From Rhodanobacter denitrificans (lineage in GTDB: Bacteria; Pseudomonadota; Gammaproteobacteria; Xanthomonadales; Rhodanobacteraceae), in assembly GCA_017848855.1 (NCBI GenBank), contig JAFIHF010000066.1, positions 1 to 45,707 on the forward strand: 45,707 nucleotides of DNA, given 5' to 3'. The notes beneath the pieces were generated by a model. It did no database searches and was not told the origin of the DNA. It saw nothing but the letters and a program-made list of their open reading frames with translations. The translations under genes were made by a program, and so were the position numbers. Positions within the stretch are counted from its first letter, which is position 1. The number at the start of each line of letters is the position of its first letter. This document shows positions 1 to 45,707 of the stretch, one piece after another.

Positions 1-665
1 CGAGTTCCTTCTCTTTGCTGGCCCACGCCACCGCAGGAGCGGTGGCGAACGGCGAAGCCGGCCCGAAGGGCGGAGGGCAGGATGCCCGGAGTCAAGAGAA
101 GTAACCAAGAGAAATGGCCTGTTCAATCCGCCGACCCTACGAGCCCGCCGTGTCGAGGGGATTGGACCAACGCTCGTCGACACGTCGCCCCACAGCGGCC
201 ACCCCGCGACGTATCTGGAAACTGAGGAACTCAACGCTCGTCGCCCCAGCGAAAGCTGGGGCCCAGTGCCTTTGCTTCGCTGGTGCTTTGCTCTGGCCGT
301 TGCTTCTGCGCGCTTGGAGCGCGCTGCTTTTCCCGGGGCCCCTCGGCGACGGTGAGGCGGGGACGAGGAGGCCGCGCAGCGGGCGTTGCCAGGGAGGGCA
401 ACGCCTTTTCGCGCGGGTAGGAGCCCGCTCGAAAAGCCCGGCCCCGACTCACGGACTCGGAGGGCAGGAGGCCCGGAGAGCGTCGCCGCGGGGTGTCGTT
501 TCCTCTTGGTTATTCTCCTTGACTCCGGGCATCCTGCCCTCCGCCCTTCGGGCCGGCTTCGCCGTTCGCACGCGCTCCTGCGCGTGCGTGGACAAGCAAA
601 GGAGAAGTAACTCGGGCGCCGGCAGGCGCACGAAATCGCTTTGAAACTTGCGGAAACAAAAAGCC
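1..665. repeat. Long inverted-repeat structured element, copy A (left end cut by window)
   Basis: No believable gene lies here. Bases 1-115 are an imperfect inverted repeat of about 493-613, so the block is bounded by arms of roughly 115 bp; the right arm runs on to about 665 and matches the left arm of copy B. The interior holds consecutive hairpins: 308-324, 382-405 (9-bp stem, loop AGGGAG), 406-435 (loop TAGGAG), all enclosed by a helix pairing 352-362 with 442-452. A GNRA-capped palindrome at 244-263 has no counterpart in copy B. The arms carry small hairpins at 26-47 (loop AGGA) and 567-588 (loop TCCT). Short ORFs in it are frame-open shadows of the repeat. Confidence 0.8.
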
Positions 666-707
666 CGCCTGAGCGGCGAGCCCTTCGTCACTGACCGAAA
701 CAACGAC

Positions 708-1109
708 TCAGTTCACCAACCGCAACGCAAACGGATAACGGTAAGCCGTGCCCTCGTTCGCCTTGATCGTGCCGATGATCACGAACACCAGCCAAGCGAT
801 CGCGAGCAGCGGCAGCAGCACGAAACCGATCAGGATGAAGCACAGCAGCCAACCTACCAGCGCGGCAATGGCCACGGTGATGTTGAAGTTCAGCGCCTCC
901 TTGCCCTGCTCGTTGACGAACGGCATGGTGTCCTTCTTGATCAGCCAGATCACCAGCGGGCCGATGATGCTGCCCAGCGGGATGATCACGCCGAACAGTG
1001 CCGACAGGTGCGCGAACATCGCCCACTGGCGTTCCTCCGCACCGGGCGCGCCAGCCGTCGGCGTGGTGCTGGGCGGGGGCGGGATGACGGACTCGGGTGG
1101 AACGCTCAT
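708..1109 (-). CDS. DUF4870 (Tic20-like) small membrane protein
   Basis: A 133-residue protein of the DUF4870 family, predicted in the inner membrane; no biochemical role is established. It has a proline-rich cytoplasmic N-terminus, then the family core starting at a WAMFAHLSAL motif, followed by about three hydrophobic segments (LIIP/GPLVIW, an alanine-rich one, and a leucine/valine/isoleucine one), with the conserved KKD..PFV..Q..EALNF stretch between the first two. I chose the second of two in-frame ATGs because AAGGAG lies 6 nt before it and directly abuts the first. It lies 86 bp downstream of pmbA on the same strand and may be co-transcribed with it. Confidence 0.85.
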   Translation of the reverse strand: MSVPPESVIPPPPSTTPTAGAPGAEERQWAMFAHLSALFGVIIPLGSIIGPLVIWLIKKDTMPFVNEQGKEALNFNITVAIAALVGWLLCFILIGFVLLPLLAIAWLVFVIIGTIKANEGTAYRYPFALRLVN

Positions 1110-1195
1110 GCGCATCTCCTTCTACGTCGACAGGTCGCCGGCCGCATGCCGGTAACGCGGATGCTAGCAAGCCCCGGGCAACCGTGCCGCAGGAA

Positions 1196-2563
1196 TCACT
1201 CGCCCGCCACTGTCATCCGCCCCACGAGGATCGAGCCGCAGAGGATGTGCGAGCGCGGGTCGATATCCGCGCCGGTGGCGAGGATGCCGGCGTACATGTC
1301 GCGCAGGTTCGCGGCGATGGTGATCTCCTGCACGGGATGCGCGACGACGCCGTTCTCTACCCAGAAGCCGGCCGCGCCGCGCGAGTAGTCGCCGGTGATG
1401 GTGTTCACGCCCTGCCCCATCACCTCGGTGACAAGCAGGCCCGTGCCGAGGCGCCGCAGCATGCCGGCGAAATCGCTGGCCTCGCCGTCGGCCGCGCCCG
1501 GTGCCACCTGCAGGTTGTGGATGCCGCCGGCGTTGCCGGTGGATTGCAGTCCGAGCTTGCGCGCCGAGTAGCTGCCCAGCACATAGCGCGTCAGTACACC
1601 GCCTTCGACCAGCGCGCTGTCGCGCGTGGCCACGCCTTCCGCGTCGAAGTTGCCGGAACCGTGGCCGCGCTTGAGATGCGGCCGCTCGTCGATGTGCAGC
1701 CAGCCCGGCATGATCGCCTTGCCTGCGTGGTCGAGCAGGAAGCTGGCGCGACGGTACAGCGCGCCGCCGCTGACCGCGCCCACCAGGTGGCCGATCAGCC
1801 CGCGCGCGATTTCCGGCGCGAACAGCACCGGGCATTCGCGGGTCGCCAGGCTGCGCGCATCCAGCCGCGCCAGCGTGCGCTGCGCGGCCTTGTCGCCCAG
1901 CGCCTGCGCGCTGATGAAATCGCCGGCGCTGCGTACGCTGTCGTACCAGTAGTCGCGCTGCATGCGCTCGCCTTCGCCCGCGATCAGCGACAGCGACAGC
2001 GCATGCCGGGTGCCGCGTTCGCGGCCGACGAAGCCGTGCGAGTTCGCGTACACCGACAGGCTTTCGCCCGCCTGCACGCCGGCGCCATCGGAATTGCTGA
2101 TGCCCGCGTGCGCGCGGCCGGCATCCTCGATGCGCCGGCCCAGCTCGATCGCGCCCGCGGTGTCGATGCCCCAGGGATGCCACAGGTCGAGGTCGGGGAA
2201 TGCCGTCGCCATGCGCGCGGCGTCGGCCAAGCCCGCGGCCGGGTCTTCCTCGGTGAACCTGGCGATGGCGCAGGCCTGGTCCAGCGTGGCCTGGATCGAA
2301 TCGGGCTGCAGGTCGGCGGTGCTGGCCGAGCCCTTGCGCTGGCCGAAGTACACGGTGAGCCCGAAGCCGCGGTCGCGGGTGTGCTCCACCGTCTCCACCT
2401 CGCCGAGGCGCACGTTGACGTTGAGGCCGGTGTCGATGCTGGCGGCCACCTCGGCGGCGCTGGCGCCGGCCGCGCGGGCGCGGCGGATCACGTCCTCGGC
2501 CAGTTCGGCGAGGCGATCCAGATCCGCGAGGCTGCGGTCGGCGGCGGGGGCGATGTCGCTCAC
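1196..2563 (-). CDS. pmbA: TldE/PmbA, subunit of the TldD/TldE metalloprotease
   Basis: A 455-residue PmbA/TldE. In E. coli, TldE pairs with zinc-bearing TldD to form a cytoplasmic protease that trims unfolded peptides and matures microcin B17 and CcdA. The sequence spans the full family length, with the N-terminal segment LNVNVRLGEVETVEHTRD and the C-terminal signature GDYSRGAAGFWVENG at about residues 391-405. It lacks the HExxxH zinc motif found in TldD, as expected for TldE. tldD is not in the window. The gene diverges from the DUF1653 gene; about 100 bp separate the two starts. The start MSDIAPAAD is the first ATG in a frame consistent with the family. Confidence 0.93.
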   Translation of the reverse strand: MSDIAPAADRSLADLDRLAELAEDVIRRARAAGASAAEVAASIDTGLNVNVRLGEVETVEHTRDRGFGLTVYFGQRKGSASTADLQPDSIQATLDQACAIARFTEEDPAAGLADAARMATAFPDLDLWHPWGIDTAGAIELGRRIEDAGRAHAGISNSDGAGVQAGESLSVYANSHGFVGRERGTRHALSLSLIAGEGERMQRDYWYDSVRSAGDFISAQALGDKAAQRTLARLDARSLATRECPVLFAPEIARGLIGHLVGAVSGGALYRRASFLLDHAGKAIMPGWLHIDERPHLKRGHGSGNFDAEGVATRDSALVEGGVLTRYVLGSYSARKLGLQSTGNAGGIHNLQVAPGAADGEASDFAGMLRRLGTGLLVTEVMGQGVNTITGDYSRGAAGFWVENGVVAHPVQEITIAANLRDMYAGILATGADIDPRSHILCGSILVGRMTVAGE

Positions 2564-2667
2564 GTGGGGTTCCCGGGCAAGTCAAACAGGTAGAATGCAC
2601 GATCCGCGCCGTGCCGTCTCCACATGGGGACGGCACGGCCCTCCCGCAACGCCTCGCGGAGCCAGGC

Positions 2668-2904
2668 ATGTCGGTCGTTCCCGGCCTCTATCGCCACTAC
2701 AAGGGCCAGCGCTACCGCGTGCTGGGCACCGCCCGCCACAGCGAGACGCTGGAGCCGCTGGTGGTGTACCAGGCGCTGTACGGCGAGCACGGCCTGTGGG
2801 TGCGCCCCGCGGCGATGTTCGCCGAAAGCGTGACCGTGGATGGCGCGTGCGTGCCCCGCTTCGCGCTGGAACAGGCCGAGCCCGGCCCGCTGGAAACCCC
2901 ATGA
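2668..2904 (+). CDS. DUF1653 protein
   Basis: A 78-residue protein matching DUF1653: GLYRHYKGQRYRVLGTARHSETLEPLVVYQALY followed by a GLWVRP box, the characteristic small beta-rich domain. Function is unknown; related domains occur alone or attached to RNA-associated proteins. An upstream in-frame ATG exists at 2611, but the domain and a GGAG about 9 nt upstream favour 2668. Its stop overlaps the darP start as ATGA (2901-2904), so the two are probably translationally coupled. That link to a ribosome-maturation factor is the only hint at function. Confidence 0.85.
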   Translation: MSVVPGLYRHYKGQRYRVLGTARHSETLEPLVVYQALYGEHGLWVRPAAMFAESVTVDGACVPRFALEQAEPGPLETP

Positions 2905-3434
2905 ACCGCAACTACACCGACGATCCCGACCACGACTACGGCCCCACCCGCACCCAGCAGCGCCGCGACGCGCTGGCGGTGCTGGAGCTGGCCGGCCAGT
3001 TGGTCGAGCTGCCGCCGACGCGGCTCGCGAAGCTGGAGCTGCCCGACGACGTGCGCGACGAGATCGCCAACGTGCGCCGCATCAGCTCGCACATCGCGCG
3101 CAAGCGCCAGTTGGCCTTCCTCGCCAAGCTGATGCGCCGCCACGACAGCACGGCGTTCGACGCGGTGCGCGCCGCGCTGGGCGAAAACCGCGACCGCCAG
3201 CGCCAGGAGACCGCCGCGATGCATCGGCTGGAAGCGCTGCGCGAACGCCTGCTCGGCGAGGACGGCGACACCGCGGCTTCCGAGCTGATCGCCCAGCACC
3301 CCGACATCGACCGCCAGCACCTGCGCGCGCTGATCCGCCAGGCGCGCGTGGAGCAGGCCACGCCGAACAAGCCGCCGCGCGCCTTCCGCGAGCTGTTCCA
3401 GCTGCTGAAGGCGCTGCAGGAAAGCGACGCGTAG
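2901..3434 (+). CDS. darP: DarP/YjgA, 50S ribosome maturation protein (DUF615)
   Basis: A 177-residue DUF615 protein. The E. coli homologue YjgA/DarP (183 residues) binds late 50S assembly intermediates. Family features visible here are the acidic N-terminus followed by SRTQ/RTQQRRDALAVLELA, the LPPTRLAKLELPDDVRDEI segment, the AHKARKRQ-like box ISSHIARKRQLAFLAKLMR, and the C-terminal helix RAFRELFQLLKAL. The start ATG overlaps the stop of the preceding DUF1653 gene by 4 nt. It ends at a strong REP palindrome shared with the convergent Nudix/ThiE gene. Confidence 0.94.
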   Translation: MNRNYTDDPDHDYGPTRTQQRRDALAVLELAGQLVELPPTRLAKLELPDDVRDEIANVRRISSHIARKRQLAFLAKLMRRHDSTAFDAVRAALGENRDRQRQETAAMHRLEALRERLLGEDGDTAASELIAQHPDIDRQHLRALIRQARVEQATPNKPPRAFRELFQLLKALQESDA

Positions 3435-3436
3435 GC

Positions 3437-3467
3437 GCGCACCCCCGGATCAAGTCCGGGGGTGCGC
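3437..3467. repeat. REP palindrome between convergent genes (family GTAGGAGCGCACC)
   Basis: A perfect 13-bp stem (GCGCACCCCCGGA) around loop TCAAG. It is continuous on the minus strand with GTAGGAGCGCACC, whose TAG is the stop codon of the Nudix/ThiE gene (3470-3472). A near-identical palindrome lies at 40651-40687. It has no U-tract, but its position between convergent genes suits a transcript-end or mRNA-protecting structure. Confidence 0.85.
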
Positions 3468-3469
3468 TC

Positions 3470-4423
3470 CTACAGCTCGGACCAGAAACCGCGGATTCCC
3501 GCCACGCCCTGCGCGCCCATCGCACGCGCTTGTGCCAGTTGCGCCGGCGCCATGCCGCCCAGTGCATACACCGGCATCGCGGCCGCCTCTGCCAGCGCCC
3601 GGAAATTCGACCAGCCCAACGGCGCGGCCTGCGGATGGCTGGCGGTGGCCGCCACCGGCGACAGCGTGGCGAAATCCGCCGCCAGCCGCAGCGCCTGCGC
3701 CAGTTGCGCGGCATCGTGGCAGCTCGCGCCGACGACTTGCTGCAAGGGCAGTGGCCGCTCGCGCAGCGTGGCCAGCTGCGCGCCGGTCAGCTGCACGCCG
3801 ATGCCCAACGCCCGCGCGCCTTCGATGTCCGCATTGAGCAGCAGTTGCGCGCCGTGCTCGCGCGCCAGCGGCCGCAGCGCGGCAGCCAACTCGCGCACGC
3901 TTTCGCGCGGCCACCGCGGCAGGCGCAGTTGCACCAGCCGCTCCCCCGCCGCGATGGCGCGGCTGATCCGTTCGAACCAGGGACCACGCTCGGCCGGCGA
4001 CACCTCGGCCGGCGTGATCAGGTAATGCGGCGGCAGGCGCAGCGCCTGCAGGATCGCGCGGTCGGCCGGCGCCAGTGTCGCCGGATCCGCCTGCGCCGGC
4101 AGGCACCATTGCAGGCCCTGTCCTTCCAGCGAGCGCGGCTCGCCCCGCCACTGCGTCACGCACCAGGCGTCCAGCAGCAGTTCGCGTTCGTGGTAGCGCC
4201 AGGGCACGCGGATCAGCGGCGCGGCCTCGACCAGCGCGATGCCCAGCTCCTCGTCCAGCTCGCGCGCCAGCGCCGCCAGCGGCGTCTCGCCGGGCTCCAG
4301 CTTGCCGCCGGGGAATTCCCACAGCCCCGCCAGGTGCTTGCCGGCGGGGCGCTCGGCCAGCAGCACGCGACCCGCACGGTCGCGCAGCGCGCCGGCCAGC
4401 ACATGCAGCGGCGCGCCAGCCAC
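3470..4423 (-). CDS. Nudix hydrolase fused to thiamine-phosphate-synthase-like domain
   Basis: A 317-residue two-domain protein. Residues 1-130 are a MutT-type Nudix domain with a complete Nudix box at about 40-62 (GKLEPGE, then RELDEELGI), implying hydrolysis of oxidised (d)NTPs or similar. Residues about 145-317 resemble ThiE (VQLRLP, LLLNAD, GVQLTG, VGASCHD, PVYALGG), but the phosphate and metal motifs are degenerate, so synthase activity is doubtful. The same MutT/ThiE fusion is known in other gammaproteobacteria. No ATG fits; a GTG at 4423, 7 nt after the folA stop, gives the usual length and suggests an operon with folA. Its TAG stop comes from a REP element. Confidence 0.88.
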   Translation of the reverse strand: MAGAPLHVLAGALRDRAGRVLLAERPAGKHLAGLWEFPGGKLEPGETPLAALARELDEELGIALVEAAPLIRVPWRYHERELLLDAWCVTQWRGEPRSLEGQGLQWCLPAQADPATLAPADRAILQALRLPPHYLITPAEVSPAERGPWFERISRAIAAGERLVQLRLPRWPRESVRELAAALRPLAREHGAQLLLNADIEGARALGIGVQLTGAQLATLRERPLPLQQVVGASCHDAAQLAQALRLAADFATLSPVAATASHPQAAPLGWSNFRALAEAAAMPVYALGGMAPAQLAQARAMGAQGVAGIRGFWSEL

Positions 4424-4430
4424 GATCGGA

Positions 4431-4919
4431 TCAGCCGCCGCGCACGTACTCGACCATGTCGAACTCGTAGGCGTGCTCGGCATCCTTCGCGTGGTGCACG
4501 CGCGAGACCTCGGTCCAGTCGCTGAAGTGCACGCCGGGGAAGAAGGTGTCCGCGCCGTCCACCGCCGCGCTGACCCAGGTGAGGTACAAGCGGCGCGCCA
4601 TCGGCAGCGCCTCGCGGAACACCTGGCCGCCGCCGATCACCATCAGCCCGGTATGCCCGCACAGGGTTTGCGCCTCGTCGATCGAGCGCACGGTGATCTG
4701 GCCGGGGAACGGCGCCTCGTGCCGGCGCGACAACACCAGGTTGGTGCGCTCCGGCAGCGCCTTGCCGATCGACACCGCGGTGTTGTAGCCCATCAGCACG
4801 TACTTGCCCACGGTGAGCTGCTTGAACCAGCGCAGGTCGTCCGGCAGGTGCCAGGGCAGATGTCCCTTGCGGCCGATGGCGAAGTTCTCGTCGAGGGCAG
4901 CGATCAGCGAAATGGCCAT
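4431..4919 (-). CDS. folA: Dihydrofolate reductase
   Basis: A 162-residue DHFR that reduces dihydrofolate to tetrahydrofolate with NADPH in the cytoplasm. The catalytic acid is Asp27 in the LPWHLPDDLRWFK motif, the position used in E. coli. The Met20-loop equivalent (IGRKGHLPW) and the NADPH-binding IGGGQVF motif are present. It follows thyA, whose product regenerates the DHFR substrate, after about 240 nt filled by an array of hairpins (5016-5171). The first base of the Nudix/ThiE start is 7 nt beyond its stop. Confidence 0.97.
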   Translation of the reverse strand: MAISLIAALDENFAIGRKGHLPWHLPDDLRWFKQLTVGKYVLMGYNTAVSIGKALPERTNLVLSRRHEAPFPGQITVRSIDEAQTLCGHTGLMVIGGGQVFREALPMARRLYLTWVSAAVDGADTFFPGVHFSDWTEVSRVHHAKDAEHAYEFDMVEYVRGG

Positions 4920-5015
4920 CTGGGCTCCTTGCTTGCTGGGTGCGGGGATCGGAGGTACGGCTCGATTGTAGCTATTGGGGATGCGGCCGGGAGCCTTTCA
5001 GAGCCTTTATTGGAT

Positions 5016-5171
5016 GCCTGGAAAGGGCTGTCCTGCCCTTTCCAGGCTCGCCCAGCCCGGGCAAGCCGGGCTGGGCTCCGCCATTCGATCGCAGAGCGAT
5101 CGAATGGCGTGCGATCCATCCGTGGATCGTGGCGGTGTAGCCGCTTGCCGCAGGCAAGCGGCTACACCGCC
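5016..5171. repeat. Array of five perfect hairpins between thyA and folA
   Basis: Five back-to-back palindromes fill the gap: 5016-5047 (13-bp stem, loop TGTCCT), 5050-5076 (11 bp, loop GCAAG), 5080-5108 (13 bp, loop AGA), 5112-5129 (7 bp, loop TCCG) and 5131-5171 (19 bp, 3-nt loop). The last one contains the thyA TAG stop codon in one arm. On the minus strand, the sense of thyA-folA, the first and fourth loops read AGGACA and CGGA. The first four match the plan of the element at 28846-28960. There is no U-tract, so it is not an obvious intrinsic terminator. Confidence 0.85.
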
Positions 5172-5956
5172 ACCGGCGCCTTGATCGCCGGGTACGGGTC
5201 GTAGCCCTCGATCATGACGTCCTCGTAACGGAAATCCTCCAGCGTGCGCACGTTCGGGTTCAACACCAGCTTCGGCAGGGCGCGCGGCTCGCGCGTGAGC
5301 TGCAGCCGCGCCTGCTCCACATGGTTGCTGTACAGGTGCGCGTCGCCCAGCGTGTGCACGAAGTCGCCCACGCCCAGGCCGCAGACCTGCGCCACCATGT
5401 GGGTGAGCAGTGCGTAGCTGGCGATGTTGAACGGCACGCCGAGGAAGATGTCGCCGCTGCGCTGGTAGAGCTGGCAGCTCAATTTCCCGTCTGCAACGTA
5501 GAACTGGAACAGCGTGTGGCAGGGCATCAGCGCCATCTTCGGCAGCTCGCCCACGTTCCAGGCGCTGACGATCAGCCGGCGCGAGTCGGGGTTGCGGCGG
5601 ATCTCGTCCACCACCCAGCGGATCTGGTCCACCGCGCCGCCGTCGGCGGTGGGCCAAGCGCGCCACTGCCTGCCGTAGACCGGGCCGAGGTTGCCGTCGG
5701 CATCCGCCCATTCGTCCCAGATGCTGACGCCGTGTTGCTTCAGGTAGGCGATGTTGGTGTCGCCGCGCAGGAACCAGATCAGCTCGTGGATGATGGACTT
5801 GGTGTGCAGCTTCTTGGTGGTGAGCAGCGGAAAGCCGTCGGCGAGGTTGTAGCGCATCTGCCAGCCGAACACGCTGCGCGTGCCGGTGCCGGTGCGATCC
5901 ATCTTCTCCGTGCCGTGCTCCAGCACGTGGCGCAACAGGTCGAGGTAAGGCTTCAT
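5162..5956 (-). CDS. thyA: Thymidylate synthase
   Basis: A 264-residue ThyA, the same length as E. coli ThyA. It methylates dUMP to dTMP using methylenetetrahydrofolate. The N-terminal phosphate-binding arginine segment ([12 protein letters not shown]), the catalytic cysteine in [11 protein letters not shown] (near residue 146), and the folate/dUMP loop ([22 protein letters not shown]) are all present. The start ATG overlaps the lgt stop in ATGA, the familiar lgt-thyA coupling. The last codons and TAG stop lie inside the 19-bp hairpin 5131-5171. Confidence 0.98.
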
Positions 5957-6855
5957 TTCCCGTCCTTGCTCGGCATCGCCACGGTGTACAGGCGCAACGT
6001 GGGCGCGCGCCGCGACAGCCACAGCAGCCACAGGCCCACGGCGATCAGCGGCAGCGAGAGGATCTGTCCCATCGTCAGCCAGCCGAACGCGAGGTAGCCG
6101 AGCTGGATGTCCGGCAGGCGCACGAACTCCACCGCGAAGCGGAAGCAGCCGTACATCAGCGCGAACAGGCCGGAGATCAGATAACGCGGCCGCGGCTTCA
6201 TCGACACCAGCCACAGCACCGCGAACATCACCACGCCTTCCAGCACCATCTCGTACAGCTGCGAGGGCTGGCGCGCCAAGCCGCCGAACTGCGCCAGCTG
6301 CGCCTGCCAGGCCGGGTGCGCCGCCGCATACGTCACGTCCTCGCCGTGCGAATGCGGGAAGATCATGCCCCACGGCAGCTGCGTGGGCTTACCCCACAGT
6401 TCGCCGTTGATGAAGTTGCCCAGCCGCCCCAGGCCCAGGCCGATCGGCACCAGCGGCGCCACGAAATCCACCGTGTCGAAGAAGTGCAGCTGCTGCCGGC
6501 GCGACCACCACAGCCCCGCCGCCAGCACGCCGAGCAGGCCGCCGTGGAAGCTCATGCCGCCGTCCCACACGCGGAACAGCGCCAGCGGGTCGGTCCAGAT
6601 CCAGCGCAGGCCGCCGGCGTAATAGAACAGCATGTAGCCGATCCGCCCGCCCACGATCACGCCCATCATGCCGTAGAAGAACAGGTCGCTCAGCGCGTCG
6701 CGCGTCACCGGCAAGCGTCCGCAACGTCGCCGGTACTCGCCCAGCACCGCCGCGCTGAAAAAACCCACGAGGTACATCAGCCCGTACCAGTGCACCTGCA
6801 CCGGACCGAGGTGGAAGGCGATGGGATCGATGTTGACGACGAGAGGCTGCGTCAT
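5953..6855 (-). CDS. lgt: Prolipoprotein diacylglyceryl transferase
   Basis: A 300-residue inner-membrane Lgt, which transfers diacylglycerol from phosphatidylglycerol to the lipobox cysteine of prolipoproteins. The Lgt signature [13 protein letters not shown] is intact, as are the HGGLLG motif and about seven hydrophobic segments. It is first in the lgt-thyA(-folA) unit. A substrate class visible nearby is LemA (17178-17798), with an LTGC lipobox. It is divergent from the S9 peptidase gene; about 140 bp separate the starts. Confidence 0.97.
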
Positions 6856-6929
6856 GCGGCACGGGATCAGGCAGGCAAGGCTGCCAGTGTAGCGGGACAG
6901 GGCCGCAAACGCTGGCTACACTGCGGAGC

Positions 6930-6968
6930 GTCCGGCCGGGCGCTGGGGAGCATCCGTCCCGGCCGGAC
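6930..6968. promoter_or_regulatory. Inverted repeat in the leader of the S9 peptidase gene
   Basis: An 11-bp perfect inverted repeat (GTCCGGCCGGG, 6930-6940, with 6958-6968) surrounds a 17-nt loop containing GGGGAG. It sits about 30 bp before the start codon and could be an mRNA hairpin or an operator; the sequence alone does not decide. A TGTAGC...GCTACA inverted repeat lies just upstream, around 6893-6920. Confidence 0.35.
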
Positions 6969-6996
6969 ACACCAACGTCAACAGGGGAGAGCAAGG

Positions 6997-8958
6997 ATGA
7001 TGTCTTCGCACAAGCTGCGCGCCGCGCTGGTCGCGGCGTGCCTGGGGTTGCCTGCGGCCGCCGCCGCGACCGACCTGATTCCGGTGGAAACCTTCGCCCG
7101 CCACGCCAGCATGTCGATGCCGCGGCTGTCGCCCGACGGCCAGCACATCGCGCTGCGCATGGACGATGGCGACAACCATGCGCTGCTGGTCTTCGACGTC
7201 GCCGACATGAGCAAGCCGGTCAGCATGCTGCGCATGCCGAAGTACGAACTGCCGGTCGACGTGGCATGGGTCAGCCCGACCCGGCTGGTGGTGGAGAAAG
7301 GCAAGCAGTTCGGCTCCATCGACCGCCCCATGGGCACCGGCGAGATCCTCGCCACCAACGTGGACGGCAGCCACCAGGACTACCTGTTCGGCTACCAGAG
7401 CGGTTACGGCACTCGCGGCGACACCCGCCAAGCCGACCACGGCTGGGGCACGATCGACGGCCTGCCGCCGAAGGCCAACGGCCACTTCTACCTCGGCGCG
7501 CAGCTCTGGAACGACGAGAACCACAGCCGCCTGTACGACGTGGATGCGGTGAGGAACGTGCGCCACCAGATCGGCGACATCGGCGTGGGCGGGCTCAGCT
7601 TCATGGTGGATCCCGAAGGCAAGGTGGAATTCGCCTACGGCACGAATCCCGATTTCGAATACGTGGCCTACCGGCGCATCGGCGACCGCTGGGCGCAGCT
7701 GGGCAAGGCACAGGCCGGCAAGCTGTTCGCCCCGTTCGCCACGGCTCCCGACGGCCAGCACATCTACGCCAGGTACAGTGCCGAAGGCGGCCCCGCCGCC
7801 CTGGTCGAGCAGCTTCCGGATGGCGCCGAGCGCAAAGTGCTGGCGAAGGACGACTTCGGCAACGTCGGCAACACGCAATGGACCGCCCCGCCGCTGCAGC
7901 CGTTCGCGGTGATCACCACCACCGGCACGCCGCGCCCGATCTACATCGACCCGTCCCTGCCGGCGGCGAAGCTGTACATGGCGATCAGCCAGAAATTCCC
8001 CGGCGAGTTCGTCGACTTCATCAACTTCAGCGAGGACGGCCGCGAGCTGCTGTTCTCCGTGAGCAGCGACCGCGACCCCGGCACCTGGTACCTGATCGAC
8101 ACCGAGCACTACAAGGTGCGCAAGCTGTTCGCGGCGGCGCCGTGGATCGACCCGGCGAAGATGGCCGAGCGCGTGCCGATGCGCTTCAAGGCCAGCGACG
8201 GCATGGAGCTGGAAGCCATCCTCACCGTGCCCAACGGCGTGCCGATGAACAAGCTGCCGATGGTGCTGCTGCCGCACGGCGGCCCGCATGGCCCGAGCGA
8301 CACCTGGTTCTTCGACGACGACGCGCAGTTCCTCGCCAGCCGCGGCTACCTGGTGCTGCAGGTGAACTACCGCGGTTCCGGCGGCCGCGGCACGAACTTC
8401 CAGGAGGCCGGCTACCTCCAGTGGGGCACGCGCATCCAGCAGGATCTGATCGACGGCGTGAAGTGGGCCGAGGCGCAGCAATACGCCGACCCGGACCGCG
8501 TCTGCGTGTACGGTGGCAGCTTCGGCGGCTACTCGGCGATGATGTCGGTGATCCGCGCGCCGAAGCTGTTCAAGTGCGCGATCGGCTACGCCGGCATCTA
8601 CGACCTGGCGATGATGTACAAGAAGGGCGACATCCGCACCAGCACCTTCGGCAAGAACTACCTCCACACCGTGATCGGCAAGGACGACGCCGCGCTGGAC
8701 GCGACCTCGCCCGACAAGCTGGCCGCGCAGATCGACGTGCCGGTGTTCCTGATCCACGGCGAGGCCGACCAGCGCGCGCCGTTCGCCCAGGCCAAGGCGA
8801 TGCGCGCCGCGCTGGACGCCGCGCACAAGCCCTACGAATGGATGGCCAAACCCGACGAGGGCCACGGCTTCTACACCGAGGCGAACAACGTGGAACGCCT
8901 GAGCCGCATGCAGGACTTCCTCGCCAAGTACATCGGCAAGGGCGCCACGCCGCCCTGA
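6997..8958 (+). CDS. Secreted S9-family prolyl oligopeptidase / acylaminoacyl-peptidase
   Basis: A 653-residue serine peptidase with an N-terminal signal peptide ending in an alanine run (PAAAAA). Residues to about 400 are a WD40/beta-propeller-like region. The C-terminal alpha/beta hydrolase domain carries the triad: Ser508 in GGSFGGYS, Asp591 in GEADQR and His623 in DEGHGF. S9 enzymes cleave short peptides; with the signal peptide it would act in the periplasm, plausibly feeding peptides to uptake systems such as the POT transporter at 18452. The start follows GGGGAG; a second ATG is immediately adjacent. A GC-rich palindrome (8985-9006) follows the stop. Confidence 0.93.
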   Translation: MMSSHKLRAALVAACLGLPAAAAATDLIPVETFARHASMSMPRLSPDGQHIALRMDDGDNHALLVFDVADMSKPVSMLRMPKYELPVDVAWVSPTRLVVEKGKQFGSIDRPMGTGEILATNVDGSHQDYLFGYQSGYGTRGDTRQADHGWGTIDGLPPKANGHFYLGAQLWNDENHSRLYDVDAVRNVRHQIGDIGVGGLSFMVDPEGKVEFAYGTNPDFEYVAYRRIGDRWAQLGKAQAGKLFAPFATAPDGQHIYARYSAEGGPAALVEQLPDGAERKVLAKDDFGNVGNTQWTAPPLQPFAVITTTGTPRPIYIDPSLPAAKLYMAISQKFPGEFVDFINFSEDGRELLFSVSSDRDPGTWYLIDTEHYKVRKLFAAAPWIDPAKMAERVPMRFKASDGMELEAILTVPNGVPMNKLPMVLLPHGGPHGPSDTWFFDDDAQFLASRGYLVLQVNYRGSGGRGTNFQEAGYLQWGTRIQQDLIDGVKWAEAQQYADPDRVCVYGGSFGGYSAMMSVIRAPKLFKCAIGYAGIYDLAMMYKKGDIRTSTFGKNYLHTVIGKDDAALDATSPDKLAAQIDVPVFLIHGEADQRAPFAQAKAMRAALDAAHKPYEWMAKPDEGHGFYTEANNVERLSRMQDFLAKYIGKGATPP

Positions 8959-8984
8959 TGATGCGCACGCATTGATCCGCGACG

Positions 8985-9006
8985 GGAAGGCGCTGCGGCG
9001 CCTTCC
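8985..9006 (+). terminator. Possible terminator hairpin after the S9 peptidase
   Basis: A 9-bp perfect stem GGAAGGCGC/GCGCCTTCC with a TGCG loop, followed by TCGTTTCC rather than a clean T-run. The rest of the 8959-9302 gap holds no recognisable gene; it is the leader of the TonB receptor gene and includes a T-rich patch around 9141-9152 that could belong to its promoter. Confidence 0.4.
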
Positions 9007-9302
9007 TCGTTTCCGCGCACGCAATTTCATGTTCGCGCCATGCCACCCGCATCGCCGCAGGCATTCGCACGATCTTGCGATGCCGTCGTCGCAGCCGAAA
9101 TGCCGCCACGAAATCGCTGCGTGGCGGCTTGCGAAAACGTTCTTTTTTCCTTAACGTCGACGCCACATCGTCCCTTCCCCAAGCTCGACGATGCCGTGGT
9201 GCGCAAGCCCTCCCCAGGCGAGGCGCGCCGTCTTGAAAGACCTCGAATGTCGACGCTCCGCGCCGGCACAGGGGTCGTTTTCGCCCGGAGTTTCCCTACA
9301 AC

Positions 9303-12164
9303 ATGAAGAACAAGACACTGCTGGCTTCGGCCATTGCGGCAGCACTCGTGCTGAACGCGTGGTCGGCCTCGGCGCAGGACGCTGCCGCCCAGAACAACAA
9401 CAACGCATCCGCCACGCCCGCCAAGGCCAGGAACCTGGAGACGGTCACCGTCACCGGTTCGCGCATCCGCAGCGTGGACGTGGAAACGGCGCAACCCGTC
9501 GTGTCGCTCGACCGCAAGCAGATCGCCGCCACCGGCCTCACCAACGTCAGCGACGTGCTGCAGCGCATCGTCGCCGCCAACTCGCCCGACATCACGCCGC
9601 AGGACACGCTGTCCTCCGGACCCTCGGTGGGCGGCACCTACACCAGCCTGCGCAATCTCGGCTCGGCCCGCACCCTGGTGCTGGTCGACGGTCGCCGCTG
9701 GAGCACCGACATCAACGGCCTCACCGACCTGTCGACCATCCCCACCTCGATCATCGAGCGCATCGAAGTGCTGAAGGACGGCGCCTCCTCGATCTACGGC
9801 TCCGACGCGATCGGCGGCGTGGTGAACATCATCACCCGCGACCACTACGACGGCGCCGAGGCGAACGCGTACTACGGCCAGAACCAGCAGGGCGACGGCC
9901 AGCAGCAGGCCTACAACTTCACCTTCGGCACCCACAACGACAAGTCCAGCACGGTCTTCACCGCCAGCTACCAGAACACCGACGCGATCTGGGACAGCAA
10001 GCGCGCGCTGACCCGCTACGCCTACGGCCCGCGCCACGCCGAAGACGGCTGGGGCCAGGGCCCGTGGGGCCGCGTGGTCGATCCGAGCGACAAGAGCCGG
10101 AGCTGGGTGTTCAACCACGACGGCAGCAACACCGCCGACCTCGGCAACTACCACCTGTACGATCCGAACAGCAACGCGGACAAGTACAACTCCCAGTCCG
10201 ACATGACCTTCCGCGCGCCCACGCGCCTGAAGAACCTGTTCGTGCAGGAGCGCTACAACCTCACCGACAGCATCACGCTGCACGCCACCGGCAACTACAG
10301 CGAGCGCACCTCGTCCTCGCAGCTGGCCGGCTATCCGTTCCGCACCGACGGCAACCGCAAGGTCTACATCTCCAAGGACAACGCGTTCAACCCGTTCCCC
10401 GGCCAGGACGTGACCTTCTACCGCCGCACGGTGGAAATGCCGCGCGTCACCCGCAGCAACGTGAAGATGTCGCACTTCAACCTCGGCGCCGAGGGCTACT
10501 TCAGCCTGGGCAGCCAGGAGTGGAGCTGGGACGCCAACTACAGCTACTCCAAGGCCGACCTCAACCAGCTCACCACCGGCAACCTCAACCTGCTGAACGC
10601 GCAGAAGGCGCTGGGCCCGACCGCCGTCGTCAACGGCCAGGTCGTCTGCGCGAACGCCGACGATCGCGCCAACGGCTGCGTGCCGTGGAACGTACTGGCC
10701 GGCCCGGGCGCCACCACCGATGCCGTGCGCAACTACGTGCAGGCCATCGAGCAGGCTTCCGCGCTCAGCACCACGCGCGACTTCGCCGCCAACGTCAGCG
10801 GCGGCCTGTTCGACCTGCCGGCCGGCACCGTGAACATGGCCCTGGGCGTGGAGCATCGCCGCCTGGCCGGCTCGTTCACCCCCGACCAGTTCGCCTCCTC
10901 CGGCTACTCCACCGACCTGGCCAGCGCGCCGACCAACGGCAAGTACACCACCAACGAGGCCTACGCCGAGCTCGACGTGCCGGTGCTGCAGGGCCTGCCG
11001 GGCGCGCAGGAGCTGGCCGTCAACCTCGCCAGCCGCTACTCGCACTACAGCAACTTCGGCAGCACCACCAACAACAAGTACAGCTTCCGCTGGAAGCCGA
11101 TCGCCGACCTGCTGGTGCGCGGCACCTACGCCGAGGGCTTCCGCGCCCCCACGCTGAGCGACCTCTACGGCGGCACCGGCCAGAGCTTCGAGACCTTCCT
11201 CGACCCCTGCGACAGCGCCTACGGCGCGTCGGCCTCCAACCCCGGCGTGGCTGCGGCCTGCAAGGCGGCGGGCGTGCCGGCGGGCTACCGCCAGGTCGAC
11301 CAGGCCGGCAAGCTGATCAGCAGCAACGCCGGCGGCCAGACGCCGACCCCGTTCCTGTCCGGCTCCAACCCGAACCTGAAGCCCGAAACCTCGACCACCC
11401 GCACCGTGGGCCTGGTGTACAGCCCGCACTACGTGCCGGGCCTCGACTTCACGCTGGACTACTACCGGATCAACGTGAAGAACACGATCCAGTCGGTGGT
11501 GGCCTCGGACATCCTCAACTACTGCTACGTGCAGAACGATCCGAGCTTCTGCAGCCGCTTCACCCGCGACGGCAGCGGCGCCATCACCAGTCTGAACGAG
11601 AGCATGGCCAACCTCGGCAAGCTCGAGACCTCGGGCTACGACTTCGGCGCGCACTACCGCCTGCCGCAGCTGCCCTACGGCCAGTTCGCGGTCGCACTGG
11701 AAAGCTCGTACCTGACCAAGTACGACATCACCAACGGCCCCGGCCAGCCGACCCAGGGCATGGCCGGCATGATCTCCGGCACCAGCGGCCTGTATCGCCT
11801 GCGCGCGAACCTCTCGCTGGACTGGAGCCTCGGCAACTTCGGCGCCACCTGGACCGTGCGTTACTACGGCGGCCTGCGCGACGCCTGCTGGGACGCGAGC
11901 ACGGAGTGCAACCAGCCGAACTACACCAACCCGTGGATCGGCACCGTCGGCGCCAGCAACAAGGGCGCCGTGGCGTTCAACGACGCGCAGTTCCGCTACA
12001 AGCTGCCGTGGAACGCCGCCGTCAGCGTGGGCGTGAACAACCTCTTCAACAAGAAGGGGCCGTTCTACTACAACGTCGCCGCCGCCGGCAGCGGCAGCCC
12101 GCCGTACATGCCCGCGTTCGACATCGACCGCTACTTCTACGTGTCGTACAACCAGAAGTTCTGA
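9303..12164 (+). CDS. TonB-dependent outer-membrane receptor (953 aa)
   Basis: A TonB-dependent receptor for active import across the outer membrane; the substrate cannot be read from sequence. It has a signal peptide (LNAWSASAQ), a TonB-box-like [10 protein letters not shown] at about residues 43-52, a plug domain ([47 protein letters not shown]), a long beta-barrel, and a final strand ending in FYVSYNQKF with C-terminal Phe, as needed for Bam recognition. This plug style (short linker, [21 protein letters not shown]) is the iron-independent, nutrient-type class abundant in Lysobacterales. An intrinsic terminator follows at 12191. Confidence 0.94.
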
Positions 12165-12190
12165 GTTCCCCCGAACCGGACACCTCGAGG

Positions 12191-12218
12191 GCGGGCCCGC
12201 AAGGGCCCGCTTTTTTTT
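12191..12218 (+). terminator. Intrinsic terminator after the first TonB receptor
   Basis: An 8-bp GC stem (GCGGGCCC/GGGCCCGC) with a GCAA loop followed directly by eight T residues: a textbook rho-independent terminator 26 bp beyond the stop codon. Confidence 0.92.
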
Positions 12219-12325
12219 GCGTCGCTTCGTCCGAATGGCACGGCACTTGGGCGCCACTCCCCACACCCAGCCGCCTGCCAACCCATCGGCCGCCAGACCA
12301 TTCGCCGGCGTATCGCAAGATATCG

Positions 12326-12354
12326 TTGAATATTTGTTACGTCCAAGTTATGTT
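12326..12354 (+). promoter_or_regulatory. Candidate sigma70 promoter for the second TonB receptor
   Basis: TTGAAT and TATGTT are separated by exactly 17 bp in a locally AT-rich patch of otherwise GC-rich DNA. Each hexamer matches consensus at 4 of 6 positions. It would give a leader of about 170 nt that includes the hairpins at 12436-12480. Confidence 0.4.
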
Positions 12355-12435
12355 TCGAGCATGGCGTAAAACCGTACGTTCAAAACTTGCGATTTGCGCC
12401 CTTGCCTCGCTGGCCTGCGCCCCGCAGCTGGCGAA

Positions 12436-12480
12436 GCGGTGCACCGCAGTTCATGCATAAACGCATGAAGCTGCGTTTTT
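12436..12480 (+). promoter_or_regulatory. Attenuator-like hairpins in the leader of the second TonB receptor
   Basis: A 12-bp stem with one bulge (12445-12475, loop ATAAAC) is followed by TTTTT, giving an intrinsic terminator upstream of the coding region. An alternative palindrome, GCGGTGCACCGC at 12436-12447, overlaps the first three bases of the terminator's 5' arm, so the two helices compete at that edge. This is the layout expected of a conditional leader terminator, although the signal is unknown. The coding start is 52 nt after the T-run. Confidence 0.5.
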
Positions 12481-12531
12481 CACTGGGGAATTCTCCGGCC
12501 CTGCCGGAACCACTTGGGGAGTTAAGCATTC

Positions 12532-15500
12532 ATGAGTAATCGCAAGACCCTTTCCACGCACGGCCTGCGCCACACGACCCTGGCGCTGAGTCTGGGCCTC
12601 GGCCTCGGCTTGGTTGGCGCGCCCGTGCAGGCGCAGAACGTCACCGGCGCCATCTTCGGCCAGATCTCGGGCCAGCACGGCGACACGGTGAGCATCCGCA
12701 ACGTGAACACCGGTTTCGAGCGTTCGGTGCCCGTCGACAGCGCCGGCCGCTATCGCATCAGCTCGCTGCCGACCGGCGACTACACCGTCACCCTGAAGAA
12801 CAACGGCCAGGCCGTCAGCTCGCGCGACCACGTGATGGTGACCATCGCCGGCGGCACGGAAGTGTCCTTCGGTGGCGCCGCTCCGGCGGGCACCAAGAAT
12901 CTCGAGGGCGTCTCGGTGGTGGCTTCCGCGCTGCCGGCGATCGACGTCTCTGCGGTCGACACCCGTACCGTCATGACCGCAGAACAGTTGCAGAAGCTGC
13001 CGGTGGGTCGTGACATCTCGTCCGTCGCCCTGCTGGCGCCCGGCGTCATCCAGGGCTCCAGCTACGCCGCCGCGCCGAGCTTCGGTGGTTCGGCCGCATC
13101 CGAGAACGCCTACTACATCAACGGCTATCCGACCACCAACCCGCTGAGCTCGATCGGCTTCTCGAACCTGCCGTTCGATGCCATCGACCAGGAACAGGTG
13201 CTCACCGGCGGCTATGGCGCCGAGTTCGGCCGCTCCACCGGCGGCGTGATCAACATCGTGACCAAGCGCGGCACCAACAAGTGGAAGGCCGGCGTCTACT
13301 CGGTCTGGTCGCCGGAATCGCTGCGCTCCACGCCGCACAACATCAACTTCGCCAATACCGGCTTCTACGGCCCCGGCAGCAAGACGCCGACCGACGGCAC
13401 GCTTTACCTGAATCGCGCGCATGCGCAGTACTGGACGTCCACGGTGGGCGCCTATATCAGCGGACCGCTGATCGAGGACAAGCTGTTCTTCTACGCGGAC
13501 CTGGAAATGAACCGCCAGAAAGGCAACAGCGTCCGCTACTACTCGAACTCCTCGGCCACGCAGCTCAAGCAGGGCTGGAGCGACTACAGCTACAAGAAGC
13601 CGCGCTGGACGGCGAAGATCGACTGGAACATCAACGACAGCAACATCCTCGAGCTGACGGGCGTCTCCGACAAGACGCAGTACGACGGCAAGTACTCGCC
13701 GTACAGCTACGTCACCGACAGCCACACCGACAACCAGACTGCTGGTTCCTACACCAAGGACGGTGGTGAGCTGTATGTCGGCAAGTACACCGGCTATGTC
13801 ACCGACGACCTGACCGTGACCGCGTTGTACGGCACGCAGCGGATCGACCACTACAGCTCCCCGTGGCACTATGACCCGAGCTGCCCGTACATCTCCTCCA
13901 GCTCGCTGACGCAGGCACCGGGCCTGAACTACACCAGCTGCCAGTCGACCACCTCCAAGGTGCTGGTGCCGAAGGCGCACGACAAGACCTATGGCGGCCG
14001 CTTCGACGTCGAGTACCGCATCGGTGACCACGACATCCGCGTAGGCTTTGACAAGCAGACGGCGCTGTCGCTGACCGGCAGCGCCTACCCCGGCGGCTAC
14101 GGCTGGATCTATGGCTGGCAGGCGAAGCCGGGCGACCCGATCGACGCCGGCCACGGCGTGAGTTCGCCGGCCTCGGCTGGCGGCCTCGGTACGCAGGGCT
14201 ACTACGTCGAGCGCTACTACAGCACCCAGCTCGCCAACGTGAAGACCGATCAGTCCGCGCAGTACATCGAAGACCGCTGGCAGGTGAACGATCGCGTGCT
14301 GCTGTCACTCGGCCTGCGCAACGAACAGTTCACCAACTACAACGGCAACAACCAGCCGTTCGCGTCCCAGCGCCACCAGCTGGCGCCACGCCTGGGCGTG
14401 TCGTGGGATGTGTTCGGCGACTCCACGCTGAAAGTATTCGCCAACGCCGGCCGCTATCATCTGGCGATGCCGAACAACGTCGCCGTGCGCGGCGCCTCCG
14501 GTTCGCTGATCACCAGCGAATACTTCACCTACACCGGCGTCGACCCGAAGACCGGCGCCCCCACGGGCCTCACCCCGGTCGCCGTGGACCGCAGCAAGGG
14601 CTACACCTGCGGTAACACCAATGCGATCTCGTCCAACCTCGAGTGCGGCGAAGCCCCCGACCCGCGCACGGTGGCGGCCAAGGGCATGAAGGCGCACTTC
14701 CAGGATGAATACATCCTGGGCGCGGAATACCAGTTGACCCCGTCTTACACGGTCGGCGCCAAGGCCACGGTGCGCAAGCTGCGCAGCGCGATCGACGACA
14801 CCTGCACGCCGGCGCTCGGCGGCGCGTGCTTCCTGTTCAACCCGGGCCAGGCAAACACCTTCCTGGAAGAGCAGGCCGACGGCAGCTTCAAGGAAGCGAC
14901 CTACTCCAACGCCCAGCTCGGTTTCCCCCGGCTGAAGCGCAAGTACGCCGCGTTGGATCTGTTCGTGGAGCACCCGTTTGCCGACAACTGGTACGGCAAG
15001 ATCGACTACACCTTCTCGCACAACTACGGCAACACCGAGGGTCAGCTCAGCTCCGACCTGGATACCGGCAGCGGCGGTCAATCGGACGTGTCGACCACCC
15101 AGGACTGGGACCTGCCGCAGTTGATGGTGGGCTCCAATGGCACGCTGCCGAACAACCGTTGGCACCAACTCCGTGCGTTCGGCTACTACCAGCTCAGCAA
15201 GGAATGGCGTTTTGGCGCCACTGCGCAAATCGCCTCCGGCCGCCCGCTCAGCTGCACCAGCTTCTGGCCCAACACCAGCGACAAGGTCTACAACAGTTCG
15301 ACCTACCACTACTGCGGCCTGCCGATCGCCGGCTCCACCGGCTACGTGTACACCCCGCGCGGCACCAGCGGTACCACACCGTGGACCTACAAGCTGGACC
15401 TCAACGTGGCGTACTCGCCGGCGTGGGCGGACAACAAGCTCACCCTGCAGATGGATGTGTTCAACATCCTCAACAAGCAGACCCCGCTGTACTACAACAC

Positions 15501-15603
15501 GCGCTACGCCAGCAACCGCTCGACGGTGAACCCGCTGTACATGCGTGTGCTGGACTACTCCAGCCCACGCACGGTTCGCTTCACGGCGCGCTACGACTTC
15601 TAA
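12532..15603 (+). CDS. Oar-like TonB-dependent receptor with N-terminal carboxypeptidase-regulatory-like domain (1023 aa)
   Basis: An outer-membrane receptor of the Oar-like class. After the signal peptide (ends GAPVQAQ), residues about 38-105 form a carboxypeptidase-regulatory-like beta-sandwich (GAIFGQISGQHGDTVSIRN, RYRISSLPTGDYTVTL). A plug domain follows (VVASALPAIDVS, then QLQKLPVGRDISSVALLAPGV, and GGYGAEFGRSTGGVINIVTKRGTN), then a large barrel with tyrosine-rich strands ending in ARYDF. Homologues in Xanthomonads and myxobacteria are implicated in import or export of large substrates and in social or adhesion traits; the actual substrate is unknown. A terminator lies downstream at 15665. 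Confidence 0.93.
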   Translation: MSNRKTLSTHGLRHTTLALSLGLGLGLVGAPVQAQNVTGAIFGQISGQHGDTVSIRNVNTGFERSVPVDSAGRYRISSLPTGDYTVTLKNNGQAVSSRDHVMVTIAGGTEVSFGGAAPAGTKNLEGVSVVASALPAIDVSAVDTRTVMTAEQLQKLPVGRDISSVALLAPGVIQGSSYAAAPSFGGSAASENAYYINGYPTTNPLSSIGFSNLPFDAIDQEQVLTGGYGAEFGRSTGGVINIVTKRGTNKWKAGVYSVWSPESLRSTPHNINFANTGFYGPGSKTPTDGTLYLNRAHAQYWTSTVGAYISGPLIEDKLFFYADLEMNRQKGNSVRYYSNSSATQLKQGWSDYSYKKPRWTAKIDWNINDSNILELTGVSDKTQYDGKYSPYSYVTDSHTDNQTAGSYTKDGGELYVGKYTGYVTDDLTVTALYGTQRIDHYSSPWHYDPSCPYISSSSLTQAPGLNYTSCQSTTSKVLVPKAHDKTYGGRFDVEYRIGDHDIRVGFDKQTALSLTGSAYPGGYGWIYGWQAKPGDPIDAGHGVSSPASAGGLGTQGYYVERYYSTQLANVKTDQSAQYIEDRWQVNDRVLLSLGLRNEQFTNYNGNNQPFASQRHQLAPRLGVSWDVFGDSTLKVFANAGRYHLAMPNNVAVRGASGSLITSEYFTYTGVDPKTGAPTGLTPVAVDRSKGYTCGNTNAISSNLECGEAPDPRTVAAKGMKAHFQDEYILGAEYQLTPSYTVGAKATVRKLRSAIDDTCTPALGGACFLFNPGQANTFLEEQADGSFKEATYSNAQLGFPRLKRKYAALDLFVEHPFADNWYGKIDYTFSHNYGNTEGQLSSDLDTGSGGQSDVSTTQDWDLPQLMVGSNGTLPNNRWHQLRAFGYYQLSKEWRFGATAQIASGRPLSCTSFWPNTSDKVYNSSTYHYCGLPIAGSTGYVYTPRGTSGTTPWTYKLDLNVAYSPAWADNKLTLQMDVFNILNKQTPLYYNTRYASNRSTVNPLYMRVLDYSSPRTVRFTARYDF

Positions 15604-15623
15604 GTCGTCATTGCTGGCACCTC

Positions 15624-15652
15624 GCATCCGCCCGGCTCACCCGGGCGGATGC
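15624..15652. repeat. Palindrome downstream of the Oar-like receptor
   Basis: A perfect 12-bp stem (GCATCCGCCCGG) with a CTCAC loop, 20 bp after the stop and just ahead of the intrinsic terminator; probably part of the 3' end structure of this transcript. Confidence 0.6.
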
Positions 15653-15664
15653 ACTCCCCGGAAC

Positions 15665-15691
15665 CCGCCGAAGCAATTCGGCGGTTTTTTT
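15665..15691 (+). terminator. Intrinsic terminator after the Oar-like receptor
   Basis: An 8-bp stem CCGCCGAA/TTCGGCGG with GCAA loop, followed by seven T residues. Confidence 0.92.
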
Positions 15692-15783
15692 GTTGCTGCA
15701 TGCACCGTCATCGCAGTCGGCCGGTTCGCGGCAAACGACGCGAAAGTTGCGGGCTCACCCCAACGGCGAACCCGCAAGTGAAG

Positions 15784-16287
15784 TCAAAGCAACACCGGCC
15801 GATCCGGCAGTTCGTCCGCCCGCGGCTTGCCGTCGCTGGGAAAGTGCCGCCGCAGCAGGGCATGCACGTCGGCGATGCCTTGCAGGCTGCCTTCGCGCCA
15901 CTGGCCGCGCGCATAGGCGTCGCGCATGTGCGTGCAGACCGCGGCCCATTCCCCGGCGGCCACGTGGCGGGCGATGCCGCGGTCGGCGACGACTTCGATG
16001 CGGTGCTCGGCCAGGAGCACGTAGAGCAGCACGCCGTTGTTGTGTTCGGTGTCCCACACCTTGAGCTGGCCGAACACCTGGCGTGCGCGCGTGGTCGCGT
16101 CCAGCCCGGCCAGCACCGCCAGCGGCGACAGGCGCGACTCCACCGCCATGCGCACTTCACCGCGATGAGTGCGTTCGCCGGCCGCGACCGCGGCGGCGAT
16201 TTCGTCGAGCAGGCGGGCGGGAAAACGGCGATGCAGCTGGAACCAGCCTTCGCCGAGGTTCATCAGCAGGCGTTGCGTGCACGTCAT
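15784..16287 (-). CDS. TPM-domain protein (second TPM gene, soluble)
   Basis: A 167-residue protein with the TPM (YgcG/Psb32-like) fold: a helical N-terminus (RLLMNLGEGWFQLHRRFP), then GEVRMAVESRL, RARQVFGQLKVWDTEHNNGVLLYVLLAEHRIEVVADRGI and a C-terminal helical segment. No signal peptide or membrane segment is evident. It is third in the LemA-TPM-TPM cluster, starting 1 nt after the stop of the preceding gene (TGA-G-ATG). This trio recurs in many bacteria; the biochemical role is not established. The start was set by the tight junction. Confidence 0.88.
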   Translation of the reverse strand: MTCTQRLLMNLGEGWFQLHRRFPARLLDEIAAAVAAGERTHRGEVRMAVESRLSPLAVLAGLDATTRARQVFGQLKVWDTEHNNGVLLYVLLAEHRIEVVADRGIARHVAAGEWAAVCTHMRDAYARGQWREGSLQGIADVHALLRRHFPSDGKPRADELPDRPVLL

Positions 16288-16288
16288 C

Positions 16289-17176
16289 TCACCAGCTCCC
16301 CGAGGCGCCGCCGCCGTTGAAGCTGCCGCCGCCTCCGCTGAAACCGCCACCGCCACCGAAGCCGCCGCCTCCGCCGAAGCCGCCGCCGCCACCCCAGCCA
16401 CCGAAGCCGCCCCAGCCACCGCCGCCGATCGAGCGGCCGGCGCCGGCGGGCAGCAGCATCAGCAGGCCGCCCACGATGCCGCCGAAGATGCCCATGCCCA
16501 CGGAGGCCATCAGCCAGAACAGGCCGCCGATGACCAGGCCGCCCAACGGCGCACGCACCAGCGCAGGCGCGCGGCCCAGCATGCCGCGCAGGAAGATCCA
16601 GGCGAAGAAGCCGACGCCCAGCAAGCTGTTGAGGTCCAGGCCACGCCGCTCCTGCGGCGCGCCCTGCACCGGCGCCGGCAGCGGTTCGCCGTCGATCAGC
16701 AGGGTGAGCGCGCCCACCGCGTCGCCGATGCCGCCGGCGTAGTCGCCGGTGCGGAATTTCGGCGCGAGGTATTCGCGGATGATGCGCGCCGCGGCGGCGT
16801 CGGGGATCGCCCCTTCCAGCCCCGCGCCCACCTCGATGCGCACCTGGCGGTCGTCCTTGGCGACGAGCAGCAACACGCCGTCGTCGATGCCCTTGCGGCC
16901 CACCTTGTTCGCCATCGACACGTCCAGCGAATAGCTGTCGATGTCCTGCGGCTTGGTGCTGCCCACCATCAGCACGACGAGTTGGGCGCCCTTGGCTTTT
17001 TCCAGGGCGACCAGCTTCGCATCGAGCTCGTCCACCTGCTGCGCGCTGAGCGTGCCGGTGAGGTCGGTGACGTGCCGCGTGAGCTTGGGCACCGTGGCGT
17101 CGGCATGCAGCAGGGCCGGCAGCAGCAGCGCCGCCAGCAGCCATGCCCACAGCGCCCGCGGGCGGCGCGATGTCAT
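16289..17176 (-). CDS. Membrane-anchored TPM-domain protein with glycine-rich tail (YgcG family)
   Basis: A 295-residue protein: signal peptide (LLLPALLHADA), a TPM domain at about residues 30-160 (VTDLTGTLSAQQVDELDAKL, QLVVLMVGST, GIDDGVLLLVAKDDRQVRIEVGAGLEG, FRTGDYAGGIGDAV), two hydrophobic segments at about 185-245, and a roughly 45-residue C-terminal Gly/Phe/Trp/Ser-rich tail. YgcG-family proteins lie in the periplasm and inner membrane; a chaperone-like or phosphatase role has been proposed for TPM domains. It is joined to LemA upstream and the soluble TPM gene downstream by identical TGA-G-ATG junctions, so all three are surely one transcript. Confidence 0.9.
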   Translation of the reverse strand: MTSRRPRALWAWLLAALLLPALLHADATVPKLTRHVTDLTGTLSAQQVDELDAKLVALEKAKGAQLVVLMVGSTKPQDIDSYSLDVSMANKVGRKGIDDGVLLLVAKDDRQVRIEVGAGLEGAIPDAAAARIIREYLAPKFRTGDYAGGIGDAVGALTLLIDGEPLPAPVQGAPQERRGLDLNSLLGVGFFAWIFLRGMLGRAPALVRAPLGGLVIGGLFWLMASVGMGIFGGIVGGLLMLLPAGAGRSIGGGGWGGFGGWGGGGGFGGGGGFGGGGGFSGGGGSFNGGGASGSW

Positions 17177-17177
17177 C

Positions 17178-17798
17178 TCAATGCGCCGAGGCGGCGGTCG
17201 CCGGTGCGGCCCCGCCGAAATCGACCTTGGGCGCGGAGGAGATCGCCTGCTCGTTCTGCACGCTGAAGTTCGGCTTCACGCTGTAGCCGAACATCTTCGC
17301 GGTGAGGTTGTTCGGGAAGGTGCGGATCAGCGCGTTGTACTCCTGCACCGACTGCACGTAGCGCTGGCGCGCCACGGTGATGCGGTTCTCGGTGCCTTCC
17401 AGCTGCGCCTGCAGGTTCTGGAACAGGCCGTCGGCCTTGAGGTTGGGGTAGTTCTCGCTCACCGCCATGAGGCGCGACAGCGCGTTGCCGAGCTGGCCCT
17501 GCGCCGCCTGGAACTTCGCCAGCGCGGCCGGATCGTTCGCCAGCTCCGGCGTCGCCTGGATGCTGCCCACCTTGGCGCGCGCCTCGGTCACCTCGGTGAA
17601 CACCTTCTCCTCGTGCTGGGCGTAGCCCTTCACCGTGGCCACCAGGTTCGGCACCAGGTCGGCGCGGCGCTGGTACTGGTTGAGCACTTCCGACCACGCG
17701 GCCTTGACCGCCTCGTCCTGCCGCTGCATGGCGTTGTAGCCGCAGCCGGTGAGGGCGACGGCCAACAGCAACAGCACGAGATTGCGCAGCAGTTTCAT
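17178..17798 (-). CDS. lemA: LemA family lipoprotein
   Basis: A 206-residue LemA protein with an N-terminal lipoprotein signal and lipobox LTGC (Cys19), making it a candidate Lgt substrate. The LemA core is clear: YNAMQRQDEAVKAAWSEVLNQYQRRADLVPNLVATVKGYAQHE, then ENYPNLKAD, AQLEGTENRITVARQRY and YNALIRTFPNNLTAKMFGY. The fold is a long helical bundle; the molecular role is unknown. First of the LemA-TPM-TPM operon. The start is placed at MKLLRN, with GGAG 8 nt upstream. Confidence 0.95.
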   Translation of the reverse strand: MKLLRNLVLLLLAVALTGCGYNAMQRQDEAVKAAWSEVLNQYQRRADLVPNLVATVKGYAQHEEKVFTEVTEARAKVGSIQATPELANDPAALAKFQAAQGQLGNALSRLMAVSENYPNLKADGLFQNLQAQLEGTENRITVARQRYVQSVQEYNALIRTFPNNLTAKMFGYSVKPNFSVQNEQAISSAPKVDFGGAAPATAASAH

Positions 17799-17856
17799 GG
17801 TGTGGGCTCCGTTCCGGTGAGGGCGCCATTGCAGCATCCCGCCACGTGCGGCGCAA

Positions 17857-18231
17857 TCAGGCCCAGAGCGCGCCCAGCACCAGTACCCAACTCAGCACTG
17901 TCAGCACCAGCAGCAGGAATACCGCGGCCGAGCCCAGGTCCTTGGCGCGGCCGGCCAGTTCGTGGAAGCCGGGGCTGGCCAGGTCCACCACCGCCTCGAT
18001 CGCGGAGTTCAGCAGCTCGGCCGCGAGCACCAGGAAGATCGGCACGACGAGCGCGAGTTTTTCCAGCGCGCCGTGGCCCAGCCACAGGCCCAGCGGCACC
18101 AGCACGAGCGCCAGCAACGCCTCCAGCCGGAACGAGGCCTCGTGCCGCCAACCCGCGCGCAGGCCCAGCATGGACCAGCGGAAGGCGTTCCAGAGTTGGC
18201 GCGGGTTGCCGCGGAATCCGTGGCCTGGCAT
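17857..18231 (-). CDS. dgkA: Diacylglycerol kinase
   Basis: A 124-residue integral membrane DgkA (E. coli: 122), phosphorylating diacylglycerol to phosphatidic acid for phospholipid recycling. The active-site motifs EASFRLE and AAELLNSAIEAVVDLAS and the KDLGSAAVFLLL third transmembrane segment are present. The reading frame stays open upstream, but MPGHGFRGNPRQLWNAFRWS fits the family N-terminus. It precedes lemA by about 58 bp on the same strand. Confidence 0.95.
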   Translation of the reverse strand: MPGHGFRGNPRQLWNAFRWSMLGLRAGWRHEASFRLEALLALVLVPLGLWLGHGALEKLALVVPIFLVLAAELLNSAIEAVVDLASPGFHELAGRAKDLGSAAVFLLLVLTVLSWVLVLGALWA

Positions 18232-18451
18232 GGGAAACGTGTCTCCGGCGGGCGACGCCCCGCATCGCGGGGCAAACGCCGATGATGCCACAGGCCGGCC
18301 CTGCGCTTGCGCGTCGGAGCGCGAGATATTGCGGTGCAACGAAGCCGGCGTGGCGGATCGGTTACGCTTCATCGGTTGTGGCGCCGTTCAGCGCCGCATC
18401 TCGCCGGCCGCGTTCGCGCGGCCGTTGTATTCCTCCGCACGGAACCGATGC

Positions 18452-20002
18452 ATGGCTATCCAGAATCCACCCGTTTCGCAAACACGGTCGTTCAGCACCG
18501 TCTTCCTGATCGAGATGTGGGAGCGCTTCGGCTTCTACGGCATGCAGGTGCTGATGGTCACCTACATGATGAAGAAGCTGGGCTTCGTCGACATCAAGGC
18601 GAACCTGGTGTGGGGCGCGGCGGCCGCGCTGATCTACGTGACGCCGGCGATCGGCGGCTGGGTGGGCGACCAGCTGATCGGCACCCGCCGCACCATGCGC
18701 ATCGGCGCGGTGGTGCTGATGCTGGGCTACGCGCTGCTGTGGATTCCCTCGGACAACGCGAACTTCCTGTACATCGCGCTGGGCGTGATCATCGTCGGCA
18801 ACGGCCTGTTCAAGCCGAACGCCGGCAACCTCGTGCGCAAGATCTACGAGGGCGACGACACCAAGATCGACAGCGCGTTCACCATCTACTACATGGCGGT
18901 GAACATCGGCTCGACCATCTCGATGCTGCTCACGCCGTGGATCCGCGACTACGTGGGCGCGCGCTACGGCGACGACTGGGGCTGGCACACCGCGTTTGGC
19001 GCCTGCGCCGTGGGCCTGCTGCTGGGCCTCGCCAACTACGCGCTGATGAGCCGCACGCTCAAGCACATCGGCTCGCCCGCCGACAACGAGCCGGTGAACC
19101 TCAAGCGCCTCGCCGGCGTGCTCGGCGGCGCCGTCGCGCTGGTGTTCGTCTCCGCCTACATCCTGCACAACGAGACGGTGGCGCGCATCTGCGTGTACGC
19201 CGCCGGCGTGGTGCTGCTGGGCATCTTCGGCTACCTGATCTCCTCCAGCCACAAGGACGAGCGCGCCGGCCTTATCGCCGCGCTGGTGCTGGTGCTGCAG
19301 ACGATCTTCTTCTTCATCTTCTACCAGCAGATGTCCACCTCGCTGAACCTGTTCGCGCAGAAGAACGTCGACCTGCACATGAACCTGTTCGGCTTCCATC
19401 TGTTCACCTGGATCCCCGAGCAGTACCAGGACTTGAACGCGATCTGGATCGTGGTGCTGAGCCCGGTGCTGGTGTGGGTCTACAACGGCCTGGGCAAGCT
19501 GGGCAAGGATCCCTCCATCGCCGCCAAGTTCGCCTGGGGCTTCGCCTCGGTGGCGGTGGGCTACTTCATGTACGGCCTGGGCGCGCGCTACGCGGTGGCC
19601 GGCCAGGTGTCCTCGTGGACGATGGTGTGGGGCTACGGCTTCTACTCGCTGGGCGAACTGCTGGTGTCGGGCCTGGGCCTGGCGATGATCGCCCGCTACG
19701 TGCCGGCGCGCATGGGCGGCTTCATGATGGGCGCCTACTTCGTGGCCTCGGGTATCTCGCAGTACCTGGGCAGCGTGGTGGCGAACTTCGCGCACGTGCC
19801 GAAGGACGTGACCGACCCGGTGGTGTCGCTGCCGATCTACATCGACCTGTTCGACAAGCTGGGCTTCGCCGGCGTGGGCTGCACCGCGATCGCGCTGGCG
19901 ATGCTGCCGCTGATGAAGAAGCTCTCGGCCAGCCATGCCGACGTGGCGGCAAGCCGCGAGCCGCTGCCCGCCGTGCGCAGCGAGGAGTTCGACACGCCCT
20001 GA
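18452..20002 (+). CDS. Proton-dependent di/tripeptide transporter (POT/PTR family)
   Basis: A 516-residue major-facilitator protein of the POT family, importing di- and tripeptides with protons. The ExxER proton motif is seen as EMWERFGFYGMQ near the N-terminus; the second family signature follows as FKPNAGNLVRKIY, and about 12-14 transmembrane segments are evident. Start options are ATG 18448 (wrong frame) and ATG 18452 (MAIQNPPV), the latter giving the normal family N-terminus. It runs into a GC hairpin (20008-20037) and then regB, so co-transcription is possible. Substrate range cannot be told from sequence. Confidence 0.94.
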   Translation: MAIQNPPVSQTRSFSTVFLIEMWERFGFYGMQVLMVTYMMKKLGFVDIKANLVWGAAAALIYVTPAIGGWVGDQLIGTRRTMRIGAVVLMLGYALLWIPSDNANFLYIALGVIIVGNGLFKPNAGNLVRKIYEGDDTKIDSAFTIYYMAVNIGSTISMLLTPWIRDYVGARYGDDWGWHTAFGACAVGLLLGLANYALMSRTLKHIGSPADNEPVNLKRLAGVLGGAVALVFVSAYILHNETVARICVYAAGVVLLGIFGYLISSSHKDERAGLIAALVLVLQTIFFFIFYQQMSTSLNLFAQKNVDLHMNLFGFHLFTWIPEQYQDLNAIWIVVLSPVLVWVYNGLGKLGKDPSIAAKFAWGFASVAVGYFMYGLGARYAVAGQVSSWTMVWGYGFYSLGELLVSGLGLAMIARYVPARMGGFMMGAYFVASGISQYLGSVVANFAHVPKDVTDPVVSLPIYIDLFDKLGFAGVGCTAIALAMLPLMKKLSASHADVAASREPLPAVRSEEFDTP

Positions 20003-20007
20003 TCCGG

Positions 20008-20037
20008 CGGGCCCGTCGCCGCGCGGCGACGGGCCCG
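20008..20037. repeat. Perfect hairpin between peptide transporter and regB
   Basis: A 13-bp stem (CGGGCCCGTCGCC) with a GCGC loop directly after the transporter stop, without a T-run; it may stabilise the transporter mRNA end or weaken read-through into regB. Confidence 0.6.
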
Positions 20038-20056
20038 TGGCAACGGGACGGATCGC

Positions 20057-21331
20057 ATGTCGCATCGCTCGATCAAGAACCGGATCGGCCCGTTCGCGCT
20101 GGCGCGCACGCTGGCGTGGCTGCGGCTGTGCGCGATCGGCGGCCAGAGCGTGGCCGTGCTGGTCTGCGCGTTGTGGCTGCACCTGGCGATCCCGCTGCTG
20201 GCGCTGCTGGCCTGCATCGGCCTGCTCGCGGTGTTCGCGGTGTTCGCGGCCTGGCGGCTGCGCCGCCCCTGGCCGGTCGCCGAATGGGAGACGATCGCCC
20301 ATGTCGGCGTCGACACCCTGGTGCTGGGCGTGCTGCTGTACCTCACCGGCGGCGCCAGCAACCCGTTCGTGACCCTGCTGCTGGTGCCGATCGCGCTGTC
20401 CGCCGCCGCGCTGTCGATCCGCGCCATCCTCGCGGTGGCCGCGCTCGCCGGCGCCGCCTACCTGCTGCTGATGCGCTGGTACGTGCCGCTGCCGGTGCCC
20501 GCAGGCGCGCACGACCAGGGCTTCTCGCTGCACGTGGCCGGCATGGCGGTGAACTTCGTGATCACCGCGCTGCTGCTGGGCTTCTTCATCAACCGGCTGG
20601 CGCGCGCGCTGCGCTTGCAGCAGCTGGCCACCCAGCGCGTGCACGAGCGCGCGCTGCGCGACGAGGGCATCCTCGCCATCGCCACCCAGGCCGCCGGCGC
20701 CGCGCACGAGCTCAACACGCCGCTCTCCACCATGCGCACCCTGCTGCCCGAGCTGCGCCGCGAGCACGCCGGCGACGCCGCGCTGGCCGAGGACCTGCAA
20801 CTGCTCGAAGGCCAGGTGGACCGCTGCCGCGACATCCTGCGCGAGATGGTGGCGTTCGGCCAGGCCCAGCTCTCGCAGGAACCGGAGCGGCTGGACGTGG
20901 CGCAGTTCCTGCACGGCTGCACCGAACGCTTCCAGCTGCTGCGTCCCGAGGCTGAGCTGGAGCTGCAGCTGGACGAGGACACCGCGCGCATCGTGCTGCG
21001 CGTGCCGCCCGGCCTGCGCCATTCCCTGCTCAACCTGCTCAACAACGCCGCCGACGCCTCGGCCCAGCGCGACTCCCGCGAAGTGCTGCTGCAGGCGGAG
21101 CGCGAGGGCGACTGGCTGCAGTTCCTGGTGATCGACCGCGGCCCCGGCTTCGCCAGCACCGAAGGCAACGCGCGGCTGGGCCAGTCGCAGAAGCAGACCG
21201 GCCTGGGCATCGGCCTCACCCTCGCGCTGGCCACCGCCGAACGCCTCGACGGCGAGCTGACGGCGCGCAACACCGGCGACGGCGCGGTGGTCTGCCTGCG
21301 CCTGCCGCTGGCGGCGATCTCGTCGCGCTGA
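20057..21331 (+). CDS. regB: Redox-sensing histidine kinase RegB/PrrB/ActS type
   Basis: A 424-residue membrane histidine kinase. Six hydrophobic segments fill residues 1-185, with the RegB quinone-site motif GGASNPF at 98-104. The H-box is AAGAAHELNTPLSTM with phospho-acceptor His217. Cys257 lies 40 residues on (VDRCRDILREM), the same spacing as His225/Cys265 in Rhodobacter capsulatus RegB, whose cysteine is redox-active. The N-box (LLNLLNNAADAS) and G-boxes (DRGPGF, GLGIGL) are intact. By analogy it senses quinone-pool or oxygen state and phosphorylates the adjacent RegA, controlling respiratory or energy metabolism; targets here are unknown. Confidence 0.93.
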   Translation: MSHRSIKNRIGPFALARTLAWLRLCAIGGQSVAVLVCALWLHLAIPLLALLACIGLLAVFAVFAAWRLRRPWPVAEWETIAHVGVDTLVLGVLLYLTGGASNPFVTLLLVPIALSAAALSIRAILAVAALAGAAYLLLMRWYVPLPVPAGAHDQGFSLHVAGMAVNFVITALLLGFFINRLARALRLQQLATQRVHERALRDEGILAIATQAAGAAHELNTPLSTMRTLLPELRREHAGDAALAEDLQLLEGQVDRCRDILREMVAFGQAQLSQEPERLDVAQFLHGCTERFQLLRPEAELELQLDEDTARIVLRVPPGLRHSLLNLLNNAADASAQRDSREVLLQAEREGDWLQFLVIDRGPGFASTEGNARLGQSQKQTGLGIGLTLALATAERLDGELTARNTGDGAVVCLRLPLAAISSR

Positions 21332-21379
21332 GGCGCCGCATGCGGCAAAATGCGGCATGACATCCCGACCGGAATCCCC

Positions 21380-21964
21380 ATGAACGAACCCGTCCAAGCC
21401 GCCCGTCCCCTGCTGCTGGTGGACGACGACGCCACCTTCGTGCGCGTGCTCGGCCGCGCCCTGAGCTCGCGCGGTTTCGAGGTGATTCCCGCCACCAACC
21501 TCACCGACGCGCGCCAGCTCGCGCGCCGCCACCAGCCGCTCTACTGCGTGCTCGACCTCAAGCTCGGCGAGGAGAACGGCCTGCGCCTGATCCCCGAGCT
21601 GCACACCCTGGTGCCGGAGATGCGCGTGCTGCTGCTCACCGGCTACGCCTCGATCGCCACCGCGGTGGAGGCGATCAAGCGCGGCGCGCACGACTATCTC
21701 GCCAAGCCGGTGGACGCCGACGCCGTAGTGCGCGCCCTGCTCGACGGCGACAACGGCAACGAAGCCGACGACGACGACCTGCCCGACGCGCCCGAGGCAC
21801 CGCTGGCGCTGCGCCGGCTGGAGTGGGAGCACATCCAGCGCGTGCTCACCGAGTGCAACGGCAACATCTCCGAAACCGCGCGCCGGCTCGGCATGCACCG
21901 CCGCACCCTGCAACGCAAGCTGAGCAAGCACCCGGTGCGCGAACGGCCCGACGGCGAGGATTGA
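21380..21964 (+). CDS. regA: Redox response regulator RegA/PrrA/ActR type
   Basis: A 194-residue two-domain regulator. The receiver domain (about residues 8-125) has the acidic pair in LLVDDDATF, phospho-acceptor Asp59 in CVLDLKLG, Thr in LLTGYASIATAVEA and Lys in YLAKPVD. After a short acidic linker, the C-terminus is a Fis-type helix-turn-helix, NISETARRLGMHRRTLQRKL, which is characteristic of RegA/PrrA. It lies 48 bp after regB. An upstream ATG at 21350 is in frame; 21380 is preferred because it gives the family length. Downstream is a repeat-only gap. Confidence 0.94.
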   Translation: MNEPVQAARPLLLVDDDATFVRVLGRALSSRGFEVIPATNLTDARQLARRHQPLYCVLDLKLGEENGLRLIPELHTLVPEMRVLLLTGYASIATAVEAIKRGAHDYLAKPVDADAVVRALLDGDNGNEADDDDLPDAPEAPLALRRLEWEHIQRVLTECNGNISETARRLGMHRRTLQRKLSKHPVRERPDGED

Positions 21965-21977
21965 GCGCGCGCCGGCA

Positions 21978-22070
21978 GCCAGCTCGACGCAACGCAGCTG
22001 TTGTAGGAGCCAGCTCGACGCGACGCAGCTGTTGTAGGAGCCAGCTCGACGCGACGCAGCTGTTGTAGGA
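21978..22070. repeat. Three tandem 31-bp repeats
   Basis: Three direct copies, at 21978, 22009 and 22040, with one base difference in the first. Each unit contains CAGCT...AGCTG able to pair, and ends in GTTGTAGGAG, the head of the REP family that follows immediately at 22063. Confidence 0.9.
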
Positions 22071-22216
22071 GCGCACCCTGTGCGCGAATGGGGCAGGAGT
22101 GAGTGAAGAGAAGTGAGAAGTGAGAGAGGGGCAGTGCGTCGCCGCCCATGCTTTCTCTCTCTACTCACTCCTCTTCACTCACTTCTCCTTTCGCGCACAG
22201 GGTGCGCTCCTACAGT
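22063..22216. repeat. Long composite inverted repeat (REP head plus GAGTGAGTGAAGAG block)
   Basis: The outer arms (TGTAGGAGCGCACCCTGTGCGCGAA and its complement) and inner purine-rich arms (GAGTGAGTGAAGAG...) form an inverted repeat with arms of about 60 bp. Its right end supplies the TAG stop of the isoaspartyl peptidase gene. The inner block recurs at 28085-28180. Confidence 0.88.
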
Positions 22217-23274
22217 GTGCCGTCGGCATCGTCCGTGCCGGCGGACGACGCAGGCGCCGGCGGCGCGGAAGAGCCGTCATCCTCGTCGCCGTAAATCGCC
22301 ACGTGCGGCACGCCGCTGGCGTCGATCCAGCCGCGGTACATGCCGTCGGTGTTGAACGGGATCGCGATGTTGCCGTGCGCGTCCAGCGCGACCGCGCCGC
22401 CGTTGCCGCCCAGCGCGGGGATTTCCTGGTTGATGACGACGGCCGCGGCGCGCTGGATCGGCACGCGCATCTGGCTCACCTGCATGCAGATCGCGTGCGC
22501 CGCCACGGCGCGCAGGTAGTACTCGCCCCAACCGGTGCCGGACACCGCGCAGTCGCTGTTCGCATAGGTGCCCGCGCCGATGACCGGCGAGTCGCCGATG
22601 CGGCCCCAGCGCTTGTCGACCATGCCGCCGGTGGAGGTGCCGGCGGCGAGATGGCCCTGCGCGTCCAGCGCCACCGCGCCCACGGTGCCGAAGTGCTTCG
22701 CGGCTTGCTCGTCCTCATGCCGTTTGCCGGCGGCATCTTCCTTCAGCGCCTTCTGCAACTGCTGCCAGCGCTCCTCGGTGCGGAAGTAGGAAGGATCGAC
22801 CAGCGGCATGCCGATGCTCTGCGCGAACGCTTCGGCGCCTTGGCCCGACAGCATCACGTAAGGCGTCTTCTCCATCACCGCGCGCGCCAGCAGGATCGGG
22901 TTCTTGATCCGCTCCACGCCCGCCACCGCGCCGGCGCGGCGGCTGTCGCCGTCCATGATCGCCGCGTCCAGCTCGTTCTTACCGTCGTGGGTGAACACCG
23001 CGCCCTTGCCGGCGTTGAAGTGCGGATCGTCCTCCAGCACCACGATCGCCGCGCTCACCGCATCCACCGCGCTCTTGCCGGCCTTGAGCTGCGCGTAACC
23101 GTCCTGCAGCGCCTTGGTCAGCGCCGCGCGGATCGCCTTCTCCTTCGCGGGCGTGAGCTCGCGCTTGATCACCCCGGCGCCGCCGTGGATCACCAGCACG
23201 GGTGGCACGGCGGCCTGGCTCATCGTGGCGACTCCGAAGGCAGCAAGGGCAAGCAACAGACGGCGCGGCTTCAC
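22210..23274 (-). CDS. iaaA: Exported isoaspartyl peptidase / L-asparaginase (Ntn hydrolase)
   Basis: A 354-residue plant-type asparaginase (T2 family). These precursors autocleave before a threonine that becomes the nucleophile: here GTVGAVALD at about residues 197-205, followed by GTSTGG and GDSPVIGAGTYA. The HGGAG motif near the N-terminus and FNAGKGAVF are also present. A signal peptide (ATMSQA) implies a periplasmic enzyme that hydrolyses beta-aspartyl dipeptides or asparagine. The C-terminal tail is low-complexity (APPAPASSAGTDD) and runs into a REP element that provides the stop. It lies 51 bp downstream of the M56 gene on the same strand and could be part of that unit. Confidence 0.93.
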   Translation of the reverse strand: MKPRRLLLALAAFGVATMSQAAVPPVLVIHGGAGVIKRELTPAKEKAIRAALTKALQDGYAQLKAGKSAVDAVSAAIVVLEDDPHFNAGKGAVFTHDGKNELDAAIMDGDSRRAGAVAGVERIKNPILLARAVMEKTPYVMLSGQGAEAFAQSIGMPLVDPSYFRTEERWQQLQKALKEDAAGKRHEDEQAAKHFGTVGAVALDAQGHLAAGTSTGGMVDKRWGRIGDSPVIGAGTYANSDCAVSGTGWGEYYLRAVAAHAICMQVSQMRVPIQRAAAVVINQEIPALGGNGGAVALDAHGNIAIPFNTDGMYRGWIDASGVPHVAIYGDEDDGSSAPPAPASSAGTDDADGTL

Positions 23275-23325
23275 GGGACTCTTTCCCTGAGGATCAACGG
23301 GGAAAGTATAGCGAGCCGCACTCCG

Positions 23326-24861
23326 TCACTTGGGCTCGAAGCGCACCTGCTTGCCCTCGAACACCGGCTTCATGCCGGTGAGACCAGCCAGTCGCTGCAT
23401 GGCCGTGCCTGCGGGCATGCGATTGAACGACAACGTGGCCGTGGCGTTGCCCAGGGCATCCGGATTGACGAGCGTCCAGCCTGCCTTGGCTGCCACCGCC
23501 TCTGCCACCACGCGCACCGAGGCGTTCCTGGCCTGCTCGGTGACCTTGACCGGGGACGCCTCGGCAGCCACGCGCGCCGGGCAGCCGATTTGCGGCGTGA
23601 CGTCGACCGTATAGCTGCGCTTGCCATCCGTGCCAGCACCCGCCACATGCAGCGACTGGCCGGGCGTAGCTTGCAACTGCTTGCGCGCCAGCACCGCGCC
23701 GTCGACGCCCTTCACGCTCAAGTCGATCCGGACGCGGCCGTTGCCTGCGTCCGCGGCGGAAGCATCCACCTTGCCGCCGGGCATGCTCGCCGTGCCGACT
23801 TCGCCGGGCGCACCGCACAAGGCCAAGGCTTCCGTTTCGGTGTGACGCTTGTGGCCGTTGTCAATCGAGAATCCGATCGTCATATCCAGCTCGTATTCCC
23901 GGGCCGCGTTCGTCGTGCCCGGTGCCGTGGCGATGGACGCGGTGGTGGCGTAGACCGATCCCACCACGGCCATCGTCAGTCCGCAGATGGCGACGATGCC
24001 GGCATAACGGCGTGGACGGTTTGGTGCGGGCAATTTCAACATGGCAATACGCTCCGTAAGTGGATGTCGAGGGGACCACGTGCAGCCCACCGGCAACGCG
24101 AACGCGGCCGAGCGGGTTTTCAACATCGCGTTCGCGTAGCTGCGACGTTGCGCGCCGTGCTCGCGCAACACGGCGGCGTCGCAGGCCAGCTCCTGGTCGT
24201 GGCGCAGCGCGGCCAGCGCCCACCACGCCAGCGGGTGGCACCAGAACAGCGCGGCGAGCGCGTGCGCGAGCAGGCTCCACCATCCGTCGCCGCGACGTGC
24301 GTGCGCGCTTTCGTGGGCGAGGATCAGCGCCTGCTCGTCGGCGTCGTAGCGCTGGTGGAAATCCGCCGGCAGCACGATGCGGCTGCGCCAGGCGCCGACC
24401 AGGGCCGGGCCGACATCGGCTGCCACGGCGCGCAGCACCGGCCGGCGCATCGACGCCACGGCCAGCGGCGTGGCGCCGCGCAAGCGTGCGCGATAGCGGC
24501 GCTGCGCCACGACGGCGAACGCGAACACGAGCACCACGCCGGTCAGCCACAGCAGCAAGGCGCCGCTGCGCCCATCGAAACCCGCGACAGCATCCGCTGG
24601 CACATGCGCCGCACCGACCGCCGAAGTGATCGCGTACACCAGCGGCGGCAGTGCTGCCGGTGCCGCGGCGGCATGCGGCCACTGGCTGGCCAGCACGGCC
24701 AGCGGCGGCAGCAGCCACAACTGGAACGCGCGCTCCGCGCCGAACGCGCGCCGGCACGGCTTGCGCAAGGCCGCGACGATCAGCACCGCCGCGGTGAACG
24801 CCAGCAGGGCCAGCCAGCCGCGCGCGGCCCAGGCCGACGCCAGCGATTCAATGCTGCTCAT
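23326..24861 (-). CDS. BlaR1/MecR1-like M56 metallopeptidase with STN-like C-terminal domain
   Basis: A 511-residue membrane zinc peptidase. About four transmembrane segments surround the M56 domain with HESAH at 183-187 and the nearby RRGD; a further membrane segment lies at about 270-290. The periplasmic C-terminus is not the penicillin-binding sensor of BlaR1: after a beta-rich region it ends (about 445-511) in a fold resembling the STN domain of secretins and TonB transducers (VVAEAVAAKAGWTLVNPDAL, then MPAGTAMQRLAGLTGM). By analogy with BlaR1, signal perception would trigger cleavage of the partner BlaI repressor. Its start overlaps the blaI-like gene by 14 bp. The signal is unknown. Confidence 0.88.
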   Translation of the reverse strand: MSSIESLASAWAARGWLALLAFTAAVLIVAALRKPCRRAFGAERAFQLWLLPPLAVLASQWPHAAAAPAALPPLVYAITSAVGAAHVPADAVAGFDGRSGALLLWLTGVVLVFAFAVVAQRRYRARLRGATPLAVASMRRPVLRAVAADVGPALVGAWRSRIVLPADFHQRYDADEQALILAHESAHARRGDGWWSLLAHALAALFWCHPLAWWALAALRHDQELACDAAVLREHGAQRRSYANAMLKTRSAAFALPVGCTWSPRHPLTERIAMLKLPAPNRPRRYAGIVAICGLTMAVVGSVYATTASIATAPGTTNAAREYELDMTIGFSIDNGHKRHTETEALALCGAPGEVGTASMPGGKVDASAADAGNGRVRIDLSVKGVDGAVLARKQLQATPGQSLHVAGAGTDGKRSYTVDVTPQIGCPARVAAEASPVKVTEQARNASVRVVAEAVAAKAGWTLVNPDALGNATATLSFNRMPAGTAMQRLAGLTGMKPVFEGKQVRFEPK

Positions 24862-25219
24862 CGTCGAGCTCCTTGAGCAGCTTGCGCAGTTCGGCGATGT
24901 CCTTCTTCGTCAGCTTGCGCTGCTCGGAGAAGTGCGCCACCAGCGGCGCCACGCGGCCGTCGAACAGGCGGTCGAGCAAGCCCTTGCTCTCCTGCGAGAC
25001 GTATTTCTCGCGCGCGAGCAGCGGCGTGTAGAGGTAGCGGCGGCCGTCGCGCTCGGCCTTCACCGCCTTCTTCTTCAGCAGGCGGTTGAGCAGGGACTTC
25101 ACCGTGCCCTCCTGCCAGTCCTGCGCCGGGCCGACCTCGGCCAGGATCTCCTCGGCGCTGCGTGGCGCCGCGCGCCACAGCACTTCCATCACCACCGATT
25201 CGGCTTCGCTGATCGCCAC
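24848..25219 (-). CDS. BlaI/MecI/CopY-family repressor
   Basis: A 123-residue winged-helix repressor. The N-terminal domain (AISEAESVVMEVLWRAAPRSAEEIL, then DWQEGTVKSLLNRLLKKKAVKAERDGRRYLYTPL) is the BlaI/MecI DNA-binding domain, and the C-terminal helices dimerise. An ATG at 25252 is in frame, but the stretch from it contains a TTACGTATGTAA operator, and family members begin at the equivalent of AISEAE, so I place the start at GTG 25219. It overlaps the downstream M56 gene, giving the classic repressor/sensor-peptidase pair. Two operators lie just upstream, implying autoregulation. Confidence 0.9.
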   Translation of the reverse strand: MAISEAESVVMEVLWRAAPRSAEEILAEVGPAQDWQEGTVKSLLNRLLKKKAVKAERDGRRYLYTPLLAREKYVSQESKGLLDRLFDGRVAPLVAHFSEQRKLTKKDIAELRKLLKELDDEQH

Positions 25220-25230
25220 GGCACCACCGT

Positions 25231-25266
25231 TTACGTATGTAAGCGGACTCATGTTTACATGCGTAA
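25231..25266. promoter_or_regulatory. Two BlaI-type operators upstream of the repressor gene
   Basis: TTACGTATGTAA (25231-25242) and TTACATGCGTAA (25255-25266) are two dyads with centres 24 bp apart. Both match the BlaI/MecI operator core TTACATATGTAA at all but two or three inner bases. They are AT-rich islands just before the likely GTG start, so the repressor probably controls its own operon and possibly the divergent CoA-transferase. Confidence 0.75.
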
Positions 25267-25431
25267 ATGTTCATCGTCAAGCCGGCGGACCGTACCGGCG
25301 CATACGCCTTTTCCCTCGGCGCCGCCCTCCCCTTGGCGGAGGGGCGGCCCGAGTGGGACCTTGGTACAACACGGTCCGGCGCCGATCCGTCGTATCCTTG
25401 ACAGCTGGTTCCCCTGCATGAAGGCACGGCA

Positions 25432-26790
<1,359 letters not shown>

Positions 26791-26830
26791 TCACCGCTCC
26801 TACAGCCACCACCCTGATCGGTGGCCGTGG

Positions 26831-26891
26831 GTCGGGATTCATCCCGACTGGTTGGGCCTTGCCGTTCGGGCGTGTCGGGCTGAAGCCCGAC
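26831..26891. repeat. Paired REP hairpins (GTCGGG type)
   Basis: Two short palindromes, GTCGGGAT-TC-ATCCCGAC at 26831-26848 and GTCGGGCT-GA-AGCCCGAC at 26874-26891, stand between the convergent CoA-transferase and ribBX. This GTCGGGCTGAAGCCCGAC motif is a common extragenic palindrome in the order. The rest of the gap ends in the GTAGGAGCGCACC REP head that stops ribBX. Confidence 0.85.
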
Positions 26892-26962
26892 CTACGATTG
26901 GCGTCAGGCCAAGCAATCGCGCACAGAGCCTGCCCGGGACTTGATGATCCGGGGGTGCGCTC

Positions 26963-28054
26963 CTACACGTGCTCGACCACCTCGAGGCCGAAGCCGGCCA
27001 GGCCCACCAGCTTGCGCGGCGTGCCCAGCACGCGCAGCTTGTGCACGCCGAGGTCGGCCAGCATCTGCGCGCCGAGGCCGAGCTGCCGCCATTCCTGCTG
27101 CTGCGCGTCCTCCGGCGCCAGCGCGGCGGGCTGGCGCTTGAGCCGGGCCAGCAGCGCCTCGGGCGTGTCCTCGCCGGAGAGCACCAGCAGCACGCCGCGG
27201 CCCTCGTCGGCGATGCGGCGCAGCGCGCTGGTGACGGTGAGGCCGAGGTCGTCGCGCTTCAGGTGCAGCACGTCGGACAAGGTGTTGCGCACGTGCACGC
27301 GGCTCAGCACAGGCGCGCCGTCGTCCACCGTGCCGCGCACCAGCGCGTAGTGCAGGCCGTGGCGGATCGCGTCGCGCCAGGCCACCAGCCGGAACGGGCC
27401 GAACTCGGTTTCGACGTCTTCCTCGTGCACGCGCTGGATGGTCTTCTCGGTTTCCAGCCGGTAGCGGATCAGGTCGGCGATGCTGCCGATCTTCAGGCCG
27501 TGTTTCTGCGCGAACACTTCCAGCTCGGGGCGGCGCGCCATCGAGCCGTCCTCGTGCAGGATCTCGATCAGCACCGCCGACGGCTCCAGCCCGGCCAGCG
27601 CGGCGAGATCGCAACCGGCCTCGGTATGGCCGGCGCGGGTCAGCACGCCGCCCGGCTGCGCGGTGAGCGGGAACACGTGGCCGGGCTGGGAGAGATCGGT
27701 GGGCTTCGCGTCGCTCTTCACCGCCACCTGGATCGTGCGTGCGCGGTCGTGCGCCGAGATGCCGGTGGTGACGCCCTCGGCCGCCTCGATCGAGACGGTG
27801 AAGTTGGTGTGGTACGGCGAGGTGTTGTCGCTGACCATCGGGCGCAGGCCGAGCTGGCGCGTGCGCTGCTCGGTGAGCGTGAGGCACAGCAGGCCGCGCG
27901 CCTCGCGCACCATGAAGTTGACGTCTTCCGGCCGCACCATCTGCGCGGCCATCACGAGGTCGCCCTCGTTCTCGCGATCCTCGTCGTCGAGGATCACGAC
28001 CATACGGCCGGCGCGGATGTCGTCGAGGATTTCGGGGATGGTGTTGAAGGGCAT
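26963..28054 (-). CDS. ribB: RibBX: 3,4-dihydroxy-2-butanone-4-phosphate synthase with degenerate GTP cyclohydrolase II-like domain
   Basis: A 363-residue protein. Residues 1-200 are a complete RibB (DDEDRENEGDLV, MVREARGLLCL, TDLSQPGHVFPL, HTEAGCDLAALAG), converting ribulose 5-phosphate to dihydroxybutanone phosphate for riboflavin. The C-terminal half aligns with RibA (FGPFRLVAWRD, then LGLGAQMLADLGVHKLRVL) but lacks the zinc-binding cysteines: where RibA has an HSEC.TGD-type motif it reads VHVRNTLSD. This is the RibBX arrangement described in Proteobacteria, so GTP cyclohydrolase II activity should come from a separate ribA elsewhere. It starts about 130 bp after ribE; the stop TAG is from a REP element. 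Confidence 0.92.
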   Translation of the reverse strand: MPFNTIPEILDDIRAGRMVVILDDEDRENEGDLVMAAQMVRPEDVNFMVREARGLLCLTLTEQRTRQLGLRPMVSDNTSPYHTNFTVSIEAAEGVTTGISAHDRARTIQVAVKSDAKPTDLSQPGHVFPLTAQPGGVLTRAGHTEAGCDLAALAGLEPSAVLIEILHEDGSMARRPELEVFAQKHGLKIGSIADLIRYRLETEKTIQRVHEEDVETEFGPFRLVAWRDAIRHGLHYALVRGTVDDGAPVLSRVHVRNTLSDVLHLKRDDLGLTVTSALRRIADEGRGVLLVLSGEDTPEALLARLKRQPAALAPEDAQQQEWRQLGLGAQMLADLGVHKLRVLGTPRKLVGLAGFGLEVVEHV

Positions 28055-28084
28055 GGGGAAGAGCTCTTGGGAATTTCGAAAAAT

Positions 28085-28180
28085 GCGGGGAGCGAGTGAA
28101 GAGAAGTGAGGAGTGAGAGAGAGCAAACAGCCGCACACGCCGGCTTTTACTCACTTCTCACTCCTCTCCACTCACTCCTG
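28085..28180. repeat. Purine-rich inverted repeat between ribE and ribBX
   Basis: Arms of about 30 bp (GAGTGAAGAGAAGTGAGGAGTGAG and an imperfect complement) surround a roughly 25-bp centre. It is a second copy of the inner block at 22085-22190. It lies in the transcribed spacer immediately before the ribBX start. Confidence 0.85.
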
Positions 28181-28184
28181 GCTC

Positions 28185-28826
28185 TCAGGCGAAGCCGTGC
28201 TGCTTGAGGAACGCCTCATCCAGCTTCGGCGCGTCGCCGCCATCGATCAGCCGCTCCACGTAGCGCGCGATCACGTCCACCTCGATATTCACCGCGTCGC
28301 CCGCGCGGCGCGCGTGGAAAGCGGTGTGTTCGACGGTGTGCGGGATCAGGTTGACGCCGAAATGCGTGCCGGCGACTTCGTTGACGGTGAGGCTGGTGCC
28401 GTCGATGCACACCGAGCCCTTGGCGGCGATGTAGCGCGCCAAGTTCGCCGGCACCTCGAAGGTCCAGCGCTGCGAGCGGCCGTCGGGCGTCACCGAAACC
28501 ACCTTGCCGAGACCATCGACATGGCCGGAGACGAGGTGCCCGCCCAGGCGGTCGGCGAGGCGCAGCGCCTTCTCCAGGTTCACCGGGTCGCCGGCCTTGA
28601 GCTGGCCCAGCGTGGTGAGCGACAGCGTTTCGTTGGAGACATCGGCGGCAAAGCCGCGCGCGGAAAGCGCCACCGCGGTGAGGCACACGCCGGAGACGGC
28701 GATGGAGTCGCCGAGCTGCACGTCGGCGAGGTCGAGGTCGGCGGTGTCGACGTGCAGGCGCAGGTCGCCGCCGCGCGGTTCGAGCCGCGCCACGCGACCC
28801 ACGGACTGGATGATGCCGGTGAACAT
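28185..28826 (-). CDS. ribE: Riboflavin synthase, alpha chain
   Basis: A 213-residue RibE, dismutating 6,7-dimethyl-8-ribityllumazine to riboflavin. It is a tandem lumazine-binding protein: MFTGIIQSVGRVARLE opens the first barrel, with SIAVSGVCLTAV; the second has LVSGHVDGLG, GSVCIDGTSLTVNEV and LIPHTVEHTAF. The start is unambiguous from MFTGI. Its leader carries an FMN riboswitch (29082-29250), a four-hairpin element with a T-tract palindrome ending 20 nt before the ATG, and a possible 60-codon upstream ORF whose TGA overlaps this ATG. ribH is not adjacent. Confidence 0.96.
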   Translation of the reverse strand: MFTGIIQSVGRVARLEPRGGDLRLHVDTADLDLADVQLGDSIAVSGVCLTAVALSARGFAADVSNETLSLTTLGQLKAGDPVNLEKALRLADRLGGHLVSGHVDGLGKVVSVTPDGRSQRWTFEVPANLARYIAAKGSVCIDGTSLTVNEVAGTHFGVNLIPHTVEHTAFHARRAGDAVNIEVDVIARYVERLIDGGDAPKLDEAFLKQHGFA

Positions 28827-29008
28827 CAGCACACGCCCCCAGATGCTCGAAAAAACGCCTTCCTGGCGTTTTTTCGAGTCGCCGAGTCCGGCACATGTCC
28901 GGACTCGGCTCCGCCGATCAAGCGCAGACACGCTTGATCGCGGGCAACACATCCCGGTGTTGCATTCCACGCGGGGATGGCGCGTGGCGCGATGGCAGCT
29001 TGGATCAT
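28826..29008 (-). CDS. Possible 60-codon leader ORF in the ribE leader
   Basis: An ORF with ATG at 29008, preceded by GGAGAA at an 8-nt spacing, whose TGA shares one base with the ribE ATG (TGATG). That geometry would couple it to ribE. The peptide (MIQAAIAPRAIPAW... ending FFRASGGVC) resembles no family I know, and most of it is read through the hairpin element 28846-28960, so its codons may simply be repeat sequence. Treat as a hypothesis: either a translated leader that opens the hairpins, or chance. Confidence 0.25.
   Translation of the reverse strand: MIQAAIAPRAIPAWNATPGCVARDQACLRLIGGAESGHVPDSATRKNARKAFFRASGGVC
28846..28960 (-). repeat. Four-hairpin structured element in the ribE leader, with terminator-like first palindrome
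   Basis: Consecutive palindromes: 28846-28878 (14-bp perfect stem with an A6/T6 run, loop AGGAA on the minus strand), a 10-bp stem CCGAGTCCGG around 28882-28908, a 9-bp stem GATCAAGCG around 28918-28941, and a 7-bp stem GCAACAC ending about 28963 (minus-strand loop CGGGAT). The first ends in a T-tract in both directions and can act as an intrinsic terminator 20 nt before ribE. Loops and linkers match those of 5016-5129 while the stems do not. Confidence 0.8.
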
Positions 29009-29081
29009 GAAACGTTCTCCACGGATACGGGCGAGAACGCCTCAAGGCATGAGGCCGATGCGCGCAAGGCGCGCGTCGAAC

Positions 29082-29250
29082 CGTCTTCTTTCATCCGGAC
29101 TGTGAGCCGCCCCGGCGAACCGGAACAGCCTTACCGTCGGCTCCGGCATCGGACCGGATCTGCTGACCCTTCACCGGACGGCGAAGGCGCTCGCGGGCTC
29201 GCCTCGAAAGGCCTACCGCCGGTGGGGAATTCCGCCCCGCCCTGAAGACG
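29082..29250 (-). ncRNA. FMN riboswitch (RFN element)
   Basis: Read on the minus strand, the conserved RFN blocks appear in order: GGAATTCCCCACCGGCGGTA, AGCCCGCGAGCG, CAGATCCGGT, GCCGACGGTAAGG and AGTCCGGATGAAAGAAGA. The P1 helix closes as CGTCTTC (29244-29250) with GAAGACG (29082-29088). FMN binding represses riboflavin gene expression. It sits between ribD and ribE, so it governs ribE and probably ribBX but not ribD. It ends about 256 nt before the ribE start, so the expression platform is either the hairpin near ribE or a translational one at the leader ORF. Confidence 0.95.
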
Positions 29251-29335
29251 CTTGCCGGCGAACCGGCGCGCGCAGTCTAGCACCTGTGCCGGCGCCTCTC
29301 CCGATGCACCGGCGAAACGCTGCGTGCACGCGCCG

Positions 29336-30532
29336 TCAGCATGCCGGACGCAAGCGCAGGCGCAGGTCCTGCCCCAGCATGCGCTGGTCGTGCAGGCGCA
29401 GCCGCCAGCGCGAGGCCATGTCCGCCAGCGGCGGCAGCGCAAACAGGGGGCGCGCGGTGTCGCCCAGCAGCAACGGGGCGACGTAGAGCAGCAGTTCGTC
29501 GACCAGGCCGGCGGCGAACAGGGCGCCGCACAGCGTGGGGCCGGCTTCGACGTGCAGCTCGTTGACGCCGCGCGCAGCGAGCAGGGACAGCACGGTGGCG
29601 AGATCGAGGGCGCCGCCCTGCTCCGCCACGGCGGCGAGTTCGGCTTGCGCGTAGCGCTTGTCGGCGCACGAGGCACTGGGGCCGTGCAGCACCAGGGTGG
29701 GGGCGCTGCCGTCCAGTACGTGGCTGCCGGCGGGGGTGCGGAGTTGGCGGTCCAGCACTACGCGGAGCGGAGCGAAAGCCGCCCCCTCACCCAACCCTCT
29801 CCCCCAAGCATGCTTGGGGGAGAGGGCTTGAAAAGCCCCCTCTCCCCCAGCAGTGCTGGGGGAGAGGGTTGGGGTGAGGGGGGCTTTTTCGTGAGCCAAG
29901 CGCACGGTAAGCCGCGGATCGTCGGCCAGCACGGTGCCGCTGCCGGTGAGGATGGCGCTGCTGCGCGCACGCCAGCGCTGCACGTCGGCGCGGGCCGCTT
30001 CGCCGGTGATCCATTTCGACTCGCCGTTGGCCAGCGCGGTGCGGCCGTCCAGGCTCATCGCCAGCTTCACCCGCACAAACGGGCGGCCGCGTTCGAGGCG
30101 GCTGAAGAAGCCGCAGTTGAGTTCGCGCGCCTCGTCGCGCAGCAGACCGGCATCCACCACGATGCCGGCGGCGCGCAGCTTTTCGATGCCGCGGCCGGCC
30201 ACCTGCGGGAACGGGTCTTCCGCGGCGATCACCACGCGCGCCACGCCGGCAGCGACCAGTGCATCCGCGCAGGGCGGCGTGCGGCCGTGGTGGGCGCAGG
30301 GCTCCAGCGTCACGTAGGCGGTGGCGCCGCGCGCGCGCGCGCCGGCCTCGCGCAGGGCAAACACCTCGGCATGCGGCTCGCCGGCGCGCCGGTGCCAACC
30401 GCTGCCGACCACCGCGTCGCCGTGCGCGACCACGCAGCCCACGCGGGGGTTCGGCTGGGTGGTGAACAGGCCGCGTTCGGCGAGGCGCAGTGCGTGCGCC
30501 ATGTGGACGTGGTCGGTGGCGGTGAAGCTCAT
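29336..30532 (-). CDS. ribD: Bifunctional riboflavin deaminase/reductase RibD carrying an in-frame REP insertion
   Basis: A 398-residue RibD, performing the second and third steps of riboflavin synthesis. The deaminase domain has the zinc ligands in HAEVFAL and EPCAHHGRTPPC. The reductase domain has KLAMSLDGRTA, SKWITG and VLADDPRLTVR, then resumes with PLRVVLDRQLRTP and HVEAGPTLCGALF. Between LTVR and PLRVVLD lie about 35 extra residues (about 216-250, TPTLSPSTAGGEG...) encoded by a double palindromic repeat (29782-29886); E. coli RibD has 367 residues. The start is at MSFTATDHVHM; the open frame upstream reads through another REP. Whether the insert disturbs activity is unknown. Confidence 0.93.
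   Translation of the reverse strand: MSFTATDHVHMAHALRLAERGLFTTQPNPRVGCVVAHGDAVVGSGWHRRAGEPHAEVFALREAGARARGATAYVTLEPCAHHGRTPPCADALVAAGVARVVIAAEDPFPQVAGRGIEKLRAAGIVVDAGLLRDEARELNCGFFSRLERGRPFVRVKLAMSLDGRTALANGESKWITGEAARADVQRWRARSSAILTGSGTVLADDPRLTVRLAHEKAPLTPTLSPSTAGGEGAFQALSPKHAWGRGLGEGAAFAPLRVVLDRQLRTPAGSHVLDGSAPTLVLHGPSASCADKRYAQAELAAVAEQGGALDLATVLSLLAARGVNELHVEAGPTLCGALFAAGLVDELLLYVAPLLLGDTARPLFALPPLADMASRWRLRLHDQRMLGQDLRLRLRPAC
29782..29886. repeat. REP pair (CCCTCTCCCCC family) inside ribD
   Basis: Two palindromes, a perfect 16-bp dyad at 29795-29826 and a 15-bp stem at 29838-29868, are flanked by CCCCTCACCC and GGGTTGGGGTGAGGGG. The same family is extragenic at 30541, 30637, 34559, 34689, 40400, 45081 and 45405. 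Here it lies within a coding sequence and keeps the frame. Confidence 0.92.
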
Positions 30533-30540
30533 GCTGGTCT

Positions 30541-30675
30541 TCCTCTCCCCTCCGGGGAGAGGACTGAGGTGAGGGGACGGACTTGCGTCAACTCCACATC
30601 GAAACATGCTTCGAACACACGCCAAGGCGAGAGTGTCCCCTCACCCCAACCCTCTCACCGCAGGGGAGAGAGGGC
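30541..30675. repeat. REP elements of the CCCTCTCCCC family between ribD and nrdR
   Basis: One hairpin, CCTCTCCCC-TCC-GGGGAGAGG, with the trailing TGAGGTGAGGGG block lies just upstream of ribD. A second, partial one (CCCCTCACCCCAACCCTCTC...GGGGAGAGAGG, about 30637-30675) lies just downstream of nrdR in opposite orientation, so the pair frames the intergenic gap. Confidence 0.85.
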
Positions 30676-30682
30676 AGCACGC

Positions 30683-31210
30683 TCAACCCTTGCGCGGGCG
30701 GCGCGGCCCGCTGGTTTCGCCAGCCAGCAGCGACAGCTGCAGGCGCTCCAGCTCGGGCAGGTCGTGTTCGAGGCGCGCGATTTCCTCGAGGAAGGCCTGC
30801 ACGTCCTCGAACTTGCGGTAGACCGAGGCGAAGCGCACGTAGGCCACCTGGTCGAGCTTCTTCAACTCGCGCATCACCAGTTCGCCCACCTGGCGCGAGG
30901 GCACTTCGCGCTCGCCGCTGCGGCGCAGGTCGTTGACGATTTCGCGCACCGCGGCGTCCACCGCGTCGCTGGCCACCGGGCGCTTCTGCAGCGCACGCTC
31001 GAAGCTCACCCGAAGCTTGCGCTCGTCGAACGCCTCGCGCCGCTCGCCGCTCTTCACGATCGCCGGCAGCTTCAGCTCCGCCGTCTCGAAGGTATTGAAG
31101 CGCTCGCCGCATTGCGGGCACTCACGGCGACGGCGCACGGTGGCGCCGTCCTCGGCGAGCCGCGAGTCGATCACGCGGGTGTCTTCGTGCTGGCAGAAGG
31201 GGCAGTGCAT
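30683..31210 (-). CDS. nrdR: Transcriptional repressor NrdR
   Basis: A 175-residue NrdR, repressor of ribonucleotide reductase genes that senses ATP/dATP. The N-terminal zinc ribbon ([17 protein letters not shown] ... [15 protein letters not shown]) and the ATP-cone ([31 protein letters not shown], then [20 protein letters not shown]) are complete. The C-terminus is slightly extended and basic. It lies between glyA and ribD, the usual order in this clade. The upstream spacer is filled with heptamer repeats (31221-31387), so its own promoter, if any, is not recognisable. Confidence 0.96.
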
Positions 31211-31220
31211 CAGAAGAGCC

Positions 31221-31387
31221 GGGACTCGGGACTCGGGACTCGGGACTCGGCAAAGCGCCGCTGTCCCGAGCATCGCAGCTTGTTTGGGGCAAGAGTACCG
31301 ACACCAGCCCCAACGGCTGGCGTGGCGGGCTTTTCTCCGAGTCCCGAGTCCCGAGTCCCGAGTCCCGGTTTCATCGTCCCGAGTCCC
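31221..31387. repeat. Inverted pair of GGGACTC heptamer arrays
   Basis: Four tandem GGGACTC heptamers (31221-31248) face four GAGTCCC heptamers (31339-31366), plus one more at 31381, across a core of about 90 bp. The arrays could pair into a stem of about 30 bp. Other arrays are at 34529 (three copies) and 39508 (inside valS), where they share the flank AAAAGCC. Confidence 0.92.
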
Positions 31388-31393
31388 GGCTTC

Positions 31394-32662
31394 TCAGCCA
31401 TACACCGGAAACTTCCTGCACTGCGCCTCGACCTTGGCGCGCACGGCGGCGATCACCGCCTCGTCGCTCGGCGCGTCGAGCACGTCGCAGATCCAGTTCG
31501 CCAGTTCCACGCAGTCGGCTTCCTGGTAGCCGCGGGTGGTGACGGCGGGGGTACCCACGCGCAGGCCGGAGGTGACGAAGGGCTTCTGCGGGTCGTTCGG
31601 CACGGCGTTCTTGTTGACCGTGATGTGGGCCTTGCCCAGCGCGGCTTCCGCGTCCTTGCCGGTGACGCCCTTGCCGATCATGTCGATCAGCATCAGGTGG
31701 TTCTCGGTGCCGCCGGAAACGATCTTGTAGCCGCGCGCGATGATGGTCTTCGCCATCGCCTGCGCGTTCTTCACCACCTGCGCCTGGTAGGCCTTGAACG
31801 CGGGTTCCAGCGCTTCCTTGAACGCCACCGCCTTGGCGGCGATCACGTGCATCAGCGGGCCGCCCTGGATGCCGGGGAACACGATCGACTGCAGCTTCTT
31901 CTCGATCTCCTCGGCCGCCGCGCCCATGCCCTGCCTGCTGGCGACGATGATGCCGCCGCGCGGGCCGCGCAGGGTCTTGTGGGTGGTGGAGGTGACCACG
32001 TGCGCATGCGGCAACGGGCTGGGGTACACGCCCGCGGCGACCAGGCCGGCGACGTGGGCCATGTCCACGAACAGATACGCGCCGACCTTGTCGGCGATGG
32101 CGCGGAAGCGCGCCCAGTCCATCACCTGCGAGTAGGCGGAAAAGCCCGCCACGATCATCTTCGGCTGGTGCTCCACGGCGAGGCGCTCGACCTCGTCCAT
32201 GTCGACGATGCCGTTGTCGTTGACGCCGTACTGCACGGCGTGGAACAGCTTGCCCGAGGCGTTGACCTTGGCGCCGTGGGTGAGGTGGCCGCCGTGCGCG
32301 AGGCTCATGCCGAGGATGGTGTCGCCCGGCTGCATCAGCGCGAAGTACACCGCCTGGTTGGCCTGCGAGCCGGAATGCGGCTGCACGTTCGCGTAGTCGG
32401 CGCCGAACAGCTGCTTCACGCGTTCGATGGCAAGGCGCTCGGCCACGTCCACGTATTCGCAGCCGCCGTAGTAGCGCTTGCCCGGATAGCCTTCCGCGTA
32501 CTTGTTGGTGAGCTTGGAGCCCTGCGCTTCCATCACGCGCGGGCTGGCGTAGTTCTCGGAGGCGATCAGCTCGACGTGGTCTTCCTGGCGGCGGCCTTCG
32601 TCGGCAATGGCCTGGGCCAGTTCGGGGTCGTAACCGGCGATCGTGCAGTCCTTCGGGAACAT
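31394..32662 (-). CDS. glyA: Serine hydroxymethyltransferase
   Basis: A 422-residue PLP enzyme interconverting serine and glycine with tetrahydrofolate, supplying methylenetetrahydrofolate to ThyA. The PLP-lysine motif [45 protein letters not shown] and the C-terminal [17 protein letters not shown] are intact. The start [10 protein letters not shown] is preceded by GAGG at 7 nt. It is the first gene of the glyA-nrdR-ribD-ribE-ribBX series and is divergent from ettA. Confidence 0.97.
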
Positions 32663-32781
32663 TCGGGCCTCGGCATTGGGGATGGTGGGCGGGATTAGCC
32701 GGAAAGTGTAGCGGCGCCGGGAGTTTGCGGCCACCGCCGGGCGAATCCTCGCGGCGGCAGCGGCGCGGCGCCGCCAGCCGC

Positions 32782-32787
32782 TATAAT
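32782..32787 (+). promoter_or_regulatory. -10 element (TATAAT) for ettA
   Basis: A perfect TATAAT stands out in GC-rich DNA 70 bp before the ettA start. No good -35 lies 17 bp upstream, so the promoter is only half supported. Confidence 0.5.
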
Positions 32788-32856
32788 GCACGGTTTATCG
32801 AATTCCCTTTCCGTGCCGCCGCCACAGGCGGCGCGGCGCACGCCTTCGGAGGTTGC

Positions 32857-34524
<1,668 letters not shown>

Positions 34525-34528
34525 TGGC

Positions 34529-34740
34529 GGGACTCGGGACTCGGGACTCGGGAAAAGCCTCCCCCCTCACCCCGGCCCTCTCCCCCAAGCGGAGCTTGGG
34601 GGAGAGGGAGACAAGCTTGAGCCACCTGCTTCTTCTCCTTCTTCCTCGGCCCAGCCCGCTTGAACTTCCTCCCCTCAGCCTCGCCGCTTGAACTCCCTCT
34701 CCCCCGGCTCCGCCGGGGGAGAGGGTTGGGGTGAGGGGGA
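34529..34740. repeat. Repeat cluster between ettA and pyrF
   Basis: Three GGGACTC heptamers with flank AAAAGCC (34529-34556) are followed by a CCCTCTCCCCC palindrome (about 34566-34612) and a second, CCCTCTCCCCCGGCTCCGCCG-type palindrome with trailing TTGGGGTGAGGGG (about 34697-34740). No gene is visible; pyrF's ribosome-binding site follows. Confidence 0.88.
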
Positions 34741-34781
34741 CGCTCTTCGCACCGACACCACAAGACCACGGGAGACACCTC

Positions 34782-35606
34782 ATGCACTTCATGCAATCGC
34801 TCGAACAAGCATGGGCGAAGTACCACTCCCTGGTCTGCGTCGGCCTCGACCCCGAGCCGGCGAAATTCCCCACCCACTTGAAGGGCACGCCCGACGCGGT
34901 GTTCGCGTTCTGCGCCGCCATCGTCGACGCCACCGCCGACCTGGTCTGCGCGTTCAAGCCGCAGATCGCGCATTTCGCGGCGCTGCGCGCGGAGGATGCG
35001 CTGGAGCGGCTGATCGCACACATCCACGACCGGCACCCCGGCATACCGGTGATCCTGGACGCCAAGCGCGGCGACATCGGCTCCACCGCGCAGCACTACG
35101 CCGCCGAGGCGTTCGAGCGCTACCGCGCCGACGCGGTGACGCTGAATCCGTACCTGGGCCGCGACTCCATCGCGCCGTTCCTGGAGCGCGCCGACAAGGG
35201 CGCGATCCTGCTCTGCCGCACCTCCAACCCCGGCGGCGCGGATTTCCAGGCGCTGGACTGCGGCGGCGCGCCGCTCTACCTGCGCGTGGCCGAAACCATC
35301 GCGCGCGACTGGAACGGCCACGGCAACTGCGCCCTGGTCACCGGCGCCACCTGGCCGGAGGAACTGGGCATGGTGCGCGACGTGGTGGGCGACATGCCGC
35401 TGCTGGTGCCCGGCATCGGCGCCCAGGGCGGCGACGTGGAGGCGGTGCTCAAGCACGGCATCACCGCCAACGGCACCGGCCTGATGATCTCCTCCTCGCG
35501 CGCCATCCTCTACGCCGGCAGCGGCGAGGACTTCGCCCAGGCCGCGCGTGCCGCCGCCACCGAGCTGCGCGACACCATCAACCGCCATCGCGGCTTGGCT
35601 GCGTAG
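34782..35606 (+). CDS. pyrF: Orotidine-5'-phosphate decarboxylase, type 2
   Basis: A 274-residue PyrF of the longer subfamily, making UMP from OMP in pyrimidine synthesis. The catalytic [15 protein letters not shown] motif and N-terminal [13 protein letters not shown] are diagnostic; VNPYLG appears as [10 protein letters not shown] and the phosphate loop as [20 protein letters not shown] precedes the ATG by 8 nt. It appears monocistronic between a repeat cluster and a convergent gene. Confidence 0.96.
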
Positions 35607-35661
35607 TCCTTCTTCCGGTCCACTGGCGACATGATCGCCACGCCAGCGGACGGCACGGCCG

Positions 35662-36507
35662 CTAATCCCGCTTGACGAAGGCGAAGTACTGCTTGGCGCC
35701 CTGCGGCGTGGTCCAGTAGAACTCCAGCGCGCCGTTGCCGGAGAGCGTGGCGCGCCCCTGATTCCAGGCGGTGAGCGGGCCGGAAACAAACACCACGTCG
35801 CGCCCCTCGGCATGCCAGCGACCGCTCGCTCCGTTGGGCGAGTCGTAGCTGCCGTTGGCGCGCAAGGTGAAACTGCCGGCCACGTTGCTGCCGTACCACT
35901 CTCCGAGCAGACCCTCGTTCGTGGATGGCGGTGCCGGACGAGGATCTGGCGCGGGCTTGGTGCCACCCAGCGTGAAGTGGGCCACGCCCAGAAAATTCCG
36001 GTCGTCGCCTGGCGCCGTGAAACCCACGCCGTAGTCGCCCGGCGGCAGGCGGTACAGCGCCACGCTGGCCGTGTAGTGGCCGTCGCTGAATACCCCGACC
36101 TTGCGTCGCTCGATCTCGCGTTCGCTGGCCAGGTCGCCGATCACCATATTGAGCGAGCTGCCGGCGCGATCCGGCTGCTGCCCGGTGATCTCCAGCGTGG
36201 CAAGGCCGGCCTGCATGCCCTCGCGGGTTTCGCAACGCAGGTTGCGGCAACTCAAACCGATGCGGTGCGCGGTTTCGCCGGCTACCGGAACGAGCCTCCT
36301 GCTTTCCCCGGACGGAGACGGGGATGGTACTGACGAGGGCGGCGAACCGCTCTGGTAGATCGGGATCGAACCATCCGGACAACGCGATACGCTGTCGGCA
36401 ACGACCCGCCCATTGCAGGTCTGGTAGCCGGCCCAGCCGGTCGGCGTATACAGCGCCGCCGCTGCAAGGCCAGCCAGCGCCACAACACGCCAAAGACGCG
36501 CTTGCAT
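35662..36507 (-). CDS. Unknown secreted protein with lipocalin-like C-terminal region
   Basis: A 281-residue protein I do not recognise. It has a signal peptide ([16 protein letters not shown]), a small cysteine segment ([21 protein letters not shown]), a Ser/Pro spacer, a central region with two close cysteines ([14 protein letters not shown]) followed by beta-rich sequence ([22 protein letters not shown]), a Pro-rich linker and a C-terminal domain of about 75 residues. That domain opens [22 protein letters not shown] and ends in short strands ([19 protein letters not shown]), like calycin/lipocalin-like domains. The start at 36507 has GGAGG 7 nt upstream. It stands alone, convergent with pyrF. 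Probably periplasmic or surface-exposed; function unknown. Confidence 0.75.
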
Positions 36508-36534
36508 ACCCTTACCTCCCCCCCGTGCGAATGT

Positions 36535-36569
36535 TTGCGCAATATCTGCCATCGCAAAATATTACGCAA
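36535..36569. promoter_or_regulatory. AT-rich inverted repeat upstream of the unknown secreted protein
   Basis: TTGCGCAATAT (36535-36545) and ATATTACGCAA (36559-36569) are 11-bp imperfect inverted half-sites with one mismatch and 13 bp between them, 28 bp before the start codon. It looks like a regulator binding site or overlaps the promoter. The rest of the roughly 270-bp divergent gap shows nothing recognisable. Confidence 0.4.
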
Positions 36570-36781
36570 TGCCGCTGCCGGCCTTGGTCGGGGGCAGAAA
36601 GCGAGGGCTGTCCATCCAGTCTCGACAGCTCGATACCCTTCACAGAACAGCCGGCCCGAGGCGGAACTCCGCACGAGCCATGGCGCTACACGCCCAGCCA
36701 GCAACGCCCATCCCGATGCCGACTTCCTGCGGAGGGAGCAGGAACCGGGCAATCTTTCGCATACGTGGCAGAGAATCAGCC

Positions 36782-37291
36782 ATGCCGAACACCCAGCTCG
36801 ACCACTACGCGCACCGGCCCACGCCGGCGAAGCACGCGCTGCGCCTGCTGGCGCACAACGTGCGGCGGCCGGCGAACGTGGGCAGTCTGTTCCGCCTCGC
36901 CGATGCGCTGGGCCTGGAGCGGCTCCACCTCACCGGCACCAGTTGCCTGCCGCCGCACCCGAAGCTGCACACCGCCGCGCGCCACACGGAACTGCACGTG
37001 CCGTGGGACTACGCGCCCGATCCGCTGCCCGTAGTGGCAGCGCTGAAGGCTGCCGGCTACCGCATCGTCTGCCTCGAACTCACCTCCGCCAGCATCGCGC
37101 TGGAGGATTTCCGGATCGCACCGGGCGAACGGCTCTGCCTGGTGCTGGGCAACGAAAGCGTGGGCGTCAGCCAGGCCCTGCTCGACGCGGCGGACGCCAC
37201 CGTGCACATCCCCATGCACGGCGCGAATTCCTCGATGAACGTGGCCTGCGCCTGCGCCATCGCGGCCTGGGCCATAACCCGGCGGTTCTGA
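36782..37291 (+). CDS. SpoU-family (TrmH-like) RNA 2'-O-methyltransferase
   Basis: A 169-residue SPOUT methyltransferase. The three SpoU motifs are present: [19 protein letters not shown] (motif 1, with the invariant Asn and Arg), [19 protein letters not shown] (motif 2) and [21 protein letters not shown] (motif 3), which form the knotted SAM site. It has only the catalytic domain, like TrmL, but the substrate (tRNA or rRNA ribose) cannot be assigned. Preferred start MPNTQLD; the frame is open further upstream without a plausible ribosome-binding site. Confidence 0.88.
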
Positions 37292-37296
37292 ACGCT

Positions 37297-37325
37297 TTGG
37301 CGTGCCGCCGGCGCGCGCTTACAAT
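37297..37325 (+). promoter_or_regulatory. Candidate promoter for valS
   Basis: TTGGCG and TACAAT are separated by 17 bp (4/6 and 5/6 matches to consensus) just after the methyltransferase stop. This would place the repeat 37352-37480 in the valS leader. Confidence 0.4.
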
Positions 37326-37351
37326 GCCCGTTCCTGACGAGTGTCGAACCT

Positions 37352-37480
37352 CAGTCAAGCCACCCCCGTTCGCCCTGAGCGCAGGCGCGCAGCGCCGGAG
37401 TCGAAGGGCATCCCGACACGGCGCTTCGACTCCGCCTGCTGTCGCAGGCTACGCTCAGCGCGAACGGGAGTGTGAACTGA
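37352..37480. repeat. Long inverted repeat in the valS leader (CGTTCGCCCTGAGCG family)
   Basis: Outer arms (CCCGTTCGCCCTGAGCG and CGCTCAGCGCGAACGGG) enclose an inner hairpin with stem CGGAGTCGAAG/CTTCGACTCCG. This CGTTCGCCCTGAGC...GTCGAAGGGC element is widespread in gammaproteobacterial genomes. It stands 75 bp before valS. Confidence 0.88.
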
Positions 37481-37554
37481 CGTTCGGCGCTCATCGAGTA
37501 CCCGTTTCGCCATCCGAACCGCGCGCCGAGCCCGGCGCGCCACTGCGAGCCCCC

Positions 37555-40392
37555 ATGGAAAAGAGCTTCGAACCCGCCCAGATCGAGTCGACGTGGTACG
37601 CCCGCTGGGAAGCCAGCGGCGCGTTCAAGCCCACCGGCCAGGGCGAGCCCTATTGCATCCTGCTGCCGCCGCCGAACGTCACCGGCACGCTGCACATGGG
37701 TCATGCGTTCCAGCAGACCGTGATGGACATGCTGGTGCGCTACCAGCGCATGCGCGGCAGGAACGTGCTGTGGCAGGTGGGCACCGACCATGCGGGCATC
37801 GCCACCCAGAAGATCGTGGAGAACCAGCTCGCCGCCGAGGGCAAGACGCGCCACGACCTGGGCCGCGAACCGTTCGTGGAGCGCGTGTGGCAGTGGAAGG
37901 AGGAATCCGGCTCCACCATCACCCACCAGATGCGCCGCATCGGCGCCGCCGCCGACTGGTCGCGCGAACGCTTCACCATGGACGAGGGCTTGTCCAAAGC
38001 GGTGCGCAAGGTGTTCATCGAGTGGTACCGCGCCGGCCTGATCTACCGCGGCAACCGCCTGGTGAACTGGGATCCGCTGCTGGGCACCGCCGTCTCCGAC
38101 CTCGAAGTGAACAACGTGGAGCGCGACGGCCACATGTGGTCGATCCGCTACCCCGTGACCGGCAGCGAGGAATCGCTGGTGGTCGCCACCACCCGCCCGG
38201 AAACCATGCTGGGCGACGTCGCCGTGGCCGTGCATCCGGAAGACGAGCGTTACACGCACCTGGTCGGCAAGACGCTCAGCCTGCCGCTCACGGGCAGGCA
38301 GATCCCGGTGATCGCCGACGACTACGTGGACCGCGAGTTCGGCACCGGCTGCGTGAAGATCACCCCGGCGCACGACTTCAACGACTACGCGATCGGCGCG
38401 CGCCACCAGCTCGCGCCGATCACCATTTTCACGCTGGACGCCAAGGTCAACGCGAACGCGCCGGAAGCCTACCGCGGCCTCGACCGCTACGACGCCCGCA
38501 AGCGCGTGCTCGCCGACCTCGAAGCGCAAGGCCTGCTGGTCGAAACGAAGCACCACAAACTGCAGGTGCCGGTGAGCCAGCGCTCGGACGCGGTGATCGA
38601 GCCGATGCTCACCGACCAGTGGTTCGTCGACCTCACCCGCGACACCCTGCCCGACGGCCGCCCCGGCGGCCGCGCCGCGATCACCACGCCCGCGCTGGAC
38701 ACCGTGCGCAACGGCGACATCAGGTTCGTGCCGGAGAACTGGGCGACGACGTACACGCAGTGGCTGGACAACATCCAGGACTGGTGCATCAGCCGCCAGC
38801 TGTGGTGGGGCCACCGCATCCCCGCGTGGTACGACGAGGCCGGCAACATCTTCGTGGGCGAGGACGAGGCCGACGCGCGTGCGCATGCGCCGGGCGCGCC
38901 GGTGGGCGCGCTGCGCCAGGACGAGGATGTGCTGGACACCTGGTTCAGCTCCGCGCTGTGGCCGTTCTCCACCCTGGGCTGGCCGCTGGACGGCGCGGTG
39001 AAAAACGAGCGTGGCGAAACCGTCGCCAACTGGCAGGCCGACAGGATCTACCTGCCCAGCGCGGTGCTGGTCACCGGCTTCGACATCATCTTCTTCTGGG
39101 TCGCGCGCATGGTGATGGCGACCAAGTACTTCACCGGCCAGGTGCCGTTCCGCGAGGTGTACATCAACGCCATCGTGCGCGACGCCGAAGGCCAGAAGAT
39201 GTCCAAGTCCAAGGGCAACACGCTCGACCCGCTCGACCTGATCGACGGCATCGCGCTGGAGCCGCTGGTGGCGAAATCCACCAGGAGCCTGCTGATCCCG
39301 CAGGTGCGCGAGAAGGTGGAAAAGCGCATCCGCAAGGAATACCCCGACGGCATCAAGCCCATCGGCACCGACGCGCTGCGCTTCACCTTCGCCGCGCTGG
39401 CCAGCTACAGCCGCACCATCAACTTCGACCTCAAGCGCGCCGAGGGCTACAAGGCGTTCTGCAACAAGCTGTGGAATGCGGCGCGGTTTGTGTTGATGAA
39501 TGATGGCGGGACTCGGGACTCGGGATTCGGGACTCGGGAAAAGCCCGCGACCGAGGCGGAGCGGTGGATCCTCACGCGCTTGTCGCAGACGCTGGCCGAG
39601 GTGGAGCAGCACTTTGCTTCGTACCGCTTCGACCATCTCGCGCAGGCGCTGTACGAGTTCGTGTGGAACGAGTATTGCGACTGGTTCCTCGAATTGTCGA
39701 AACCAGCGCTCAATGGCACCGACACGGAAGCCGCCGTTTCCACGCGCCACACCTTGCTGGTGGTGCTCGAAGCGGTGCTGCGCGCGCTGCATCCGGTGAT
39801 TCCGTTCATCACCGAGGAGATTTTCCAGGAAGTCGCGCCACGCCTCGGGCTGGCCGAAACCAGCGTGTACGCGCGGCCCTACCCGCGCGCCGTCGACTTT
39901 GCGTCGGACGATGCCGCCACCGCCGAGATCGAGTGGTTCAAGGCGGTGCTTTCGGGTGTCCGCAGGATCCGTTCGGAGATGAACATCGCGCCGGGCAAGA
40001 CGATTCCCTTGCTCCTTGCCGGCGGCGACGCCATGGATCGCGCGCGTGCCGCGAAGTTCGCCGCGCAGATCGCCTTCCTCGCCCGCACCGAAACGCCTGC
40101 GTGGATCGAACCCGGCGCGGCGGAACCCGCCGCCGCAGCCGCCGTGGTCGGCTCGCTGCGCGTGCTGATTCCGCTGGCCGGGCTGATCGACCTCGGCGCC
40201 GAGCAGGCTCGCCTCGCCAAGGAAATCAGCAAGATCGAAGGCGAGATCAAGAAGTGCGAAGGCAAACTCGGCAACGCGAACTTCGTCGCCAACGCCCCCG
40301 CCGAGGTGGTGGCGCAGGAACGGCAGCGCATCGTGGATTGGAATACCCAGCTCGCGGCGTTGCAAGAGCAGGCGGAAAAGCTGCAGGGCTGA
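37555..40392 (+). CDS. valS: Valyl-tRNA synthetase
   Basis: A 945-residue class I synthetase (E. coli 951). The HIGH motif is in [14 protein letters not shown] near residue 46, and KMSKS is in [14 protein letters not shown]. The editing domain ([33 protein letters not shown]) is complete, as is the anticodon-binding domain. The C-terminal coiled coil ends in [14 protein letters not shown]...[10 protein letters not shown]. Residues about 651-664 ([13 protein letters not shown]) are encoded by a GGGACTC heptamer array, in a loop that is variable in the family. The last 43 codons recur as a diverged fragment at 40508. The start is [12 protein letters not shown]. Confidence 0.97.
39506..39546. 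repeat. GGGACTC heptamer array inside valS
   Basis: Four heptamers (one with a C-to-T change giving GGGATTC) with flanks TGATGGC and AAAAGCC, the same flanks as the extragenic array after ettA. The frame is preserved. Confidence 0.9.
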
Positions 40393-40395
40393 GCC

Positions 40396-40507
40396 TCTGC
40401 TCCCCTCCCCCGCTTGCGGGGGAGGGGTTGGGGGAGAGGGGCTCTTGCCGCAACAAGAGCAAATACCCCTTTACCTATTTCTCGATATTGCCTGCGGCAA
40501 TATCGAG
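40396..40507. repeat. REP element and 12-bp palindrome between valS and its duplicated tail
   Basis: A CCCTCCCCCGC palindrome with trailing GGGGTTGGGGGAGAGGGG (about 40402-40440) is followed by a perfect 12-bp stem (40481-40507, CTCGATATTGCC, loop TGC). The second hairpin abuts the duplicated valS fragment exactly at GAG|GGC. Confidence 0.85.
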
Positions 40508-40639
40508 GGCAAGCTCGGCAACGCGAACTTCGTCGCCAACGCGCCCGCCGAAGTGGTGGCGCAGGAGCGCCAGCGCATCGTGGATTGGAACACCCAGCTC
40601 GCGGCGCTGCGGGAGCAGGCGGAAAAGCTGAAGGGTTGA
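40508..40639 (+). pseudogene. Detached duplicate of the valS 3' end (43 codons plus stop)
   Basis: This 132-bp stretch reproduces the last 43 codons and TGA of valS (40261-40392) in frame. Ten codons differ: eight synonymously, two not (CAA/CGG and CAG/AAG). There is no ATG; a TTG at 40445 would only start a short unlikely peptide. The excess of synonymous changes means the fragment diverged mostly while under selection as part of a working valS, which suggests recombination with a related allele rather than simple duplication and decay. Confidence 0.9.
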
Positions 40640-40650
40640 AGCTGCTTGCA

Positions 40651-40687
40651 GGAGCGCACCCCCGGATCAAGTCCGGGGGTGCGCTCC
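40651..40687. repeat. REP palindrome at the rimI stop codon
   Basis: A perfect 16-bp stem (GGAGCGCACCCCCGGA) with loop TCAAG, nearly identical to 3437-3467. On the minus strand it continues as GTAGGAGCGCACC with TAG as the rimI stop. Confidence 0.9.
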
Positions 40688-41157
40688 TACGGACGAATCT
40701 CGGGAAGCTCCATCACAATCGCATCCTCCCGCCCCTCCTTCGCCGGGTAGTAGCGCGGCCGCCGGCCGATCTCGCGAAAACCCACCGACTCGTACAGCGC
40801 CTTCGCCAACGGGTTCGACGGCCGCACTTCCAGGAACACGCGCTGCGCGCCGCTCCAGCGCGCCACGTCCAGCAGGCGGCTCAGCAGGTGCCGGCCCAGG
40901 CCGCGCCCGCGGTAGTCGGGGGCGATGCAAATGTTGAGCACGTGCGCCTCGCCCGCGCCCACCGACAGCACGCCGTAGCCGGCCACCTCCTCGTCGATGC
41001 ACAGCACCCAGCACGGATGTCCGGCCTTGAGGCAGTCGGCGAAGATGCCGCGCGTCCACGGGAAGTCGTAGGACGCCTGCTCCACCGCCGCGACCGCGTC
41101 GAGGTCGTCCATGCGCATCAGGCGCATGTGGCTGGCCGGTTTGGCCACCGCGACCAT
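40687..41157 (-). CDS. rimI: Ribosomal protein bS18 N-alpha-acetyltransferase
   Basis: A 156-residue GNAT acetyltransferase matching RimI, which acetylates the N-terminus of ribosomal protein S18. The acetyl-CoA loop IAPDYRGRGLGRHLL, preceded by HVLNICI, and the C-terminal FLEVRPSNPLAKALYESVGFREIGRRPRYYP are typical. It starts 5 nt after the holD-like stop with GGGAG upstream, reproducing the E. coli holD-rimI pairing. Its TAG stop is supplied by the REP at 40651. Confidence 0.93.
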   Translation of the reverse strand: MVAVAKPASHMRLMRMDDLDAVAAVEQASYDFPWTRGIFADCLKAGHPCWVLCIDEEVAGYGVLSVGAGEAHVLNICIAPDYRGRGLGRHLLSRLLDVARWSGAQRVFLEVRPSNPLAKALYESVGFREIGRRPRYYPAKEGREDAIVMELPEIRP

Positions 41158-41162
41158 GGCGC

Positions 41163-41651
41163 TCAACTCCCTGCCGTGGCCAGGCTGCGGCGCAGGGTGC
41201 GCAGCGCGATCCACAGCCGCCGCTTGGCGGCGGCATCGCCCAAGAGGCGAGCCGGTTCGTCCGCCAGCACGATCTGCGCCTGCGCGGTGACCTGCATCGG
41301 CAGGCTGCGCCCCAACGCGTGCGCCTGCGCCTCGCCGCAGGCCAGGTAGGCGCGCGCCTGCGGCACCGCGAGTTCCGCCTCACCCGGCTGCACCCGCACG
41401 CGCGCGGCGCGAGCCAGCGCCGCGCCGGCACTGGTCAGCGCACGCCCGAGCAGGTCCAGCGCGCGCGCATCGCACACGGCCGGCAGCAGCACCACGCAAT
41501 CGGCATGGCCGACGGCCGGCTGCGGCGCTTCAACCGTCGGCGACACCGCGTCATCCGTCGCCGCCTGCCGGCGCTGCCACGGCGTCAGGCCCAGCGCGCG
41601 CAGCACGCGCGCACGGTGCGCAGCGGCGGGCGCGGCGGCCGGCAGGTTCAC
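41163..41651 (-). CDS. holD: Probable DNA polymerase III psi subunit (HolD-like)
   Basis: A 162-residue protein of low similarity to anything, which I read as HolD. Support: N-terminal RVLRALGLTPWQRR, matching the LGIT.W..R opening by which psi is recognised; a VVLLP strand; an LLGRALTSAG helix; a C-terminal helix AAKRRLWIALRTLRR; and the position directly before rimI, as in E. coli. Psi links the clamp-loader via chi to SSB. The start is GTG at 41651, overlapping the pssA stop as GTGA. If this is wrong, it is an unknown conserved protein of the pssA-rimI operon. Confidence 0.65.
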   Translation of the reverse strand: MNLPAAAPAAAHRARVLRALGLTPWQRRQAATDDAVSPTVEAPQPAVGHADCVVLLPAVCDARALDLLGRALTSAGAALARAARVRVQPGEAELAVPQARAYLACGEAQAHALGRSLPMQVTAQAQIVLADEPARLLGDAAAKRRLWIALRTLRRSLATAGS

Positions 41652-42433
41652 GCCCCGCTCCCGCGCCGTATGCGCCGGCGATGGCCGGCCAGGCCCCACA
41701 AGGTCAGCACCGGGCCGGACAGCAGGTAGATCGTGAAACCGGCCAGCAGCACGCGCGGCGGGTCGAGGTACAGCAGCACCAGGATCAGCAGCGCCGCCAC
41801 GATCCACACGAAGGGCACGCGCTGGCGCTCGCCCAGCGGCAGCGACTTGAAGCTGAAATAGCGGAAGCGGCTGACCATCAGCAGGCCGGCGATCGCCGCG
41901 ATCCACGGCGTGATGAAGCACAGCTCGGCGCCGGGCACGTCCGACTTGTCCATGCTCCACACGAAGGACATGCACACCGCCGCCGCGGCCGGACTGGCCA
42001 GGCCCTGGAAATAGCGCTTGTCGGCCACGCCCACCTGGGTGTTGAAGCGCGCCAGCCGCAGCGCGGCGCAGGCGGCGTAGATGAAGGCGGTGGCCCAGCC
42101 CAGCTTGCCCCACAGCGGGCCGAAATCGCGCAGCGTGGCCAGCGACCACGTGTACATCACCAGCGCCGGCGCCAGCCCGAAACTGACCAGGTCGGACAGC
42201 GAATCGTACTGCACGCCGAACTCGCTCTGCGTGCCGGTGAGCCGCGCCACGCGGCCGTCCATGCCGTCCAGCAGCGCGGCGATGAACACCGCCACCGCCG
42301 CGTCGGTGTAACGGCCGCCGATGCTGGCCACGATCGCGTAGAAGCCGGCAGCCATCGCCCCGGTGGTGAACAGGTTCGGCAGCAGGTAGATGCCGCGATG
42401 CCGGGGCGGGCGTACGGACAGGGAGTCGCTCAT
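41648..42433 (-). CDS. pssA: CDP-diacylglycerol-serine O-phosphatidyltransferase (type II)
   Basis: A 261-residue integral membrane PssA making phosphatidylserine, the precursor of phosphatidylethanolamine. The CDP-alcohol phosphotransferase motif is complete: DGMDGRVARLTGTQSEFG followed by VQYDSLSD. About seven to eight transmembrane segments follow. It is translationally coupled to the holD-like gene by a GTGA overlap. Membrane-lipid function connects loosely with dgkA elsewhere in the window. Confidence 0.95.
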   Translation of the reverse strand: MSDSLSVRPPRHRGIYLLPNLFTTGAMAAGFYAIVASIGGRYTDAAVAVFIAALLDGMDGRVARLTGTQSEFGVQYDSLSDLVSFGLAPALVMYTWSLATLRDFGPLWGKLGWATAFIYAACAALRLARFNTQVGVADKRYFQGLASPAAAAVCMSFVWSMDKSDVPGAELCFITPWIAAIAGLLMVSRFRYFSFKSLPLGERQRVPFVWIVAALLILVLLYLDPPRVLLAGFTIYLLSGPVLTLWGLAGHRRRIRRGSGA

Positions 42434-42561
42434 GGATCGATCCGTGACGGGGTGCGCGCAGTGTAAACCATCGCCCGCTTGAGTCCCGGCGGCGCGGGAG
42501 TTCTACTAATGCACCTGTGCGGGGCGGGGAGCCCCGGCCAACCGAGCCTCTGGAGAACTCC

Positions 42562-42993
42562 ATGTCCCGTTCGCTGATCGTCGTGGCGTTGCTGCTGCTC
42601 GCCCCGCTGGCCGCCGCCCAGCAGATCTACAAGTGGACCGACGCCAAGGGCACGGTGCACTACTCGCAGTCGGCGCCGCCCCAAGGCACCCGCTTCACGC
42701 AGGTGAAGCTGGCCGGCGGCGTGGAATCCTCCGCCGACAGCACGCCCGCGCAGCCGGCCGCCGAAACCGCGCCGCCGCCCGCCGCCCCGGCCCCGTCCGG
42801 CCCGGTGGCCGACACCCCGGACAACCGCGCCAAGCTGTGCGACACGCTGAAATCCAACCTCGCCACCCTGCAGGGCAGCGGCCCGGTGGTGATGCAGCAG
42901 AACGGCAAGCCCACGGTGCTGGACGACGCCCAGCGCAAGCAGCAGATCGACAGCGCGAACGCGCAATACCAGCAGTATTGCGCGGCCAAATAA
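42562..42993 (+). CDS. Secreted DUF4124 protein
   Basis: A 143-residue exported protein. A signal peptide (LLLLAPLAAAQ) is followed at once by the DUF4124 motif QQIYKWTDAKGTVHYSQSAPPQGT (residues 20-45), then an Ala/Pro linker and a helical C-terminus with two cysteines (LCDTLKSNL, YQQYCAAK). DUF4124 proteins are common in the periplasm of Lysobacterales and Pseudomonadales; no function is assigned. GGAGAA lies 7 nt before the start. It is divergent from pssA. Confidence 0.9.
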   Translation: MSRSLIVVALLLLAPLAAAQQIYKWTDAKGTVHYSQSAPPQGTRFTQVKLAGGVESSADSTPAQPAAETAPPPAAPAPSGPVADTPDNRAKLCDTLKSNLATLQGSGPVVMQQNGKPTVLDDAQRKQQIDSANAQYQQYCAAK

Positions 42994-43053
42994 GCGCGAT
43001 GGCCGCGGCGCCCATGCAGCGCCACGAGCGGGTTCCGCAATGCAACAGACGGT

Positions 43054-43059
43054 TATAAT
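43054..43059 (+). promoter_or_regulatory. -10 element (TATAAT) for proS
   Basis: A perfect TATAAT 31 bp before the proS ATG. The -35 region is not recognisable. Confidence 0.5.
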
Positions 43060-43089
43060 CCGGCTCTTTCAACGCCGGAACCCGCTCGC

Positions 43090-44787
43090 ATGCGCCTCAG
43101 CCAATTCCACCTGGCCACCGTCAAGGAAGTACCCGCCGACGCCGAGATCGCCAGCCACCAGCTGATGCTGCGCACCGGCATGATCCGCAAGCTCGCCTCC
43201 GGCCTGTACACCTGGTCGCCGCTGGGCCTGCGCGTGCTGCGCAAGGTGGAAAACGTGGTGCGCGAGGAAATGAACCGCGCCGGCGCCGTCGAAATGCTGA
43301 TGCCCACGATCCAGCCGCGCGAGCTGTGGGAGGAAACCGGGCGCTGGGCGAAATTCGGCCCCCAGCTCTTGAAAATCAAGGATCGCAAGGAGCAGGAATT
43401 CTGCTACGCGCCCACCGCCGAGGAAGTGATCACCGATTACGCGCGCAACGAGCTCAACAGCTACAAGCAGCTGCCGGTGAATTTCTACCAGATCCAGACC
43501 AAGTTCCGCGACGAGATCCGCCCGCGTTTCGGCGTGATGCGTGCGCGCGAATTCCTGATGAAGGACGCCTATTCCTTCCATCTCGGCCAGGAATCGCTGG
43601 CGCAGACCTATCAGGCGATGTACGACGCCTATGCGCGCATTTTCACCCGGCTGGGCCTGGAATTCCGCGCGGTGCAGGCCGACACCGGCGCGATCGGCGG
43701 CAATGCCAGCCACGAATTCCAGGTGCTCGCCGATTCGGGCGAGGATGCCATCGTGTTTTCCGACGGCTCCGATTACGCCGCGAATGTGGAAAAGGCAGAG
43801 GCCTTGGCGCCCACCACGCCACGCCCTGCCCCCGCCGCCGCCTTGCAGCGCGTGGATACGCCGAACCAGAAAACCATCGACGAGGTCAGCGCCTTCCTCA
43901 AGGTTTCGCCCGCGCAATGCGTGAAAACCCTGCTGGTGAAAGGTCGCGACGGCCTGGTTGCGCTGTGCCTGCGCGGCGACCACGAGCTCAATGAAATCAA
44001 GGCCGGCAAGCTGGCCGAATTGGCCGATGAAGTCGAACTCGCCAGCGAGGCGGACATCCTCGCCGCCACCGGCACCCGCCCCGGCTATATCGGCCCGGTC
44101 GAACTGCCCGCCGCGATCCCGGTGATCGTGGACCGCAGCGCCGCCGTGCTGGCCGACTTCGTCTGCGGCGGCAATGCCGACGGCACCCATTACACCGGCG
44201 CGAACTGGGAGCGCGACGCGCGCATCACCCGCGTCGAGGACCTCCGCCAGGTGGTCGCGGGCGATCCCTCGCCCGACGGCAAGGGCACGCTGCAGCTCGC
44301 CCGCGGCATCGAGGTGGGCCACGTGTTCCAGCTCGGCGGCCGATACGCCGAGGCGCTGGGCGCCACCGTGCTGGACGACCAGGGCAAGGCCCAGGTGATG
44401 CTGATGGGCTGCTACGGCATCGGCATCAGCCGCATCGTGGCGGCCGCCATCGAGCAGCGCCACGACGACGCCGGCATCGTCTGGCCGGAAGCGATGGCGC
44501 CGTGGCGCGTGGCGGTCTGCGTGATCAATCCCAAGGGCAACCCAGACATCGCCGCCGCCGCCGAATCGCTGTACCAGGAGCTCGCCGCGCGCGGCATCGA
44601 AACCGTGCTGGACGACCGCGGCCTGCGCCCCGGCGCGATGTTCGCCGACATGGAGCTGATCGGCATCCCGCACCGCGTGGTGGTCAGCGAACGCGGCCTC
44701 GCCGCCGGCACGCTGGAATACCGCGCCCGCGCCGAAACGGAAAGCCGCGCGGTGACCCGCGACGAATTGCTCGGCCTGCTCGATTGA
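43090..44787 (+). CDS. proS: Prolyl-tRNA synthetase (bacterial type, with insertion domain)
   Basis: A 565-residue class II synthetase. Motif 1 ([22 protein letters not shown]), motif 2 ([25 protein letters not shown]) and motif 3 ([17 protein letters not shown]) are intact. The INS editing domain, which clears mischarged Ala-tRNAPro, lies between motifs 2 and 3 with the [13 protein letters not shown] segment. The C-terminal anticodon domain follows. The start is [11 protein letters not shown] strong terminator follows at 44813. Confidence 0.97.
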
Positions 44788-44812
44788 GGCCAACCACCTC
44801 CGCCTCGACAAG

Positions 44813-44839
44813 CGGCCGCCTTGTGCGGCCGTTTGTTTT
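44813..44839 (+). terminator. Intrinsic terminator after proS
   Basis: A 7-bp stem CGGCCGC/GCGGCCG with a CTTGT loop followed by TTTGTTTT, 25 bp after the proS stop. Confidence 0.85.
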
Positions 44840-45119
44840 CATGCGCCCTTCAAAGGATTATCTCGGCCAAGGAAAGTCTGATCAATCCGGCTTCTCGCTC
44901 GTCATTCCTGCGAGGCGCTTTTCAACAGCCGAAGGCTGGTCAAGCGTACTGCCGTCCGGAATATTTCGCCGGTGATCTGCTCTCCTCTCCCTCCGGGACG
45001 GGTGCTCGCGAGAACCATTTGATTCCGCACCTTGGCTCGCCTGCGGCGGGCTTTCGGTCGCCTGCCGCAGCGCGCTTTTCCCCTCTCCCACTGGTGGAAG
45101 AGGGGTTGGGGGAGAGGGG
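44840..45119. other. Gene-free interval with repeat remnants
   Basis: I see no gene. It contains palindromes (for example AGCCGAAGGCT, around 44930), a CTGCGGC...GCCGCAG pairing near 45050-45071, and a CCCCTCTCCCACT...GAGGGGTTGGGGGAGAGGGG REP at about 45081-45119. It leads into copy B. Confidence 0.6.
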
Positions 45120-45707
45120 CTTTTGCCCTCGCGCTTCCGAAAGTTTCAAAGCGGTTTCGGTCGCAAGGAACAAGGCGGTTTCGGTCGCCTGCCGGCGCCC
45201 GAGTCACTTCTCTTTGCTGGCCCAAAGAGAAGTAACCAAGAGAAATGGCCTGGTTCAATCCGCCGGCCCTACAAGCAGGCCGTGTCGAAGGCATTGGACC
45301 AACGCACGCCGACACGTCGCCCTACAGCGGCCACCCCGCGACGTATCTGAAAACTGAGGAACAAAGCTTCGCAGCGCTTCGCCTCCCCTCGCGCTGTATC
45401 TCCCTCCCCTGCATGCAGGGGAGGGTTGGGGTGGGGTGCTGTTGCTTCTGCGCGCTGGGAGCGCGCTGCTTTTCCCGGGGCCCCTCGGCGGCGGTGAGCC
45501 GTGGACGACCAGGCCGCGCAGCGGGCATCGCCATGGAGGGCGATGCCTTTTCGACCGGACAGGAGTCCGGCCGAAAAGCCCGGCCACGGCTCACGGACTT
45601 TCCGTCCATGGATGGACGGAAAGCGCCGCCGCGGGGTGTCGTTTCCTCTTGGTTACTTCTCCTTTGGACAAGCAAAGGAGAAGTAACTCGGGCGCCGGCA
45701 GGCGCTC
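45120..45707. repeat. Long inverted-repeat structured element, copy B (right end cut by window)
   Basis: Homologous to copy A over most of its length. The left arm begins with AAGTTTCAAAGCG (cf. the complement near 640-655) and has a short internal tandem duplication; the arms around 45196-45250 and 45638-45690 are complementary. Internal hairpins: 45450-45466, 45524-45547 (loop ATGGAG), 45548-45577 (loop CAGGAG), 45598-45623 (loop ATGGAT), with an enclosing 11-bp helix pairing 45494-45504 with 45584-45594. It lacks the roughly 65-bp block present in both arms of copy A. A REP palindrome (about 45401-45436) replaces copy A's GNRA palindrome. Confidence 0.82.

Follow-up and report, generated by a model that had tools for sequence, protein, structure and literature searches.

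The four-hairpin element studied here is likeliest to be one copy of a gammaproteobacterial structured-RNA repeat family, carried on the minus strand of the window (the whole analysed stretch of DNA, 45,707 nt). As to its role, we assign a probability of roughly 0.5 to a transposon-derived 3'-UTR RNA whose GGA hairpins, of the RsmA/CsrA type, would dock RsmA/CsrA. Copies of the family follow one hairpin plan with GA linkers, and most of them have GGA in loops 4 and 1; their stems change in a strongly compensatory manner, in the genus of the source genome they mostly lie in sense orientation just past stop codons, and they are conserved at orthologous loci.

Architecture of the two window copies

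The source genome, from a genus of soil bacteria, is a 3.49-Mb draft in which the window is contig C32. Two four-hairpin chains occur in the window; scores in the following list are those of R1, a covariance model built from nine copies.

4431..4919, minus strand: folA, dihydrofolate reductase (PF00186)
5016..5129, minus strand: four-hairpin element, thyA-folA copy (R1 match 5016-5130, 116.3 bits, E 3.5e-20; R1 seed)
5016..5047, minus strand: stem 1, thyA copy (loop AGGACA, GGA 5031-5033)
5112..5129, minus strand: stem 4, thyA copy (loop CGGA, GGA 5119-5121)
5129..5173, minus strand: stem 0, thyA copy, a perfect 21-bp hairpin (arms 5129-5149/5153-5173), absent from the initial annotation
5162..6373, minus strand: thyA reading frame (PF00303; thymidylate synthase domain from about 5950)
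28185..28826, minus strand: ribE, riboflavin synthase (TIGR00187, NF006767)
28846..28963, minus strand: four-hairpin element, ribE-leader copy (R1 105.1 bits, E 6e-18; R1 seed)
28846..28878, minus strand: stem 1, ribE copy (loop AGGAA, GGA 28861-28863)
28881..28909, minus strand: stem 2, ribE copy
28915..28940, minus strand: stem 3, ribE copy (loop variable)
28944..28963, minus strand: stem 4, ribE copy (loop CGGGAU, GGA 28952-28954)
29079..29253, minus strand: FMN riboswitch preceding the ribE copy (Rfam RF00050, 95.9 bits)
29336..30625, minus strand: ribD-like gene upstream of the riboswitch (PF01872, PF00383)

The ribE copy lies between the FMN riboswitch and the ribE start codon (28826), which is 19 nt past the element. 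The closest ThyA proteins (86-92%) come from Frateuria, Fulvimonas, Dyella, Rhodanobacter and one MAG.

Read along the minus strand, the element runs from stem 4 through stems 3 and 2 to stem 1. Stems 4 and 3 are usually separated by 0-3 nt, and the two linkers that follow are mostly GA; loop 4 is like A-N-GGA-U and loop 1 like AGGA. The element is about 115 nt long, rising to roughly 145-170 nt once stem 0 and the ends are counted. Perfect stems in the ribE copy pair 28846-28859 with 28865-28878 (stem 1), 28881-28891 with 28899-28909 (stem 2), 28915-28924 with 28931-28940 (stem 3), and 28944-28950 with 28957-28963 (stem 4). The corresponding stems 1 to 4 of the thyA copy pair 5016-5028 with 5035-5047, 5050-5060 with 5066-5076, 5079-5092 with 5096-5109, and 5112-5118 with 5123-5129 (sequence and fold). 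Stem 0 of this copy draws on its host gene, as its 5' arm is composed of the last 9 coding nt of thyA, the TAG stop (5162-5164) and 9 nt beyond. Against 200 dinucleotide shuffles, the minimum free energy of the RNA fold stands at z = -9.1 for the ribE copy and z = -13.3 for the thyA copy including stem 0, and at least four such hairpins were found in 1 of 3000 random 122-nt windows (67 own-genome loci).

Both copies were found where the initial annotation had placed them, with all stems perfect, and it was right in describing common loops and linkers joined to different stems, as well as GGA exposed in loops 1 and 4 of both copies on the minus strand. What it took for an invariant linker, GGCTCCGCC, consists mostly of paired stem ends flanking a 2-nt linker (GA in the RNA sense), and the AGA that it reported in loop 3 is not conserved among other copies.

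Copy number and spread

Searching the source genome with R1 gave 30 matches, from 124 to 51 bits with the weakest partly degenerate, supplying the further copies of the loop and linker plan on which the initial annotation had made its claim depend; a further 14 rows, lower in the ranking, are apparently antisense shadows or fragments. Every one of the 70 exact GGCTCCGCC sites in this genome was covered, by 67 stretches and the window. Eight of the sites coincide with later model matches, and one more copy lies beside one of them; these nine copies are the seeds of R1. Among relatives, R1 matched 26 of 41 genomes, including 14 of the 15 from the genus at 2-37 matches each (shadows counted). A second model, R2, built from 102 copies, matched at E<=1e-6 in 60 of 117 genomes and 17 of 26 genera of the taxonomic family and in 8 of 143 genomes of a class-wide sample, the source genome among them; these figures are lower bounds, as filters were stricter and candidates limited. 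A plasmid search with a distant copy as query gave no match. In genus g28, a high-scoring copy sits between ribF and ileS (L332 and L334; two genomes read), with exactly one match in five of the six g28 genomes listed and none in the sixth.

Genus-wide counts given below refer to 103 copies from 11 genomes, leaving out the short locus L103 and about 20 genus R1 matches (by eye) that were not among the loci used. Loci L345-L350 and L354-L361 were scanned solely for end motifs or for copies in G035, a genome of another family of the same order.

Covariation and RNA strand

The compensatory pairing first proposed from two copies extends, above both shuffles and slid controls, to 43 of 44 stem pairs with double changes among 102 aligned copies. 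Standard pairs fill 96.5% of the pair cells; these figures benefit from an alignment that had been fitted to the structure. Double-change cells number 1107, compared with 307 in shuffles (score 0.663 vs 0.186), six slid versions of the alignment score at most 0.099, and none of 500 shuffles attains the values observed.

Stem mismatches in distinct hairpins, read on the minus-type strand of the 103 copies, comprise 71 G-U and 27 A-C, as counted with a hairpin finder restricted to Watson-Crick pairs that treats G-U and A-C alike. The ratio is 48:18 in the three best-sampled genomes (79 copies), 17:4 in the source genome, 12:9 in low-scoring additions, and 6:8 in stem 0, and the same G-U excess (19:4) is found in the 20 of 103 copies that are not sense to the upstream gene. 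Copies for this count were gathered with an RNA model, and the recount left out three G011/G002 match rows that lacked loci or were judged to be shadows. The original description as a structured nucleic acid holds with respect to covariation, and the 71:27 ratio narrows it toward an RNA of the minus strand. We regard the G-U excess as good, not final, evidence for RNA; non-template C-to-T deamination linked to transcription could alone favour G-U. The element most likely acts as RNA.

Transposon origin

The descent of the family from a miniature inverted-repeat transposon, which went unseen in the initial annotation, is well supported by 4-nt target duplications and IS5-like ends in the young copies of G035. 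This genome contains 42 matches, with 15 near-identical among the matches listed. The 4-nt flanks are identical on both sides in 12 of 17 copies with readable ends and distinct flanks, and the duplicated tetranucleotides are of five kinds (CTAG, TTAG, CTAA, CTGG and ATAG). Re-pairing the flanks gave a mean of 4.0 identical and reached 12 in 0 of 20000 trials. This set excludes two copies whose ends could not be located and one whose flank is repeated, and the test covers the G035 copies, not those of the window. The duplications strengthen the case for origin, not for function.

Element copies in G035 end in TAGCAGGCTGTTGAGAAA and TAGCAC(N)TTGTTGAGAAA, and the ends of an IS in the same genome, TAGCACGCTGTTGAGAAA and TAGCAGGTTGTTGAGAA, each resemble one element end. 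The IS is an IS5-family element of 1.3 kb that is flanked by CTAG and encodes a transposase (NF033581, E 1e-77). With terminal inverted repeats in common and target-site duplication, the G035 copies have the features of an IS5-type MITE. An intact IS5 partner was present in one of eight genomes searched, as a single copy beside a contig end and also beside a fragment resembling an element copy; it was not found in G000. A broken, related IS5-type transposase with three stops and 53% identity lies in L365 (G002:C1:2358327-2358818). In genome G027, locus L200 holds five copies head to tail with a period of about 130 nt. Outside the left end of copies L186 and L190-L193, and in the right IS flank in L344, we noted the common flank GG(G/A)ACACCACAC; some G035 copies may sit inside another repeat.

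Placement behind stop codons and conservation at orthologous loci

The upstream gene has the same sense as the element in 83 of the 103 genus copies, and for 78 of these 83, stem 4 begins at most 42 nt past the stop codon, with slight overlap of the stop in 7. Both neighbours are on the opposite strand in 17 copies, 3 copies lie in divergent gaps, and the downstream gene runs in the same direction in 59, according to gene calls from a home-made codon score rather than an annotation pipeline. Host genes identified by profile include thyA, ffh (followed by rpsP, L072), infB (followed by rbfA) and tsf, and, from partial sequences, parE and tamA. Young G035 copies are placed differently, with a gene pointing in for 8 of 17 and a divergent position for 6 of 17 by rough gene calls (Fisher p 0.005 and 0.0002, respectively, compared with the genus), and genus placement therefore looks like the product of selection or selective loss.

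Different species have 21 locus clusters in common, at which stems swap in pairs: double Watson-Crick changes number 540, and single changes lead to G-U in 74 cases, A-C in 35 and other mismatches in 32. The closely related G007 and G011 differ by 15 double and 11 single changes, and 157 of 316 stem comparisons between orthologues show a change of length or register.

Stem 0 overlaps the host stop codon in 36 of the 78 sense copies compared with 7 of 260 control genes, the control windows being somewhat wider than the element windows, which favours the control. It reaches up to 16 nt into the host coding sequence, and where species have unlike coding ends the 3' arm can vary to match, as at thyA (GTGTAG/CTACAC vs GTATAG/CTATAC). 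Insertion at a YTAR target was considered as a cause of the stop-codon position. Hosts end in TGA, TAG and TAA in 55, 15 and 8 cases (n=78) and background genes in 147, 30 and 23 (n=200); because TAG and TAA are not enriched in genus hosts, YTAR insertion does not explain the position.

A search of 56 out of 80 ThyA loci with R1 (MAGs included, some cut short) gave 0 matches at E<=0.01, and several of these 56 element-free loci retain the GGCGGTGTAG host arm. Since the thyA element is present in G000, G007 and G011, the insertion looks lineage-specific, and an old, shared regulation of thyA is contradicted by the lack of an element in the 56 relatives' loci searched.

GGA loops and RsmA/CsrA

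Exactly four hairpins could be resolved in 85 of the 103 copies, and loops were counted in these, the other 18 being left out. With the closing pair included, 79 of the 85 carry GGA in loop 4 and 76 carry it in loop 1, compared with a single copy for loop 2 and none for loop 3, and the same copies contain 36, 74, 70 and 76 distinct 5' arms for stems 4, 3, 2 and 1. Both GGA loops are present in 9 of 9 R1 seeds, which were chosen by linker, stem 2 or hairpin chain and not by loops 1 and 4. Twelve copies from other genera were inspected by eye; all 12 have GGA in loop 4 and 11 have it in loop 1, with L333 carrying it in loop 4 and lacking it in loop 1. Among these 12, the eight that come from outside the order (seven genomes, found with R2) have it in both loops (8 of 8). 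Conservation in the 85 and in the distant copies is partly ascertained, as the models were trained on GGA loops.

CsrA/RsmA prefers an A-N-GGA-U hairpin loop on a GC stem, and the loop counts place GGA in hairpin loops of this type. A CsrA gene is present in 38 of the 41 genomes. Simple bridging by CsrA uses site spacings shorter than about 90 nt, and the two GGA loops, about 90 nt apart in sequence, exceed that spacing. Two fixed loops on otherwise free rods are what an RsmA/CsrA site would be expected to look like, and docking of RsmA/CsrA is the likeliest function, with binding inferred from these features.

Relation to known RNA and repeat families

The sponge RNAs CsrB, RsmY and RsmZ carry several GGA hairpins on stems, but the element differs from them in occurring as many dispersed copies adjoining genes. 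Among sponge RNAs in Rfam, the only match was RsmW on L104, at chance level (25.6 bits, E 3.2). The window copies match no Rfam family, and a search of the window at gathering thresholds returned solely the FMN riboswitch; the rpfG RNA (RF03023) scored 23.3 bits (E 0.59), which is chance level. Element copies had no Rfam match to TwoAYGGAY RNA, although Rfam 15 may hold no TwoAYGGAY model.

The statement that the element has no named family stands for the window copies and requires qualification for distant ones, which match TD-2 and gyrA RNA below gathering scores. The TD-2 consensus (RF03162) has an AUGGAU-loop hairpin, a GCGAGU...ACUCG hairpin and an ACGGAU-loop hairpin, and the five tandem L200 copies match the full model at 38.1-43.1 bits. 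These scores are nevertheless below the gathering score of 48.7, the first TD-2 hairpin falls on stem 3 rather than on the GGA-bearing stem 4, and the window copies give no TD-2 match at E<=5. The gyrA RNA of Pseudomonas (RF01740) resembles the element in its pair of hairpins, which are spaced as stems 2 and 1 are and joined by the same CGAG-type linker, and matches L204, L335 and L333 at 37.1, 35.1 and 27.5 bits (alignment inspected for L335). Yet these matches are below the gathering score of 45, the model spans half of the element, and the window copies have no match. By the cut-offs of the two models, the element belongs to neither; we suspect from the likenesses that both are its kin. In the available portion of its source, gyrA RNA is tabulated for Pseudomonas only (PMC2864571).

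RsmU of Xanthomonas campestris is described, in the part of the report available, as an RsmA-binding RNA that derives from a 3' UTR and carries three or four GGA motifs, and its GGA mutant still bound RsmA (PMC7694677). RsmU is a single locus, in contrast to the many copies of the element, and the comparison is one of partial description, not of sequence. Correia/NEMIS, ERIC and BOX are reported in the available sections of two sources to be small transposon-like repeats that are co-transcribed with genes and fold in RNA; in one pneumococcal genome, 36 annotated CDSs have a stop codon encoded by BOX (PMC2229807, PMC3049150). Those sections make no mention of a GGA-loop plan or of paired stem replacement (PMC2229807, PMC3049150). 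The element is not described in the titles and abstract beginnings listed for literature on CsrA RNAs, REP/MITE, or Xanthomonas/Lysobacter and Rhodanobacter/Dyella repeats.

Proposed mechanism and alternative explanations

An element lying behind a gene would be transcribed with the mRNA of that gene, and its two rigidly held GGA hairpins (loops 4 and 1) would dock RsmA/CsrA; RsmA could then protect, process or regulate the docked 3' UTR or intercistronic spacer, and may in turn be titrated by the copies taken together. The stems would serve as interchangeable rods, free in sequence while pairing holds, with arms probably renewed by concerted (template-switch) change together with selection. 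A fuller version, which we offer tentatively and at well below even odds, would see a mobile two-GGA RsmA/CsrA platform spread across many gammaproteobacterial families and domesticated in the genus as post-stop modules that control tens of genes or operons and form a distributed RsmA sponge, with stems rewritten by palindrome turnover, often into the host stop.

Docking of RsmA/CsrA must be weighed against a generic stabiliser or processing site of mRNA 3' ends and spacers (similar to REP, ERIC or Correia), in which the hairpins would stop 3' exonucleases or be cleaved by RNase III or RNase E, leading to unequal operon expression without RsmA. We consider this possible, if rather unlikely: it agrees with sites just past stops and between thyA-folA, ffh-rpsP, infB-rbfA and ribF-ileS (g28) and with the very stable folds (z -9.1 and -13.3), and in the available text ERIC repeats are reported to act in this way (PMC2229807), but it has no need for GGA in two particular loops, and it is compatible with RsmA docking. 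Transcription termination by stem 1 and a U tract appears very improbable for the family. In the ribE copy, a GC tip is followed by six U (CGCC-AGGAA-GGCG-UUUUUU), a possible terminator that could function in that copy; across the family, however, the 3' arm of stem 1 has a T-run of at least 4 in 23 of 85 copies and of at least 5 in 9 of 85, which falls short of a family trait, and in 59 of 103 copies the gene downstream runs the same way as the element.

The copies might instead be passive DNA palindromes, that is, dead miniature transposons without RNA function whose arms are kept by template-switch (quasipalindrome) correction. The predominance of double over single changes (540 to 141 among orthologues, 15 to 11 in G007-G011), the differences in length or register in 157 of 316 stem comparisons, and the extension of stem 0, which has no G-U bias (6:8), as far as 16 nt into the coding sequence of its host are all consistent with such palindromes, as is a thyA site that is element-free in 56 relatives, several of which retain the GGCGGTGTAG host arm. 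Passive palindromes nonetheless leave unexplained the presence of GGA in loops 1 and 4 but not 2 and 3, the G-U excess of stems 1-4, and the post-stop sense placement in the genus as opposed to the mixed placement of young copies, and we regard them as unlikely.

If RsmA/CsrA docking is true, transposition is a way of wiring RsmA/CsrA regulons, and TD-2 and gyrA RNA, two unexplained Rfam families, may belong together in a single mobile RNA family. A hairpin that remains at the same locus with many of its stem letters replaced is a natural experiment on stem turnover, and such loci allow concerted palindrome change to be measured against RNA selection. The stop codon within a hairpin raises a possible link to termination and mRNA decay.

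Other repeat families

A second repeat family, found genome-wide in G000, is made of units some 55-65 nt long that frequently stand in tandem and have two GGA-loop hairpins each (GCGGCCATGGATGGCCGC followed by GCGATCAGGGATGATCGC; loci L022:2783-2954, L066:1186-1399, L317, L321, L330 and L331). The sequence GCCATGGATGGC, allowing at most 1 mismatch, occurs 204 times (first-family copies counted) compared with 7 for a reversed control. A third family (L314, L315, L318, L322, L326 and L329) contains the same CCATGGATGG hairpin within a CCCTCTCCCC...GAGGAGCGAGGAAGAGGG frame. In the window, REP-like hairpins with arms ending in GCGCACCCCCGGA are found at 3431-3473 and 40650-40688, and long palindromes of the CCCTCTCCCCC type, perhaps the frame of the third family, at 29773-29891 and 34576-34608.
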